Assembly: GCF_008087665.1 (NCBI RefSeq)
Contig: NZ_CP042912.1
Location: forward strand, 4,650,001 to 4,714,000
Source: Mariniblastus fucicola
GTDB taxonomy: Bacteria > Planctomycetota > Planctomycetia > Pirellulales > Pirellulaceae
Direction: 5' to 3'
Length of the DNA stretch: 64,000 nt
The position numbers and the translations under genes were made by a program. The notes under the pieces were generated by a model. The model was not told where the DNA came from and searched no databases. It worked only from the letters and a program-made list of their open reading frames with translations. Of the stretch, positions 1 through 64,000 are shown piece by piece (the stretch's first letter is position 1; each line of letters starts with the position of its first letter).

Positions 1-1
1 T

Positions 2-538
2 GACCGAACTCCAGTCGCACCGGACTGGGCTTGGGCCAACGCGAACGGCCAAGCTCAATTTGCCTGGGATGCCGATGAATCGTCCAACCAGTATTGGGCG
101 GGGATCATCGCCAAGGGTGGAAAGCTCAACGATGGAAATCTTGCACGACACGCGAAAATTGGATTCGGGGCGATCACTGACGGCTCCACGAATGTAATTC
201 TTCTTATGGAGAAGTCGATTGACGCTACCAAGTACTCTGGCGTTCACTCTCCAGCATGGCAAATCATCGGTGAAGCCTACGGTCAGTTCACGCAGCAAAA
301 CCACTCGAACAATCGTTACTGCCAACCCCTCAAGGGCGACGGTGACCTTCGAGCTGAACCAAGCTATGGTGCAACGACGATTAACGAGCAGGGGAACGGT
401 GGTCCTCACCCGGGAACAACAACAGCAGTTCTCGGCGACGGCTCAGCTCACTCGTTCAATACGGACATGAGCTGGAGTGTGCTCTGGGATCTTTCACTTC
501 GTGCGGACGGTGCGGTCGTAAACCACGACGACTTCTAG
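2..538 (+). CDS. DUF1559 family protein, C-terminal part (5' end outside window)
   Basis: The reading frame is open from base 2 and ends at TAG 536-538, so about 178 codons of the C-terminus are present. It carries the family's late signatures: an FGAITDGSTNVILLMEK block, a GPHPG turn and a final W-x-x-L...RADG segment, all matched in order by the complete DUF1559 gene at 5369. Members normally start with a type IV prepilin-like methylation segment and are abundant, surface-associated proteins of unknown function in planctomycetes. A terminator and a small lipoprotein gene follow directly, the same order as at 5369-7016. The family call is firm; the role is unknown. Confidence 0.85.
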   Translation, partial: DRTPVAPDWAWANANGQAQFAWDADESSNQYWAGIIAKGGKLNDGNLARHAKIGFGAITDGSTNVILLMEKSIDATKYSGVHSPAWQIIGEAYGQFTQQNHSNNRYCQPLKGDGDLRAEPSYGATTINEQGNGGPHPGTTTAVLGDGSAHSFNTDMSWSVLWDLSLRADGAVVNHDDF

Positions 539-562
539 TCGTGCAGTCCAATAATTATAACG

Positions 563-598
563 ACCCACTTTCGATTCAGTTCGAAAGTGGGTTTTTTT
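563..598 (+). terminator. Intrinsic terminator between DUF1559 gene and lipoprotein gene
   Basis: A perfect 12-bp stem (563-574 with 581-592) with a 6-nt loop is followed by a run of T at 592-598. It lies only a few bases before the ribosome binding site of the next gene, so it would reduce rather than abolish lipoprotein expression if transcription reads through. An equivalent hairpin sits at the same place in the second cassette (6455-6487). Confidence 0.85.
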
Positions 599-614
599 CT
601 TACGAGGTGAATTC

Positions 615-1142
615 ATGAACAAATCAAAATCGATACTGCTATACGTGACTATTGCTGCAATTATGTTTGCCGGTCTTGGCCTGTCTGGATGTGGCGATGG
701 TGATTCCGTGTCAAACAAAATCAAGGCTGCAAACAAGGGTAACATTCGACGTTTGCGTAATTGCTATGCCATGTACCTGGACCTGAACAGGTACAAGGGC
801 CCCAAGGACGAAAAGGAGCTCATGGACTTTCTCAAGTCGGACGCGAACGCCGCAAGCCGCTTGGAGAGAATGGGAATCCCAATTGAAGAGCTCGACGACA
901 TGCTCGTTAGCGAACGCGACGGTCAGCCATTTAAAGTTCGCTGGGGCCTCGACGGAATCAACGACCATGCAATCGTGTTTGAATCCGAAGGTGTGGACGG
1001 CAAATATCTTGTCGCATTCGCCACACCACGCGAGCTTGAGAAAGATGAATACGACGATTACTGGACTGGAAAACTTAAAGGACTCGGGCCTGGAGACATC
1101 CAGAACATGAACGAGGACCAGGAAAGTCAAACGATCGAGTAG
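615..1142 (+). CDS. Small lipoprotein paired with DUF1559 gene (copy 1)
   Basis: 175 aa. The N-terminus has a positively charged start, a hydrophobic stretch and a lipobox ending LSGC, so it should be a lipid-anchored exported protein. The mature part matches the protein at 6504-7016 along its length: RLRNCYAMYLD against RLKNCYSIYLD, then GPKD, RDGQ-F-KV, a NHAI-FE-GVDG block and YWTGK. A GAGGTG ribosome site lies 5-10 bases before the ATG. It follows a DUF1559 gene across a terminator and is presumably its partner. I do not recognise a named family, and no catalytic motif is visible. Confidence 0.8.
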   Translation: MNKSKSILLYVTIAAIMFAGLGLSGCGDGDSVSNKIKAANKGNIRRLRNCYAMYLDLNRYKGPKDEKELMDFLKSDANAASRLERMGIPIEELDDMLVSERDGQPFKVRWGLDGINDHAIVFESEGVDGKYLVAFATPRELEKDEYDDYWTGKLKGLGPGDIQNMNEDQESQTIE

Positions 1143-1171
1143 ACAGACATACAGACAACGAGGAATCAAGG

Positions 1172-1197
1172 AAGCTGCCCAATTGGGCAGCTTTTTC
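1172..1197. terminator. Bidirectional intrinsic terminator
   Basis: A perfect palindrome (1172-1193) with A residues on one side and T residues to 1196 on the other. It sits between two convergent genes, the lipoprotein ending at 1142 and the FG-GAP lipoprotein ending at 1205, and can serve both strands. Confidence 0.85.
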
Positions 1198-1204
1198 TAT
1201 TTGG

Positions 1205-4200
1205 TCAGTCGACAGTTCTGTTCTCGAAGATCCGTACTTTTCCATCGTTGACAGCAAAAGCAAGATCGACATCTCCGTCGTTGTCAAAATCTGCAGCCGC
1301 CACACAGGTGGCCGGACCCTCAACGACAACGCCGCTGCTCTGAGGCCACATGCAACTGAACTGAATTCCCGCCTCTTTACTTTCGCCACGCAGGATCCAG
1401 CCAAGTCCGCCATCCATGAATCCGGTCTCGACCTGAGAAGCGAAAAAGTTGTTCGCAATCGCCATGTCATCCACTCCATCCCCATCGAAATCCGCAACGA
1501 CAGTTCCGTTTGCCGGGCTGATCTGTGCAAGCCGCGGTAAACTTTGACGAATGAATCGCCCTTCGTCGTTGATGAAAATCGCGCTTTCAAGTGAGTTCAC
1601 TTCGACAAATGGCTGTTGCGAAATCGACGGCTCGTAGATGTCCGCCAAAGAGGCAATTGCGAAATCATGGTAGGTTTTGAATTTGTCTTCCAGAAACGGC
1701 ATGCAATGAGTACTGCAACTTCTCCCTCGCACGGGTAGTTCAACATCGCCTTCGAACTTTGACTCGACCAAATCGAGCGTTCCATTCTCGTCAAAATCCG
1801 CAAAGTAAATTCGGTGGGGATGCTTCGAGTCGGCATGATACTTCGTATTCAGTCCCTGGTTCGCGGCGATCAGATCGACATCGCCATCTCCATCAAAATC
1901 CGTTGCCAGGATATGATTCCACCAACCTTTGAAGTCGCTCAATCCAAGTTCGCTGGTCTGATCAGAGAACCCTTTCCCCTCTTCGTTCCTGAAGACGGTG
2001 ACTGCCCCCCACTCAAGAGCCAACACCAAATCCATCCAACCATCGCCATCGATATCCGTGCAGGATGCGTGCGTGACCAATCGGGGACTGGAAAAGGCAT
2101 CTCCCATTTGAGACGTTGTCTCGACGAACTTCCCATCGTCATTCCGCAGTAGATGACTGGCTGTCGCGACCGGGTATTGTCCAGGAATTGCATATGACCC
2201 GAGGAACAAATCCAGATCGCCATCGTTGTCAAAATCGCCAGCCGTCACGGCTCTTGTGCTGTCCGACAAACGTGGCAGCGCGTCCAAGTCACGCTCAAAC
2301 TTACCCTCACCCAAATTGCGATATAGCCGATCCTGATACTCGGCTGAACCGGGCGAATGTTCATTGCCGCCGCTGGTGACCAATAAATCCGGATCTCCAT
2401 CTGAGTCCGCGTCAAAAAACAGAACAGCCATATCTTCGAATTGATCGTCAACAGACCACGGACCGTCTGCCTTCACAAAGTTGGTTCCACCCACATTCAT
2501 GTAAAGCTGCCCGGATTGACCGGCGGCACCGGTACAGAACAAATCCGCAAAGCCATCGTCGTTCACATCAGCCCACGCAACGGCGCTGCCGAGCCTCGAA
2601 GGCTGAAACGGAAGAAGTGGCTCTCGGGCAAAGTCATCAAAATCGTTTTCACGATGCCGAAAATCAATTTGCAACTCGCCACTTACCTCGACGAAGAGAG
2701 GTTTCGAATAAGGTTCCGCGGGAGCAGCGATTGACGTCTCCGATTCAAAAATTCGATAGTGACAGTCAGGATCAAGATCTTTAAATTCCTGCACCGTTGA
2801 GTCGGGCCAAGTCACTTTGACTTTTTCAATCGGGGCGCTTGATTCCGACGCAAAGTGCAGCACGGGAGCATCAGCGGAGATATACCCTCGAACGGGCGAA
2901 AGAACTTTAGTTTGCTTTAGTCCGCCTTGCCAGAACTCGACTTTCGTGCCGTAGCCGAAGAAATTGTTTCGGCCGCACCGAAAATCGATTAGCGTCCGGC
3001 TTCCCGAGTCTGAATCGTTTCGATACACCAAAGCCGGCTCATAGAAGTTGCTCACAATCAGATCGAGATCTCCGTCACCGTCCAGATCGCCGAATGCGGA
3101 ACCGTGGCTTACGCCAACATGATTCAGTCCGGACGATTCAGATACGGGTTTGAAGCTGAGATCACCTTCGTTGCGAAACGCAAGATTTGGCTCTTCTCTT
3201 GCAGGGATCGACAAATATAGTGCGTCCCATTTTTCGGTTGAGCCTTCTTCTTTGAGTGCATCGAACTGGTCGCCAAGATCGCTGTTCATAATATCTCGGG
3301 CGTGTCCATTGGAAGCGAACACATCGAGCTTCCCATCGTTGTCCATGTCGACAAGCCGGATCGCCCACGTCCAATCGGTGCTCGACATTCCCATCATTTC
3401 GGCGACTTCAAAAAACGGCCCAACACCCGAGTTGATATGGACCGCGTTTTTCATGTACTGGCGCGGCGAACCTCGCTTCAGGAACCACGCTGAATCACTC
3501 ATCGCACCCATGTCCATTTTTTGCTTGTAGTGACTCGTCCCGGACATGTCAGCCGTAATCAGGTCCACCAAACCGTCGTTGTTTATGTCGCCCATGTCCA
3601 AGCCCATGGAAAACCACGGAGTGTGTCGCACTGTTTCTGGAAGCACATCGACAAACGTTCCGTCACCCTGGTTTCTATAAAGGCGATCTGATTTTCGAAA
3701 GTCATTGGAGACGTAGATGTCCGGCCAACCATCGTCATCGTAGTCGAACCAGAGAGCCCCGAGTCCCATCGCGTAGTCTTTGAGCCCGGCAGCCTCTGAC
3801 ACTTCCACAAACGTGCCGTCGCCCTGATTCTGATACAGACGATCCAGCTCTCCAGCCTTGATCTGATGCCCATCCACGAGCGCCACATGCTCCAAAAACT
3901 CGGGGGCGATGTAGGGCTTTCCGTTTTTCCTCGCGACCATTTTGCGGACGGTACTGGGCGCGTCCTGATAAGTCACAAGATAGAAATCCAGATCGCCATC
4001 TCGATCATAGTCACCAAAGTTCGCGATTTTGCTCGCACCGGTATAGTCGGCTTTACGAATCCTTGTCTGCTCTTTGAATGAACCATCCCCCTGGTTGATA
4101 TACAGCAGATTCGGCGCGGCCATGTTGCAAACATACAGATCGAGATCACCATCGTTGTCGATGTCAGCGAATGAAGCGCCGGACGACCAGGGATCCTGTC

Positions 4201-4663
4201 TTTGTATGGAGCCATCGACGCCGGCTTCAAACGTAACGTCCTCGAACTTGAATCCGCCAAGGTTTCGATACAGCCTGTTGGGAATGTCGGTCCCGCATAG
4301 ATAGACATCCTGCAAACCATCACCGTCGTAGTCTCCGATGGTGACACCGCTACCGGTCTCAATGTATTGAAATGCCTTTGAGCGATCGAGGAAGTTTGAA
4401 AAATTGATTCCGGAATGCGTGATCTTCGTAAACTTGATACCTGAGTTCGTCCCTTCAGATGGAACGGTCAGCCTTCTAATTGCGAGATCATTGCTGATTG
4501 CCGTGAATCCATTTGAAACGCTCCGATAGTCCGCTGGTTCGTTGCGATTCACCATCAACGATTCAGCAATTGAATCGGCCGTTTTCGTTTTTGTTTCCGC
4601 TGTGTCGCAACCAACAAACTGGATGCACAGGAAAAGCAAAATGACAGCTCGTTCTGTTTGCAT
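1205..4663 (-). CDS. FG-GAP repeat / ASPIC-UnbV (CRTAC1-like) lipoprotein
   Basis: 1152 aa from the ATG at 4663; a GTG two codons earlier is possible, and neither has a clear ribosome site. A short hydrophobic N-terminus ends in a lipobox (QFVGC), predicting an outer-surface lipoprotein. The body is a series of FG-GAP/VCBS blades with calcium-binding loops of the D-x-D-x-D-G type (DYDGDG, DIDNDGDLD, DFDGDGDVD). An ASPIC/UnbV domain lies at roughly residues 555-630 and a second set of blades follows it. Most CRTAC1-like proteins of this kind are about 550-700 aa, so this one looks like two propellers joined around the UnbV domain. It lies convergent between the two DUF1559 cassettes. A role in surface binding or adhesion is inference. 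Confidence 0.9.
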   Translation of the reverse strand: MQTERAVILLFLCIQFVGCDTAETKTKTADSIAESLMVNRNEPADYRSVSNGFTAISNDLAIRRLTVPSEGTNSGIKFTKITHSGINFSNFLDRSKAFQYIETGSGVTIGDYDGDGLQDVYLCGTDIPNRLYRNLGGFKFEDVTFEAGVDGSIQRQDPWSSGASFADIDNDGDLDLYVCNMAAPNLLYINQGDGSFKEQTRIRKADYTGASKIANFGDYDRDGDLDFYLVTYQDAPSTVRKMVARKNGKPYIAPEFLEHVALVDGHQIKAGELDRLYQNQGDGTFVEVSEAAGLKDYAMGLGALWFDYDDDGWPDIYVSNDFRKSDRLYRNQGDGTFVDVLPETVRHTPWFSMGLDMGDINNDGLVDLITADMSGTSHYKQKMDMGAMSDSAWFLKRGSPRQYMKNAVHINSGVGPFFEVAEMMGMSSTDWTWAIRLVDMDNDGKLDVFASNGHARDIMNSDLGDQFDALKEEGSTEKWDALYLSIPAREEPNLAFRNEGDLSFKPVSESSGLNHVGVSHGSAFGDLDGDGDLDLIVSNFYEPALVYRNDSDSGSRTLIDFRCGRNNFFGYGTKVEFWQGGLKQTKVLSPVRGYISADAPVLHFASESSAPIEKVKVTWPDSTVQEFKDLDPDCHYRIFESETSIAAPAEPYSKPLFVEVSGELQIDFRHRENDFDDFAREPLLPFQPSRLGSAVAWADVNDDGFADLFCTGAAGQSGQLYMNVGGTNFVKADGPWSVDDQFEDMAVLFFDADSDGDPDLLVTSGGNEHSPGSAEYQDRLYRNLGEGKFERDLDALPRLSDSTRAVTAGDFDNDGDLDLFLGSYAIPGQYPVATASHLLRNDDGKFVETTSQMGDAFSSPRLVTHASCTDIDGDGWMDLVLALEWGAVTVFRNEEGKGFSDQTSELGLSDFKGWWNHILATDFDGDGDVDLIAANQGLNTKYHADSKHPHRIYFADFDENGTLDLVESKFEGDVELPVRGRSCSTHCMPFLEDKFKTYHDFAIASLADIYEPSISQQPFVEVNSLESAIFINDEGRFIRQSLPRLAQISPANGTVVADFDGDGVDDMAIANNFFASQVETGFMDGGLGWILRGESKEAGIQFSCMWPQSSGVVVEGPATCVAAADFDNDGDVDLAFAVNDGKVRIFENRTVD

Positions 4664-5368
4664 GATCACTACGTTTTTGATCCGTGACTATTTGTTAGAA
4701 AAAGACAGCATCATGTTACAAGACGGGCCAGTACACGGGAAACAACGTGCAGAGAAATGCTGCCGAGCAAATCGGACGAGCATCGCTTATTTCAGATTGG
4801 GCACACGATGTTTTGTTCGGCCGTTGGTACTCACACAGAATTATCAGCGGCAACAGTCACACGCTCTGCCTGTGAGCATCAGCGATCAGAACAACTTGCA
4901 CGGTCACCCTAAATTAATGATGACCCAAGCCAGCGACAACGATTTTGAAAGAACTGCCGGGCAAAAGTGTCCACGACGATTCCCCCAAACAGACTCCATA
5001 TGAATTCCATTGGCAATTTGATCCACAGATCGCCAGCGTTCCAACGACGCCAAATCTGTCGCAGAAAGGCCTTCTTAAGCGACTGAAGCACCCAAATGAC
5101 CGCGATCCCATGCTGGCAGATCAAAAACCATAGGCAATTTCGGGTTTAAGCACGATTCAGCGTCGACCAATCACTCCTAAAACACAGACAAAGGACAACG
5201 ATCCGCCACTAGTTAATTTATGGATTGTTTTCCTCCCCACTGGAGACCTGCTAACACAGCATTTACTGCAAAAACCGGGGTCTTGCGGTGTATGCACCGC
5301 CTTAATTGCCTTGAGCCCCGTATAGTTGAAGTGTTCTTTAAAATCTTAAATTCTCGCGAGGAAAAATT
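4664..5368. other. Intergenic region upstream of the second DUF1559 gene
   Basis: About 700 bases without a convincing gene; the open frames here have no ribosome site or recognisable motif. Near the downstream gene there is a small perfect hairpin in the probable leader (stem 5285-5290 with 5295-5300). A GCGAGGAAAAA ribosome site lies just before the ATG at 5369. I see no confident promoter. Confidence 0.5.
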
Positions 5369-6424
5369 ATGATGTCTTCACAAAAGCGACGCGGCTTCAC
5401 GCTGGTCGAATTGCTGGTGGTCATTGCGATCATCGGCATTCTGATCGGCATGTTGTTGCCAGCTGTTCAACAGGTTCGTGAAGCTGCACGTCGCACGCAA
5501 TGTCTCAACAACATGCGTCAGCAGGCTTTGGCAGCTTTGAACTATGAATCAGCTCATATGGATTTCCCAACGTTCGGTTTGGACATGAGTGCTGGAAACT
5601 CATGGAAGCCAGTTGTCAACTTCGGCAAAGTCGGCTCGAACTGGAATGGCGTCGGCGGATCAAACGCTCCTGTTCGCACTGCAAGCTGGACTTTTCAAAT
5701 TGCTCCATTTGCTGAGCAAGGAAACCTTGAGCGATTGCGAACTGAGTTCGGTCTCGATCGTCTTCTGACTCCAGCTGACTTCTATGTCAGTGAGCAGTCG
5801 ATCCCGATGTTCTCTTGTCCATCACGTGGCCAACGCCAGTGGGACGTCAACGGTAAAGTATACGCATGTAGCGATTACGCAGGTGCGACGATGTACGGCG
5901 ACGGAACAGCAGACAATCCAGGTTGGCGTGCTCCGGAAGCTATTGCTCTCAATCTTGGACGTCACCCAGGAATGATGGTTCCTTCGGCTGAAGAAGCTGG
6001 TGGAACTGATATCGGTAGAAAACTCAGCAAAGTCGGCTTCGGTGCTTGCTCTGATGGTTCTTCGAACACAATTCTGTTCATGGAAAAAGCTGCTGACGCT
6101 CGTCAGTACGACGGTGCGACTGATGCAGCCTGGAAAGCACTTGGCGACACATACGGTATCTTCTCTCCTGGCTACCACGGTGGTGGACTTCGCTTCCTGC
6201 AGCCGAACCTTAAAGCAGATGGCGAGATCCGAACCGTGAACATGGCCAACCCGGCAAGCAACGGTTCAGTTCAGAACGAGCAAACTTTTGGTAGTGCTCA
6301 CCCTGGAACTGTTTCAGCCGCTTATACTGATGGCTCGACTCACTCAGTCGACATCGATACTGGTTGGGATATTCTGTACAAGTGGGTTGCTCGTGCCGAT
6401 GGCCAAGTCAACGACGAACTGTAG
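5369..6424 (+). CDS. DUF1559 family protein with prepilin-type N-terminus
   Basis: 351 aa. The N-terminus [20 protein letters not shown] is a classic type IV prepilin cleavage/methylation site (cut after G9, E14 at mature position 5), followed by the [14 protein letters not shown] helix typical of DUF1559 proteins. A central segment with an SCPSRG motif and the terminal HPG...DGS-HS...RADG region complete the family signature. It is probably processed by a prepilin peptidase and exposed at the cell surface. GAGG before the ATG supports the start. A terminator and a lipoprotein gene follow, as in the cassette at the window's left end. DUF1559 paralogues are numerous in planctomycetes; the individual function is unknown. 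Confidence 0.93.
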
Positions 6425-6454
6425 TTGATGCGACAGGTCCACTGAAAATCGATG

Positions 6455-6487
6455 ACTGGGCGCGTATCGCGTCCAGTCTATTTTTTT
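6455..6487 (+). terminator. Intrinsic terminator between DUF1559 gene and lipoprotein gene (copy 2)
   Basis: A 10-bp stem with one G-T pair (6455-6464 with 6468-6477) closes a 3-base loop and is followed by a run of seven T. The ribosome site of the lipoprotein gene lies within about ten bases of the T run. The placement matches the hairpin at 563-598, although the stem sequences differ. Confidence 0.82.
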
Positions 6488-6503
6488 ACTCTGAGGAATT
6501 GAA

Positions 6504-7016
6504 ATGATCAGGTCGATCACGCTCTTGCTTCTGCTCTGCACTCTGTTCGCCGGTTGCGGAGAAAAAACAACGTCGGCAGCACTTAACAAAACGAATCTGA
6601 GTCGGCTGAAGAACTGCTACTCTATCTATCTCGATGACAACGCTCACGTCGGTCCAAAAGACAAAGAAGAGTTTGTCAATTTTCTTCTGACCGATCGGCG
6701 TGCGATCAAGCGAAGAAAACGGATGGAAATTACTGACGAACAAGTCGAGTCCATGTTCATGAATCCTCGAGACGGCCAGGAGTTTAAGGTCAAATATGGA
6801 GTCGAAGGCTATCTCAATCATGCCATCATCTTCGAAGCGGTCGGTGTCGACGGAATGCGAATCGTCGCGTTGGATCCGCCTCAGGAAGTTGACGCTGAAA
6901 CGTACGACAAGTATTGGACGGGGAAAATCAAGGCCGGCCCGATGGGTGGCGGCGGTGGTTTGAAAGAAATCGAAGAAGAATTGGACAAGGAAGCCATCGA
7001 ATCTGGTTCTGAATAA
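6504..7016 (+). CDS. Small lipoprotein paired with DUF1559 gene (copy 2)
   Basis: 170 aa, paralogue of the protein at 615-1142. The signal peptide ends in a lipobox (LFAGC), and the mature chain keeps the same order of motifs: RLKNCYSIYLD, VGPKD, RDGQEFKVKYG, NHAIIFEAVGVDG and YWTGKIKAG. A glycine run (GGGGG) and an acidic tail close the chain. A TGAGGAATT ribosome site precedes the ATG. The conserved pairing with DUF1559 genes suggests the lipoprotein works with that surface protein, for instance in anchoring or assembly, but this is inference from synteny only. Confidence 0.8.
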   Translation: MIRSITLLLLLCTLFAGCGEKTTSAALNKTNLSRLKNCYSIYLDDNAHVGPKDKEEFVNFLLTDRRAIKRRKRMEITDEQVESMFMNPRDGQEFKVKYGVEGYLNHAIIFEAVGVDGMRIVALDPPQEVDAETYDKYWTGKIKAGPMGGGGGLKEIEEELDKEAIESGSE

Positions 7017-7057
7017 CGCGACGGCATCATTTGATGCTCTCACACCGACTAACGATC

Positions 7058-7085
7058 AAGCTCCGCTTCATGCGGGGCTTTTTTT
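7058..7085 (+). terminator. Intrinsic terminator after second cassette
   Basis: A 9-bp stem with one G-T pair (7058-7066 with 7072-7080), a short loop and a run of T to 7085. It closes the DUF1559-lipoprotein transcript and separates it from the aldo/keto reductase gene. Confidence 0.82.
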
Positions 7086-7157
7086 ATGGCACGTTGGTTG
7101 ATTCGAACGCCACTGCTATCCTGAATCCAGATTTTTTTGCTTTGCTCGGGAATATTG

Positions 7158-8132
7158 ATGTCCAAAACTACGCTTGGAAACAGCCAGATGCCCCTCGTTG
7201 GGCTCGGCAACTGGAAAATTGAAAAGGACGTTGCCGCGGACGTTGTGCAGAAAGCCATCGAAATCGGCTATCGACATTTCGACTGTGCTTGCGACTACGG
7301 CAATGAGTCTGAAGTCGGTGACGGACTTCACGCCGCAATTTCTAACGGAAGCGTGCAACGGGAAGACCTGTGGATTACGTCGAAACTGTGGAACAGCTAC
7401 CACGCAGCTGAACACGTTCGTCCGGCGATTGAAAAAACATTGGCTGATCTGAAACAGGATTATCTCGACCTGTACCTGATCCACTTTCCGATCGCCACGA
7501 AGTTTGTTCCTTTCGAAGAACGCTATCCGCCCGAGTGGTTTTTCGATCCTGATGCTGCCGAACCAAAACTTGAACCGGTTAACGTTCCGATTCGTGAAAC
7601 CTGGGAAGCGATGGAAGAACTGAAGCGAAGTGGCCTGGTCAAGAACATTGGCGTTTGCAATTTCGGCTGCTCGCTGATCAGAGACCTGCTTAGCTACGCC
7701 TCGATTCGTCCTGCGTTTCTCCAAGTCGAACTGCATCCGATGCTGACGCAGGAAAAACTACTTCGCTATTGTCGCCAGGAGTCGATCGAAGTCACCGCGT
7801 TTTCTCCCCTCGGCGGCGAATCGTACTACTCGCTTGGAATTGCCGACCGCAGCGAATCGACACTGGAAAATCCAATCGTAAAAGACATCGCTGCGGCGTA
7901 TTCGAAAACGCCAGCGCAGGTTCATTTGCGGTGGGGCATTCAACGTGGCACCGCGGTTGTTCCGAAAACTTCGCAACCGGAACGGCTGGTTGAGAACCTG
8001 GACGTGTTTGATTTTGAATTGAGCGATGAAGAGATGAAACAGATCGCTTCACTGAATCAGAATCGACGCTTCAACGATCCGGGTGACTTTTGCGAATCCG
8101 CATTCAACACGTTTTTCCCGATCTACGAATAG
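7158..8132 (+). CDS. Aldo/keto reductase
   Basis: 324 aa from the ATG at 7158; an earlier in-frame ATG at 7137 would add seven residues with no family match. The TIM-barrel NADPH-dependent reductase signatures are in order: GYRHFDCACDYGNE with the catalytic Asp and Tyr, the catalytic Lys in WITSKLW, LDLYLIHFP, KNIGVCNF, and the cofactor site VVPKTSQPERLVEN. The C-terminal NRRFNDPGDF segment resembles xylose-reductase-type members. It reduces sugar aldehydes or other carbonyls in the cytoplasm; the substrate cannot be read from sequence. It stands alone after a terminator. Confidence 0.92.
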   Translation: MSKTTLGNSQMPLVGLGNWKIEKDVAADVVQKAIEIGYRHFDCACDYGNESEVGDGLHAAISNGSVQREDLWITSKLWNSYHAAEHVRPAIEKTLADLKQDYLDLYLIHFPIATKFVPFEERYPPEWFFDPDAAEPKLEPVNVPIRETWEAMEELKRSGLVKNIGVCNFGCSLIRDLLSYASIRPAFLQVELHPMLTQEKLLRYCRQESIEVTAFSPLGGESYYSLGIADRSESTLENPIVKDIAAAYSKTPAQVHLRWGIQRGTAVVPKTSQPERLVENLDVFDFELSDEEMKQIASLNQNRRFNDPGDFCESAFNTFFPIYE

Positions 8133-8296
8133 GTCAACTGAGAAAACACGCAGCACCGCGGCGGCCCTGCCATACCCTGAGCATTGATTGGCGCTGGCGC
8201 AGTGCCGACCTCCAACCGTCACAAAGAATTCTCGTGGTGCTTCTTCTTCTAAAAATGCTGCTTTACTGATACCACAAGACTGGTGTCGACGCTGAA

Positions 8297-9241
8297 CTAA
8301 GCCTTCGCGACGACTGCTTTCATTTTTTCCAAACCGGTTGCGGCGACTTTTGCAGCGTCCTGCTTCCAATAGTCGCGATTGAAAAGCTCTAGCGAAAAGC
8401 AGCCTGCGAAACCGGAGTCGATCAAATCGCCAATGATCTCTGGCAGCGGACAAACGCCATCGCCCGGATAAACTCGATGCTCGTCGCCGATCGTTTCGCG
8501 GGGCATATCGGGATAGTCGTTGATGTGAAAAACATGCATCCTTGAAGCTTCGATCATCTTCAAACCGGCGAAATCCGACCCGCCTTTATAGATGTGATAG
8601 AAGTCCGGCAACACGCAAGCGTCAGGATGCCCGGCTTCGGTCGCGACGTAGGCCAGCTCACCAAGTTTCGACAGCGTCTTTGAGAAACCCCAAAGCTCCA
8701 ACTGCGGGACGACTCCCGTTTCGGCACCAATTTCTAACAGCTTGCGATAGCGTTCTGCGATCGTCGCCAAATTCGGGCCGGCAGTTTTATGAGCTCCGAT
8801 TGGAGGAGCCGCAATTCGTCTGCCGCCGATCTGTTTGAGCATTTCCATATCCGCGCGGGCGGCGTCGAGTGCAGTTGCACGAGCCGCATCGTCGTCCACA
8901 ATCCATTGCGCGAACCCGATGGCACTTTCGACAGTCAAACCGCTATCGTCAATCTGCTGTTTTAGCTCGACCAATGAGCCACCGGAATCGACGAACTTTT
9001 TCAGATCACCGATCCATGGTTCAATCGCGTCATAGCCAGCGTCGGCCGCGAGTTTGACTTGATCGGGAACGGAAAGCTCGTGACCTCGAACGGTGCTCAT
9101 GTTCAGGCAGTACCGAATCGCTGATTTACCCTTGCGTTTCGGCGCAGAAGTTTGCGACGCGTTCACAATCTTGCCAGAGGCCAAAACGGTCAGCGCCGAT
9201 CCGGCAGCGGCGGCTTTGAGAAATGTGCGACGATGGGTCAT
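8297..9241 (-). CDS. Tat-exported sugar phosphate isomerase/epimerase-like TIM barrel protein
   Basis: 314 aa. The N-terminus HRRTFLKAAAAG is a twin-arginine signal followed by a hydrophobic region ending near VNA, so export in folded form is expected. The body fits the xylose isomerase-like TIM barrel family (sugar phosphate isomerase/epimerase, hydroxypyruvate isomerase-like), with DAGYDAIEPW early, metal-ligand-like LELWGF and VLPDFYHIYKGG segments, and HINDYP and YPGDG near the end. AGGAAAT lies eight bases before the ATG. Such secreted isomerase-like proteins are common in planctomycetes; substrate unknown. Confidence 0.88.
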   Translation of the reverse strand: MTHRRTFLKAAAAGSALTVLASGKIVNASQTSAPKRKGKSAIRYCLNMSTVRGHELSVPDQVKLAADAGYDAIEPWIGDLKKFVDSGGSLVELKQQIDDSGLTVESAIGFAQWIVDDDAARATALDAARADMEMLKQIGGRRIAAPPIGAHKTAGPNLATIAERYRKLLEIGAETGVVPQLELWGFSKTLSKLGELAYVATEAGHPDACVLPDFYHIYKGGSDFAGLKMIEASRMHVFHINDYPDMPRETIGDEHRVYPGDGVCPLPEIIGDLIDSGFAGCFSLELFNRDYWKQDAAKVAATGLEKMKAVVAKA

Positions 9242-9400
9242 TGGTGATTTCCTGAAAGTTTTGATTCAGTCAAAACTATAGCTGAATTTGCGTTGGCTTT
9301 TTATCGGGCGAGCATAAAATGCAGGCCTAAATCATGCGGCGGCACCGAGCCTTCGCACTTGCCGAAATGGGCGACTCATACCGTCGCAGCGAAAGTCTTC

Positions 9401-11230
9401 ATGAACTCCAATCAATATCACTACGACGTCATCGTTGTCGGGGCAGGGCACGCCGGTACGGAAGCTGCTGCGGCGGCGGCACGGATGGGCGCCAAGACCG
9501 CGCTGTTGACGACAAACCTTGATACGGTTGGGCAAATGAGCTGCAATCCGGCGATTGGTGGCGTGGCGAAAGGTCACCTCGTTCGTGAGATCGATGCGCT
9601 AGGCGGTTTGATGGGACGAGCGATCGACGCGACCGGTATTCAGTTTCGTATGCTCAACATGCGGAAAGGCCCGGCGATGCACAGCCCACGGGCTCAAGCC
9701 GACAAACGCGAGTACCAACACTGGATCAAATGCGAGATCGAAGCCCAGGAAAACCTGGACTTGCGTCAGGAGATTGTTGAAGACTTGCTGACTGAATCTA
9801 CTTCCGACGGGCAGAAGATCATCGGCATCCGTGTCAAAGGCGATTTCGAGTATCGGGCTCCGACAGTCATCCTGACGACCGGGACGTTTCTATCGGCGTT
9901 GATGCACACCGGCGAATCGAAAATCAAAGGCGGCCGTGCGGGTGAAGGAACGACAACCGGAATCAGCGCGGCTTTGAATCGTTTGGGCTTTGAGTTGGCT
10001 CGATTCAAAACCGGAACGCCGCCGCGTCTCAACAGTCGCACCATCGACTACGACAAAACGGAAATTCAGCCTGGCGATGAACAGCCCCAGCCGTTTTCAT
10101 TTCTGTCGAAGGACTTTTCAGTCGAGCAAATTCCTTGCTGGATCACCCACACCAACCCTGACGTTCATAAACTGATCGAAGCCAACTTGCATCGCGCGCC
10201 GATGTACACCGGACAGATCCATGGCTCGGGGCCGCGGTATTGCCCTTCGATCGAAGACAAAATTGTCAAGTTCGCAGACCGCGATCGGCACCAGCTGTTT
10301 CTTGAGCCCGAAGGACGTTCGACTCAGGAAGTCTACGTGAACGGAATCTCAACCAGTTTGCCGCGCGACGTCCAGGACCAGATGTTCAAAATGATTCCCG
10401 GACTGGAGAACGCACAGATCATGCGTTACGGCTATGCGGTGGAATATGATTTCTGCCCGCCGAACCAACTTCGTCCGACACTGGAAACAAAAACGGTCAG
10501 CGGGCTGTACTTCGCCGGCCAGATCAACGGAACGACGGGCTATGAGGAAGCCGGTGCCCAGGGGCTGATCGCAGGAGCCAACGCTGCGGCTGCTGTTTCC
10601 GATCGTGGCGAGCTGATCCTTGAACGCAGCGCGGCATACATTGGCGTGCTTGCCGACGATTTGGTGACGCTCAGTGTTGACGAACCGTATCGCATGTTCA
10701 CCAGCCGCGCGGACTTTCGTTTGCTGCTGCGTCAGGACAATGCGGATCGTCGCCTGACGAAGATCGCCGCAGACTTCGGTCTGGTCGACGCGATCCGGGC
10801 TCAGGAGATCGAAGCCAAAGAGTCCGAGATCACGCAAATTCGCGAGCTGATCGCCAAGAAACGGACTGGCGACAACATCACGCTGGAGCACTTGCTTCGC
10901 CGCCCGGAAACGGTGTGGGAGGAGCTGGTCCCGTTCTGCCCCGAGCTTGCAACAGTCGACTCCGACGTGCATCAGCAAGTCACTTACGACGTGAAGTATT
11001 CGGGATACGTGACGCGACAACAAACGATGATCGACCGTCGGCGCCGCCTGGCAGAAAAGAAAATCCCGGACCACTTCGACTACGAAGCGATGACTCATTT
11101 GCGTCGCGAAGCGAAAGAGAAACTTACAAAGTTCCGGCCAGCAAACATCGATCAGGCTCAGCGAATCAGCGGCATCACACGGGCGGACATTGACCAAGTG
11201 ATGTTGAAGCTGGAGTCACGTTCGCGATAG
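9401..11230 (+). CDS. mnmG: tRNA uridine-5-carboxymethylaminomethyl modification enzyme MnmG (GidA)
   Basis: 609 aa from the ATG at 9401; the frame is open further upstream, but the family begins here with the FAD-binding [12 protein letters not shown]. With MnmE it installs the cmnm5 group on wobble uridine of several tRNAs, using FAD, folate and glycine. Visible signatures are [67 protein letters not shown], and the C-terminal helical [12 protein letters not shown] motif that contacts MnmE. Length is normal. mnmE is not in this window. It ends 19 bases from the convergent lipoprotein gene. Confidence 0.97.
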
Positions 11231-11249
11231 ATGCGGGACTGAGATCGCC

Positions 11250-12167
11250 TCACTTGCCGCCGCCCGCCTGTTTGACTTTGGAGTCTTTCTTCGCGGCTGG
11301 TTTCTGCTTGCCATCTTTTGCGGAACTCTTGCCCTCGCCGTCGGCTTTGTCGTCTTCCTTTTCAAAGCTGGCCTGCGCGACATCGCTTTCTTCGGCCTCT
11401 TCCTCATCCTCGCGGCCGGGATTCTGCTTGAACAGAAACGCCTGGTCGAAATGCAGCTCCGACGGAATGTAGAGTTCTTCTTCGTTGAGCATGTTCTGAT
11501 GCGTCGGGTGAGCTGGCGGATCAATTTTACGGCCCGCGAACTTGACGCCTTTATGGATCGAGCCGCGTTGAAACGGACCCGCACCAAGAATCCAAGTGTT
11601 GCTGCTGGTGCTTTCGGCTTTGGCCAGTCCTGACTGCCAAATCGGTTCGCGAGTTTCGCGGTCGTAGGCGAACACGACCAGTTTCGCGACTCCAGACTGA
11701 GCATCGGTGCGGCCGAGAGAGATTTCCGGGATCGAAGGAATCGAGCTTCCGGAAACGACGCTCACCGCGGAACTCAACGCTCCGGATTGCGGAACGCCGT
11801 AAGTCACATCGTGGCCGTCGGCTCCCAACGCGCCGACGCGTGGCTCGACGATCAAAGTGGCTTGCTCGCGATCGTCCTGAATCAGAGCACCGGACGATGT
11901 AAGTTGTTGACGCAGCGAACTGATGACGTAGTTCGAATCGATGAACAGGTTTGTCTTCAGCGAAGAAATGTAACGCGAGTCCAGATAGACTTTCACTCCG
12001 TTGAGCGCAGAGAAATCGATCCGGTCCACGGCCTTGTCGACGGCGTCGGAAATCAAAAGCTGTTCCGTTCCCGTGCGGCTGGTGGTTGTGCCACAGCCGA
12101 TCATCGACATCGATGTAACTGCGACGAGCAACATCAATCCAACTGCGGCGCGATGCGTCAATCGCAT
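11250..12167 (-). CDS. Putative lipoprotein of unknown function
   Basis: 305 aa from the ATG at 12167. The open frame runs 42 codons further upstream, but this start gives a proper signal (MRLTHRAAVGLMLLVAV) with lipobox MIGC. The mature part opens with GTTTSRTGTEQLLISDAVD, then a globular region with an RVGALGADGHD segment and a YDRETREPIWQSG stretch that resembles proteins handling flagellar or secretion assembly components. The last ~60 residues are very rich in K, E, D and A and probably disordered. I do not recognise a named family with confidence. Confidence 0.72.
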   Translation of the reverse strand: MRLTHRAAVGLMLLVAVTSMSMIGCGTTTSRTGTEQLLISDAVDKAVDRIDFSALNGVKVYLDSRYISSLKTNLFIDSNYVISSLRQQLTSSGALIQDDREQATLIVEPRVGALGADGHDVTYGVPQSGALSSAVSVVSGSSIPSIPEISLGRTDAQSGVAKLVVFAYDRETREPIWQSGLAKAESTSSNTWILGAGPFQRGSIHKGVKFAGRKIDPPAHPTHQNMLNEEELYIPSELHFDQAFLFKQNPGREDEEEAEESDVAQASFEKEDDKADGEGKSSAKDGKQKPAAKKDSKVKQAGGGK

Positions 12168-12313
12168 CGTTCGAGCTGTCCGTTGCCTGGAACTTAAAGT
12201 TTTAAACGTGGCGTCCAAGATGGCTTCTAATTCTGTGCGAGTGAGTCCTGTTCGGGCGGACCTTAGCAAAGTGGACACTCGGCCCAAAGTCATTTTTCAA
12301 AGTTAGCCAGCAT

Positions 12314-12412
12314 TTTGGCAGCCGGTTCAAACTGCTGTCACTTTGGCAATTTGCGTTGGCATATCAATATTGACCGAGTTTGGCAGTCTGTTCATAATCC
12401 GCTGCGTTGGCA
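12314..12412 (+). promoter_or_regulatory. Cluster of TTGGCA motifs upstream of the HTH-receiver gene
   Basis: A KTTGGCA heptamer occurs five times in one orientation starting at 12314, 12342, 12355, 12379 and 12406, and once inverted near 12443. The cluster lies in the ~430-base gap before the regulator gene at 12597. Repeated short sites of this sort are what an operator for a DNA-binding protein can look like, possibly that regulator itself; no binding evidence exists. Confidence 0.35.
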
Positions 12413-12596
12413 AAGTCGGCAAGCTCGGAAGAGACGGTCGGCGTTGCCAACTGGAGCGTGTTCGCAAGCTACAACAGTTGGCTGCTTTGCGAACGATGGA
12501 AACAATTTGTTGTTTCGGCTCTATCAATGGAATGTGAAATTTCAATTCGTTGCGTTCAATAGAAACGCGTCGACCACCCAGGGAGAGGATGGACCC

Positions 12597-13199
12597 ATGA
12601 CTACTAAAACAGTGTTTACGACTGGCGAAGCTGCAAAAATTTGCAAAGTGAGTCAGCAAACGATCATTCGTTGCTTCGACAACGGCAGTCTTAAAGGGTT
12701 CCGCGTTCCCGGCAGCCGCTTTCGTCGCATTCCGCGAGATCACCTGTATTCGTTCATGAAAGAAAACGGCATTCCGACCGAAGCACTCGAAAGCGGTAAG
12801 CGTAAGCTGCTGATCGTGGATGACGATGTGGATTTGGTTGAGCTGTTGATGGACTCTTTCGCGCGAGACAATCGCTTCGAAATCAAGTCCGCGAACAACG
12901 GCTTCGACGCGGGAATGTTGGTCCGGGAGTTTCGCCCTGACCTTGTGATCCTGGACGTCATGCTCCCGGATATCAACGGTAAAGAAGTCTGCCAACGCGT
13001 CCGCAGCGACGACACCATGAAGAGCCTGAAGATCATTTGCATCTCGGGAATGGTGGAGCAGGACAAGATTCAGGACTTGCTGATGGCCGGTGCGGATGAC
13101 TTTATGAACAAGCCATTCGATGTCGAAAAACTGGTCGAGCGTTCGTGCCAGATGCTGGAAATGGATCCAGTCGGTGCGGCAACCGGCACTCAGGGCTAG
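12597..13199 (+). CDS. Response regulator with N-terminal excisionase-type HTH domain
   Basis: 200 aa from the ATG at 12597, which has a strong GGGAGAGG site nine bases upstream; the longer open frame is not needed. Residues 1-60 form a MerR/excisionase-like winged helix (TTGEAAKICKVSQQTIIRCF, then GFRVPGSRFRRIP). Residues 68-190 form a CheY-like receiver with the acidic pair in VDDDVD, phosphoacceptor D120 in LDVMLPD, and the Lys in NKPFDVEKL. The DNA-binding domain precedes the receiver, the reverse of OmpR or NarL regulators. The histidine kinase gene at 13349 is the likely partner. Confidence 0.9.
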   Translation: MTTKTVFTTGEAAKICKVSQQTIIRCFDNGSLKGFRVPGSRFRRIPRDHLYSFMKENGIPTEALESGKRKLLIVDDDVDLVELLMDSFARDNRFEIKSANNGFDAGMLVREFRPDLVILDVMLPDINGKEVCQRVRSDDTMKSLKIICISGMVEQDKIQDLLMAGADDFMNKPFDVEKLVERSCQMLEMDPVGAATGTQG

Positions 13200-13348
13200 A
13201 ACCGATTCAAGACCTGGGTTCGTAGTATCACCGTCGTCGGTTGGAATGGTTCCGCCAGGGGCGTTGCAACAGAAGTGCAGCCTGCCAACGCGGCAAAAAC
13301 CTGTTACTACCCACCTTCAAATACGGATTTTGACACGGGCGTCGAAAC

Positions 13349-14665
13349 TTGTTTTTGCTCAAGACTGAACTTCGAGGACCGCAGGGGCAGCGCATCAGTG
13401 CATCGCTGCCGTGTCCTGAATCACAATTGACTCAGTGGATCGCGGCATCCCAGAATCGGATTTCGTCCGACAAGCTTGCCGAACTGATCCGCTCCAATCC
13501 ATCTTTGCTGTTGATCGCGATCTCCCGAGCGGTTGACTGCAGTGGTGCTCCGATTCAATCGATGGTCCAACTGCTTTCGCGGCTGGACCATTGTTTCTGT
13601 GAGAGCAACGCGATCGATACGGCTCTGGGCCACGTCGTCGATGTGCAAACCTGTTCAGCGGATTCGTTCGAATGGGATACCGACGAGGCAGTTGAAAACT
13701 TCTTTCGTGCCAAAAACCGAAAGCAGCTGGCCAAGTCGCTGTCGAAGTTCGTCCGCGTGATTAACAAACACGTGCTGCCGAAGAATGAACGCCCGCGCAA
13801 GTCTGCCGTCAAGACGCTGATCGAATCGATGTTTGTCGAATCGTTTCGCGTTCATCGCATCAAGCCATCGAACAGCAAATGGCCGGACACTTCTGCCAGT
13901 CATCGTTGCGACGATGCTAACGCGGCAGTGGTTGGCTTGCTTTCAGATCGTCTGGCGTCAAAGAAACAGTTCGAAGCAAAACTACTCGACGCCAAACTGG
14001 CTGCCATGAAACAGTTGGCCTACGGGGCCAGCCACGAGATCAACAATCCGTTGGCCAACGTGGCAACGCGGGCGCATACGATGCTGGCCGAAGAAACCGA
14101 TCCGGACCGTCGGTTTCAACTGGCCGTGATGCATGAACAGGCGATGCGAGCCCACGATATGATCTCCGACATGATGCTGTTCGCGCATCCTCCGGAATTG
14201 CGTGTCGAGTCTGTTGACGTTCGGCTGATGGTCAGCAAACTGATTCGCGAATGCGAAGCCAACCTGTTGCCGCTGATTCGATCAGGGGCCTCGGTGACGG
14301 CAATGGTTGCCGACCGGATTGAGCGGGCGACGTTTGATCCGACTCAAATCAAAGTCGTCCTGGCGTGTCTGATCCAGAACGCGGCCGAAGCGATTCGTCA
14401 CGACGATGGCGAGATTGAGATTCGAATTTCGCGCGACGACGGGATGATGTGCTTTTCCGTTTCGGACAACGGCGTCGGCATCAGCGAAGAAGTTCAGCAA
14501 CATCTCTTCGATCCGTTTTACTCGGGCCGCGAAGCAGGACGAGGCCTCGGTTTTGGGCTGTCGAAGTCCTGGCGGATCGCGAATCTGCACGGCGGATCGT
14601 TGACTCATCGCGTCGACGCTGGAGACCTGCGGACGGTTTTCGATCTGCGCCTGCCGCTGGAATAG
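13349..14665 (+). CDS. Soluble sensor histidine kinase
   Basis: About 438 aa from a TTG at 13349 (a second TTG two codons on is also possible; no ATG fits). There is no membrane segment, so the kinase is cytoplasmic. Residues 1-210 are an unrecognised alpha-helical region. The H-box is at about residue 229 (SHEINNPLANV), followed by the N-box QNAAEAI, the G1 box DNGVGIS and the G2 box GRGLGFGLSKSW of the HATPase domain. It follows the HTH-receiver gene by 150 bases and probably phosphorylates it. The input signal is unknown. The stop codon lies inside the first unit of a short tandem repeat. Confidence 0.9.
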   Translation: MFLLKTELRGPQGQRISASLPCPESQLTQWIAASQNRISSDKLAELIRSNPSLLLIAISRAVDCSGAPIQSMVQLLSRLDHCFCESNAIDTALGHVVDVQTCSADSFEWDTDEAVENFFRAKNRKQLAKSLSKFVRVINKHVLPKNERPRKSAVKTLIESMFVESFRVHRIKPSNSKWPDTSASHRCDDANAAVVGLLSDRLASKKQFEAKLLDAKLAAMKQLAYGASHEINNPLANVATRAHTMLAEETDPDRRFQLAVMHEQAMRAHDMISDMMLFAHPPELRVESVDVRLMVSKLIRECEANLLPLIRSGASVTAMVADRIERATFDPTQIKVVLACLIQNAAEAIRHDDGEIEIRISRDDGMMCFSVSDNGVGISEEVQQHLFDPFYSGREAGRGLGFGLSKSWRIANLHGGSLTHRVDAGDLRTVFDLRLPLE

Positions 14666-14720
14666 CGGCACGAATACCCGCTGGAATAGCGGCACCGATA
14701 CCCGTTGGATAGCGGCCCCA
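14654..14720 (+). repeat. Short tandem repeat overlapping the kinase stop codon
   Basis: Three imperfect direct units of about 23-24 bases share the core GGAATAGCGGCAC, the third degenerate (GGATAGCGGCCC). The first unit contains the TAG stop of the histidine kinase gene, so the 3' end of that gene was duplicated locally. Confidence 0.7.
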
Positions 14721-14889
14721 ACCGCTGCTGTCCAAGCCACGTCGACGCCGCCGGAACAACGTCGGCAAACCGAAGGGCAACGATGCCCGCGTCCCACGCC
14801 GACGATGCTCCCGGTCCGCCCGCTGCAAGCCTGCATCACTTTTGCTATCTTGAGTCGTGCACAAACTACTTCCGCGGCCAGGTCAATAC

Positions 14890-16449
14890 ATGAGCAAAGA
14901 CAATCCGTACTCGTCTCCCTCCAAAACCAATCCCCCAACGCCCGACCTTCCCGACTTCCTGACGGTCAGCGACGAGCACATCGATTCCATCCCGCTGTGG
15001 TATGCCTTCGTCCCGGTCGTCGTCCTGATCGCGCTGCTGGCGGTCAACGTTTACTTCTATAAAGACGACGCAACCTACGGCCCCAACCAGATCGCACTGG
15101 TCGTCGCCGCGGTCACCGCCGGGCTGTTTGGATGGATCCTGAAAGTCCCATTCAACAAGATGCTCGAGGGCATCAACGCCAGCATCGGTTCGGCACTCAA
15201 CGCCATCCTGATCCTGCTGATGATCGGGGCTCTGGCCGGAACGTGGATGCTTAGCGGAGTCGTGCCGGCGATGGTTTGCTACGGGTTGCAAATTCTCAGC
15301 CCCGGCACGTTTCTGTTTGCCTGCGTCGTGATCTGTTCCCTCGTTTCGGTGATCACAGGAAGCTCATGGTCGACGATCGCCACGGTCGGAATCGCGCTTC
15401 TGGGCATCGGGCAAGCACTGGGTTTCAACAACGCGATCACGGCCGGAGCCATCATTTCCGGAGCCTATTTCGGCGACAAGATGTCTCCGCTGTCGGACAC
15501 CACCAACCTCGCGCCGGCGATGGCCGGCACGGACTTGTTCACGCACATCCGTTACATGGCCTGGACGACGGTGCCCAGCATTGTGATCACGCTGATTGCG
15601 TTTCTGGCGATCGGAATGTCGAACGATGTTTCCGGCCCGACGGATCAGTCAGGCGAATTGGTGGCGGCGTTGTCGGAAAAGTTCAATATCTCGTTGTGGT
15701 TGATGTTGGTTCCGCTGGCGACGCTGGTTTTGGTTGCGATGAAATTCGACGCGGTTGTGGCGTTGTTTTGCGGCTCCGTTTTGGGCGGCGTGTGCGCGAT
15801 CGTGATGCAGCCCGAAGTCGTCCGCGAGATCGGCGCCGGAGCCAACTATCTGGAGAGCTCTTACATGGCGGTCGTCAACGCGATGAAGGACAGCATCGAA
15901 GTCGCAACGGATTTCGAACCGGCTCAGAAACTGATGCAGGCCAAGGGCATGTACGGGATGATGAACACGGTTTGGTTAATCATTTGCGCGATGTGTTTCG
16001 GCGGCGTGATGGAAGCCACAGGTTTGTTGCAGCGGATCACTCGTCCGTTGGTCAGCGTGGCCAATTCGACGGCTTCACTGGTTGCGACGACGACCGGCAG
16101 TTGCCTGTTCCTGAACGTGACGGCGTCGGATCAGTACCTGGCGATCGTGGTTCCGGGCCGCATGTTTCGCAAGACCTACCAGGAACGTGGCCTCGCTCCG
16201 GAGAACCTTTCGCGAACACTCGAAGACGCCGGCACGGTAACATCCGTTCTGGTTCCGTGGAACACCTGCGGTGCGGCTCAGTCGACGGTTTTGGGTGTCG
16301 AAACGTTGGCTTACTTGCCGTACTGTTTCTTCAACATCCTCAGCCCGCTCATGACGATGCTGGTCGCCGCCGCCGGTTTCAAGATCGCGAAACTGACTCA
16401 GGGCAACCCGGACAACGATGACCATGTGCTCGACGCAACGGGACGCTAA
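14890..16449 (+). CDS. Na+/H+ antiporter, NhaC family
   Basis: 519 aa from the ATG at 14890. A proline-rich cytoplasmic N-terminus of about 45 residues is followed by some eleven hydrophobic segments. Family features include ITGSSWSTIATVGIALLGIG, the conserved SGAYFGDKMSPLSDTTNLAP loop, and the late VLVPWNTCGAAQS motif. These fit NhaC-type antiporters (TC 2.A.35), which exchange sodium for protons or, in some members, malate/lactate or amines. The gene stands alone; a role in sodium and pH homeostasis would suit a marine organism, but the exact substrate is inferred from family only. Confidence 0.9.
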   Translation: MSKDNPYSSPSKTNPPTPDLPDFLTVSDEHIDSIPLWYAFVPVVVLIALLAVNVYFYKDDATYGPNQIALVVAAVTAGLFGWILKVPFNKMLEGINASIGSALNAILILLMIGALAGTWMLSGVVPAMVCYGLQILSPGTFLFACVVICSLVSVITGSSWSTIATVGIALLGIGQALGFNNAITAGAIISGAYFGDKMSPLSDTTNLAPAMAGTDLFTHIRYMAWTTVPSIVITLIAFLAIGMSNDVSGPTDQSGELVAALSEKFNISLWLMLVPLATLVLVAMKFDAVVALFCGSVLGGVCAIVMQPEVVREIGAGANYLESSYMAVVNAMKDSIEVATDFEPAQKLMQAKGMYGMMNTVWLIICAMCFGGVMEATGLLQRITRPLVSVANSTASLVATTTGSCLFLNVTASDQYLAIVVPGRMFRKTYQERGLAPENLSRTLEDAGTVTSVLVPWNTCGAAQSTVLGVETLAYLPYCFFNILSPLMTMLVAAAGFKIAKLTQGNPDNDDHVLDATGR

Positions 16450-16529
16450 AAGCCAGTTGATTTTTGGGCGGCAACTTTTACACGCAGCGCCAAGAATGCT
16501 CACAGCATCTCGAATAGATAGATCCGGCC

Positions 16530-16662
16530 AGGCACTGTTTGGTAAATGTGAGCGGCACGGCGCTAGCCGCCGGTCCGTTGCGCTGTTTAACGGCGGCTAG
16601 CGCCGTGCCGCTCATGTTTGGCCGTGATGATGACATGAAAATCAATTTATCGAACAGTGCCT
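16530..16662 (+). repeat. MITE-like palindromic element, copy 1
   Basis: 133 bases bounded by terminal inverted repeats (AGGCACTGTTT against GAACAGTGCCT). Inside is a perfect 22-bp stem whose arm begins GAGCGGCACGGCGCTAGCC. Copies 2 (17605-17741) and 3 (26887 on) share the whole layout, including a TGACATGAAAATCAATTT segment before the right end. It has no coding capacity. Confidence 0.85.
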
Positions 16663-16718
16663 AAACTGAGCGACAGTTCACGAATGCCGTTTCGACGGAC
16701 GCTGATTTGAAACGCGTT

Positions 16719-17567
16719 TTAGGCCTTTGACTTCAGTACAAAGTCGCGGAGGATGTCACGGAGAAACTTGAGAACAAGTTCCTCTCGGCGAGGATCGACC
16801 AGCAAGGATGGATCTGAGAACTCTGGCACCAAAGCCAGAGGATCATCCTGGTCCAACGTCTGCTCCGGCGCTGTTAGCTGTCCCAACGCCAGCTTTGGCG
16901 GACCGTCCCCCGCCGCAGCGAATCGCGGCCCCAGCGTCACGGCCAAAAAATCATTCAACTCGTCGATCGACCAGCCCTCGGCACGTCCAACCACGTTCAG
17001 CTGGAGGTTGATTGAAAACAGGCTGTCCACGTTCGAGCCAATCTTTGAATCGTTGTCCTCCTCGTACCAACGATTCCATTCGTCCACCTTCGCCAACACC
17101 GTTTCAGGCGAGCAAAACTCCGAGCACAAAAACAAGTGAGCGTGGGGAGCGTAGATTTCGTTGGCTGGCACAATTCCAGCGTCCTTCCACGCCTTACTGT
17201 AGGTTTCGAAGGAACGATCGAACCACTCGCTTGCCTGAATTGCCGCAGCATCGGCATCCATTCGATCAAGATGCACGTATAGCCTGGCAACTCTTCGATC
17301 CGCCAGAACTCCCTTTATCTTAAAGTCTGTCGTCCCCGAGCCCATCGCAGCCATGCTGATGCTTCGCCGGAACAGGGTCGAGTTCTCGTTGAGGGATAGT
17401 GACAATTCCTCAACGCCACGCTCTTCCGTCTGCTCCTGCGAATTCACGGCGGTAGATTTGATCTGCGTTGCATTCCCCGCAACCTGCTGCCCCTTACCTG
17501 CGAACAGATAGATTGCCGCAAGAACAATGAGAATTCCAATCGAAAGCAATGAAAGTATACGCAGCAT
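16719..17567 (-). CDS. Membrane-anchored protein of unknown function
   Basis: 282 aa from the ATG at 17567; GGAG six bases upstream decides this start over a TTG four codons earlier. One N-terminal membrane segment (LRILSLLSIGILIVLAAIYL) anchors a soluble domain with no motif I recognise. That domain includes an FKIKGVLADRRVARLYVH strand region, a FLCSEFCSPE stretch with two cysteines, and an acidic C-terminal helix. The gene lies between two copies of the same palindromic element, 57 and 38 bases away, so it could have been moved or bracketed by them. Function unknown. Confidence 0.7.
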   Translation of the reverse strand: MLRILSLLSIGILIVLAAIYLFAGKGQQVAGNATQIKSTAVNSQEQTEERGVEELSLSLNENSTLFRRSISMAAMGSGTTDFKIKGVLADRRVARLYVHLDRMDADAAAIQASEWFDRSFETYSKAWKDAGIVPANEIYAPHAHLFLCSEFCSPETVLAKVDEWNRWYEEDNDSKIGSNVDSLFSINLQLNVVGRAEGWSIDELNDFLAVTLGPRFAAAGDGPPKLALGQLTAPEQTLDQDDPLALVPEFSDPSLLVDPRREELVLKFLRDILRDFVLKSKA

Positions 17568-17604
17568 TAAATTCTCCAATCAGATCATGGGGTTCATACA
17601 CGTG

Positions 17605-17741
17605 CCAGACACTGTTTGGTAAACGTGAGCGGCAAGGCGCTAGCCGCCAGTCCGTTGCGCTGTTTAACGGCGGCTAGCGCCTCGCCGCTCATGTTTGGCC
17701 GTGATGACGACATGAAAATCAATTTTTCAAACAGTGCCTGG
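17605..17741 (+). repeat. MITE-like palindromic element, copy 2
   Basis: 137 bases, same orientation as copy 1. The terminal inverted repeats are longer here (CCAGACACTGTTT against AAACAGTGCCTGG, one mismatch). In the main stem one C-G pair of copy 1 is replaced by an A-T pair, with one unpaired change beside it, which hints that the stem is maintained. Confidence 0.85.
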
Positions 17742-17955
17742 TTTCAAAACCGATCACTTGTTAGTGGCTGCGGCGTCTCGCCACAGTATTACTTGTACCA
17801 ACTGCGGCGAAACGCTGCATCCACAAAGTTTTGAAAGCGGTTCTACGAGGGAATGAGAAGTTTAGCTATTACGCTTACGCGTCGGTCATATTTTCGTTCC
17901 AACCTAAATTGGAAACTGTGCACATTCGTGAAAGTTTACAGTGCCGCGGTTCGTT

Positions 17956-17997
17956 GTACCGGCCTCAGGCGGAAACTGCCTGCCTTCCGGCTAAAGC
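17956..17997. repeat. Dispersed palindromic repeat (CCGGAAG/GCGGAAA family), copy A
   Basis: A segment running GTACCGG, CAGGCGGAAA, CTTCCGGCTAAAGC. It matches, in inverted or direct form, segments at 19467-19517 and 28846-28900. The 440 bases between the element at 17741 and the gene at 18188 hold nothing else I can name. Confidence 0.6.
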
Positions 17998-18187
17998 TCG
18001 ACCCGCCAAACATCGTTTAACGAAAATACTGGATCAAGTCAAAAGATCGTTGCCGCGATAACATCGCTCAATGGTCCGTCCCTGCGTGAACGTGGATTGT
18101 CTAAACCATCGAACCGAATTTTGCCACGCGAACTTTGATAGACTATTGCCTGCTTTTCAGGTTCCAAATTGTTCACACGGATCTCAC

Positions 18188-19336
18188 ATGACTCGTTCGA
18201 CCATTATTGCGACGTCTACCTTCTGGCTGGCAACCTTCGTGGGCTCAAGTATCGCGATCAGCCAGGAAACGCCCAAGCCTGACCTCATGATGGCGGTCGC
18301 GTTTTCCATTGGCGAACTGCCGGTCTGGAGTTTGGACAAGGAAAAGAATCCGGTATTTGATGGATCGGTCGTGTTGTCACGAATCAAGAATGAAATAGAG
18401 CCTGAATTATGGAAGTCCGACAAAGCAAGGCTGATTGCGACTGCCGAGAACGAAAGCCTCATACTGATCGCACCTCGAAGTAGAAACCCCGAATTGGCGA
18501 ACAGGATTTCATCCTTACTCCAGCGGATGAGTGCGTTTGCAGAGCATGATGTGAATAGCCGATTGGCAAAGAATCTGGAACTTGCTGAAATCGGAGGGGA
18601 GCGTGTGATCCTGGTTTGCACTGACGCGGACTCGATGTTTTCGGATCGATTCCATCAAGCTCTGAGTGACCAATCGCAGTTGCAAAAGCTGGTTGATAAC
18701 AACTACATCGTTCAGTACGTGCCGAGGGCAAAAGCGTCCGAACTCAAGGACAAGGGCATCCAGGCACCGCCTGAGTTGGGGGCGACATTGTCGATCGTGA
18801 CTGAAACAGGAGAGCCTGTTGCTCAAATGGAATTCGAGACGTGGGACGAAAGCAGCCTGGAAACATTGACCGGGTTTGCGAAGGAGAATTCGAAAGGATT
18901 TGCTGACGCTACGGCCTTGCTGCAAGATGGCCTGCGCGCCGCCAGGAAAAGCAAAAGAAAAGTGCTGTTGCAGATGGGCGGTCCGTCCTGCGGTCCATGC
19001 ATCCTGCTTTCTCGCTATTTGAACAGTCACAAAGAAGTGATCGAGAAAGATTTTGTCTATGTGAAAACGGATACGCGGATGGCGAACGCGGACCAAATTA
19101 AAGAAAAGTATGGGCCAGATTTTAGCGGGATCCCCTGGATGGTGATGTTGTCTGCGGACGGCGAATTGCTGGCCAGCGGCATGTCACCCAAAGGAAACAT
19201 CGCGTTTCCGAGAGCCCGCTACCAAAAGGCACACTTCAAGAAAATGCTCGAATCGACCGCGGAGAAGATGACGGAAGCGGATATCGCCAGGCTGATGCAA
19301 TCGTTGCCCGAGACACCCGATTGGATGAAAGAGTAA
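18188..19336 (+). CDS. Secreted thioredoxin-fold protein
   Basis: 382 aa from the ATG at 18188; the frame is open upstream, but this start gives a signal peptide (MTRSTIIATSTFWLATFVG, cut after SIAISQ). The N-terminal ~240 residues have no clear family. The last 120 residues form a thioredoxin-like domain with active site CGPC at about 268-271 (QMGGPSCGPCILLSRYL), followed by FVYVKTDTR and a cis-Pro-like GIPWMVML segment. It is probably a periplasmic thiol-disulfide protein. The ribosome site is weak. No redox partner gene is adjacent. Confidence 0.82.
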   Translation: MTRSTIIATSTFWLATFVGSSIAISQETPKPDLMMAVAFSIGELPVWSLDKEKNPVFDGSVVLSRIKNEIEPELWKSDKARLIATAENESLILIAPRSRNPELANRISSLLQRMSAFAEHDVNSRLAKNLELAEIGGERVILVCTDADSMFSDRFHQALSDQSQLQKLVDNNYIVQYVPRAKASELKDKGIQAPPELGATLSIVTETGEPVAQMEFETWDESSLETLTGFAKENSKGFADATALLQDGLRAARKSKRKVLLQMGGPSCGPCILLSRYLNSHKEVIEKDFVYVKTDTRMANADQIKEKYGPDFSGIPWMVMLSADGELLASGMSPKGNIAFPRARYQKAHFKKMLESTAEKMTEADIARLMQSLPETPDWMKE

Positions 19337-19466
19337 ACGGCCGAAGCGCCAGCGAGTGAGCAAGTGTGTGAGTAGATGACTACATAAGCCAACCCGACAA
19401 CGCAAACGAACAACCAGCGGACTCACTCGCTGCCGCGTCGTGCTCGTACTCGCGCACGCCAACCAC

Positions 19467-19517
19467 CCGCCTTCAGACGGAAGCCGAACGGATCGACTTC
19501 CGGTGAAAGCCCGGTAC
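19467..19517. repeat. Dispersed palindromic repeat, copy B
   Basis: CGCCTTCAGACGGAAG and CTTCCGGTGAAAGCCCGGTAC form the two halves, the reverse arrangement of the segment at 28846-28900. Just upstream, at 19338-19358, a GAAGCGCCAGCGAGTGA motif is the reverse complement of ACTCGCTGGCGCTTCGG at 29144-29160, a second dispersed motif. Confidence 0.55.
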
Positions 19518-19544
19518 GACATACATCGAAACGCGGACTGGCGA

Positions 19545-20213
19545 TTAGCCAAAAATCGTGGCCGAAACGACTTCGCTCCAGGGACCTGTTTGGCCTTTGT
19601 TGTTGATCCAGCGGAGGCGATAGAACGCCGTCTGGCCGCAATCTGCCTGATCGAAATCCAGCCGACGCGGCGATTTTGAGCTGATGCCAATGAACTTGAA
19701 GGCATCGAAATCCGTCGGCAGCGATGCACCGATGTAAACGTAGACCTCACAACCGCTGGCCACAGCCGGGCGAGCCCGACGCGTTGGAGTCGCCGAATCG
19801 ACCCACCGCAAATCGTGTTGCAACGCCGCTTTTTGCTCGACGAACGCGATCGGGAACGTGGACGGCGCCGGAACGGGTTTGCGAGTTTCGCTATGGACCG
19901 GCAAACCGGCTTTGCGGCGAGCCTCATTGCTGATGTTGGTGTTTGCCTGAATCAGTTTCGCCGCGTGTCGAATCCGCTTTTCCAGCTCAACACGGTTTTG
20001 CTCTTTTTCCGTCACCGCGGCCAGAGCCTCATCGCGTTTGGCTTGCGAACCGAAGTAGGCGTCATCCCATTCGGTCAGCAGCGATTCGAGTTCCGTGATG
20101 GACTCGGTCGTCATGTCAAAGGTAGTCGGATCGGCTTTGATGGTGCTGACGAAGTTGTTCGCGAACAGATCGAATTTGCCATCGGCAGCGGGTACGTAGG
20201 AGTTCGTAGTCAT
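19545..20213 (-). CDS. Conserved-looking hypothetical protein
   Basis: 222 aa from the ATG at 20213 (GGGAA upstream on the coding strand). No signal peptide. Residues 1-100 are helical and charged, with a coiled-coil-like run (KRDEALAAVTEKEQNRVELE). The C-terminal ~80 residues have beta-rich character with AFYRLRWINNKGQTGPWS, reminiscent of a fibronectin type III strand pattern. No named family is evident and no catalytic motif is seen. It stands alone between repeats and the island-like region. Confidence 0.65.
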   Translation of the reverse strand: MTTNSYVPAADGKFDLFANNFVSTIKADPTTFDMTTESITELESLLTEWDDAYFGSQAKRDEALAAVTEKEQNRVELEKRIRHAAKLIQANTNISNEARRKAGLPVHSETRKPVPAPSTFPIAFVEQKAALQHDLRWVDSATPTRRARPAVASGCEVYVYIGASLPTDFDAFKFIGISSKSPRRLDFDQADCGQTAFYRLRWINNKGQTGPWSEVVSATIFG

Positions 20214-20830
20214 GTTATTTTCCCAAAGAAAGTTAGGGGGCACATCCTTTCAAAAATCAGATGCGTCTTTCCGGGACGTCATCACCCCACAAACCCAAAT
20301 GCCTGCCGAGCCCTGTACGCTACGACCCTGTTTTGCGCGGCGAGAAAAGAAAACCTGTCGCAGGCGGAGAACCCTTGGGGCGTCTCAAAATTGGCGCCGC
20401 GTCGTGCTTCCACGGACATCAGGGCAGCGAGGAATGCCCTCCGTTTCGCGAGCAATCCGTTACGACTCAACGGATGCAAACTTTACCAGGGCAAGCCATC
20501 AAATGATTAGGCTAAATCCTCGCACCATTTAGCTAAATGGTTTGGCCATCTTTTTAAATCGTTTTGTCGTTTGGCTAAATCGCGTGGCCAGTTACGAAGA
20601 CCTCTGCGCGATTTGGGTAGATGGTTTATCCGCGTTGCCTAACTTCCGAATCAGTAGCGCTGGTTTGCGAAAGAGTTGAGCCTATTGCCTGCCGATTAAA
20701 GCAGCGATGAAACCAGTCTCATGAAATCGTTTGGCGATCGCAACCAGCATCCCGCATCGATTACCTTAATCGATGATTCGGTTACAATAGCCGCTGGCAA
20801 AATTTTGACGCTAACCACTGACTGTATTTC
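20214..20830. other. Intergenic region at the left edge of an island-like stretch
   Basis: No gene. The segment from about 20505 to 20600 is AT-richer than its surroundings and repeats TTTAGCTAAATGG-like and TTTGGCTAAAT-like motifs. Base composition changes across this region into the AT-richer genes that follow, which fits an insertion boundary. Confidence 0.45.
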
Positions 20831-21004
20831 TTGACTCCCGAAGACCGAGCCCGCGAACAAATCGACCGCCAGCTAGATGCCTGCGGTTGGATTCTTCAAG
20901 ACATGTCCGACATGAATATCATGGCAGGACAGGGCGTCGCGGTGGCGGGGCTCAATTGCACTTGGGCCAATAAAAACGGCAAATTGCACAAGTTAAAATT
21001 CTGA
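20831..21004 (+). pseudogene. Remnant of type I restriction enzyme R subunit (HsdR N-terminus)
   Basis: A 57-codon frame from TTG at 20831 to TGA at 21004. It begins TPEDRAREQIDRQLDACGW, continues QDMSDMNIMAGQGVAV, and then loses similarity. This is the characteristic start of EcoEI-type HsdR proteins (TPE-RAR-ID-L-GW-vQD-...-mN-aG-GVAv). The remaining ~800 residues (nuclease and helicase) and hsdM/hsdS are absent, so it is a scar of a lost restriction system or a captured N-terminal fragment. It ends eight bases before the ComM-like gene. Confidence 0.65.
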
Positions 21005-21012
21005 GAAACCAC

Positions 21013-22638
21013 ATGAATTGGAAACTAGAAGAGCGCAAAAGAATTCACGGCCATTTGCTGAAACGCGACCATACTCTCACCGGTGGAATCCTATTCGGCT
21101 TAGACGGATACCTCATTGAGTTACAGGCCAGGGCGATCGAGGTAACATACTCTCCTCGCCCAATTGCTGAATCCTTTCGAATTACGGGCATGGCTGGGCC
21201 AGCGATTCAGGAAGCGAGAATGCGCATCGAGGGTGCGTTCTCAAAACTAGGCATTCAAACAACAGACGTAGAGGTGCTTATCAATTTGGCACCCGCTGAC
21301 TTGCCCAAGAGAGGAACTTGGCTCGACCTTCCACTCGCCATAATCTTACTTCAGGCATGCGGGATACTTCCGGACTTGGCAGACCAACGCGAGCAGCAGT
21401 TCGTTCTGATGGGAGAACTTGGGCTCCACGGAGAGGTACGTAGAGTTCCCGGCGCACTTTCAGTAGCTTTCGAGGCGAAACCGGGCCAATCATTAATAGT
21501 CCCAAAAGGAAACGAAAGAGAATGCGCATTGATTTTGGCCAAGAGCGGCCATGAAGGATGTTCGATATATCCCGTAGAAACGCTCGATGAAGTCATCGAG
21601 TTTTTTCACGGACGCAAGAAACTTAAGAATGCATTAAACGAAAAATTGTCTTTCGAGAATGCCATTGAAAAAGCCCCGGATTTCGGGCGCATCCGTGGTC
21701 AAGAGAAAGCGAAGCGAGCAGCGGAAATTTGCGCTGCAGGTGGTCACAACTTGTTATTGATTGGACCACCCGGCGAAGGGAAGTCACTAATTGCAAAAGC
21801 CCTTCCGGGTATCTTACCAAGATTATCGGCAAAGGAAAAAGTTGAATTAACTCGTATATACTCGGCGACTGGAAGATTGGAATCAGATGGACTTGCCGTC
21901 ACCAGACGCCCGCTGAGAGACGTGCACCATGGCACTTCCATGGCGGCGTTGATCGGAGGCGGGTCTGGTACCCCTAGCCCAGGTGAAATTACATTGGCAC
22001 ACCTTGGGGTTTTGTTCTTGGATGAACTTCCCGAATTTAGCCGAAGGTCTCTGGAGTCTTTGCGGCAACCCTTGGAGAATCGAAACATTAGCATTTCGCG
22101 AGTGGATGCCATGTTGAATTTCCCTTGTGACTTTACGTTGCTTGCGGCAATGAACCCTTGCCCCTGCGGATACTCACCAACTGACCGATGCGATTGCACA
22201 GGAAAACAAATCAAGAAGTACCAAGACAAAATCAGTGGTCCACTATGCGACCGCATTGACTTGCAGGTCGAACTGCGACCTTTGACAACTGATGAACGGT
22301 TCGCCAAGGCCAAGGAGAACCAATCTTCGAACATTCGAAAGAGAGTTGAATCGGCGAGATCGATCCAGACGGAGAGGTTTCGCAATAGCGACATTCCATT
22401 CAACGCTGCCATTCCGGGTGGTTGCATGGAAGACTATTGCGAATTCTCTCCTGTCGGCTTTGAAAAATTTAAGTCGGTCATCGAAAGTAGTGGGCTGTCA
22501 ACTCGCAACATGGACCGATTGGCAAAGGTTTCGCGTACGATCGCTGACCTCGTGGGTGAAGAGACAATTCTTGATGAACATGTAATGGAAGCATCATCGT
22601 TCGTTATTGGTGGATTGTTGCGAGAAGGACTCAAATGA
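21013..22638 (+). CDS. YifB/ComM-family Mg chelatase-like AAA+ ATPase
   Basis: 541 aa. An N-terminal Lon/S5-fold domain (LINLAPADLPKRGTWLDLPL) is followed by the AAA+ core with Walker A GPPGEGKS at about 251-258 and Walker B LFLDE near 334-338. A NPCPCGY...CDC cysteine cluster and a C-terminal Mg-chelatase-type lid (LSTRNMDRLAKVSRTIADL) complete the family. ComM is a hexameric helicase that helps branch migration of incoming DNA during natural transformation. The first ~12 residues and spacing near the N-terminus differ from standard ComM (~506 aa), so this is a divergent subfamily. It overlaps the next gene by ATGA and is AT-richer than neighbouring housekeeping genes. Confidence 0.93.
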   Translation: MNWKLEERKRIHGHLLKRDHTLTGGILFGLDGYLIELQARAIEVTYSPRPIAESFRITGMAGPAIQEARMRIEGAFSKLGIQTTDVEVLINLAPADLPKRGTWLDLPLAIILLQACGILPDLADQREQQFVLMGELGLHGEVRRVPGALSVAFEAKPGQSLIVPKGNERECALILAKSGHEGCSIYPVETLDEVIEFFHGRKKLKNALNEKLSFENAIEKAPDFGRIRGQEKAKRAAEICAAGGHNLLLIGPPGEGKSLIAKALPGILPRLSAKEKVELTRIYSATGRLESDGLAVTRRPLRDVHHGTSMAALIGGGSGTPSPGEITLAHLGVLFLDELPEFSRRSLESLRQPLENRNISISRVDAMLNFPCDFTLLAAMNPCPCGYSPTDRCDCTGKQIKKYQDKISGPLCDRIDLQVELRPLTTDERFAKAKENQSSNIRKRVESARSIQTERFRNSDIPFNAAIPGGCMEDYCEFSPVGFEKFKSVIESSGLSTRNMDRLAKVSRTIADLVGEETILDEHVMEASSFVIGGLLREGLK

Positions 22639-24158
22639 CTGCATCGGAAAGAATACACATTTGTTCGTTTTGCAACACCAAGATGAAGTATGCGACGACC
22701 AGCGAAGGGCGAAGAGCGAAATGTGGAAAATGTAACTCTGTAGTCTTCTTGCTACCCAATACGACTCGCGACATCAGGTCAGAACTTTCATCCACTTGGT
22801 GGGTAAAAGTGCCGAAAAAACTCATACTTTCAGATACCGTCGGCCCGATGTCCGACATTGACTTGTTGTCGATGCACAAAAATGGCGCACTAACGCGAAG
22901 CTGCGAGGTCAAGTCTGCGAAATTCACTGCAAACGAATGGGTCGTGTTCAACACTCAATTGTTGGCACCAGTTCAGCAGATGGCAAAAATCGTCGAAGCC
23001 GAAACTTTAAGACTCGAACACATCGCCGAAAGAAAGGCGAACACGGATAAGGAAAACAAGAATCGTCTCCGCAAGTTTATTCAACAAGCAATCTCAGACG
23101 GGATTCTTTCGTCAGACGAAAAATCAACGATTGAACAATTCGCTTCAAAGGCAAAACTTGATCTGTCCGTTGTAAACGAAATCCTGACGACAGAGGTTGA
23201 CGGACTCGTCGAATCATTGATCGATGACGCTTTGGAAGATGGCATTCTTTCACCTGACGAAGAAAAGCGAATCAACTCCTTTGCAGTCGGCTTGGAGACC
23301 AAAATCAAACTCACGTCAGAGAAGCAATTAGCACTTAAGTTAAGCCGACAAGCCTACCGGTTGAACATGACGGAACTAGCGGAGTTCCCAGAGATTGATG
23401 CATCGGTAAACTTGCAAAAAAATGAAAGGGTGCTGGCCAGGCAGGAAGTCGAGTGGAACGAAATCGTACAGCTGAAAAGGCCCAAGGGTATTTGGGTCAG
23501 CGGCGACAATTACTTGAAAAGCATTGGACGAGGATACGCGATGCTTACGTCCAAGAGAATTCTGTTCGACTCCAGTTTTGAATCGAGAAAAGCAACTCAC
23601 AGTTCGATTCAAAGAATTGAAGTCTTTGCTGACGGAATCTTTTGCAGTCGATCAACTGGCAAAAGTCTATTTTTCAAGTTTGAAATAGAGAACGAACCTG
23701 AAGGATTAGAATTTGCCTTACTTTTGAAAAGAATCCTAATCAATCTACCCGTTCAGGGTTTTCTACCAACGACTTGCCTAATTCCAGAACAGGTTGTAGA
23801 CGCTGAAGTTGTCGCGAGTCCGGAAAGCGAATCAAAAAACATCAAGTCCGTTTTCCCCAAGACAAACCCAGAGCCGAGGTTTACATTTCGTGTTGTGGGT
23901 GAACACATTGGAGACCGAAGTTACTGGATCCAAAAGCTCGCCAAGAACGAGCCGCTACAACTTGTTCGCGAGCCAACAAATAGCAATGATCGAAACGCGG
24001 TTGAGGTTCGAAACTCCTACGGCAAGAGCCTTGGATACCTGAAGAAAGACGTTGCAGCATGGTTTGCTGGCCTTATGGATCGCGGCAAAGGCTACACAGC
24101 AAACGTTCTTCGAATACGGTCAGACAACTGCCTTATTGTTGCAGTGTTCGAACAATAG
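22635..24158 (+). CDS. Zinc-ribbon, TerB-like, PH-like and HIRAN multidomain protein
   Basis: 507 aa, starting inside the stop of the ComM-like gene (ATGA), so the two are translationally coupled. A zinc ribbon uses C10, C13, C30 and C33. Two similar helical repeats (AISDGILSSDE and ALEDGILSPDE, about residues 144-222) look like a TerB/EF-hand-like unit. Residues ~261-371 resemble a bacterial PH domain (GYAMLTSKRILFDSSFE). The C-terminal ~92 residues are a HIRAN domain (VVGEHIG, LVREPTNSNDRNAVEV, GKSLGYLKKDVAAWF). HIRAN domains bind 3'-OH DNA ends at stalled forks in HLTF-type proteins. Domain calls other than zinc ribbon and HIRAN are tentative. Confidence 0.82.
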   Translation: MTASERIHICSFCNTKMKYATTSEGRRAKCGKCNSVVFLLPNTTRDIRSELSSTWWVKVPKKLILSDTVGPMSDIDLLSMHKNGALTRSCEVKSAKFTANEWVVFNTQLLAPVQQMAKIVEAETLRLEHIAERKANTDKENKNRLRKFIQQAISDGILSSDEKSTIEQFASKAKLDLSVVNEILTTEVDGLVESLIDDALEDGILSPDEEKRINSFAVGLETKIKLTSEKQLALKLSRQAYRLNMTELAEFPEIDASVNLQKNERVLARQEVEWNEIVQLKRPKGIWVSGDNYLKSIGRGYAMLTSKRILFDSSFESRKATHSSIQRIEVFADGIFCSRSTGKSLFFKFEIENEPEGLEFALLLKRILINLPVQGFLPTTCLIPEQVVDAEVVASPESESKNIKSVFPKTNPEPRFTFRVVGEHIGDRSYWIQKLAKNEPLQLVREPTNSNDRNAVEVRNSYGKSLGYLKKDVAAWFAGLMDRGKGYTANVLRIRSDNCLIVAVFEQ

Positions 24159-24290
24159 GTCAGTATCTGGGTGCCATGTACGCCTGAGTCCGGCACATTA
24201 TTTACGCAGTGCATCGGAACGCCTTGATAATCCGGCATTGCTTCCAATCGGTCATCCAAGATCGTTGGCGTCAGAACACATTCAGTTCCA

Positions 24291-25979
24291 GATTAGTGTC
24301 GATTAGTGAAGATTAGTGTTCCGCCATCACGACCGCGATCCAGGCGGACGGAGGGAACACTAATCCGCTCTAATCTGCACTAATGCACGATCGGGGCATG
24401 CGGCAGTTCGGTCCGGATTAGTGTTGATCAGTGAGGATGAGTGTTCTGACATCACGAACAAAACCCAGCGGACGGAAGGAACACTAATCCACTCTAATCT
24501 GCACTAATGCACGATCGGGACAGGCGGCAGTCCGGTCCGGATTAGTGTTGATCAGTGAAGATGAGTGGTTTGCGATCACGACCGCGATCCAGGCGGACGG
24601 AAGGAACACTAATCGACTCTAATCTACACTAATGCGCGATCGGGACATGCGGCCAACGTCCGGTTGGGATTAGTGTTGATTGTTCCGCCATCACGACCGC
24701 GATCCAGGCGGACGGAGGGAACACTAATCGACTCTAATCTGCACTAATACATCATAGCGCGTGCGGCTTTTGTTCGTTCCAAAATTAGTGTCAATTGTCA
24801 GGATCAGGTTCCCCAACCCCAAGCAGGACAAAACATGCTGAAGCAAGAAGGCTACGACTTGATGGGTGCGGCGTTTGAGGTCTACAACGTGCAAGGCTTT
24901 GGGATGGCTGAAGAGATTTATCAGCAGAGCCTTGAGATCGAACTCGGATTGCGAAACATCCCGTTCCAAAGCAAAGCTGATCTGCAAGTCACTTACAAAG
25001 AACTCCCCCTCACCACGGTCTATCGCCCAGACTTACTCGTCTTTGATGAAATCGTTGTTGAACTGAAAGCAGTGAAGGCGATCGCGGCTGAGCATGAAGC
25101 TCAACTGTTCAACTACCTGCGGATCAGCGAAAAGAAAATTGGATATCTGATCAACTACGGCGCAGCAAAGGAACTGGAGTGGAAACGGTTCGCTCTTTGA
25201 AATCGATTTGTGACGATGAGCGCGAACGATCCAGGCGGACGGAGGGAACACTAATCGACTCTAATCTGCACTAATTCCATGATGCAGACAGGCGGCAGTC
25301 CGGTGCGGGATTAGTGTTGATCAGTGAGGATGAGTGTTCCGACATCACGACAGCGATTCAGGCGGACGGAAGGAACACTAATCGACTCTAATCTGCACTA
25401 ACTCCATGATGCGGACAGGCGGCAGTACGGTGCGGGATTAGTGTTGATCAGTGAAGATTAGTGGTTTGCGATAACGATCGCGATCCTGGCAGACGGAGGG
25501 AACACTAATCGACTCTAATCTGCACTAATTCCATGATGCAGACAGGCGGCAGTCCGGTGCGGGATTAGTGTTGATCAGTGAAGATTAGTGGTTTGCGATA
25601 ACGACCGCGATCCAGGCGGAAGGAGGGAACACTAATCGACTCTAATCTGCACTAATTCCATGATGCAGACATGCGGCAGCCCGGTACGGGATTAGTGTTG
25701 ATCAGTGAAGATTAGTGGTTTGCGATCACGACCGCGATCCATGCGGACGGACGGAACACTAATCGACTCTAATCTGCACTAATTACATGGTGCGGACAGG
25801 CGGCAGTACGGCTCGGGATTAGTGTTGATCAGTGAAGATGAGTGGTTTGCGATAACGACCGCGATCCAGGCGGAAGGAGGGAACACTAATCGACTCTAAT
25901 CTGCACTAATTCCATGATGCCGACAGGCGGTTTGGGTCCGGTGCGGGATTAGTGTTGATCAGTGAAGATTAGTGTTCCC
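24291..25979 (+). repeat. Array of ten palindromic units, one carrying the GxxExxY gene
   Basis: Each unit has a left arm (GATTAGTGTTGATCAGTG...GATTAGTG), a ~35-base loop containing GATCCAGGCGGACGGA, and a right arm (AACACTAATCGACTCTAAT...CACTAAT) that is an imperfect inverse of the left. Left arms start at 24291, 24416, 24540, 24668, 24783, 25309, 25436, 25563, 25690, 25817 and 25947. Right arms start at 24356, 24480, 24605, 24720, 25247, 25374, 25501, 25628, 25755 and 25882. Intact units repeat every 124-130 bases (127 exactly in four intervals). The fifth unit has the gene 24835-25200 in place of most of its loop. An unpaired left arm ends the array. Confidence 0.9.
24835..25200 (+). CDS. 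GxxExxY protein (PDDEXK_3-like nuclease fold)
   Basis: 121 aa, AGGA seven bases before the ATG. The defining motif is G23-M-A-E26-E-I-Y29. A PD-(D/E)xK-like core follows: D66 in YRPDLLV, E76 and K78 in VVELKAV, then Q90-x3-Y94 (EAQLFNYL), the pattern of RecB-type nuclease folds, and the terminal IGYLINYG strand. The family (TIGR04256/PF13366) is small, widespread and of unproven function. It sits exactly in the loop position of one palindromic unit in a 1.7-kb array; sequence just after its stop aligns with the right half of the ordinary loops. Catalysis is unproven. Confidence 0.92.
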   Translation: MLKQEGYDLMGAAFEVYNVQGFGMAEEIYQQSLEIELGLRNIPFQSKADLQVTYKELPLTTVYRPDLLVFDEIVVELKAVKAIAAEHEAQLFNYLRISEKKIGYLINYGAAKELEWKRFAL

Positions 25980-26115
25980 AACCCAACTCGCCGTTCGACC
26001 GTCGCTACGCAATTGCCGTCACTGACACCGCTTCGCTAGCAAACTTCTGGCTGTTTGGGGGGGCGGGGATTTGCTATATGTCGGTTCGATACTACGCCTA
26101 CCGAAAGAAGTCCTC

Positions 26116-26889
26116 ATGATCGACAACTCACGTTTGTTCCTCGCCCTGATGGTCTGTTGCTGCACACTCGTTTCAACAGCCAACGCCTTCGCTCAATACA
26201 ACGGCAACGATACCAGGCAAGAGTACGTTCGATCGTCGTCGCCAACGAAAAGCGGCGGACGGGTGATCAGCGAATCGGTTGGTGGGAAGCGAATGGTGCG
26301 GATCGCCAGAGCCCCCGGGAATCCTTCGATCGATAAATCAACGCCTGATCGTAGCAGCTTTGACCGAAGCAGCTTAGACCGCGAAACTGCCGACCGACGC
26401 GACGATGGGAACCGGGAAAAGTATGACTATCCCGATCGCGACGACAAACAGGTCACCGCCTACCGACAGGCCGCAAACCAGCCTCCGCAACTGAACTTTC
26501 CACAGAACAATCGGCTGGCACAATGCAACTGCAACGGAGTTTCCGCTCCGCCACAGAACTTGCAATACCCGCCGCAGAACTTCGGCAACTACAACGGCTA
26601 TCAGGCTCCGCAACAAGCGTTTCAACCGCAAGCCGGATACGCGGCTCCAGGCTACGCCGGTGCTCAGCCTGGCTATCCGCTTCAAGCCGGAATCGGCGTG
26701 CCGCAGTTCAACCAAACCGGAGGCAACTGGTGGACTCCGTTTGTCAGCGGATCAGGTTACTACACGCCACTGCTGAACTTCCGCAACATGCCCGCCGGGA
26801 CTTATCTTGGCCAGGGAATCATCGGACAGCCGACGGCTTACGTTGACGGCCAGCCACTGCGAAACTTGCTGCGATACATCTCGCCCTAG
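26116..26889 (+). CDS. Secreted Q/P/Y/N-rich protein of unknown function
   Basis: 257 aa from the ATG at 26116, which gives a clear signal peptide (LFLALMVCCCTLVSTANAFA). The following region has repeated DRSS/DRETADRRDD segments, then a low-complexity stretch rich in Q, P, Y, N and G (QAPQQAFQPQAGYAAPGY). It ends in a more ordered C-terminus (WTPFVSGSGYYTPLLNFRN). Probably a cell-surface or periplasmic protein. The TAG stop is the first three bases of the third MITE-like element, so the element has supplied or replaced the natural 3' end. Confidence 0.75.
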   Translation: MIDNSRLFLALMVCCCTLVSTANAFAQYNGNDTRQEYVRSSSPTKSGGRVISESVGGKRMVRIARAPGNPSIDKSTPDRSSFDRSSLDRETADRRDDGNREKYDYPDRDDKQVTAYRQAANQPPQLNFPQNNRLAQCNCNGVSAPPQNLQYPPQNFGNYNGYQAPQQAFQPQAGYAAPGYAGAQPGYPLQAGIGVPQFNQTGGNWWTPFVSGSGYYTPLLNFRNMPAGTYLGQGIIGQPTAYVDGQPLRNLLRYISP

Positions 26890-27015
26890 GCGCTGTTTGA
26901 CAAATTGACTTTCATGTCGTCAACGCGGCGAAACATCAGCGGAAAGGCGTTAGCCGGTAAAAGCGCAACGGACCGGCGGCTAGCGCCGTGCCGCTCACAT
27001 TGCCCGACGCTGACT
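26887..27015 (-). repeat. MITE-like palindromic element, copy 3 (degenerate)
   Basis: Inverse orientation to copies 1 and 2. It starts TAGGCGCTGTTT, keeps the TTTCATGTCGTC segment, the GGCGTTAGCC arm, GCGCAACGGACCGGCGG in the loop and TAGCGCCGTGCCGCTCACAT, and then loses the terminal repeat (GCCCGACGCTGAC). The rest of the gap to 27422 shows no gene. Confidence 0.75.
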
Positions 27016-27422
27016 TTCGAACGCAAGCTATCGCCGCGAGTCATCGGCGCGTGTCATCCGCCAAACGCGACGACGAAAGTCCGCGGCTGATGTTCGATTC
27101 GCCCGCGCCACGCGTTCCTGATTGCGATGGACTGGCACGTCGTCCGCTTAGCCCCTTCATCTTCGGGGAAAACGCAGCATTGTGATGCCAGACCGGCCGG
27201 GAAAAGTCGCATAGCCGATCTGATTTGATCGAATCCCCATGCACCCAGCGTGGCGTTCGGGTACGATAGACCCAGATTATTGGTGCCAGAATTTTCGTAG
27301 TGCAATGTACTTTGCGGAATCGCGGATTCGTTCGGCAGTCAGTTTAAAAGAGCACCGTGCATCAGGACACTGAGCAGGCAGGGCGAGCGGCTTGCGAACC
27401 CGGGTCGCCAGGAGGGACGCGA

Positions 27423-28799
27423 ATGAAGTTTAAAGTTGCCTTGGTTGCGATCGTCGTGGTCGGTGCGATTGCAGCGTGCTTTCTGATTCCGTCCCCGAAC
27501 GAAAATTCCGTTGAGAGTCTTCGCGATGTGGTGGCGTATGTCGATCCGGAGGTCTACTACAACAGCGACATGGTGCAACGCCTGCAGAGCTCCGAAGCCG
27601 GGCAGGGGATGGCGATTCTGCCGAAGCAGGCCGAACTGGATCTGCGGTCGCAATCGCCGTCGCGTGAGCCAAACTTCATTTTTCAAGCCGGGTTTGTAGG
27701 ACCGGAAACCTGCAAGGAGTGCCACGCGGACTATTACGATGGCTTCGTCCAGACGGCTCACTATAAAACATCCGCGTTGGCGGACGGGAGTTCGATTCGC
27801 GGATCCTTCGCCGACAACGAGAACGTGCTGAACACGAAACGCAATGGATTCCGTTATCAGCTGACCAACGAAGAAGGCCAACACTTTCAAAAGCTGCTGA
27901 TCGACAAAAACGGCAGCACTTACGAACACTCGTGCCGCTTCGACATCGTGACCGGTTCCGGAAACGTCGGTCAGACCTATCTGTACTGGCAAGAGAATTC
28001 GTTGTATCAGTTGCCGATTTCGTGGCTGTCGAAGGGTGGCTGGGTGAACAGCCCCAACTACCCCGACGGACTGGCGAATTTCGCCCGACCGATTCAGGAC
28101 GGTTGCATGAGCTGCCATGCGACGATGGTTGAGTTCGATTCCGAAAGTGTGAATGTTGCGAATCCGAAGAACATGATCCTGGGGGTGACTTGTGAACGAT
28201 GCCACGGGCCGGCTGAATCGCATGTGAAGTTTCACCGCGCGAATCCTGAGGCGGCGGAATCAAAGTTCATCGTGCATCCCAACGACCTTCCGCGCGAGCG
28301 TTTGAATGACATTTGTGCTCAGTGTCATTCGGGGGAGAGCAAGACGTTGAATTCGACGTTCAACTTTCGACCCGGAGATTCGATTCACGATTACAAGAAG
28401 TTCAAGCTGAATCCCGGCGTGGTTGGCAGCGTGCATACGGCGAACCAGTATCCCCGGATGACCAAGAGCACGTGCTATACGGAGTCGGACACGATGAGTT
28501 GTGCGACGTGTCACAATCCGCATCAGGACGAGCATGGGCGGTTGGAGCTGTTTTCCAGTCGTTGCATGAAGTGTCATGAGTCGAGTGATTGCGGAAAGTT
28601 CCCCGAACATGGGGCTCGCATCGAGTCGAATTGCATTGATTGCCACATGCCGAAAAAGGATGATACGAATCTGAAGTTCGAGACCACTTCGGCTTCGATT
28701 TTCCCTGAGATCAGAGATCACTTCATTCGCATCGATGCGGACGCGACGAACAAGGTGTTGGAAGCGTGGGCGGCGGAGGGAGCCGAGGCCAGGAAGTAG
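27423..28799 (+). CDS. Seven-heme c-type cytochrome, membrane-anchored
   Basis: 458 aa from the ATG at 27423, with GGAGG eight bases upstream deciding the start. An N-terminal membrane helix (VALVAIVVVGAIAACFLI) anchors a periplasmic domain with seven CxxCH heme sites: CKECH, CMSCH, CERCH, CAQCH, CATCH, CMKCH and CIDCH. The SCHATMVE and CERCHGPAESHVKFH contexts and a late CHNPH resemble the octaheme/cytochrome c554-type families that act on nitrogen compounds or shuttle electrons. No catalytic CxxCK site is visible, so electron transfer is the safest reading. No redox partner lies nearby. Confidence 0.9.
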   Translation: MKFKVALVAIVVVGAIAACFLIPSPNENSVESLRDVVAYVDPEVYYNSDMVQRLQSSEAGQGMAILPKQAELDLRSQSPSREPNFIFQAGFVGPETCKECHADYYDGFVQTAHYKTSALADGSSIRGSFADNENVLNTKRNGFRYQLTNEEGQHFQKLLIDKNGSTYEHSCRFDIVTGSGNVGQTYLYWQENSLYQLPISWLSKGGWVNSPNYPDGLANFARPIQDGCMSCHATMVEFDSESVNVANPKNMILGVTCERCHGPAESHVKFHRANPEAAESKFIVHPNDLPRERLNDICAQCHSGESKTLNSTFNFRPGDSIHDYKKFKLNPGVVGSVHTANQYPRMTKSTCYTESDTMSCATCHNPHQDEHGRLELFSSRCMKCHESSDCGKFPEHGARIESNCIDCHMPKKDDTNLKFETTSASIFPEIRDHFIRIDADATNKVLEAWAAEGAEARK

Positions 28800-28845
28800 G
28801 CACGACGCGTGGTTGCTGCAGTCGCGATAGGTGCATTTGGACGTT

Positions 28846-28900
28846 GGTAGTACCGGCTTTAGCCGGAAGACGTGTGGTTTCCGCCTGAAGGCAGGACTAC
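28846..28900. repeat. Dispersed palindromic repeat, copy C
   Basis: TACCGGCTTTAGCCGGAAG and TTTCCGCCTGAAGGCAGGACTAC. It shares both halves with 17956-17997 and 19467-19517. It begins about 45 bases after the cytochrome gene and could form a stem in its transcript. Confidence 0.6.
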
Positions 28901-29033
28901 GAACGATGGGTTCGAATGCAATGGACGCCGGGTGAGTGAGCCAACGGGCTCGCGGACGTTGCCGCAGGGACGGACGTGTGGTGAATCATTCGGTGGCGTA
29001 TGTGGAAGTTGCGGACGTGTGGTGAATCTCTCG

Positions 29034-29156
29034 GAAGTTGCGGCTGGCAGATGAACCACTGGCTGGCACACGCAGAAGTTGCGGTTGGCAGATGAATCAC
29101 TCGCTGGAGCACGCGGAAGTTGCGGTTGGCAGATGAACCACTCGCTGGCGCTTCGG
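29034..29156 (+). repeat. 41-bp tandem repeat
   Basis: Three units start with GAAGTTGCGG at 29034, 29075 and 29116, with consensus continuing TGGCAGATGAACCACTCGCT. A partial unit begins at 29005. The last unit runs into the dispersed motif ACTCGCTGGCGCTTCGG. The 390 bases between the cytochrome and the next gene hold only repeats. Confidence 0.8.
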
Positions 29157-29189
29157 GCTTGTATTGGGTGCTTTGTATTGCGGCCGTCG

Positions 29190-30209
29190 CTAGAAACCGA
29201 TTCGCACTTCGGCACCGACCGCGACGTGAGACTTGAACGCGGCGGCGAGCGAGTCCACAATGTTGCTGGCGACCATCGACGCCTGGCCATACTTCTCTGC
29301 CGCGAAATCTCCCGCGCGACCGTGAATGTGGACCGCCATCACGGCGGCATCGAAAGCGTCATAGCCTTGGCCGATCAGCGACGTAACAACGCCGGTCAGC
29401 ACATCGCCGCTTCCGCCGGTCGCCATCCCCGCGTTGCCCGTGTCGTTGCGGTACTCCCGCGAGCCATCGGTCACCAGCGTCCTGTGCCCCTTGAGCACAA
29501 TGATGCAGCCCTGATCCGCAGCGAACTTGACCGCCGCGGCTTCCATCTCGCCGCGTTTCGAAAACTCGGTGTTCGCGAGATTGGAAAACTCTCCCGGATG
29601 AGGCGTCAACACCGTGGCTGACTTTCGGTTCTTGATCATCGAATGGGTTTCGGCCAGCAGATGGATTGCGTCGGCATCGATAACGATCGGTTGCGACAAT
29701 TCGAGGATCGCTTGCAGGAAATACCGATCGACTTCGCGCCCCATCCCTGGACCGATCGCGACGACATCGGCGACTTTTAACTGCTGCTTCAAGTCCTCCG
29801 GGACTGACGAGAAATGCCCATCGCTGTCACGGCAGGGCACCGTCATCACGCACGGATCGAATCCGGCGACGACTTCGGCAATGGTCTCGGGAACCGCCGC
29901 GGTAACCAGACCGCTGCCGCTGCGCAGCGCCGACATGGCAGCCAACGAAATCGCTCCGGCCATGCCTCGCGAACCGCCAACCAACAGTACGCGACCAAAG
30001 TCTCCTTTGTGAGCATCGTCGGGCCGCGGTTTCAACGCCGGGATGCCAACCTCGCTGGCCACCGACGCGACCACGATGTCGTCTTCGGACAGGGTCTCGA
30101 GCACGACGACTTCTTTACCGTCGCCGAACACCAGATCAATCAGCTGATTGAGGCTGATGCGGCCGGAACGAAAGTGGCGTGCGTGTTGTTCGAATTGGTG
30201 ACGTTTCAT
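29190..30209 (-). CDS. nnrD: ADP/ATP-dependent NAD(P)H-hydrate dehydratase
   Basis: 339 aa from the ATG at 30209; the frame extends 41 codons further but would overlap the argG leader. The ribokinase-like carbohydrate kinase fold is visible: GRVLLVGGSRGMAGA, AIGPGMGREVD, VIDADAIHLLAE, TVLTPHPGEFSNL, and the nucleotide/anion site NAGMATGGSGDVLTG with catalytic Asp. It repairs NADHX and NADPHX back to the normal cofactors. The epimerase half (NnrE), fused in many bacteria, is missing here. Divergent from argG with starts 74 bases apart. Confidence 0.92.
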   Translation of the reverse strand: MKRHQFEQHARHFRSGRISLNQLIDLVFGDGKEVVVLETLSEDDIVVASVASEVGIPALKPRPDDAHKGDFGRVLLVGGSRGMAGAISLAAMSALRSGSGLVTAAVPETIAEVVAGFDPCVMTVPCRDSDGHFSSVPEDLKQQLKVADVVAIGPGMGREVDRYFLQAILELSQPIVIDADAIHLLAETHSMIKNRKSATVLTPHPGEFSNLANTEFSKRGEMEAAAVKFAADQGCIIVLKGHRTLVTDGSREYRNDTGNAGMATGGSGDVLTGVVTSLIGQGYDAFDAAVMAVHIHGRAGDFAAEKYGQASMVASNIVDSLAAAFKSHVAVGAEVRIGF

Positions 30210-30282
30210 GTGGGCGGTTCCGATTTCGGTTACAATGCGAGCTTCTAAATATCTTACAGAAACCTCTTCAACGGAAGCGATA

Positions 30283-31497
30283 ATGAGCAGTTGCGTTTTG
30301 GCATATTCTGGCGGACTCGATACGTCCGTCATTCTTGGCTGGTTGATGGACGAAGGCTACGAAGTCCACGCCGTCTACGTTGATCTTGGCCAGCCCGGCG
30401 AAGACCGCCAACAGGTGCTCGATAAAGCCAACAATGCCGGCGCGGCGTCGGCTCGCATCGTCGACGTTCGTGAAGAATTGTGCCGCGATTACGCGTTTCC
30501 CGTGATGCAGTGGCAGGCAAAATACGAAGGGCCGTACTTGTTGGGGACTTCGATTGCTCGCCCATTGATCTCGAAAGTGATGCTGCAAGTCGCCAAAGAG
30601 GTCGGAGCGACAGCGTACGCGCACGGCGCGACCGGCAAGGGCAATGACCAGTGCCGTTTCCAGTTGGCGGCTGAGGCTCTTGAGTCCGGAATCACGATGA
30701 TTGCGCCGTGGCGGATCCAGAAATTCCGCGACATGTTCCCGGGACGTACGGAGCTGATCAAGTATTGCGAAGATCGCGGCATTCCGGTCAAGGCGTCGAA
30801 GGCCAAGCCGTACAGCAGCGATGAAAACTGTTTGCACATCAGCTATGAAGCCGGCGAGCTGGAGCGTTTGGACGTCAACGGCGTCGATTTGGTGGACTTC
30901 GGGATGGGCGTGTCGCCTCAGGAGGCTCCGGACGAATCAGAATCGGTCACAATCGATTTCGAATCGGGCGTCCCGGTTTCGGTTAACGGCGAGAAGCTTT
31001 CGGCGCTTGGCGTTGTTGAAAAGCTGAACGAGATCGGAGGCCGCAACGGGGTGGGCCGCATCGACATGGTGGAAAACCGTTTCGTGGGCATGAAGAGCCG
31101 CGGCGTGTATGAGTCGCCCGGGATGACGGTGCTGTACGAGGCACATCGCTATATCGAGCAGTTGGCGATGGATCGGGATTTGATGCACCTTCGCGATCGA
31201 CTGGCTCCGGAAGTCGCCGAGATGGTGTATTACGGTTTCTGGTTCTGTCCAAAGTTCGATGCCTTGCTGGCGTTCAACAAGGAGGCTCAGAAAGTCGTCA
31301 CCGGCAGCGTGACCATGGAGCTGTACAAGGGCAACATGATGGTTTCCAACCGCACCAGTCCGAACAGTCTGTACGACGAAGACATCGCCACGATGGAAGG
31401 CGGCGGGTCGTATAACCAGGATGATGCGGAAGGGTTCTTGAGGATTCAGGGGTTGCCGGGGAGGGTCCAGGCGAAGGTGAATCCGAGAGAGTATTAG
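30283..31497 (+). CDS. argG: Argininosuccinate synthase
   Basis: 404 aa from the ATG at 30283 (GGAAG upstream). The N-type ATP pyrophosphatase P-loop SGGLDTS is followed by GYEVHAVYVDLGQ, the YAHGATGKGNDQCRF substrate loop, and AKPYSSDENCLHISYEAGELE. The enzyme joins citrulline and aspartate in arginine synthesis. Length is normal. No other arg gene is in the window. The sequence right after the stop is the first GGTTTTCGGTGTGTGG-type repeat. Confidence 0.97.
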   Translation: MSSCVLAYSGGLDTSVILGWLMDEGYEVHAVYVDLGQPGEDRQQVLDKANNAGAASARIVDVREELCRDYAFPVMQWQAKYEGPYLLGTSIARPLISKVMLQVAKEVGATAYAHGATGKGNDQCRFQLAAEALESGITMIAPWRIQKFRDMFPGRTELIKYCEDRGIPVKASKAKPYSSDENCLHISYEAGELERLDVNGVDLVDFGMGVSPQEAPDESESVTIDFESGVPVSVNGEKLSALGVVEKLNEIGGRNGVGRIDMVENRFVGMKSRGVYESPGMTVLYEAHRYIEQLAMDRDLMHLRDRLAPEVAEMVYYGFWFCPKFDALLAFNKEAQKVVTGSVTMELYKGNMMVSNRTSPNSLYDEDIATMEGGGSYNQDDAEGFLRIQGLPGRVQAKVNPREY

Positions 31498-31530
31498 GTT
31501 TTCGGTGTGAGGTTTTCGGTGTGTGGTCGC
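31498..31530 (+). repeat. Dispersed GGTTTTCGGTGTGTGG repeat, outer copy
   Basis: Two direct units (GGTTTTCGGTGTGAG and GGTTTTCGGTGTGTGG) immediately after the argG stop. The same motif recurs inverted at 32047-32087, again at 45458-45532, and inside imuB at 46943-46978. Confidence 0.75.
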
Positions 31531-31644
31531 AAGCGGATGCATGCCTAAAAAAGTTAACGCAAGTTACAGACCCCTGACTCAGCGGGCTCATTCCAGTGAC
31601 CATCGACTTGGCGACGGCGTTACAATTGGGAGCGTTGAACCCAT

Positions 31645-32087
31645 CGGTTTTCGGTTTTAGGTGTGTGGTTAAAGGCGGCAGAGTCCGGATAATGGCGTAT
31701 CGATCGTTTGAAGATTTGGATGTTTGGAAACGAGCCTGCCAACTTGCCGTATCGGTCTATGAACAGACTCGCAATTGGCAGGACTGGGGATTGAAAAGCC
31801 AGCTGGAGCGTGCGTCTGTTTCCATCGCATCGAATATTGCCGAAGGAAGCGAACGTGGCGGCAAGGACTTCATTCGTTTCTTACGCATTGCAGCAGGCTC
31901 TGCGGCGGAAGCTCGTACACAAATTTACATTGCGAAGCGAATTGGACTAATCAATGAAGAAGATTTCGAATCGCTGATCCATGAGTCAAAAGGTATCTCG
32001 AAGATGCTCACCGGCTTGATAAAGTCGCTATCATAGATCGCGTCGGACCATACACACCGAAAACCGTAAACCGTAAACCGAAAACCG
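31645..32087 (+). repeat. Inverted repeats framing the four-helix-bundle gene
   Basis: The left copy (31645-31670: CGGTTTTCGGTTTTAGGTGTG) and the right copy (32047-32087: TACACACCGAAAACCGTAAA with further CCGTAAACCGAAAACC units) are inverse to each other. They enclose one gene of 114 codons. The right copy runs up to the ATG of the ABC permease gene and occupies its ribosome-binding region. Confidence 0.7.
31692..32036 (+). CDS. Four-helix-bundle protein (23S rRNA intervening-sequence protein family)
   Basis: 114 aa from the ATG at 31692. The family (PF05635/TIGR02436) is recognised from FEDLDVWKRACQLAVSVYE, LKSQLERASVSIASNIAEGS, the ERGGKDFIRFLRIAAGSAAE block and the final helix. Proteins of this fold are encoded in 23S rRNA intervening sequences, and the Avd proteins of diversity-generating retroelements share it; many are free-standing with unknown roles. 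Here there is no rRNA gene and no reverse transcriptase. The gene is enclosed by inverted repeats of a family that also occurs in the imuB region. Probably nucleic-acid binding, by family only. Confidence 0.92.
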   Translation: MAYRSFEDLDVWKRACQLAVSVYEQTRNWQDWGLKSQLERASVSIASNIAEGSERGGKDFIRFLRIAAGSAAEARTQIYIAKRIGLINEEDFESLIHESKGISKMLTGLIKSLS

Positions 32088-32088
32088 G

Positions 32089-33768
32089 ATGCTCGAAAAC
32101 CCCGTCCTTCAACGCGAACTGCTCGTCAACTTGCGGATGCCGCGTGCGTTCTGGTTGCTGCTGATCTACCAGGCGGTGCTGGCAGCAGTGGTCTACTTCG
32201 CGTGGCCCAAAGAAGATGTCCGCATCGACATGACGGACAGCAACAACTCGGTCGGCAACCTCGTCGACATGGTCTTCCTCGGGCAATACCTGCTGGCGTC
32301 GCTGATGGCGCCCAGCTTTGCGTCGACCGCGATTTCCGGCGAGAAAGAGCGGAAGACTTACGAAATGCTGCTGGCCAGCCCGATTGTTCCGCAGTCGATC
32401 GTGATGGGGAAACTGGTCGCAGCGCTGACGCATCTGGCGATTCTGATTTTTGCTTCCCTGCCAATCGTCATGCTGTGCTTGCCGCTGGGAGGCGTCTCGT
32501 TTTACGAAGTCATTGCGGCTTACGTGGCCTTGATATGCGCCGTGATCACGTTCGGCATGATCAGCGTGGCTTGCGGTAGTTTCTTTTCACGCAACAGTTC
32601 GTCGCTGGTCGTTTCCTATCTGGTGATTCTGCCGTTGGCGATCGCTGGAGTCCTGTTTTGGCAATCGCTAAGCAATTTCGGCACAACGCGTTTCAATCTT
32701 GCGATCACGGTCATCCCCGGGCTGGCCGCGGCGATCGTGATTTTCCTTTTCTACATCGTCAGTGCCCGCATGCTGTACCCGCGAGACATGGGTAGCGAGG
32801 GGAAAGAGGTCATCGATCCGGATCAGGAGGCCGAAGAAGCGATCGGCTTGGTGATTCAACGCGATCAGTTCCCGGATCGCCTGTTCGCGCCGCCGAAGCG
32901 TGAGACGCTGATGAAGGACGGCACGAATCCGGTTTACGACAAAGAGATGCGGAGTGAGATTTTCGGGCAAGGCACTTTGATGTTGCGTCTGGCGATTCAG
33001 ATCAGCATGCTGCTGGCGATCCCGATGATGGCGATCTTTCTGTACATCTGCAAAGACCTCGCGCCGTGGTACATCTCGTATGTGATCCTGTTCAACATTT
33101 TGATCGGACCGGTGTTTTCTGCGGGAAGCGTCACCAGCGAACGCGAACGACAGACTCTGGATCTGTTGCTAACGACCGTGATTACGCCGTGGGAAATCCT
33201 GTGGGGCAAACTGCTCTCGAGTCTGCGAGTTTCGAGCGTGCTGTCGTGTTTTTTGCTTTGGCCGCTACTGTTGGCGATCCCGTTGGTGCCCGAGTACTTG
33301 TCCAACTTGCCGACCATGATTGCCTATCTGATCATCTTTTGCCTGACCTGCCTGACGACTTCGGTGCTGGGGCTGTTTTGTTCGACCGTGTTCGGGAAAA
33401 CGATTACCTCGCTGATCGCGACTTACTCGATCATTCTGTTTCTATACTTGACGCCATTGGCGACCAGCTATTTTGCTTACGAATATTTCCCGGACGCACC
33501 AGCCACGCCGGCGGTTTACGCGTCAACAGTCACCAGTCCGTTTGCGGCCTCGTTCGCGATGCCGCTGTACGTCGATGACTTTCACAACATGACGATCGAC
33601 TGGAGTCCGCGCGGTTCCAAGGAGCCCGGTTTTCTGCGATATCGACTCAGTGACCTGGCTCATTTCGGTGGCTACGTTGGTTTCACTGTTCTGTTCAACG
33701 CGGTACTGCTTGGCTTGATGGTCTGGATGTTCAATTCGAGGTGGCGAGTTTCGTCGTCCGGAAACTGA
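32089..33768 (+). CDS. ABC-2 type transporter permease (tandem duplicated)
   Basis: 559 aa with about twelve hydrophobic segments. Two homologous halves each carry the ABC-2 signature after the second segment: SGEKERKTYEMLLASPI near residue 85 and TSERERQTLDLLLTTVI near 350, each followed by a GKL motif. So two permease units are fused in one chain. The ATPase subunit is not adjacent and must be elsewhere. No ribosome site is visible, because the 5' side of the ATG is repeat sequence. Substrate unknown. Confidence 0.88.
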   Translation: MLENPVLQRELLVNLRMPRAFWLLLIYQAVLAAVVYFAWPKEDVRIDMTDSNNSVGNLVDMVFLGQYLLASLMAPSFASTAISGEKERKTYEMLLASPIVPQSIVMGKLVAALTHLAILIFASLPIVMLCLPLGGVSFYEVIAAYVALICAVITFGMISVACGSFFSRNSSSLVVSYLVILPLAIAGVLFWQSLSNFGTTRFNLAITVIPGLAAAIVIFLFYIVSARMLYPRDMGSEGKEVIDPDQEAEEAIGLVIQRDQFPDRLFAPPKRETLMKDGTNPVYDKEMRSEIFGQGTLMLRLAIQISMLLAIPMMAIFLYICKDLAPWYISYVILFNILIGPVFSAGSVTSERERQTLDLLLTTVITPWEILWGKLLSSLRVSSVLSCFLLWPLLLAIPLVPEYLSNLPTMIAYLIIFCLTCLTTSVLGLFCSTVFGKTITSLIATYSIILFLYLTPLATSYFAYEYFPDAPATPAVYASTVTSPFAASFAMPLYVDDFHNMTIDWSPRGSKEPGFLRYRLSDLAHFGGYVGFTVLFNAVLLGLMVWMFNSRWRVSSSGN

Positions 33769-33788
33769 CCCGTTTAATTGGAGCCGAC

Positions 33789-34616
33789 ATGAAGAAGCCC
33801 GGATTCGTTTTGCTGTTGATGTTCGCAGGCAGTCTTCTGTTTGCTCCGACGTCGAATGCTCAGCAGACGCCCGACCCGTTTTCCGATACGACCGGTGAAA
33901 AGGCAGGCGATACGGAAACCGCTGCTGACAAAATCCCGCCAGGGGTTGATGTTTACATGGGTCGCCGGGTCGCCCAGACGATGGGACATCAGGGAGCCGA
34001 CTGGCTGATTCGCGATGAGCGGGAACGTGAAGAACGTTGCTCGTTGATGCTGGCGAATCTGGGAATCAAACGCGGGATGACGATTTGCGATATGGGCTGC
34101 GGCAACGGGTACTACTCGTTGCAGATGGCGCAGCTGACCGGGAAAAAAGGCTACGTCGTTGGCGTGGACGTGCAGCCTGAAATGCTGTCGCTGTTGCGCA
34201 ATCGCATGGAAGAGCAGGGCGTTGAGAACATCATTCCCATTCTGGGCTCGTACCACAATCCGCACTTGCCGGAAAACATGGTGGACTTGATTCTGTTGGT
34301 TGACGTGTACCACGAGTTCTCGCACCCCGAACAGATGCTGGCCGCGATGCGAAAGAGCCTCAAGCCGGATGGGCTGGCGGTGTTTTTGGAATACCGCAAG
34401 GAAGACCCGGATGTGCCGATCAAACTGCTTCACAAGATGACCAAAGCACAGGTCAACAAGGAGCTAACGGCAAACGGATTCAAGCTGGTCAAAGAGTACG
34501 ACAAACTCCCGTGGCAACACATGATGTTTTTCGGGAAAGACGAAGCCTGGGATAGGGCCCAGGGCGACGCGACCGGTGCCGAACCTCAGGACGAAGCCGC
34601 AGGCTCAAACAAGTAG
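33789..34616 (+). CDS. Class I SAM-dependent methyltransferase with signal peptide
   Basis: 275 aa from the ATG at 33789. The N-terminus (MKKPGFVLLLMFAGSLLFAP, cut after SNA) is a Sec-type signal. The body has Rossmann methyltransferase motif I (ICDMGCGNGYYSLQMA), motif II acidic VVGVDVQPEM, and motif IV/post (LLVDVYHEFSHPEQML, LKPDGLAVFLEY). SAM is cytoplasmic, so export is puzzling; see findings. It starts 20 bases after the permease and may be cotranscribed. It overlaps the convergent kinase gene by 12 bases. Confidence 0.88.
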   Translation: MKKPGFVLLLMFAGSLLFAPTSNAQQTPDPFSDTTGEKAGDTETAADKIPPGVDVYMGRRVAQTMGHQGADWLIRDEREREERCSLMLANLGIKRGMTICDMGCGNGYYSLQMAQLTGKKGYVVGVDVQPEMLSLLRNRMEEQGVENIIPILGSYHNPHLPENMVDLILLVDVYHEFSHPEQMLAAMRKSLKPDGLAVFLEYRKEDPDVPIKLLHKMTKAQVNKELTANGFKLVKEYDKLPWQHMMFFGKDEAWDRAQGDATGAEPQDEAAGSNK

Positions 34617-35177
34617 GCGGACTTGATCCAACAGGTTTGCGACTTCGGATGGATTTCGCAACCTCACGAAGTGGACTCCGGCGGGTGGATTGCTTTTGAG
34701 GGCAGAGTATCGTTTCTTCAGCCGGCGGTACGACATGGCCGTCCACAGAATCATCGAATCTTTGCTGAAGAAAGTCTGGCGAAACGACTCGCGGTTCCCG
34801 GTTCCTGGCCACAGCTCTTTTTGAGTCCACGATCGATTCACCGCCCGACAGACGGCGCGGTACATGTTGATCGAAAACGGCATGTCCAGCCAGACGATCA
34901 TCGTGGCTCGGGACCATTTGAGATCAAACGTTTTGCTGTGATAGTTTCCATCAAGCACCCAGCGAGGACCGGCGATCGCGTCAGCAAGTCGCTCTCGAAA
35001 AACTTCCGGCTCGGCCTCGGTCCAATTCGGCTCGTGATAGAGCGAGTCCATTTCGACGTAGGGAGAGTCGAGAATCGCGGCCAGCTGTTTGCCGAAAGTT
35101 GATTTTCCGCAGCCGCTGGTTCCGACGAGGTTGATGCGTTGGAGATCAGCCAGCGTTAATTGACGCGACGCGGTCAT
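34605..35177 (-). CDS. P-loop kinase-like protein (adenylate kinase / topology modulation type)
   Basis: 190 aa. Walker A is GTSGCGKST (residues ~19-27), followed by the SPYVEMDSLYHEPNWTE segment and WVLDGNY, typical of the small P-loop proteins annotated as adenylate kinase-like or FlaR/topology modulation proteins. An IVWLDMPF strand and an arginine-rich lid follow. The substrate is not established for this subfamily. Tail-to-tail overlap of 12 bases with the methyltransferase gene; tRNA-Val lies upstream on the same strand behind a terminator. Confidence 0.85.
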   Translation of the reverse strand: MTASRQLTLADLQRINLVGTSGCGKSTFGKQLAAILDSPYVEMDSLYHEPNWTEAEPEVFRERLADAIAGPRWVLDGNYHSKTFDLKWSRATMIVWLDMPFSINMYRAVCRAVNRSWTQKELWPGTGNRESFRQTFFSKDSMILWTAMSYRRLKKRYSALKSNPPAGVHFVRLRNPSEVANLLDQVRLLV

Positions 35178-35192
35178 GGCTCACGAATCCCA

Positions 35193-35232
35193 TAAAAAAA
35201 GCACTGCCAGACATCAAATGCCTGAAAGTGCT
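35193..35232 (-). terminator. Terminator downstream of tRNA-Val
   Basis: On the minus strand an AGCACT...AGTGCT base stem with an inner CAGGCAT/ATGTCTG stem is followed by seven T. It lies directly after the tRNA gene and ahead of the kinase gene. Confidence 0.75.
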
Positions 35233-35239
35233 TTGTTAG

Positions 35240-35313
35240 TGGGCGCAAAGGGACTCGAACCCCTGACCCCTTCGGTGTAAACGAAGTGCTCTAGCCAACT
35301 GAGCTATGCGCCC
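35240..35313 (-). tRNA. tRNA-Val (anticodon TAC)
   Basis: The minus strand folds as a 74-nt cloverleaf. The acceptor arm is GGGCGCA with TGCGCCC, discriminator A. The anticodon stem CTTCG/CGAAG encloses TTTACAC (anticodon TAC), and the T-arm contains GGTTCGAGTCC. The terminal CCA is not encoded. Confidence 0.95.
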
Positions 35314-35427
35314 GATCAATCCGAACAAGAATACTGACTTGTTGCCAAATTTCAATCGGTGTCGGACAAAAGATCGGCATTTCCGAGAGCATACTTTGAA
35401 GAAAATCCGGATTCCTGCGTTCTGCAG

Positions 35428-35667
35428 CTACCGAGGCAACGACTTCTCGGGCAACTCGAACTGCGGAGACATCTTCGAACCCGCTTCTGTGAACTTCAAC
35501 CACCACACCATCGAGTCCGATTCTCCGGCCGGCTCGCTGTCCGAATCCCGGACCGTGAACGGATGGGCACAGTGACGACAGGCGGACCTTCGGCCGAGAA
35601 CTTCGATAGGGAACTGGCTGGTGCGGTCGCAGTTCGGGCAGCAACTGGTAACGAAAAGATGGTTCAT
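35428..35667 (-). CDS. Small zinc-ribbon protein
   Basis: 79 aa, with GGGAGA seven bases before the ATG. Two knuckles, CPNC and CRHC, are spaced for a zinc ribbon (TSCCPNCDRTSQ ... RRSACRHCAHPFTV). The second half is acidic and featureless. Ribbons of this sort with no further domain are common in planctomycetes; function unknown. Confidence 0.7.
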   Translation of the reverse strand: MNHLFVTSCCPNCDRTSQFPIEVLGRRSACRHCAHPFTVRDSDSEPAGESDSMVWWLKFTEAGSKMSPQFELPEKSLPR

Positions 35668-36020
35668 GGCATTCTCCCAACATCAACTTAGTGGATTCGA
35701 GTCAGGTGGACCAAGGGGAGTTTCAACGGCAACGGATTGACGGCAGCAAATTGGCGGCGGCAGATTGGCGGCAGTAGATGACAAACAAGTCTGTCACAGG
35801 TTTGAATAATGGGACGGGCTAGCATCACGCAAATCAAAACCTCGCCGCGCCGACATTGGAGTTCGCAAATTGCGATAGCCAAACCGACAGCCCATAACCG
35901 ACAGACTGAACGGCATCAGGCACAGAGACGAAACTACAAACGGCGAACGGCGAACGCCCGACGGCGAGCAAGCCCAAGCCAGACTTGCTTACTGCTGATC
36001 CGCACGCCTTCGCAAAATGC
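35668..36020. other. Intergenic region without a recognisable gene
   Basis: About 350 bases. It contains a short run of direct GGCGGCAG/TTGGCGGCAG units near 35750-35776 and nothing else I can name. Confidence 0.5.
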
Positions 36021-36860
36021 TCACCCAAGTATTTGGCAGGTCTTCAGGATCTGGTTCGGAGTCGCTTGATAGCTCGTGTAGAAAGGGCCGAACTCCGCAT
36101 ACTTCGCGCTGGCTTCATCGAAACGCATGTCGTAGACAATTTGCTTCAGATGCAACGGATTGGTGGCCCATAGCGTCACTCCCCACTCCCAGTCATCCAG
36201 CCCAACGCCGACGGTGATCAGCTGCTTGACCTTGCCGGCGAACTTCATTCCACTGCGAGCATGCTCTGACATCAACTTGTTACGCTCCGACGAAGAAAGC
36301 GAAAACCAATTCGCGCCCGGATAACGCCACTTGTTCATCGGATAAAAGCAGCTTGCCGGATAACCCTCAATCGGAAAGTTCGGCTTCAGGCGATCATGGT
36401 TCATCTTCACCAGACGTTTCGCATACGCATCAACCTTCGTCTCGATCGCCGTTCCCTGAGGATCTTCACCAGACCGAATCAGACGCTCCCGATACTGATC
36501 CACAGACTGGACGTACTCAGAAATTTCGCTTAGCGAAACATAAGACCAGGCCGGAACGATCGCCTGGCCAAGCTTCGTGGCGAGTAACTGCTGGTTGATC
36601 GATTCGACTTTGATGGGATCCGGATCCATCACCATCAACGAGAAATCCGCTTTGTGGCCCGAGACAACTCCCAGCTGGATCCGCGCCGGCGCTGCGTCTC
36701 CTTCGGGAGCCAGTACCTGCTCAAACCCGGCAGGATCGAGAACGTCCAACTGAGCCAGTTTCGCGCGATCGAAGCGATAGAAAAAGTGCCCACAGTGAAA
36801 ACCGTCTTTCGGAGTAAGCTGCTCCGTGGTCAGCCCGAGGTCAGCGGCGGTCGAATGCAT
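36021..36860 (-). CDS. chdC: Coproheme decarboxylase (HemQ/ChdC, chlorite dismutase family)
   Basis: 279 aa. The C-terminal half has the family core: YPMNK at 173-177 containing the catalytic Tyr and active-site Lys, WFSLSSSERNKLMSEHARSG with the heme-ligand His region, GLDDWEWGVTLWA, and a final MRFDEASAKYAEFGPFY. The enzyme turns coproheme III into protoheme, the last step of the coproporphyrin-dependent heme route. The N-terminal half is the related but less conserved ferredoxin-like repeat. It stands alone. The heme product would supply c-type cytochromes such as the one at 27423. Confidence 0.9.
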   Translation of the reverse strand: MHSTAADLGLTTEQLTPKDGFHCGHFFYRFDRAKLAQLDVLDPAGFEQVLAPEGDAAPARIQLGVVSGHKADFSLMVMDPDPIKVESINQQLLATKLGQAIVPAWSYVSLSEISEYVQSVDQYRERLIRSGEDPQGTAIETKVDAYAKRLVKMNHDRLKPNFPIEGYPASCFYPMNKWRYPGANWFSLSSSERNKLMSEHARSGMKFAGKVKQLITVGVGLDDWEWGVTLWATNPLHLKQIVYDMRFDEASAKYAEFGPFYTSYQATPNQILKTCQILG

Positions 36861-37119
36861 TTGGATCGTTCTTTCGTTTCAAGTTCACAGCCCGTTATTG
36901 GCTGAAGTTTCCTTTCTTTCAAAAGCCATGGCAAGGCACCGCGCTGATTTGACTCTGCAAAAGCGTCACAATCGACAAATTGAAAGCTCAAATTGATCGA
37001 AGATTCTGGCTAACCGACAGACGTCTCAAGGACGCCGCCTCGAACTGCCGATTTCCGAAACGACACTTTTTTCTCACAGCATGCAAAGGATTGCTCGCTG
37101 AACCCCTGGAGTTTTCAGT

Positions 37120-37680
37120 ATGTGGCGATCCCTTTTCTATTCCGTCGGCATTGGCCTGTTCGCACTGGGACTGCAAGCGCTCGTTCTGGACCACGTTCTG
37201 GTGCCTAAGAACACGAAGCTGCAAAAGCTCGTCAAGAAAATCCTCTCTGACGAAAAACCCGGAGCGGCAAACAACCAACCGGTTCAGCAATCGATTGCTC
37301 AAACCAACGCTCCGAACTGGGCCGGACAGCCACAAACTCAATCGGCGCCCGCGAATCAGACTTGGGGCACAAACACGGGCTCCCGATTCGGGCCCTCCAG
37401 ATTCGCCGGCCCGGCCTATGGAACCGGCTACGGCGGAGGACGAGTTGGATCGGCTCAGACCGGAAATTCTCCCATATTTTCCGGGTACCAGAACCAGTCG
37501 GCTCCCAATGCTCAACTGGCAGGTTACCGAACGAGCGAACCAATGACGGTTGCTTCCAAGCCAAAGACTCCAGTTCAGAAGATTCAGATTCGTGAGTGGA
37601 TGCCGTGGAGCCTGTTGGCCAGCGGTGCCATAATTTTCCTTTACACGCACTCTCACCGACGCCACGGGATGCACGAGTAA
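37120..37680 (+). CDS. Small membrane protein with low-complexity linker
   Basis: 186 aa, GGAG eight bases before the ATG. An N-terminal hydrophobic helix (SLFYSVGIGLFALGLQALVL) and a C-terminal one (PWSLLASGAIIFLYTH) flank a linker rich in Q, N, G, S and A (TYGTGYGGGR-like). The ends are probably cytoplasmic with the linker outside. It is 92 bases upstream of the O-antigen-ligase-like gene and on the same strand, so it may belong to the same surface-glycan transcript. Function unknown. Confidence 0.68.
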   Translation: MWRSLFYSVGIGLFALGLQALVLDHVLVPKNTKLQKLVKKILSDEKPGAANNQPVQQSIAQTNAPNWAGQPQTQSAPANQTWGTNTGSRFGPSRFAGPAYGTGYGGGRVGSAQTGNSPIFSGYQNQSAPNAQLAGYRTSEPMTVASKPKTPVQKIQIREWMPWSLLASGAIIFLYTHSHRRHGMHE

Positions 37681-37772
37681 GCGTCCGGGCGCCCGATGTT
37701 CGTGTTTACACTTGTTGCCCACAAATTTAGGATAGTCGGTTTCCATCATCCAGAATTTGCCATCAGCGCAGC

Positions 37773-40472
37773 ATGAATCAAACCGACAACATGACCCTCG
37801 GGGCGACTCTGGACAGTCGCAATCAGACTTCGACCGCCGACATCCGGCAGAAGTTTGAATGGCCCGGGAGAATCTGCATTCTTGTGGCGCTGCTGGTCTC
37901 CCCATGGCTCTACGGATCAATTTACTTTTCCGCGCAGTTCCTGATGGCGATATGCTGTCTGGTCGGAATCGGATTTCTCTGGTTTGAGTCCGGAGTGAGC
38001 GAGCGTCGGTCGTTGATCTTGCCGTACCTGTTGGTGCCGCTGTTTTTCGGAATCGTGCTGACGTTGGTGCAGATCATTCCGCTGGGCGAGTCCGCGGACT
38101 GGCTGCTGGGTCGGCAAAAGGAACTCTATCCGATGCTGACCGGAAGCGCGGCGACGTCTCCGTCGATCTCCATGAGCACTTCTGACACTTGGGATCAACT
38201 CGGACTGCTGGCAATCGCCTTTGCTGCGCTCTGCCTGGGATGTCGATACTTTCGCAGCACCAGTCACATCAAACTGTTCCTGACTGTCGTCACCGTTAGC
38301 GGCGTTGCGATATCGCTATTCGGCCTGATGCAGGCACTGACGACCAAAGAGCCGAACCGAATTTTCTGGACCGTTGAACTTCTTGGCGGCGGCCAGCCAT
38401 TCGGGCCTTACGTGAACCGCAACAACGCGGCAGGATATCTGTTGATCTGTCTCGGCGCGTCGCTTGGGTTACTGACGATCCTGATGACACGTCCTCAACG
38501 CGGCCCCAAACCGCTGGGCACCAAAGACCTCCCATTTTGGACACAGTTCAACAGTCATGTACTTCGCTTCGTCGCCGATCTTGATGCGACAAAACTGGCG
38601 GCCGTTATGTGCCCGATCGTTATTTCCGTGGGACTGATTGGGTCCCTGTCGCGCGGCGGCGTGCTGGCGTGGCTGATTGGAGCCGGAGTCACGTTGCTGG
38701 CCTACGGACTGATTCGTCGTCCGACATTCTCCGCCTTTATTTTCATTCCGGCTTGCGGAGTCGCAATCCTGATTGCGTTTTGGTTGGGGATGGGCGACCA
38801 GCTAATGCACAGGATGGAACGGATTGAGACGGTCGAAGTGCTGTCTCAGACAGACCAGCGACTCCAGCACTGGAAAGATACATGGCCCGCCACGAGAGAG
38901 TTCGGACTACTTGGCTCGGGCGTCGGAGCCTACGACGAAGTGCATCGAATTTACAACAGCGGCCATACTCAAGTCGTCTTTCGCTATGCAGAGAACCAGT
39001 ATTATCAGGCGATCGTTGAATTGGGTTGGCCGGGTCTGACGTTATTAACGATTTCGTGGCTGCTGATGCTGTACTACAGCCTGTTCCTGTTGGCAAAAGG
39101 CGCTTCGGCGTCGACGATTGGTATTGGAGTCGCATCCCTTTTCGTGACGGTAAGCGTAAGCGTAGCGTCCTTCTTCGACTACGGACTTTACATGCCGGCG
39201 AACATGCTATTGATGAGCCTGTTTTGCGGGTTCGTGGCTTACCACGCTCAGTCACTTTCGTCTCGCCTGAAGAAGAAAAACTGGTTGAGACTGGAGACTC
39301 CGAACGGTATAGCCCAACTTCTCTTGCTGGTAACGTTTGCTGCGATTGCCATGTTCGCTTTGGACTTCTATCGCAAATGGCAGATTCAGTCCGTCGTTCG
39401 TGGCGAGCACCCGGTTCGTTCGTTTTCCTACGACAGCCCAACGCTTCCAGAAGTTGACAGCTTGATTGAGCAACTCCGTCCGATGGTCGAACACACTCGG
39501 TCTGGGGAGGGTGTTGACTACATGGCCAGGTTGCTGATTCACCGTTCTCGCCTTCAATTGCTTGAATCATTGTCGCGTGACGACCAGGCTTCTGAACCAA
39601 AGCAACGCTGGCAACGTACTTCGCTGGACATGATGCATGAGAACGCATGGGCTCTGCAACAAGACGGACAGATCTTCTCCGCCGCTGAGTTTTTACGAGA
39701 GGATTTCATCATGGAGAACCTTCCATGGGCCAAGCAATACCTGCTTGAGAGCCGCAAGATCGATCCGATGGAATCTCAGACACATCTATTGCTTGGACAA
39801 GTCAATGCGATCAACGGGAAGACTGCTGCGGCATCGAAAGACATGGAGCGGGCAATCATGCTCGCGCCTAACAAGACAGATTTGAAATATCTTGCCGGTT
39901 TCTACTATCTGCAAACGGGTAATAGTGCGATGGCCACGAGGCACTTCAGAGATCTGCTCGAAACGTCGCCACGACAGTTCCGCAAAGTCATGCAGATCAT
40001 TTTCGGCGGAGCCAACCGAAACGTCTCTGCGATCAGCGAAATTGCGGTCGCCAGAGACGTTGTTCCAGACCGCCCTGAATTGCTGTACTCATTGGCCAAG
40101 CGGCATCTGTCGGCAAGCTCTCCGGCTCGGGAATTGGCGCTCAGGAGAGCACTTGGGTTGTTGCAGGAGGTGTCGGCTTCTGACCGGGATAACCTCCTGA
40201 TCAAAGCTGAGGTTCTTTTTGAACTGCAACAATATGCCGACGCGATCGAGCAGTTTGAATCTTGCCTCGACTCCAAGCCTCACGACTCCCAGACCCAATT
40301 TCGCGTCGCCCAAATCCATGCAATGCTGTCGGATTTGGAAACTGCGGAATCCAAACTAAACGACATTCTCCGCATGGGAGACAGCGAACAGCTGAAGAAA
40401 CGATCTCGCAATTTGCTGAAGCAAATCGAGAAAAAACGAGAACAACAAAAAGCCAATTCGCCAAACGGCTGA
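37773..40472 (+). CDS. O-antigen ligase/polymerase-like membrane protein with TPR tail
   Basis: 899 aa. Residues ~25-560 hold about a dozen hydrophobic segments with the Wzy_C/O-antigen ligase hallmarks SLSRGGVLAWLIGAG and the large loop with GSGVGAYDEVHRIY and ENQYYQAIVELGWPGL. Residues ~600-899 are helical TPR-like repeats (LLLGQVNAINGKTAAASKDM, FELQQYADAIEQFESCL). Such proteins polymerise or transfer lipid-linked glycan, with the TPR part recruiting partners. The next gene is the matching initiating transferase, which supports a role in surface polysaccharide assembly. Confidence 0.87.
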   Translation: MNQTDNMTLGATLDSRNQTSTADIRQKFEWPGRICILVALLVSPWLYGSIYFSAQFLMAICCLVGIGFLWFESGVSERRSLILPYLLVPLFFGIVLTLVQIIPLGESADWLLGRQKELYPMLTGSAATSPSISMSTSDTWDQLGLLAIAFAALCLGCRYFRSTSHIKLFLTVVTVSGVAISLFGLMQALTTKEPNRIFWTVELLGGGQPFGPYVNRNNAAGYLLICLGASLGLLTILMTRPQRGPKPLGTKDLPFWTQFNSHVLRFVADLDATKLAAVMCPIVISVGLIGSLSRGGVLAWLIGAGVTLLAYGLIRRPTFSAFIFIPACGVAILIAFWLGMGDQLMHRMERIETVEVLSQTDQRLQHWKDTWPATREFGLLGSGVGAYDEVHRIYNSGHTQVVFRYAENQYYQAIVELGWPGLTLLTISWLLMLYYSLFLLAKGASASTIGIGVASLFVTVSVSVASFFDYGLYMPANMLLMSLFCGFVAYHAQSLSSRLKKKNWLRLETPNGIAQLLLLVTFAAIAMFALDFYRKWQIQSVVRGEHPVRSFSYDSPTLPEVDSLIEQLRPMVEHTRSGEGVDYMARLLIHRSRLQLLESLSRDDQASEPKQRWQRTSLDMMHENAWALQQDGQIFSAAEFLREDFIMENLPWAKQYLLESRKIDPMESQTHLLLGQVNAINGKTAAASKDMERAIMLAPNKTDLKYLAGFYYLQTGNSAMATRHFRDLLETSPRQFRKVMQIIFGGANRNVSAISEIAVARDVVPDRPELLYSLAKRHLSASSPARELALRRALGLLQEVSASDRDNLLIKAEVLFELQQYADAIEQFESCLDSKPHDSQTQFRVAQIHAMLSDLETAESKLNDILRMGDSEQLKKRSRNLLKQIEKKREQQKANSPNG

Positions 40473-40527
40473 TAGACTAAATTTAACCGCCTCTCCAACT
40501 CCTCCCATTTATTATTGACGTCAACTT

Positions 40528-42120
40528 ATGACTCTGATTCTGGCCAGCCTGATTTTCTCCGCCGCACTTACGTGGCTGATGGTGAGAATTTACTGGCCGA
40601 TCGCCGAAAAGATTGGGTTGGTCGACAATCCGGACAAAACGCGAAAACTGCATCAAACCGCCATTCCTCTTGTCGGCGGCATCAGCGTTTGCACGGCAAT
40701 TTCGATCGTAATCCCGATTATGCTTTACGTTGGCCATTCGGCGTCTACATTCTTTACGGCGTGCGACCAGGCGATCAACGGGATTCTTCCATGGGAACTT
40801 CCGACGACTTCTGTCGGCCACATTCGACGGGTGGATCTCAAGGAACTTGTTGGCTTGTTGATCGCTGGGGTGTTTCTGCTGGGCGTTGGCGTCCTTGACG
40901 ACTGGAAGGGAATTCGTGGCCGTCACAAGCTGATCGGTCAATTTATTGCCGCCACGATTCTGATGCTTTTCGGCTACCAGTTTGAAGGCGTTCAGTTCGC
41001 CGGTTTCGAAATCAAATTCGGAGTCTTTGCTGGCATCCTGATTTACATGTGGATTCTGGCAGCAATTAATTCAGTGAATCTGCTCGACGGAGCCGATGGC
41101 ATCGCTTCGACGATCGGAATTATTATGAGTGGTTCCATGGGCGTCATGATGCTCTTTCAGGGCAAAGGCATCGATTCGGTGGTCATGTTTTCCATCACGG
41201 GAGCTCTGATCGCGTTTCTGACTTTCAACTTTCCGCCAGCCAAAGTTTATTTGGGCGATGCGGGAAGCATGCTGATTGGATTCCTGCTGGCGGCGATGGC
41301 AATTCGGTCCACCTTCAAACAAAGCTCTCTGTTCGCGTTTATGGCTCCGGTCGCCCTGTTGGCGATTCCTTTCATTGATACCGGAGCTGCGATCATTCGC
41401 CGCCGACTGACAGGCCGCAGCGTGTTTTCGGTCGACCGCGGTCATCTGCATCACGCACTCCTCGAGAAAGGCTACAGTCCGGTTGCCAGCCTCGTTTGGG
41501 TTGCCCTGTTTTGTCTGATCACGGCCGTCGGCGGAGTCATGGCACTGCTACAACGTGATTCGGAGATCGCGTTGGCGTCGATTGGCTTGGTCATCATCAT
41601 GATGGCTGGAGCACGACTTTTTGGGTTTGCAGAGATCAAACTCGTCAGTCGCAAAGCCTATGGTCTGGGGCGATCAATGTTACGAGGCGGAAGGAACAGC
41701 GCCCAACCCAAACAGATCAAGGAGTCGACCTTTCACGTTCAGGGGGATCGCGACTGGACGGCTTGCTGGAATGCCCTGTGCGACTACGCAAAACAGAACA
41801 ATTTCATTGATATGACGATGGATCTGAACGCTCCCTGGATACACGAGGCTTTCCACGCCAAGATGCAGGGCACAGAAAAAGTCCGCGAATCGAATTACGT
41901 TTGGAGCTCATCCGTTCCGCTTGTTTTCCGTGATCGCATCTTTGGAAAAATTGACTTTAGCTGCTCCAAAGATTCTCGCTCTCATCATGAAATCATTGCC
42001 GACATTCTCAACATCACCAGAGCGATCGAAGAGTCGCTGGACGAGGAAACGCCCCTCGATGACGCTCCGGAATCAAACAACAAACTGGAAGCGGCACTTT
42101 CTGACAGCAGTGAGACGTAG
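40528..42120 (+). CDS. WecA/MraY-family polyprenyl-phosphate sugar-1-phosphate transferase with C-terminal extension
   Basis: 530 aa. The multi-pass core has the family motifs: VDNPDKTRKLHQTAIPLVGG, the DD pair in LGVGVLDDWKG, NSVNLLDGADGIAS with catalytic Asp, VYLGDAGSMLIGF and the HIH-like RGHLHHALL. It starts lipid-linked glycan synthesis at the inner membrane. WecA proteins are ~360 aa; here ~140 residues are added after the last membrane helix (FHVQGDRDWTACWNALCDYA and onward), a soluble domain I cannot name. It is 55 bases after the ligase gene and probably cotranscribed. Confidence 0.9.
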   Translation: MTLILASLIFSAALTWLMVRIYWPIAEKIGLVDNPDKTRKLHQTAIPLVGGISVCTAISIVIPIMLYVGHSASTFFTACDQAINGILPWELPTTSVGHIRRVDLKELVGLLIAGVFLLGVGVLDDWKGIRGRHKLIGQFIAATILMLFGYQFEGVQFAGFEIKFGVFAGILIYMWILAAINSVNLLDGADGIASTIGIIMSGSMGVMMLFQGKGIDSVVMFSITGALIAFLTFNFPPAKVYLGDAGSMLIGFLLAAMAIRSTFKQSSLFAFMAPVALLAIPFIDTGAAIIRRRLTGRSVFSVDRGHLHHALLEKGYSPVASLVWVALFCLITAVGGVMALLQRDSEIALASIGLVIIMMAGARLFGFAEIKLVSRKAYGLGRSMLRGGRNSAQPKQIKESTFHVQGDRDWTACWNALCDYAKQNNFIDMTMDLNAPWIHEAFHAKMQGTEKVRESNYVWSSSVPLVFRDRIFGKIDFSCSKDSRSHHEIIADILNITRAIEESLDEETPLDDAPESNNKLEAALSDSSET

Positions 42121-42189
42121 AGCACGGCAGTAGCGTTGCGACTTTTTGCTTGCTCCAATCGCGTGATCGCAACATTGCCTGTTCCGTTG

Positions 42190-45100
42190 CTATCGAAAGT
42201 CTCGCGTCTTTAACTTCAATCCATTCAGCCGCGCGGCCATCCCTTCGAGACGCGTCGCCACGACGTGAATCACGTTGTTTTTCTTCTCCAAACGGCCGTG
42301 CACAATCCACGCGGCACTGCGGCGAGCCACCTGGAAATTTCGCTCCCAGATGTGAGGCATCACAACGACATTCGCTGATCCGGTTTCGTCCTCCAGCGTT
42401 ACAAACGTGATGCCTTTCGCCGTCGCCGGTCGCTGACGCAGAATCACCAGCCCGCCAATGATTACTTTCTGGTCGTTCGCGCCATCCTCTAGCGAACCGT
42501 GCGTCCGCACGCCCAGTTCGTTCAAAAATTCGCGGTGAAATGAAATCGGATGAGCCCGCAGCGAGAGCCCAACTGATCGATAGTCTTCAGTGACTTGCTG
42601 TTGCGGAGTTAGCGACGGCAAGTAAAACGCGTCATCATCCTCATCGTCGACTCCAGAAAACAACGGCTGATCAACCGGTTGTTTTTCCTGCCCCAACGCC
42701 TGCCACAACGCTTCGCGGCGATCCTGATTCACCGAACCGAATGCGTCGGCCTGAGTCAGCGTTGCGATCGTGGCCCGGCCCAATTTTGTGCGGCGCGTAA
42801 AATCAACCACGCTGGTGAAGTCACCGGTTTCTCGCGCGGTCAGAATGGAATCCACAACATCCCCACGAACTCCGGACACCATCCGCAGTCCCAACCGCAT
42901 CGCCCAATCGATACCGTTGCTGCCGCGTTCAAGCGTACAGTCCCAGTCGCTCAAATTCACGTCTACCGGCAGCACTTCAACATCATGCCGTTGGGCGTCG
43001 GCGACCAACTGAGCCGGCGGATAGAATCCCATCGGCTGGCTGTTGATCAAAGAAGCACAAAACGCAGCGGGATAGTACCACTTCAGCCAGCAGCTCACGT
43101 AAACTAGCAACGCAAAACTCGCCGCGTGCGACTCCGGGAAACCGTACTCTCCAAAGCCACGGATCTGGCGAAAGACCTGGCCAGCGAACTCTTCCGACAG
43201 TCCTTTCTTTCGCATGCCTTCCATCAGCTTCGTCTGAAATTTTTCGATCACGCCCGTCTTCCGCCACGCACCCATCGCACGACGCAACCGATCGGCCTCG
43301 CCCGGTGTAAAACCTGCCGCGACCACGGCCAGCTTCATGGCTTGCTCCTGAAAGATCGGCACGCCCAACGTTCTCTCAAGCACGGCTTTGATTTCGTCAT
43401 TCGGATAGACGGCTTTTTCCTCGCCGTTTCGCCGCCGCAGATACGGATGGACCATGTTGCCCTGAATCGGACCCGGCCGCACGATAGCGACTTCGATCAC
43501 CAAATCGTAAAAGCAACGCGGCTTGAGCCTGGGCAGCATGTTCATCTGACCGCGGCTTTCAATCTGAAACACACCCACCGTATCGGCTTCACAGATCATG
43601 TCGTAGACCGTCGAGTCGTCCTGCGGAATCGTGGCCAAAGAGTAGTCACAGCCCCAATGCTCTTTCACCATTGCGAAACATTTTCGAATCGCCGTCAGCA
43701 TTCCCAGGCAAAGGCAATCGACTTTCAGAAGCCCAAGTTCTTCCAGATCATTCTTGTCCCACTGGATCACCGTACGATCATCCATCGCCGCGTTTTCGAT
43801 CGGCACCAGATCGTGAAGCTTGCCTTGCGTGATCACCATGCCGCCAACGTGCTGCGACAGGTGTCGTGGGAAGCCCAGGATTTCGTTCACCAAATAACAC
43901 AGTCGTGAACCGGATTCCGATTGCGGATCGATTCCGGCGGCTTCACAGCGATCTGCCAGATCGACGTTGTGATATCCGTCGACCTGTTTCGCCAACGCGT
44001 CGACGCGATCCAGCGACAGCCCCAGCGCTTTTCCGACGTCGCGAATCGCACTGCGACTGCGATAGGTAATGACGGTGGCGGCCAAACCGGCTCGGTCGCG
44101 ACCATATTTGTTGTAAAGGTACTGCAGGACTTCCTCGCGACGTTCGTGTTCGAAATCGACATCGATGTCGGGTGCTTCGTCGCGTTCTTTGCTGATAAAA
44201 CGTTCGAACAGAAGGTCCGTGATCGCCGGGTCGACGGAGGTCACTCCCAGGCAATAGCAAACGGCCGAGTTCGCTGCCGAGCCACGACCCTGGCAGAGAA
44301 TATCGCGGCTGCGAGCGTAGCGAACCAGATCCCAAACGGTGAGAAAGTAGGCCTCGTAGTTTAGCTCTTCGATCAGAGAAAGCTCATGGCGAATCGCGTG
44401 GCGAACTTTTTCCGGAACGCCGTCAGGATACCGCCAGGCAGAGCCTTTTCGCACCAGTTCACGCAGGAAATCAATGGGAGTCTGGCCTGCAGGAGCCAGT
44501 TCTTCGGGATACTCGTAACGCAGCTGGCTCATGCAGAACGAACATTGTTCCGCGATGCGAGCCGCGTTTTCTAACGCTTCGGGAATGGCTGCGTACTGCC
44601 GTTGGCGGGCTTCGTCGGAATGCAAATGCCGGTGCGCGTTGACGACTCGCAAATCACCCGCCAGTTCGATCGTGGTGCGATGCCGAACGGCGGTCAAACA
44701 ATCGTGCAACGGCATGCGGGCTGGCACGTGATAGAGCACATCGCCGGCGGCAGACAGTGGCAGGTTGTGCCGGTCAGAAAGTTCCTTCAGTTGGTGAACT
44801 CGCCAGTCGTCGTCGACGCCTTTGTAGAGACTGGCCAGCAAGCTGACTCGATCACCAAACAACTCGCGAAAGGCATCGTATTGGAATCGCGGCGAGATCA
44901 GGTCTCGCTTGGCAAAGGCTTCGATGGCGTCGTTTGGTTGATCTTTCGGCAAACAGCCAAACCATTCGTAGCTCACATGCGTGGCGTCGACATGAGCCAT
45001 CTTTGGCGTGTCGCCTTTGAGAAACGGAATCACGCCGGCGAGCAAACCTTCATGGTGATCAGCCAAGTCTTCGAACTTCAGCCAACACTCGCCTTTCGGT

Positions 45101-45453
45101 GCGCGGCGTCGTCCCACGGTGATCAGCCTTGAAAGATTCGCGTAGGATTTCCGATCGGTTGCCCACAGTACGACGGGCAGGGCGTCGTTGAAGATGATTT
45201 CGGCGCCGATGATGAGCTTGATTTTTTTTGCGGTTTGGTTTTCCGGTTCGAGCGTTTCTGAATTTTCGCCAATCACGCCATGTTTTTGAACGTCGCGAAT
45301 TGCACCGTAGGCGCGAACAACTCCAGCCAGTGTATTTTGATCGGTGACGGCGAGCGAAGAGTAACCAAGCTCAATCGCGCGATGCACCAGTTCGTCCGCG
45401 TGCGATGCACCGGCGAGGAATGAGAAGTTGGTTTTGCAATGAAGTTCGTGCAT
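42190..45453 (-). CDS. dnaE2: Error-prone DNA polymerase DnaE2
   Basis: 1087 aa. The PHP domain is at the N-terminus (ELHCKTNFSFLAGASHADEL), followed by the polymerase palm with GRGSAANSAVCYCLGVTSVDP and the catalytic acidic PDIDVDFEHERREEV. DnaE2-type helix-hairpin and OB regions follow, ending in VTLEDETGSANVVV. It is the translesion polymerase of the ImuA-ImuB-DnaE2 mutasome. It follows imuB by 80 bases that contain a palindromic repeat rather than spacing typical of an operon, but the gene order is the classic one. Confidence 0.95.
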   Translation of the reverse strand: MHELHCKTNFSFLAGASHADELVHRAIELGYSSLAVTDQNTLAGVVRAYGAIRDVQKHGVIGENSETLEPENQTAKKIKLIIGAEIIFNDALPVVLWATDRKSYANLSRLITVGRRRAPKGECWLKFEDLADHHEGLLAGVIPFLKGDTPKMAHVDATHVSYEWFGCLPKDQPNDAIEAFAKRDLISPRFQYDAFRELFGDRVSLLASLYKGVDDDWRVHQLKELSDRHNLPLSAAGDVLYHVPARMPLHDCLTAVRHRTTIELAGDLRVVNAHRHLHSDEARQRQYAAIPEALENAARIAEQCSFCMSQLRYEYPEELAPAGQTPIDFLRELVRKGSAWRYPDGVPEKVRHAIRHELSLIEELNYEAYFLTVWDLVRYARSRDILCQGRGSAANSAVCYCLGVTSVDPAITDLLFERFISKERDEAPDIDVDFEHERREEVLQYLYNKYGRDRAGLAATVITYRSRSAIRDVGKALGLSLDRVDALAKQVDGYHNVDLADRCEAAGIDPQSESGSRLCYLVNEILGFPRHLSQHVGGMVITQGKLHDLVPIENAAMDDRTVIQWDKNDLEELGLLKVDCLCLGMLTAIRKCFAMVKEHWGCDYSLATIPQDDSTVYDMICEADTVGVFQIESRGQMNMLPRLKPRCFYDLVIEVAIVRPGPIQGNMVHPYLRRRNGEEKAVYPNDEIKAVLERTLGVPIFQEQAMKLAVVAAGFTPGEADRLRRAMGAWRKTGVIEKFQTKLMEGMRKKGLSEEFAGQVFRQIRGFGEYGFPESHAASFALLVYVSCWLKWYYPAAFCASLINSQPMGFYPPAQLVADAQRHDVEVLPVDVNLSDWDCTLERGSNGIDWAMRLGLRMVSGVRGDVVDSILTARETGDFTSVVDFTRRTKLGRATIATLTQADAFGSVNQDRREALWQALGQEKQPVDQPLFSGVDDEDDDAFYLPSLTPQQQVTEDYRSVGLSLRAHPISFHREFLNELGVRTHGSLEDGANDQKVIIGGLVILRQRPATAKGITFVTLEDETGSANVVVMPHIWERNFQVARRSAAWIVHGRLEKKNNVIHVVATRLEGMAARLNGLKLKTRDFR

Positions 45454-45457
45454 TTTG

Positions 45458-45532
45458 GTTTACGGTTTTCAGTTTTCGGTGTGGTCCGCGGCGATGAAAA
45501 ACCACACACCGAAAACCGAAAACTTCACACCT
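45458..45532. repeat. Palindromic GGTTTTCGGTGTGTGG-family repeat between imuB and dnaE2
   Basis: AGTTTTCGGTGTGGT (45471-45485) and ACCACACACCGAAAAC (45501-45516) are inverse and can form a hairpin in the imuB-dnaE2 transcript. This is the same family that frames the gene at 31692. Confidence 0.75.
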
Positions 45533-45533
45533 G

Positions 45534-47330
45534 CTAAAACTCCCCCTGCAAAAACCATCGACCTGTTTTCAAATCAAAGTAAACCCAAAAATGCTGACCG
45601 CTTTCGGTTTCAACTCGCCAGTAATCGCGGCGGACTGTTGGACCGTGCCACCACGCCGTTTCGATTCGCTCCGGCCCCCAAACACGCGAAACGTAATGCC
45701 GCAAGCGTTGATGTAAAAACGAACTCGGCATCTGATTTTTTCGAGATTCGATCTCTGAATTCCCATTCGAAATCTCAATCGGTGGATCAAGCAACCGCAG
45801 CGGCCACGCCAAACGATGCGAACGCGACTTCACGTCCTGCTTCTTTCGCGAACGCATTCGCTTCGGATCCACCAAGGGCTTGAAGCGAAACGAAAGCTCC
45901 GGCTGGGCCCCGGCCTGAAGCGTCGGATAGACGATGCTTTCCTGACCAAGCCGACCGGTCAGATGGTTGATCAGATGAGCCAACTCCTGCTTGTCCAAAC
46001 GCGGACTTTCGTCAAACAGCTCGCGTTGCCGATGCACCAACAGCACGCAGGACGTCACGCGAACGGTGATCTCCTGGATCAAAATATTGGTAACGGTCCG
46101 GGTTCGAACAGGTTTCTTGTCCTTCGCTTTTTTGAAACGCTTGCGACGCAAATGAGGCTGCAACACGGACTCCAACTGCAACTCCATCAACTGCAACACA
46201 TGCGAAACGGTAGCCGTTGGCTGAAACAGATTCACTTCGAACTCGATCGACGGCGCGTCCACGCAATCCAGTTGCACACGCCACTGCAGAGCACCTTTTT
46301 GGCTGGACTGTAGCTGTTTGCAAATTTGTTCCAGCAAGCGAGATAAAATCACGCCGATGGTTTCACGATCCCGAGTCGGAAATTCGATGAACTGCGACGC
46401 TTCGAATTCAGCCGGCAGGTGCCTGGCCACGACTGGTTCGACGACTTTTCCGAAAGCCTGATCGATCCGCGTACTGACTTCGTCGCCAAACCGGGACGCG
46501 AGATGCGTTCGCGGGATCGCCAAAAGTTGCTCAACGCGTTCCACGCCCAGCCGCGAAAACGTGTGCTGTGTTTCAGTCGACAGTCGCAATGCCGCAACCG
46601 GAAGTTGACGAAACTCGCGAACCAAAGTTTCACTGGAATGGCTTTCGCGAATCGCTGGTGCCGCGCTGCGATGATAGTGGGCCATGCCCCAAGCCATTCC
46701 GGGCGTGTTGGCGATCGACGAGAAAACCGTATAGCCGGCGTCGCCAAGGAAGCGAACGGCTTTGGCCCGCAACGTTTGCTCATCACCAAAGAGCGAATCC
46801 AAACCGGTCACGTCCAGAAAGCAACTTTCGGGAGCCTCCGTTTGCTCGATGCCAACGATCGGGCTGAAGCAGTGTAGCGAGTCGACGAGCTTTTCGAGGG
46901 CTTCGCGGTCGGCGACAGGATCGTGTTCGAGGATGTAGAACTGGTTTTCGGTTTGCGGTTTTCGGTGTGTGGTTTTCGAGGCAAGGTGGCCCAGGCTTTC
47001 AGCCTGTGTTGACGATACTCCCGCAGTCCGAAGCCCTACGCCGCTTTCCTTCGCCAGTTGATGATGCTGAGTCCGCGGGTGCAGAAGATGGCTGGGGTGA
47101 TAGGTTTGTCGCGTTCGCCCAGCATGCCGCAGCAGCTGTTTGACTTCCGAGATCGGCATGTCCAGCTGAATGCCACTCTGCATCGCCAACGGAGAAGCCG
47201 CCGCGACAAGCTGGCCTTTGCGGGAATCGCGTCGAAAAAGAACCAGATGCGTCTTTCGCAAACTCGGCTCGACGACAACCAAACGCTGGATCGGCCAATT
47301 GGGAAACCACAGACAAAGCATTCGCTTCAT
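45534..47330 (-). CDS. imuB: ImuB, Y-family polymerase-like mutasome protein
   Basis: 598 aa, starting inside the imuA stop (ATGA). The start MKRMLCLWFPNWPIQRLVVV and the LFGDEQTLRAKAVRFLGDAG, FLDVTGLDSLF blocks are typical of ImuB, a catalytically inactive Y-family polymerase that bridges DnaE2, the beta clamp and ImuA. Between about residues 90 and 135 there is an extra segment (VSSTQAESLGHLASKTTHRKPQ) absent in character from the family and encoded by two dispersed repeat types. The frame stays open, so the protein is probably still functional. Confidence 0.92.
   Translation of the reverse strand: MKRMLCLWFPNWPIQRLVVVEPSLRKTHLVLFRRDSRKGQLVAAASPLAMQSGIQLDMPISEVKQLLRHAGRTRQTYHPSHLLHPRTQHHQLAKESGVGLRTAGVSSTQAESLGHLASKTTHRKPQTENQFYILEHDPVADREALEKLVDSLHCFSPIVGIEQTEAPESCFLDVTGLDSLFGDEQTLRAKAVRFLGDAGYTVFSSIANTPGMAWGMAHYHRSAAPAIRESHSSETLVREFRQLPVAALRLSTETQHTFSRLGVERVEQLLAIPRTHLASRFGDEVSTRIDQAFGKVVEPVVARHLPAEFEASQFIEFPTRDRETIGVILSRLLEQICKQLQSSQKGALQWRVQLDCVDAPSIEFEVNLFQPTATVSHVLQLMELQLESVLQPHLRRKRFKKAKDKKPVRTRTVTNILIQEITVRVTSCVLLVHRQRELFDESPRLDKQELAHLINHLTGRLGQESIVYPTLQAGAQPELSFRFKPLVDPKRMRSRKKQDVKSRSHRLAWPLRLLDPPIEISNGNSEIESRKNQMPSSFLHQRLRHYVSRVWGPERIETAWWHGPTVRRDYWRVETESGQHFWVYFDLKTGRWFLQGEF
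46943..47040. repeat. Two dispersed repeat types inserted in frame within imuB
   Basis: 46943-46978 is a GGTTTTCGGTTTGCGGTTTT copy of the family at 31498/31645/45458. 46984-47040 resembles the left part of the element in imuA (CAGGCTTTCAGCCTGTGTT against AGGCTTCCAGCCTGTGTTT). Together they encode the extra linker in ImuB. Confidence 0.65.
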
Positions 47331-48178
47331 GAGGCACCTTTGGCGAGAGCGAACGATTCAAGCGGCATCGCCTTCGACACGTTTCCGGTGACCGTATCGA
47401 TCTGCAAATCAATTCGCTGCCCCGATCGGCCGCCGCGGCAACGATCCAGCTTGAGCTCGATCTGCTGAGTCGCCGAAGCATTCGACTGCGAAGGCTTGGC
47501 CGTGACATGCCAGCGGACTTCTGACCAGGAAGGCTGGCCGATCGCTGAGGTCGGACGCACGAACAGGCCCATCGTGCCGCTGGATTCTGCGGAAAGCTGA
47601 AACCGACGAAACCAACGCTCGCCGACCTGGTCAATCGATCCCCAAACGGCAGCGACGGCGGAGCAACCGAGTGCCTGGTCGATGGCCCAAAAGAACTCGT
47701 CATCATAGCGACGGTCGTGAGGCGATTTTTCTTCTGGCGGACGGATGACAACGACGTTGCCAAGATCGATGCCGATCGCTGCAGCGGCAGGAGGATTGAA
47801 CTGGCGATTGCGATCGGCGATCACCAGTGCTCCTCCGTCATCGCAAGCATTGGCGGCGGTTAGCAGAGAGAGGAAATCGGCTCCGCAGCCGCCGGAAGAT
47901 TGCTGCCGAGATGGCATAGGCTTCCAGCCTGTGTTTGCGTGACTGGACTGGCTGGCTAAACCATTCGAACTCGCACCCCCATTCGTGCGACCCGCAGGCT
48001 GGTAGCCTACGCCACCGATCCATTCGATCAGCGTTCCACGTCGATAACCGCCTTCGGGCAGCAGCTTGTCCATCGCCGAGCAGCCAGAAGAAATCGTTTG
48101 CCCATCGTCCGCTCGGGCAGAAGTTTCGATTCGCGTGATGCGATTGCGAAGCTGCTGAATAAGTGCCTGCGTTGCCAT
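47327..48178 (-). CDS. imuA: ImuA, RecA/SulA-like mutasome protein
   Basis: 283 aa from the ATG at 48178, with AAGGA eight bases upstream; a GTG 23 codons earlier is less likely. The protein is recognised from the SSGCSAMDKLLPEGGYRRGTL start, the ALVIADRNRQFNPPAAAAIG segment and the WGSIDQVGERWFRRFQLSAE region of RecA-fold ImuA proteins. It is the first gene of imuA-imuB-dnaE2. About 34 residues after EWIGG (YQPAGRTNGGASSNGLASQS onward) are encoded by a palindromic repeat and interrupt the region that corresponds to the nucleotide-binding loop. Confidence 0.88.
   Translation of the reverse strand: MATQALIQQLRNRITRIETSARADDGQTISSGCSAMDKLLPEGGYRRGTLIEWIGGVGYQPAGRTNGGASSNGLASQSSHANTGWKPMPSRQQSSGGCGADFLSLLTAANACDDGGALVIADRNRQFNPPAAAAIGIDLGNVVVIRPPEEKSPHDRRYDDEFFWAIDQALGCSAVAAVWGSIDQVGERWFRRFQLSAESSGTMGLFVRPTSAIGQPSWSEVRWHVTAKPSQSNASATQQIELKLDRCRGGRSGQRIDLQIDTVTGNVSKAMPLESFALAKGAS
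47912..48014. repeat. Palindromic repeat inserted in frame within imuA
   Basis: TGGCATAGGCTTCCAGCCTG at one end and CAGGCTGGTAGCCTACGCCA at the other form an imperfect 20-22 bp inverted repeat around ~60 bases. A half-copy lies in imuB at 46984-47040. Confidence 0.75.
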
Positions 48179-48767
48179 GGTGCCATCCTTGCCCATTGAA
48201 TCACGTTTTGCTTTGGTGGCTTGCATTGAAAAACAGGTCAGTGACACGTTTGGTCAGGACGCGTGAAAATGTTTGAAAAAGCAATCCTTTGTGTATTCGG
48301 CAGCCAAATCCGGGCAGGCCCTGATTGTATACAGAATTACACCTGTAAGAGTGAACGGACTTTGGGCGGGGAAATGTGGCGGAAGGGACGGGGAAAAGGT
48401 GTTGATAGAGGTTGAAGCTTCACAACTTTGGCCGCTAATGAACGCAGCAAATACAACGACTCGGAACTCGATGCACGATCTCAGCCCCAAGGGCCCAAGG
48501 GTTCAAAACTCAGAAAGTGAACATCGCACGAATCCGAACTCCGCACCCGCCGAACCTGACGCGCAGACCAAGCCAAACCACTCTTATCACCACTGCCAGA
48601 AAAGCAGCAAAGAAATTTGCAGACCGATCGCTGCAAGCAAAATCAGGAAGCGCAAAAAGCGCACGCCGAAGACCACATCGTGGCGATGTGTCTACGAGAG
48701 CGTAAATTTAAAGTCGATGAAAACTTCAACACGCAAAAAACCAACAAGGCGTAATCGCTACGCCTGC
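48179..48767. other. Region upstream of imuA with no convincing gene
   Basis: About 590 bases. A 248-codon frame on the plus strand crosses it but runs antisense through csrA, has no motif and is basic and low complexity at its end, so I do not call it. A CTG-N8-CAG palindrome (48321-48334, containing GTATAC) lies ~145 bases before imuA and is a weak candidate for a damage-response operator. Confidence 0.4.
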
Positions 48768-48983
48768 TTACTTGCCCACGTCGCGAGTCTCGGACGGACC
48801 GAGGCGACTGGCTTTCTGATTCTCACGTTTGATCGCATCGTAGACTTCCTGGCGATGCACAGGAATTTCCTGCGGCGCATCGATCCCAAGACGGACCTTG
48901 TCTCCACGGATATCGACGATCGTGATGCGCACGTCATCACCGATCATAATGCTCTCATCTCTATGTCGCGACAAAACCAGCAT
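48768..48983 (-). CDS. csrA: Carbon storage regulator CsrA
   Basis: 71 aa with GGAG eight bases before the ATG. The CsrA fold is clear: MLVLSRHRDESIMIGDDVRI, VDIRGDKVRLGIDAP, and VHRQEVYDAI with the RNA-contacting Arg. It is a homodimeric RNA-binding regulator that blocks translation at GGA sites. FliW, its protein antagonist, is encoded 366 bases upstream on the same strand. Confidence 0.97.
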   Translation of the reverse strand: MLVLSRHRDESIMIGDDVRITIVDIRGDKVRLGIDAPQEIPVHRQEVYDAIKRENQKASRLGPSETRDVGK

Positions 48984-49349
48984 GGCTGGCTCCTTTTAAA
49001 AAAACTCTTCTGTCCCTAACTCAACGCGGAACAATCCTTTGCCGCTTCGTCCTCCAAGCGTCAACGCAACACACGTCTGGGAACGCTAGCAGGAGGCTGT
49101 ATGTGAGCATCGACAATCGACCGACAACTCATGGAGGAAAAACACCAAAATCCTCTTGTGACGAGAATGAGGTTTTTTCAGGAAGGAAGGAAAGAGCAGC
49201 CAAGCCTGTATACGACTGCACAGGCTCATCAGATTCACGATTACAGCCCTGCACAAAGCTGTCTGTCGCGGAATCTGGTCAACGAAAACCATAGCCAGGC
49301 AAAAACAACTACCGGGGCAGGTCTCAAGCCGAACTCTACGCCAAGTTAC
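48984..49349. other. Gap between fliW and csrA
   Basis: 366 bases with no convincing gene. Open frames here lack ribosome sites and motifs. The csrA ribosome site lies just inside. Such a gap is longer than usual for this gene pair and may hold a separate csrA promoter. Confidence 0.4.
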
Positions 49350-49790
49350 CTACGCCGACTTGCGAAGCTCAGAAGGCAGGTTCGCGAGTTCGTACTGCAT
49401 GGGCTGTGGATCAACCGTCACCACCTGGCAACCGATGCGCCGATCGAGGTTGATCACCAAAGGTGCCCGCAAATTCAGAGTCAAAGTCTGCTCATCGCGG
49501 CTGACAACACCCAGAACATAGGCCTGCTCAACCGAATTCAGCTGCAACGCTTCGACATCGGTCGGCTCAAGGCGGACCTGGTAGTCGCTGACAAAGCGTC
49601 GGGGCGAAACCACAGGAAGCGCGATGTCTGCATGCTGCATGCTCTGAAGCCACGCAACTGCCGAATTTCCGGCATCCGCCAGCAGTACCCAATGACGGCA
49701 ATCTTCAAAGCCAATTAGACCGTTGCGGAAAAACAAAATGTCATCCGGTTCAATTTCAATTGTTGAAAACCGGGTTGTGTGAATCTTCAT
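49350..49790 (-). CDS. fliW: Flagellar assembly factor FliW
   Basis: 146 aa from the ATG at 49790, with GAGG upstream. Family signatures are IEIEPDDILFFRNGLIGFED, VAWLQSMQHADIALPVVSP and the LRAPLVINLDRRIGCQVV strand. FliW binds CsrA and flagellin and so ties flagellin level to translation of its mRNA. The pair fliW-csrA is standard, but no flagellin or other flagellar gene is in this window. Confidence 0.95.
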   Translation of the reverse strand: MKIHTTRFSTIEIEPDDILFFRNGLIGFEDCRHWVLLADAGNSAVAWLQSMQHADIALPVVSPRRFVSDYQVRLEPTDVEALQLNSVEQAYVLGVVSRDEQTLTLNLRAPLVINLDRRIGCQVVTVDPQPMQYELANLPSELRKSA

Positions 49791-50047
49791 CTTATTGCCT
49801 CTGTGCCACCTAATGGACAACGGAGTGGGCGTTTGGAGTTTGAAAACGTCTGACAATCTGGAATAACTGGCTGTCGGTCGTATCGACGACGCGGCTACAG
49901 AAAGTTAAACAGAAATGACGGTCCGGAGAGTTTTTTCGATTAATCACTCTTGGTCCGGCCTGGGGCACCGACCTCAGTGTTAAAACGCATATACTATGTA
50001 AAGTACGCGTTTTGCTCGCCAATCCATAACGCTGTCACAATATCTGC

Positions 50048-51676
50048 ATGCTTGCAATGAATTCGCCTCCGCAACTCAGACTCAGATCCAGCCTCATCGC
50101 TATCGCGTTGATAGCGTTCGTTCTCGCTCCCCATACGGACACCCCGACCGTGCATGCGGCTCAGGAGCAAGGCACGGCTGGCAAAGTTGGCAGCGCCCCG
50201 AACGAGACTGCGGCAGAAACATCCACCAACCCCTACGACACGGACTCGGTCGAAGCCTTGCTCTCGCGACTGGATTCACCGTCTTTCAAAGACCGCGAGG
50301 CCGCAACCGAAGCGTTGATCGAGCGCGGACCGGAGATCCTCAAACCTCTGACTATTCATTTCTTTAATTCATCCTCCGAAGCCGGCTGGCGAATTCATCG
50401 AATCCTTGAAGGCATCGGCAGGAACGGCAACGAAGAAGACTTTCTAAAATCGATCGCGATCATTCAGTTGCTGTACGGTGCCCAGGATTCACAAAGCCAA
50501 CGTCGTCTTGCAAAGCTTCAGCATCAATGGCAAATCACTCGCAGGGCAGAGGCGGCCAAAAAGTTGAGTCGAATGGGATTTAAGTTTTCTTTTCGATCTG
50601 GAATGCAAGGCCAGGAAACTGCATTGGAGCGGGCTCGAATTGAAATGATGGTTCGTGCCGCGGCAGTTCGTGAACTGGGCGGCATCGAGATCGCGACTTC
50701 TGCTGAACCGATGCGTGGCACCGACAATGGGCAAGAGTTAGCGGATCCGAAATGGGAAAATCCGCGAAACGACCGGCTGAAGTCGATCATGAAGATCGAG
50801 CGAATCATCACCGGAGATGCGAATGACAGTCGTGAGATCATGAAAGGTCTATTGCCAGCGCACTCTCAGACAACACTGTCTCCGGGCAATCTTGAAATCC
50901 CGGAAGGCTTTGAAGGTGATGAAGAAGCGTTGCGGCTGATCGACGATCTCGGAGCTTTGTCGACTCTAAGTTTCCGCAAACAGCAGATCGATGCATCAAT
51001 CAAAAACTTTATTTCCAGACAAAGATTCCTTAACGGTCTCGAGTTTATCGACTGCGATTTTGGAGACGACTCGAAAAGCCTTTCGTTTCCCGCGTCCATC
51101 GCGAATCTTGGCTTCGAAGGCTCCATGCCACCTGCCGCAGCGTTCAGATCAGTTGGCCAGATCAGCGCGTTACGATTGAGCAAACTAAAACTTGATGCCG
51201 ACACTGCGGCGGCTATTTCTCGCTGCAGGGTTCAAACGATCGCATTGGATGAAGTTGAGTTTTCAAAAGCGAGCATTCAAAAGCTGGTTAGCATCACTGG
51301 TCTGTTCCGGGTGACCATGTCGCTGTGCAAGTTCGAACTGGAATGGTTGGAAGACATCCGCAAACGCAACCCGAATCTTATTTCGGCGTCGCCTAAGGCA
51401 TTTCTTGGCGTCCAGGGGCCAATCGACATTGGCGGTGGCGACTTCACGGGCTGCCAAATTTCTCAAGTCGTCGCGGGAACGGCAGCCGCAGACGCGGGCA
51501 TGCAACCGTTGGACATTGTGACGAAGATGGACGGCACGAAGATTTCTCAGTTCGAAGACCTGCGGTTGCTGATTTCGCAAAAACGGCCCGGCGAGACCAT
51601 GGAATTGGAGGTCCGGCGCGGAGAACGAACGATTGATCTAAAAGTTCGACTCGGGCAAATGACCCCGACTCGCTAG
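50048..51676 (+). CDS. Secreted PDZ-domain protein with HEAT-like N-terminal region
   Basis: 542 aa. A signal peptide (SSLIAIALIAFVLAP, cut near VHAA) leads to a helical region with SVEALLSRLDSPSFKDREAA, which resembles a HEAT-type repeat start. A middle part follows with an alternating leucine pattern. The final ~90 residues form a PDZ domain (FLGVQGPIDIGG, GTAAADAGMQPLDIVTKMDG, ISQKRPGETMELEV). No protease triad is seen, so it is probably a periplasmic scaffold or substrate-binding protein. A second ATG three codons in is an alternative start. Confidence 0.83.
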   Translation: MLAMNSPPQLRLRSSLIAIALIAFVLAPHTDTPTVHAAQEQGTAGKVGSAPNETAAETSTNPYDTDSVEALLSRLDSPSFKDREAATEALIERGPEILKPLTIHFFNSSSEAGWRIHRILEGIGRNGNEEDFLKSIAIIQLLYGAQDSQSQRRLAKLQHQWQITRRAEAAKKLSRMGFKFSFRSGMQGQETALERARIEMMVRAAAVRELGGIEIATSAEPMRGTDNGQELADPKWENPRNDRLKSIMKIERIITGDANDSREIMKGLLPAHSQTTLSPGNLEIPEGFEGDEEALRLIDDLGALSTLSFRKQQIDASIKNFISRQRFLNGLEFIDCDFGDDSKSLSFPASIANLGFEGSMPPAAAFRSVGQISALRLSKLKLDADTAAAISRCRVQTIALDEVEFSKASIQKLVSITGLFRVTMSLCKFELEWLEDIRKRNPNLISASPKAFLGVQGPIDIGGGDFTGCQISQVVAGTAAADAGMQPLDIVTKMDGTKISQFEDLRLLISQKRPGETMELEVRRGERTIDLKVRLGQMTPTR

Positions 51677-51762
51677 TCGGATTCTGCCCAGATTTCGGAT
51701 GCTCATTTTAGTGATGTTGACATCCTGGGCTCATCCACGATCATCTTACGGGTTATTGGTAT

Positions 51763-51844
51763 GCGGCTGTGGCGGAATTGGCAGACGCTCAGGATTTAAA
51801 ATCCTGTGCCTTCGGGCGTGCGGGTTCAAGTCCCGCCAGCCGTA
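51763..51844 (+). tRNA. tRNA-Leu (anticodon TAA)
   Basis: A class II tRNA with long variable arm. The acceptor GCGGCTG pairs with CAGCCGT (first pair G-T), the D-arm is GCGGAATTGGCAGACGC, the anticodon stem AGGAT/ATCCT encloses TTTAAAA (anticodon TAA), a GCCTTCGGGC-type variable arm follows, and the T-arm contains GGTTCAAGTCC. The CCA end is not encoded. Confidence 0.94.
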
Positions 51845-52121
51845 CTAATAAAGCGGGCGACTGCTCAGTAGCGATCTTGCTGCGTCAGCCCAGCTTCTTC
51901 TTTTTCGACAATCGTCCCCTGAGCCCAACCGCACAGAATTCGACCGCTGTGGGCACATGTTGACCACTCACTTCCAGAACCCCTCTGAAAGCGGCGTTTG
52001 CCCAGCGAATGCTTGCGTTTTCGGACTTTGGCACGGCTGATGCACTTCTTTTCGACCAAGCTTGGCTCCAACCGGGTAAGCCGAAACGGACGGTCCTGAA
52101 AATCTGCACAGGAGTAGAACG

Positions 52122-52985
52122 ATGTTAATTCGCGCCGCGGGAAAGACGGATGTCGGATGCCTTCGCGAGAAGAACGAAGACGCATTCCATGTCGACGTTC
52201 ATAATGGCCTGTTCATCGTTTGCGATGGAATGGGTGGCCATGCGGCTGGCGAAGTCGCGTCGCGAAAAACAATCGAGTTCGTTTCGCAGTTTATCGCCAA
52301 TGCCCGCCGACAACGAAAGCTCCCGACACGAGACGACGAGAACTTTCGACAAGTCTGGGGCGAGTTGGTGGTTGAAGCAATCGAAAGATGCTGTGACTCG
52401 CTGGTCTCGTTTGCGAAAACTCATCCGGAATTCGAGGGAATGGCGACGACGATCACGGCATTGCTGATCGTTGAAGGAGTCGCTTTCGTCGGCCATCTTG
52501 GTGACTCGCGGCTGTATCTTAAAAATCGCGATGTCGCGAAACAGTTGACTCGCGATCACACCATGTTCGAGGAATACGCGGACGCCAATCCTGAATGGGT
52601 CGAAGCCAATAACGACCTCAAGTCCCTGAAGCGTTTCCAACATGTGCTCACCCGTTGCGTCGGTCGCGAACAGAAATTTAAAGTCGAAAACTTCAGTTTC
52701 CACTTGGCCGACGACGATGTAATCCTGCTCTGCTCTGACGGGCTGAGCAACTATTTTCACAGTGACGATGTAATTGTCGAATTCCTCGAACAGGAGGACT
52801 CAGCCGTTGCTGTTGACAGCTTGATCGCGTTCGCGAAATCGAGGGGCGGCAGTGACAACATCTCCGCAATCGTTGTCCGGGCGTCGAACGAAGCGGCAAC
52901 GCTGGATGATTTCACTCTTGACCCGGGATTGGAAAACTCCGCAACCAGCGATACGGACGAATGGGTAAGCGACGCTGCAGGGTAA
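52122..52985 (+). CDS. PP2C-type serine/threonine phosphatase
   Basis: 287 aa, with AGGAG well placed before the ATG. The PPM/PP2C metal-binding motifs are complete: REKNEDAF, VCDGMGGHAAGE, FVGHLGDSRLYL, CSDGLSNYF and GGSDNISAIVV. It dephosphorylates Ser/Thr residues in the cytoplasm, presumably opposing one of the many planctomycete STKs; no kinase gene is adjacent. It lies 60 bases before the ATP-grasp-like gene and could be its first cotranscribed partner. Confidence 0.93.
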   Translation: MLIRAAGKTDVGCLREKNEDAFHVDVHNGLFIVCDGMGGHAAGEVASRKTIEFVSQFIANARRQRKLPTRDDENFRQVWGELVVEAIERCCDSLVSFAKTHPEFEGMATTITALLIVEGVAFVGHLGDSRLYLKNRDVAKQLTRDHTMFEEYADANPEWVEANNDLKSLKRFQHVLTRCVGREQKFKVENFSFHLADDDVILLCSDGLSNYFHSDDVIVEFLEQEDSAVAVDSLIAFAKSRGGSDNISAIVVRASNEAATLDDFTLDPGLENSATSDTDEWVSDAAG

Positions 52986-53045
52986 CGAATCGGGATCGTT
53001 TCGAACCTGAGAAAGCATTAAAATTCGGTAGCAGAAAGAGCACAT

Positions 53046-54488
53046 ATGTTGACCGAACCAAAACTGATTGAACCCGGGAACTTCGAGACGGAAGAGCATT
53101 TCTATCCGCGGGTTCTCAACGCGCACATCCATCCTCTGATCCACAATTTGATGGACATGGGCAATGACAGGATCGCCTCGCGCTATTGCCATTTGCACCC
53201 GGAAGTCGATCCCGAATCCGTGCGGAATTTGCTGGCTACCGTTCCCCGTTATTTCAGATGGGGCGGCTGTGACCTGTTCCATGTGACGACTGAGACAGGG
53301 TTGCGGCAGGTGGTGGTGATCGAAACGAACTCCTGCCCCTCCGGTCAAAAATCAATGCCTCGATTGAACGAGTCGATCGAGAAAGCTGGCTACGACCGGT
53401 TGCTCCGAGATTCATTTTTGGAACAGGTTGGTCGTCGCAAGGGCGGACCGAAAGGCGACTTCGCGGTCATCTACGACAAAAACCACATGGAGACCTCGGG
53501 CTATGCTTCGGCGCTTGCGGACTTGACCGGTGACAAAGTATGGCTGGTTCCGTTTCATGAAAACGATGCTGGCCGAACGGTTTCGTTTGACGAAAAGGGC
53601 CTGATGCATGTCCATCACAATGGCGAAAAGGTTCCGATCAAGGCCGCGTTTCGCTACGTGACCCAGCAACCGTGGAATCGGATTCCGATCCATCTGACAA
53701 GAACCCTGATCTACAACCCTGTTTTGATTTGCCTATCCGGCGGACGTAACAAGCTGGTTGCATCGAAGGCCTATGACCTGTACAACGCCTCAAGGCAAAA
53801 CTCGGGACTGAAAATTCACACGCCGGAAACGATTTGGGACGTTTCCAAGGAAGAAGTTCCGATGTGGGTGCAGCGGATGGGTGGCGTTGCTGTTGTGAAG
53901 GTTCCGTATTCGAACGCAGGGCAGGGGGTTTACACGATCACGTCGGCGGAGGAGCTGGATGCGTTCATGCAACTGAATCACGGCTACGACCATTACATCG
54001 TCCAGTCGTTGATCGGAAATTCACGCTGGAGTTCGCAGAGTCAGTTCGGGCGATTGTTTCACGTGGGCACGATGCCCGATCGCAAACTGAATTTGTACGC
54101 AGCCGATTTGCGCTTCATGGTTGGAGCATCCCCAAAAGGGTTCTTCCCGGTCGCAATCTATGCGCGACGCGCGCGAAAGCCACTGACGACGGATCTGAAA
54201 CACGGAGACGACTCCTGGGACATGCTCGGAACGAACCTTTCGGTCAAAAACGAAGACGGCACGTTCAGCACTCAACCGGAACGACTGTTGCTGGTCGACA
54301 GCCGCGACTTCAACCGACTGGGGTTTGGACTGGACGACCTGATCGAAAGCTATATGCAGACCGTGATGTGCATCGTGGCAATCGACGACATGGCGAAAAG
54401 TTTGGTCAACACGAAAGGAAAGTTCCGCAAGAAGCTGTTCCAGTCGATCAATCCGGACCGTCGCTTCAACGAGGAGATCATGTTTTGA
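53046..54488 (+). CDS. ATP-grasp-like protein of unknown substrate
   Basis: 480 aa. I do not recognise a named family. VVKVPYSNAGQGVYTI at about residue 280 resembles the ATP-grasp lysine/glycine-rich strand, HVGTMPDRKLNLYAADLRFM and RRARKPLT fit the following strands, and an acidic FGLDDLIESY is near the end. An early VVVIETNSCPSGQKSMP segment also has a ligand-binding look. The next two genes follow with a 4-base overlap and a 2-base gap, and the third is an ATP-grasp of the glutathione synthase type, so this is probably a carboxylate-amine ligase of the same pathway. Confidence in the fold is moderate. Confidence 0.65.
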   Translation: MLTEPKLIEPGNFETEEHFYPRVLNAHIHPLIHNLMDMGNDRIASRYCHLHPEVDPESVRNLLATVPRYFRWGGCDLFHVTTETGLRQVVVIETNSCPSGQKSMPRLNESIEKAGYDRLLRDSFLEQVGRRKGGPKGDFAVIYDKNHMETSGYASALADLTGDKVWLVPFHENDAGRTVSFDEKGLMHVHHNGEKVPIKAAFRYVTQQPWNRIPIHLTRTLIYNPVLICLSGGRNKLVASKAYDLYNASRQNSGLKIHTPETIWDVSKEEVPMWVQRMGGVAVVKVPYSNAGQGVYTITSAEELDAFMQLNHGYDHYIVQSLIGNSRWSSQSQFGRLFHVGTMPDRKLNLYAADLRFMVGASPKGFFPVAIYARRARKPLTTDLKHGDDSWDMLGTNLSVKNEDGTFSTQPERLLLVDSRDFNRLGFGLDDLIESYMQTVMCIVAIDDMAKSLVNTKGKFRKKLFQSINPDRRFNEEIMF

Positions 54489-55585
54489 ATGAGTTTAGCG
54501 AACCGCCTGTCACGAACGGGTACGAAAACGTCAAACATGTCAAACGAGTCGACAATCTGGAAATTGAGTCTCTTCCCTCTGGCGAATTTTCTCGACTGTT
54601 TATCGAGATTGTAGAAAACGGAATCGGTCGGCCTATCCAGGTTCCTGTTGTCGTCGCCCGCGGCAAAAAAGACGGCCCAATCATGGGGGTGACCGCGGCG
54701 TTGCACGGCAATGAACTCAACGGCATCCCGGTAATCCACAAACTGTTGCAACGATTGAATTTGAAAACGCTCCGCGGGTCGATCGTGTGCGCGATCGGAG
54801 CAAACATGCCGGGCTTGTTGACGGAACGTCGTGAGTTTACCGATGGCCAGGATCTGAATCACATCATGCCGGGAAAACCAAACGGCAAAATCTCGCAGGT
54901 TTATGCGTACAATCTGGTGGATCGAATCACTCAACATTTCGACTATCTGATTGATTTGCATACGGCGAGCGAGGGACGCGTCAATTCGCTGTACGTTCGC
55001 GCCGACCTCAAGCAGGAAACGACTGCTCAAATGGCCTACCTTCTTCGTCCACAAATCATCGTCCACAATCCGCCTTCTGATTACACGTTGCGAGGCACCG
55101 CAGCGGAAGCGGGAAAGCCGGCGATCACGGTCGAAATCTGTGACCCTCAAAAATTCCAACGGGATCCGATCGCCAGAACAGTGAAAGGCATCCGCAGAAT
55201 CCTGAATCATATCGATATGGTGCCATCAAAGTCAGCTTCACAGTCGTCAGCGACAAAGCCGCCGATCCTTTGCCGGAAGTCCTATTGGGTTCTGGCTGAA
55301 CGTGGCGGGATGATGCGTTGCGTTCCAAAGATCGCGGAGCGTTTCAAGAAAGGCGATTTGATTGCGACACAGGTCAGCATTTTCGGCGACACGATCAAGG
55401 AGTACTTTGCTCCGGAAGACGGCATCGCGATCGGACATTGTGTGAACCCGATCGGCCAAACCGGTGCTCGCATTTTGCACCTTGGCGTGCCGATGGACGA
55501 GCGGGAACGAGCCAAGTTCGAAAAAATCAGTGGCTGCTCACTCGACGGAACGTTGTGTGAACTACCTACGGGCAAGAAGAGTTAA
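54485..55585 (+). CDS. Succinylglutamate desuccinylase/aspartoacylase-family metallohydrolase
   Basis: 366 aa from TTG at 54485, which overlaps the upstream TGA (TTGA) and has GAGGAG eight bases before it; the open frame further upstream is only a shadow of the previous gene. Zinc ligands of the M14-like fold are visible: H and E in AALHGNELNGIP and the second His in LIDLHTASEG. The C-terminal lobe (FKKGDLIATQVSIFGDT, APEDGIAIGH) fits AstE/AspA-like proteins of COG3608. It should remove an acyl group from, or hydrolyse, an amide. Flanked by two ligase-type genes. Confidence 0.88.
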   Translation: MNEFSEPPVTNGYENVKHVKRVDNLEIESLPSGEFSRLFIEIVENGIGRPIQVPVVVARGKKDGPIMGVTAALHGNELNGIPVIHKLLQRLNLKTLRGSIVCAIGANMPGLLTERREFTDGQDLNHIMPGKPNGKISQVYAYNLVDRITQHFDYLIDLHTASEGRVNSLYVRADLKQETTAQMAYLLRPQIIVHNPPSDYTLRGTAAEAGKPAITVEICDPQKFQRDPIARTVKGIRRILNHIDMVPSKSASQSSATKPPILCRKSYWVLAERGGMMRCVPKIAERFKKGDLIATQVSIFGDTIKEYFAPEDGIAIGHCVNPIGQTGARILHLGVPMDERERAKFEKISGCSLDGTLCELPTGKKS

Positions 55586-55587
55586 CG

Positions 55588-56595
55588 ATGCGAATTTTCT
55601 TCTTCGTCAACCACGTTCACGAGATTGGCTTTCGGCAAACGACCACGCTGCTAATTGCGGCGGCGTTTAACCAGGGACACAGTGTCTTTCTCGCCGACGT
55701 GAACGCTCTTGAGTTTAACTCGCAACGATCGTCGGATGATTGCGTTTTTTCTGCCAACGCGGCCGCACTGTTTACGGACTCGAAAGAGCCGATTGACTCT
55801 GTCGGGGTCGAAGCGTTTGCCAAATCAGTCAATCCTTCGACGCTATCGAAGCAAGACATCTGCCCGGGAGATAAAGTTTGCATACGCACCAATCCCGGAA
55901 GAGACACCGAGCGTTCCAAGTTGCACCGTTCGTTTCTGGAGCTATGTCAAGTCGCACAGGCTCACGGAATTCAAGTCGTCAACTCCCCGCAGTGTCTTTC
56001 GTTTTACGCCAGCAAGTCCGCGGTGGGAGTGCTGCCCGCAAAATATCGACCGGCGATGATTGTGAGCGACGATCATGATGCGATTTTGGATTTCGTTGCC
56101 GGCGCAGATGTTGATTGCGTCGTGAAACCTCTTGTCGGTTCGCGAGGCCAAGACGTCATTCGCGTTTCCAACAACTCGCCCAATCTCAGGCAATTACTCA
56201 ACGAACGATTTCAGCAACAGAAGGTCGTCGCGCAACACTTCGTTGCATCGGACGAACCGGGTGACAAGCGTGTTGTTGTGCTCAATGGCGATCTGATCAG
56301 ATTTGAAAATCATGTGGCAGGAATCCGCCGAATCCCAGCCGACGGCGACTTTCGCGCCAACCTGCACACTGGTGGCACGGCCAGCCCTCTGACGTTGACA
56401 CAGCAGCAATGCGACGCCGCGCTGGCGGCTGCAACCATCCTGTTCCGCGACGGAATTCAGCTGGCGGGAATCGACTTGGTCGGATCGAAGGTAATCGAAT
56501 TCAACGTTTTTAGCACCGGAGGACTCTTCGATGCCAACCGTTTCGCAGGCCACGACTTCTCAATCGGAATCGTAGATTCGCTTTGGGATGCCTAG
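55588..56595 (+). CDS. Glutathione synthase-like ATP-grasp ligase
   Basis: 335 aa, two bases after the deacylase gene. The GshB/RimK-type ATP-grasp motifs are clear: VVKPLVGSRGQDVIRV, KRVVVLNGDLI, the substrate loop RRIPADGDFRANLHTGG almost identical to glutathione synthase, and the Mg site AGIDLVGSKVIEFNVFSTGG. It should form a peptide-type bond using ATP. No gamma-glutamylcysteine synthetase is nearby, so glutathione itself is not implied. It ends five bases from the convergent interrupted ORF. Confidence 0.9.
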   Translation: MRIFFFVNHVHEIGFRQTTTLLIAAAFNQGHSVFLADVNALEFNSQRSSDDCVFSANAAALFTDSKEPIDSVGVEAFAKSVNPSTLSKQDICPGDKVCIRTNPGRDTERSKLHRSFLELCQVAQAHGIQVVNSPQCLSFYASKSAVGVLPAKYRPAMIVSDDHDAILDFVAGADVDCVVKPLVGSRGQDVIRVSNNSPNLRQLLNERFQQQKVVAQHFVASDEPGDKRVVVLNGDLIRFENHVAGIRRIPADGDFRANLHTGGTASPLTLTQQQCDAALAAATILFRDGIQLAGIDLVGSKVIEFNVFSTGGLFDANRFAGHDFSIGIVDSLWDA

Positions 56596-56600
56596 ATGAT

Positions 56601-57092
56601 TCATGCCTCGTGGGGCGCTGCCGTACCGGAAATCTTCCGCTGTTTTTGAGCAGCGTATTGCCACCGGCGCGGCCAGGCAAACAGAATCCAGGCTGCTACC
56701 ATGACTTGAAGGATCGGAAGGTTAATCGAGCTGAAAATGACTCCCATCGCGTGCATGGATCGATCATACGCCGTCGATGTAAACTCCGTTCCACGATACG
56801 CTTCATAGCCAAACCAGATGCTCAATGCGACCGCGGACAGGCACAGAACCCATAAAGCAGACTTTCGAATTCCGCCATTGGAAAATCTCCAGGCGATGAC
56901 CGCAGCGACAGGCGCCAGTGATAGAAACCAGACTCCGTGCATTGAAACCAATGCATTCAGAGGCGGTCCTCAGCATCCGTCCCGGCACATCTGAAACGTC
57001 CCCATCGGAACATTCCGCAGTGCGAGGCATGCTTTAACCAGCCCAAACCACAGGGCGATGCTCAATAATTGAAGTAAAAATCTTTTGATCAT
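56601..57092 (-). pseudogene. Small membrane protein frame interrupted by one in-frame UGA
   Basis: From ATG 57092 one frame runs 40 codons to TGA at 56970-56972 and then continues in the same frame to 56601. The first part has a membrane helix (FLLQLLSIALWFGLVKACLA) and ends QMCRDGC; after the stop come GPPLNALVSMHGVWFLSLAP and two or three further helices. Joined, it is a plausible ~163-aa membrane protein. The stop may be a nonsense mutation, or the downstream part may be a separate 116-aa protein from the start at 56951. A small perfect hairpin (56939-56954) lies 15 bases after the UGA; see findings. No family recognised. Confidence 0.5.
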
Positions 57093-57175
57093 CCGCCTAT
57101 TGAACTCAACAGTTGGACTTGTTGCAAGCTCGACCGGCGTATCCGTAAGCAGCCTTACAGCATTGCGTTTGCTGT

Positions 57176-58036
57176 TTATTTGCGACGGCGACACGAAGTC
57201 AACATCCCGAACATGGCCAGTATTGCGAGACCACCGGGTTCAGGAACATTCCGCACAAAAACAGAAAGATCAGACTGGATCTCGATTCCTGTTCCTGGCG
57301 CCAAATTAAACTCCCACTGAGCCGCGCCCGTAACATCCGTCCCGAATATGTCCTGGCCTGGTGACGTCCCCAACGAATTGCCAGAACGGATACTCGCCAG
57401 CAGTCCGTCGCTTATGGGTCCCATTGCCCATCCAGATGCGGGCGTGCCGACCGAGGTCCCACCAACGAGCGTAGAGGCATTCCATCGCTTGGAAGTATAC
57501 GTCGCCAATCCAATCGCGTCTTCCTGGGACGTGAACAGGCTGGTATCAGGAATGTCCGTCGAGGCAACCAGTGAACCATTGTCCAGGGTTTCAATGCTGT
57601 TATCGCCATAGTTCGTCAGCGCACCGGAAACAGTTCGCGTGGAACTGTTGTTGAACAAACTGACGTTCATCGCCAACGAAGCTCCTCGGTAGGGCCCGAA
57701 CTCTGATTCGTCGTAAGCAAAGAAGTTGATTTGAAACGAAAGATCATTGTGAACCACCGTCCACACCTTTTCGTCCGCGGCGACATCAGCACCATCAGCC
57801 ACCGATCCGCCGGTCAGTTCCGTCGTTGTCCCGTCGACTGACAGAAACCAGGCTTCACTGACTCCATAGTCACGGCCCCGATAGGACAGATCAACATTCC
57901 CGCTATTGGCGTCAGCCAAGTCGTCAACGCGATAGTTGAAAGCAAGCCGATCGCTTTGAAGGGCGATGATTTCAGCGGAAACGTGTGCCGAACTGGCAGC
58001 GAACAGAATTAGAATCGCAACGAGAAACTTTGTCAT
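57176..58036 (-). CDS. PEP-CTERM sorting domain protein
   Basis: 286 aa from the ATG at 58036. A signal peptide (TKFLVAILILFAASSAHVSA) starts the protein, and a C-terminal exosortase signal ends it: VPEPGG, a hydrophobic helix (LAILAMFGML) and a basic tail (CRRRK). Between them is a beta-rich extracellular domain with many S, T, N and G and no catalytic motif. EpsH-type exosortase would cut and anchor or release it; that gene is not in the window. Confidence 0.88.
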   Translation of the reverse strand: MTKFLVAILILFAASSAHVSAEIIALQSDRLAFNYRVDDLADANSGNVDLSYRGRDYGVSEAWFLSVDGTTTELTGGSVADGADVAADEKVWTVVHNDLSFQINFFAYDESEFGPYRGASLAMNVSLFNNSSTRTVSGALTNYGDNSIETLDNGSLVASTDIPDTSLFTSQEDAIGLATYTSKRWNASTLVGGTSVGTPASGWAMGPISDGLLASIRSGNSLGTSPGQDIFGTDVTGAAQWEFNLAPGTGIEIQSDLSVFVRNVPEPGGLAILAMFGMLTSCRRRK

Positions 58037-58225
58037 ATCAATCGGCTCCCATCCAAGGTGAGGCCGGAGTCTAGACAAATTTTACGATTGGCTTCAATGT
58101 CGATCCTTACAAGTCTCGAAATCGAGTGCGACCGCTCGCTCAACAGAAAACTAATCACGCGAGGCTGCCTGTTAAATCAGCGATTTCAGGCTGGAAATAC
58201 CGTGAATCAGCCCACGCTACGCGGT

Positions 58226-59995
58226 TCAGTTCATTTTCAATCGAGGCCAAATTCGAACCAGTGCCACCACGGCCACAACGGTCACGACGGCACTGACACC
58301 CGCGTTTACAGTCTGGCCGTAGAGAAAATAGCCAACCCCGAATAGCAGCGAATAGACCAGGAACGTCGCGGCAACCATGGCAGCAATTCCGCTGGTGAGC
58401 GACCCGTCGAGTTCAACTTCGGTGCCCTTTTCTGACAGCGAACTTCGAACAGGCTCCCAACCGGGACCGTCGGGGCGAACTTTCTGGTAGAAGTCCTCCA
58501 AAGTTTTCTGATTGGACGGACGCGTCAGAAACGTCGCGGCAATCCAGGCCGCGTTGGTGATCAAGACCCCGATCAGGATCTTGTGCCAAGGCTCCAAATC
58601 AATTGACGATGCACTCATGGTGAACACGATCGCCACGATGGTTGACGCCACCATACCGACGATCTCGGACCACGCGTTTACGCGCCACCAGAACCAGCGA
58701 AGAATGTAAATCAATCCCGTTCCGGCTCCGAACTGAACGATCATGTTGAATCCGTCGGCGGCAGATTTGATGTACAGTGCCAACACGCTGGCAATCGCCA
58801 TTAACGCCACCGTCGACACGCGGCCAACCATCACCAACTGTTTCTCGGATGCGTCAGGCGTTATGAATCTGCCGTAGAAATCATGAGCAATGTACGATCC
58901 GCCCCAGTTGAGATGCGTAGAGATCGTCGACATGAACGCGGCAATCAGACTCGCAATTACCAGCCCCAACAATCCCGCAGGCAAGCGGCTGAGCATGGCC
59001 GGATAGGCGATGTCCTCGCTGAGCAGACTTTTATCGATGTTCGGAAACGCGGCTTCGATGCTGGAGATTTCCGGGAACACGACAATCGAAGCGAGCGCCA
59101 CGACAATCCACGGCCACGGTCGCAACGCATAGTGAGCCACCTGGAACAACAGCGTCGCTGCGGTGGCATCGCTTTCGGATTTCGCACTCAACATTCGCTG
59201 CGCCACATAGCCGCCGCCGCCAGGTTCTGCTCCGGGGTACCAGGCACTCCACCACTGAATCGCCAGCGGGATGATCAGCAATGGAATGATGCTGGTTTGT
59301 GAGAAGTCCGGCAGCAAACTCAGCTTGCTGGCAACGTTTTCGTTCGCGATCAAGTTTGCGAATCCACCGACTTCCGGCTGATCGCACAGCACAACCGCCG
59401 CGGCAATCGCACCGACCATCGCGATCCCGAACTGAAAGAAGTCCGTGAGGATGACTCCTTTCAATCCACCTAACAACGTATAGACAACGGTCACCGATCC
59501 AGCGACCAGGACGGTGGTCATCGGAGACGCGCCCAGCAATACGCCGCTCAGTTTGATCGCCGCGAGAATCACGACGGCCATGACCATGCAATTGAAAACG
59601 ACGCCCAGATAGATGGCGCGGAACCCTCGCAAAAACTGTCCGGCAGCACCGCCATAGCGAAGTTCGTAGAACTCAAGGTCGGTCAGCACGCCGCTGCGTT
59701 TCCACAGCTTCGAATACACGAAAACGGTTAACAGCCCTGTCAGCAGGAACGCCCACCAGGCCCAGTTGCCGCTGACTCCGCCTTTGCGAACCAGTTCGGT
59801 GACCAGTCCTGGAGTATCGGCGGCGAACGTGGTCGCGACCATCGAAACGCCGAGCAACCACCAGCTCATTTTCCCGCCGGCCAGGAAATAGTCTTTGAAA
59901 CTTTTCCCCGCCGTCCGACTGGCCCACAAACCGATGCCTGTGGAAATTGCAAAGAAGGCGACGATGATTAGCCAGTCGATTGTCGAAAGCTGCAT
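58226..59995 (-). CDS. Sodium/solute symporter (SSS family)
   Basis: 589 aa from ATG 59995 (a TTG three codons earlier is less likely). About thirteen hydrophobic segments follow the APC-fold SSS pattern, with FKDYFLAGGKMSWWLLGVSM, the sodium-site-like ATTFAADTPGLVTELVR, GLKGVILTDFFQFGIAM and LIAAFMSTISTHLNWGGSY. Substrates in this family include sugars, proline and other small metabolites; the sequence does not fix it. It lies 51 bases downstream of gcvP on the same strand and may be cotranscribed, which makes an amino acid substrate worth considering. Confidence 0.9.
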   Translation of the reverse strand: MQLSTIDWLIIVAFFAISTGIGLWASRTAGKSFKDYFLAGGKMSWWLLGVSMVATTFAADTPGLVTELVRKGGVSGNWAWWAFLLTGLLTVFVYSKLWKRSGVLTDLEFYELRYGGAAGQFLRGFRAIYLGVVFNCMVMAVVILAAIKLSGVLLGASPMTTVLVAGSVTVVYTLLGGLKGVILTDFFQFGIAMVGAIAAAVVLCDQPEVGGFANLIANENVASKLSLLPDFSQTSIIPLLIIPLAIQWWSAWYPGAEPGGGGYVAQRMLSAKSESDATAATLLFQVAHYALRPWPWIVVALASIVVFPEISSIEAAFPNIDKSLLSEDIAYPAMLSRLPAGLLGLVIASLIAAFMSTISTHLNWGGSYIAHDFYGRFITPDASEKQLVMVGRVSTVALMAIASVLALYIKSAADGFNMIVQFGAGTGLIYILRWFWWRVNAWSEIVGMVASTIVAIVFTMSASSIDLEPWHKILIGVLITNAAWIAATFLTRPSNQKTLEDFYQKVRPDGPGWEPVRSSLSEKGTEVELDGSLTSGIAAMVAATFLVYSLLFGVGYFLYGQTVNAGVSAVVTVVAVVALVRIWPRLKMN

Positions 59996-60046
59996 GATGT
60001 CCAAATTGGTTGCAAGGAACGAGTTGAAGCAAGTTCAAATTAGATC

Positions 60047-62989
<2,943 letters not shown>

Positions 62990-63051
62990 TTTTGTTCCAG
63001 AGTTTTCTTAACTGGTTGACTTGGAGAAGTTAGCTACAGCATTGCGTCGTT

Positions 63052-63131
63052 CGTTTAACGGAAAGCCGTAGGCGACTGTGCGACTGCATTTGGCAGTTCC
63101 AAACGCAGTCGCCTGTGGCTTGCCGTTAAAC
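63052..63131. repeat. REP-like palindrome between gcvH and gcvP
   Basis: CGTTTAACGGAAAGCCGTAG at one end and GGCTTGCCGTTAAAC at the other form a long imperfect stem around a ~30-base loop. The same family lies at 63595-63666. Confidence 0.85.
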
Positions 63132-63155
63132 AAACAAGTGCCAACGGCCGCGCGG

Positions 63156-63545
63156 CTATTCGCTGCACTGCTTTTCGTAAGTTTCGAAGTCCATCAACTT
63201 CGACAATGAATCTTCGCTCGAAAGTTTTACTTTGATGATCCAACCCGCCGCGTATGGATCGTCGTTGAGCGTTTCAAGGTTGTCCGGCAGGTCGGTGTTG
63301 ACGGCAATGATCTCGCCATCGACAGGACTGAACATATCGCTGGTCGCTTTGACCGATTCGACTTCTCCGAACGATTCGCCAGCGGTGACGGTATCGCCGA
63401 CGTCAGGAAGATCCATGTAAACCAGGTCGGTGAGGGCTTCGACCGCGTGAGCCGAGATGCCGACAGTGGCAACTTTGTCGCCGCCTTCGTCCGCGACATT
63501 GGCCCACTCGTGAGATTCAGCAAACAGGTAGTTTTCAGGTTTCAT
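63156..63545 (-). CDS. gcvH: Glycine cleavage system H protein
   Basis: 129 aa from ATG 63545; the frame is open upstream but the family starts at MKPENYLFAESHEWA. The lipoylated Lys is in GEVESVKATSDMFSPVDGEI, and GISAHAVEALTDLVYMDLP precedes it. H protein shuttles the aminomethyl group between P, T and L proteins. It lies between gcvT and gcvP, the usual order, and each gap holds a copy of the same palindromic repeat. Confidence 0.97.
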   Translation of the reverse strand: MKPENYLFAESHEWANVADEGGDKVATVGISAHAVEALTDLVYMDLPDVGDTVTAGESFGEVESVKATSDMFSPVDGEIIAVNTDLPDNLETLNDDPYAAGWIIKVKLSSEDSLSKLMDFETYEKQCSE

Positions 63546-63594
63546 CGTGTTACTCCGTTGGTAAGTATGTTCTGTTTTTCGCTTGCGACCCGTT

Positions 63595-63666
63595 CGTTTA
63601 ACGGCAAGCCGTAGGCGACTTTGATTGGCTGATGACACGCAGTCGCCTGCGGCTTGCCGTTAAACG
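63595..63666. repeat. REP-like palindrome between gcvT and gcvH
   Basis: Arms of 26 bases (63595-63620 and 63641-63666) are inverse with a single mismatch; the core reads ACGGCAAGCCGTAGGCGACT. The right end is two bases from the gcvT stop at 63668, so the hairpin forms immediately after that gene. Confidence 0.88.
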
Positions 63667-63667
63667 A

Positions 63668-64000
63668 TCAGTCTCGTTTGTAAAACGGCAGCTGCACAAC
63701 TTCGCCGTCGTGAAACTTGCCGCGGATGTCAAACTGGACTTTCGTTCCGGGCTCAGCGAACGCGGGATCGACGTAGCCCATCGAAATGGAATTCTGAACC
63801 GTCGGAGCAAACGCTCCACTGGTGACTTCGCCGACTACGTTGCCATCGACCACGACCGGACAGTTCTCACGGGCAGCACGTTTGCCCTTAAGCACAAAGC
63901 CGACTCGCTTCCGCAAACTCTCGTCTTTGCGAGCCGCCAGAATCGCAGATCGACCGATGAACTCACGATCTTTCACGTTGATCGCAAACTTCAGGTCCGC
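63668..64000 (-). CDS. gcvT: Glycine cleavage system T protein, C-terminal part (5' end outside window)
   Basis: About 110 C-terminal codons, open to the window edge. VKDREFIGRSAIL and KRVGFVLKGKRAARENCPV fit the aminomethyltransferase barrel domain, as do GEVTSGAFAPTVQNSISMGY and the end FHDGEVVQLPFYKRD. The T protein transfers the methylene to tetrahydrofolate. Order on this strand is gcvT, gcvH, gcvP, then the symporter. Confidence 0.95.
   Translation of the reverse strand, partial: ADLKFAINVKDREFIGRSAILAARKDESLRKRVGFVLKGKRAARENCPVVVDGNVVGEVTSGAFAPTVQNSISMGYVDPAFAEPGTKVQFDIRGKFHDGEVVQLPFYKRD

Follow-up and report, generated by a model that had tools for sequence, protein, structure and literature searches.

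A predicted minimal nuclease of the GxxExxY family and its putative cognate iteron palindromes in Mariniblastus fucicola

The window, a stretch of 64,000 nucleotides from Mariniblastus fucicola (a single contig of 6.57 Mb, 95% complete), contains at 24291-25979 an array with eleven L arms and ten R arms, in which each arm is made of three CACTAAT iterons at a spacing of ~10 bp. The number of arms, their spacing and the position of a gene among them, as given in a first-pass annotation, were borne out by the sequence itself, by repeat finding (Tandem Repeats Finder scores of 623, 285 and 1224) and by pattern search. The L arm starts follow one another at distances of 125, 124, 128, 115, 526 (across the gene), four times 127, and 130. 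Genome-wide, the degenerate arm pattern with at most three mismatches matched 22 places, and the reversed control matched none.

The array opens with an orphan L arm on the reverse strand (24292-24318), an exact pattern match with three ATTAGTG iterons whose partner is missing. Palindrome 1 (24354-24447; R 24358-24384, loop, L 24417-24443) and palindrome 2 (24478-24571; R 24482-24508, L 24541-24567) follow, and then come the two units whose L arms are degenerate and were judged by eye, palindrome 3 (24603-24686; R 24607-24633, L 24669-24686, truncated) and palindrome 4 (24718-24812; R 24722-24748, L 24784-24807). The gene occupies 24835-25200 on the forward strand and encodes 121 aa; its 3′ flank (25201-25244, same strand) is common to the spacers between ordinary palindromes. 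The remaining units are palindromes 5 (25245-25340; R 25249-25275, L 25310-25336), 6 (25372-25467; R 25376-25402, L 25437-25463), 7 (25499-25594; R 25503-25529, L 25564-25590), 8 (25626-25721; R 25630-25656, L 25691-25717), 9 (25753-25848; R 25757-25783, L 25818-25844) and 10 (25880-25979; R 25884-25910, L 25948-25974), the last of which forms the right end of the array.

Outside the window the usual palindrome has three CACTAAT words, a loop and three ATTAGTG words, and is bounded on the outside by GGAAC and GTTCC; a solo palindrome of that form lies at 3526883 in the same genome. We scored the phase of neighbouring arms no more than 130 bp apart at 40 loci in 13 genomes, taken from pattern hits of which many had already been seen as pairs, so that the sample is biased: 37 pairs were R-s-L, two had the opposite phase (L220 and L223, the arm of L223 being weak) and two were same-direction neighbours (RR), with no pair in L231, L312 or L325. 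Since arms elsewhere pair R-s-L, the window gene sits between the complete palindromes 4 and 5. It had first been placed in the loop of a fifth unit, a phase that is half a unit off, and gene-in-loop is ruled out for the window by the 37 pairs against 2. The likeness between the DNA after the stop codon and the ordinary spacers stood up to shuffling: among the eight short spacers with both flanking arms intact, seven scored above all 500 shuffles and one was tied. An echo of the sequence after the left arm behind the last arm (GTTCCCAACCC / GTTCCC(C)AACCC) had also been proposed, and we discarded it as evidence, as its score of 8 lies within the shuffles (95% of them up to 9, best 12). Among 294 genomes of the phylum, the window's own was the only one to contain the exact double word CACTAATCNNCACTAATC. 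The array fits growth from a gene-bearing ancestor by tandem duplication, with the direction left unproven.

Two other repeats were seen in the window. The stretch at 26886-27001 is a ~115-bp dispersed repeat that recurs at least nine more times in the genome, at 86-89% identity. The short palindromic stretch at 28843-28908 (GTAGTACCGGCTTTAGCCGGAAG...) has matches in many same-genus genomes and is presumably a GTAG-type REP.

The identification of the gene product as a GxxExxY protein was confirmed by TIGR04256 (E 4.6e-37, 126.9 bits, cut-off 35) and PF13366 (E 1.5e-37, 128.9 bits, cut-off 22), the only matches in these profile scans; an HUH/Y1 tyrosine transposase was absent from them, and a sequence search for solved relatives gave nothing significant. 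The AlphaFold2 model, built with 45 sequences, reached a pLDDT of 96.5 and a pTM of 0.89. At E 0.001 or better, Foldseek matched it only to four chains of 4ic1 (entry title SSO0001; E 3.6e-5, TM 0.60), which we take to be a Cas4 protein, and the next match was lambda exonuclease (6m9k, E 1.4e-3). The best PADLOC match was Cas4 at a weak E of 0.0046. The window protein has the active-site residues D66, E76, K78 and Q90, which are kept in 178, 173, 180 and 175 of 181 aligned proteins, respectively. Cas4 and lambda exonuclease are thus its nearest solved folds and share its D...ExK...QxxxY residues, but GxxExxY is about half their size and no CRISPR or recombination partner was noted alongside it, the three neighbouring genes scanned including no cas gene. 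From these comparisons we predict that the window protein is a minimal PD-(D/E)xK nuclease, similar to Cas4 and lambda exonuclease, whose active site is conserved. We know of no tested function for the GxxExxY family.

Inverted arms of this kind accompany the family at large. Our motif-free score, with a maximum of 42 and a threshold of 37, looks for three 7-mers at 8-11 bp spacing and an inverted partner no more than 250 bp away. It reached the threshold at 117 of 154 GxxExxY loci, mostly from PVC bacteria, compared with 11 of 340 pairs of control windows taken from these loci. Five of these control windows hold arms of the same grammar, and six are low-complexity or GC-rich palindromes. The latter indicate a small false rate, as a chance or low-complexity artefact would produce; with control rates of 1-3% against 50-96% at genes, that explanation is refuted by the controls and its probability is negligible. 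GxxExxY genes without arms, which the first-pass annotation had named as evidence against its reading, were encountered in part: 37 of the 154 loci fell below the threshold, including L100-L104, which have the weakest family scores fetched (74-95 bits). The idea that long GxxExxY ORFs lack arms was dropped, as L042 (280 aa, stop to stop) has perfect arms. Simple inverted repeats across the gene scored at least 14 at 80 of 149 loci, compared with 2 of 254 controls. Of 247 Bacteroidota genomes sampled, 120 have the family above cut-off, and in this phylum triple-iteron arms were found at 15 of the 30 best-scoring loci (not a random draw) and at 1 of 60 controls. The window genome itself carries four other GxxExxY genes, each with inverted iterated repeats and each with a different word, one of them (L004) scoring 35 and hence under the threshold. 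Some places were fetched twice among the 154 loci (L056/L116, L064/L106 and L055/L143), leaving 115 labelled tree rows. One arm on each side pointing at the gene was seen at 41 of these 115 loci, which makes gene-in-loop the commonest layout; a full palindrome on each side, the kind found in the window, was seen at 18, and the rest are partial.

The iteron words follow a common grammar. CRCNRA was fitted by 113 of 117 consensus words and by 7.6% of random repeats; the strand and the CRC..A register were picked for best fit, a freedom that the random repeats shared. The full grammar is CRCNRAK, with letters 2, 4, 5 and 7 variable. We mapped the core (letters 4-7) on a protein tree of 132 columns, in which many forks are unresolved and from which the long-branch rows L172 and L180 were removed before shuffling. 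The core changes 30 times on this tree (200 shuffles: mean 60.8, minimum 55), and 26 times among 58 relatives that were not picked by likeness to the window protein (shuffles: mean 40.3, minimum 35). Letter 2 tracks the tree weakly in these 58, with 14 changes against a shuffled mean of 17.7 and minimum of 12. Proteins of different genomes share the core in 13 of 14 pairs at 70% identity or more and in 27 of 1005 pairs below 40%, and same-genome pairs below 40% identity share it in 0 of 24. At 75 loci from four phyla (L106-L180) the gene product is closely related to the window protein, and 72 of them have a CRCTAAT triple within 250 bp, compared with 2 of 64 controls; the three missing loci score 17 of 21, with the cut at 18. 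Crossing between phyla amounts to 7 changes, where the minimum is 3 and shuffles give at least 21, so transfer is likely but rare. The first-pass claim that gene and palindromes belong together is upheld by both the arm scores and the CRCTAAT counts, and these sequence comparisons give good support to a cognate pairing between the GxxExxY nuclease and its iteron palindromes.

The two arms of a pair agree at 2001 of 2142 iteron cells (93%) but at 273 of 530 spacer cells (52%, chance 26%), a contrast somewhat inflated by the use of iterons, and not spacers, for detection; perfect arm pairs numbered 8 of 102 with equal spacing. The higher agreement of the iterons favours recognition of the words by a protein over selection for a stem. 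Single units do fold well as RNA, a check suggested in the first-pass annotation, with z of -3.8 (palindrome 7), -4.4 and -11.4, and this, together with spacer pairing above chance, leaves room for a hairpin model. The arms might then act as RNA: gene and arms would be transcribed and the arms would pair and be cut by RNase III, as in 23S rRNA intervening sequences, the protein having its role elsewhere. In Coxiella the ends of the intervening sequence form a stem of 28 bp that RNase III cuts, and intervening sequences resemble the GxxExxY loci in having one small ORF between inverted ends and a patchy distribution (PMC4990558). They differ in that the S23 protein is unrelated to GxxExxY, the window array lies outside rRNA, and the GxxExxY arms are iterons with poorly paired spacers. 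An Rfam search of 23900-26300 at E ≤ 1 found no rRNA; its single match was a weak one to a snoRNA. Stem selection would keep spacers and iterons alike, which the agreement of 52% against 93% and the rarity of perfect pairs speak against, and a stem has no need of a 7-bp word repeated three times per arm and tracking the protein, so we regard action as RNA as distinctly improbable.

The S23 family (TIGR02436, a four-helix bundle) was found in 34 of 60 relatives' genomes and also in the window, where its gene at 31722-32033 has inverted iterated arms of its own (31645-31670 and 32053-32087, CGGTTTT / AAAACCG type). Inverted repeats scored at least 14 at 23 of 29 TIGR02436 loci and at 0 of 50 controls, so that arms of another style accompany an S23-type gene in the same genomes, as the RNA explanation would have it. 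The GxxExxY triple score of at least 37 was reached at just 3 of the 30 TIGR02436 loci, which were the best-scoring and not a random draw; the 7-nt period of the TIGR02436 arms was seen by eye, the test covering the inverted repeat alone. These results indicate that the architecture is not unique to GxxExxY, and that the CRCNRAK grammar is specific to it in this comparison.

Palindromes of the window type also occur away from the gene. CRCTAATNNN x 3, with two mismatches tolerated, was found in 22 of 60 relatives, and the reversed control in two genomes with one match each; the counts for G012 and G027 take in CACGAAT-like sites. The GxxExxY family is present in 35 of the 60 relatives and absent from 14 of the 28 same-genus genomes, and 13 of those 14 have no site. 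Five of the 28 have a window-type gene (one just a 19-codon piece) and hold 4 to 46 sites, compared with 3 of the 23 others with at least four sites; the chance of this split is ~6 in 10,000 with kinship ignored, and the genomes are related. Without a window-type gene, G014, G037, G055, G058 and G042 have 14, 21, 19, 11 and 10 triples, respectively. The window's own genome has a second CACTAAT array (L028:2041-2795; 1944041-1944757) with a 175-bp period, which adjoins a transposase-like ORF and includes no GxxExxY gene, and a CACTAAT palindrome (L029:2235-3600) whose left arm occurs twice together with the ~26 bp that precede it, the two copies being separated by a 246-aa ORF. At L229 (G037:C16:18713-18811) an arm has grown to seven consecutive ATTAGTG words at 10-bp spacing, and L312 (G004:C64) shows a direct duplication, in which two R arms at a distance of 221 bp each have similar DNA before and after them, with no F arm detected. 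The transposase-like ORF at L028 and the genomes with many palindromes and no gene could indicate that the palindromes are part of some other mobile element, next to which GxxExxY is a passenger or inserts, but this is very improbable given that the word follows the protein and is present beside nearly all of its close relatives in four phyla.

In the relative G004 (L231), the loop of a palindrome holds the first 19 codons of a window-type gene; by its sequence this palindrome is an internal-deletion derivative, and such derivatives evidently do arise. The first-pass view of the gene-less units as internal-deletion derivatives stands to that extent; in the window the gene lies between palindromes and not in a loop. 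Solo palindromes of six genomes have arms 78-89% identical, with loops and flanks at the shuffled or unrelated level, and hence were not recently copied as units. The six copies compared in G055 are alike in their loops and flanks as well. This genome, from which the window-type gene is absent, carries at L212-L219 eight palindromes of ~118 nt that resemble one another and have related flanks.

We found no clean empty site or target duplication in 28 same-genus genomes queried with window DNA 21013-29000, or in 13 genomes of the genus of L117, judged from the match table alone. The spread of units by the nuclease, as first proposed, drew no support from empty sites or from the solo palindromes, which share arms and not loops or flanks. 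The sole partly syntenic genome, G016, has the right-flank ORF with a matching promoter stretch, a different left neighbour and no array; at this one partly syntenic locus read, no array without the gene was seen, and so the earlier reading was not contradicted there. GxxExxY was found in 0 of 50,697 phage records, 8 of 72,556 plasmids and one locus of the viral contigs, and as far as these sets go the family is not phage-borne.

Conserved arms beside unconserved loops and flanks are what would be expected of binding sites under selection. The iterons may then be operators or working sites of a nuclease that serves the host in autoregulation, repair or defence, like Chi for RecBCD, in which case the gene would not be selfish and the distant sites would be kept by host selection. 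The closeness of arms and gene agrees with this, as does the fold, which is that of Cas4 and lambda exonuclease and of a housekeeping or defence type, the Cas4 profile match being weak. A host-serving role is harder to reconcile with the patchy spread of the family (35/60 relatives, none in 14/28 same-genus genomes), with several gene copies per genome that differ in their words, and with the tandem array, the gene fragment in a palindrome and the dispersed similar copies in G055, and we consider it rather unlikely.

Of the systems described so far, REPIN-RAYT (REPtron, TIRtron) and the 23S rRNA intervening sequence come nearest. REPIN-RAYT is alike in that a small nuclease gene is bordered by palindromes of its own class, solo palindromic doublets lie elsewhere, and one genome may have several classes with an enzyme for each (PMC3116915, PMC3733652). 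Tandem REP arrays also occur in such systems (PMC3116915), and the palindrome class tracks the enzyme clade as the GxxExxY word does. The differences are that the GxxExxY enzyme is of the PD-(D/E)xK type whereas RAYT is an HUH tyrosine transposase, and that a GxxExxY arm is a direct series of three 7-bp words spaced 8-11 bp apart whereas a REP is GTAG-tagged and 20-40 bp long. A GTAG or CGTC tag is absent from the window arms, which start with GGAAC and iterate CACTAAT. Terminal inverted repeats around one ORF, as at the 41 gene-in-loop loci, also recall insertion sequences. No literature linking GxxExxY to repeats was found in open-access PubMed Central; the term appeared in two papers, in one of which it is just the name of a neighbouring gene.

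The best reading of the data, and one that we hold with slightly more belief than doubt, is a cognate nuclease-iteron pair that would behave as a selfish element in the manner of REPIN-RAYT, its enzyme being unrelated to RAYT. The window array would consist of local, tandemly amplified cognate sites of the GxxExxY protein that they surround. The 121-aa Cas4-like nuclease would bind the iterons of its own arms and cut or resect at these sites, perhaps where a hairpin has arisen in the course of replication, and the palindromes would be copied, multiplied and moved as the cuts are repaired. Gene and arms would together be a minimal selfish element, and the gene-less palindromes non-autonomous derivatives still recognisable by the protein, like REPINs for RAYTs; in the window this would have left a single surviving copy of the gene among ten palindromes. 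The most likely mechanism, at a little above an even chance, is a moving selfish element that the GxxExxY nuclease drives, with binding, cutting and movement inferred from sequence patterns. More tentatively, and with somewhat more doubt than belief, we propose that GxxExxY proteins are very small self-addressed nucleases, each recognising its own CRCNRAK word three times per arm and propagating its palindromes, and that they constitute an HUH-independent selfish class; the S23 four-helix bundle proteins may be a second such class, with iterated arms in a style of their own.

If this is true, an HUH-independent selfish class would be present in about half of the Bacteroidota sampled and in more than half of the planctomycete relatives, and the REPIN-RAYT way of life would have been reached independently with an unrelated enzyme. 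A widespread family without a tested function would gain a concrete, testable role, and a set of short palindromic repeats that are frequent in the genomes of PVC bacteria and Bacteroidota would get an owner. The link from word to protein would amount to a naturally occurring recognition code, carried by a nuclease of 120 residues. GxxExxY and its iterons are possibly an overlooked enzyme-repeat pair in several bacterial phyla, and one that may spread through genomes.
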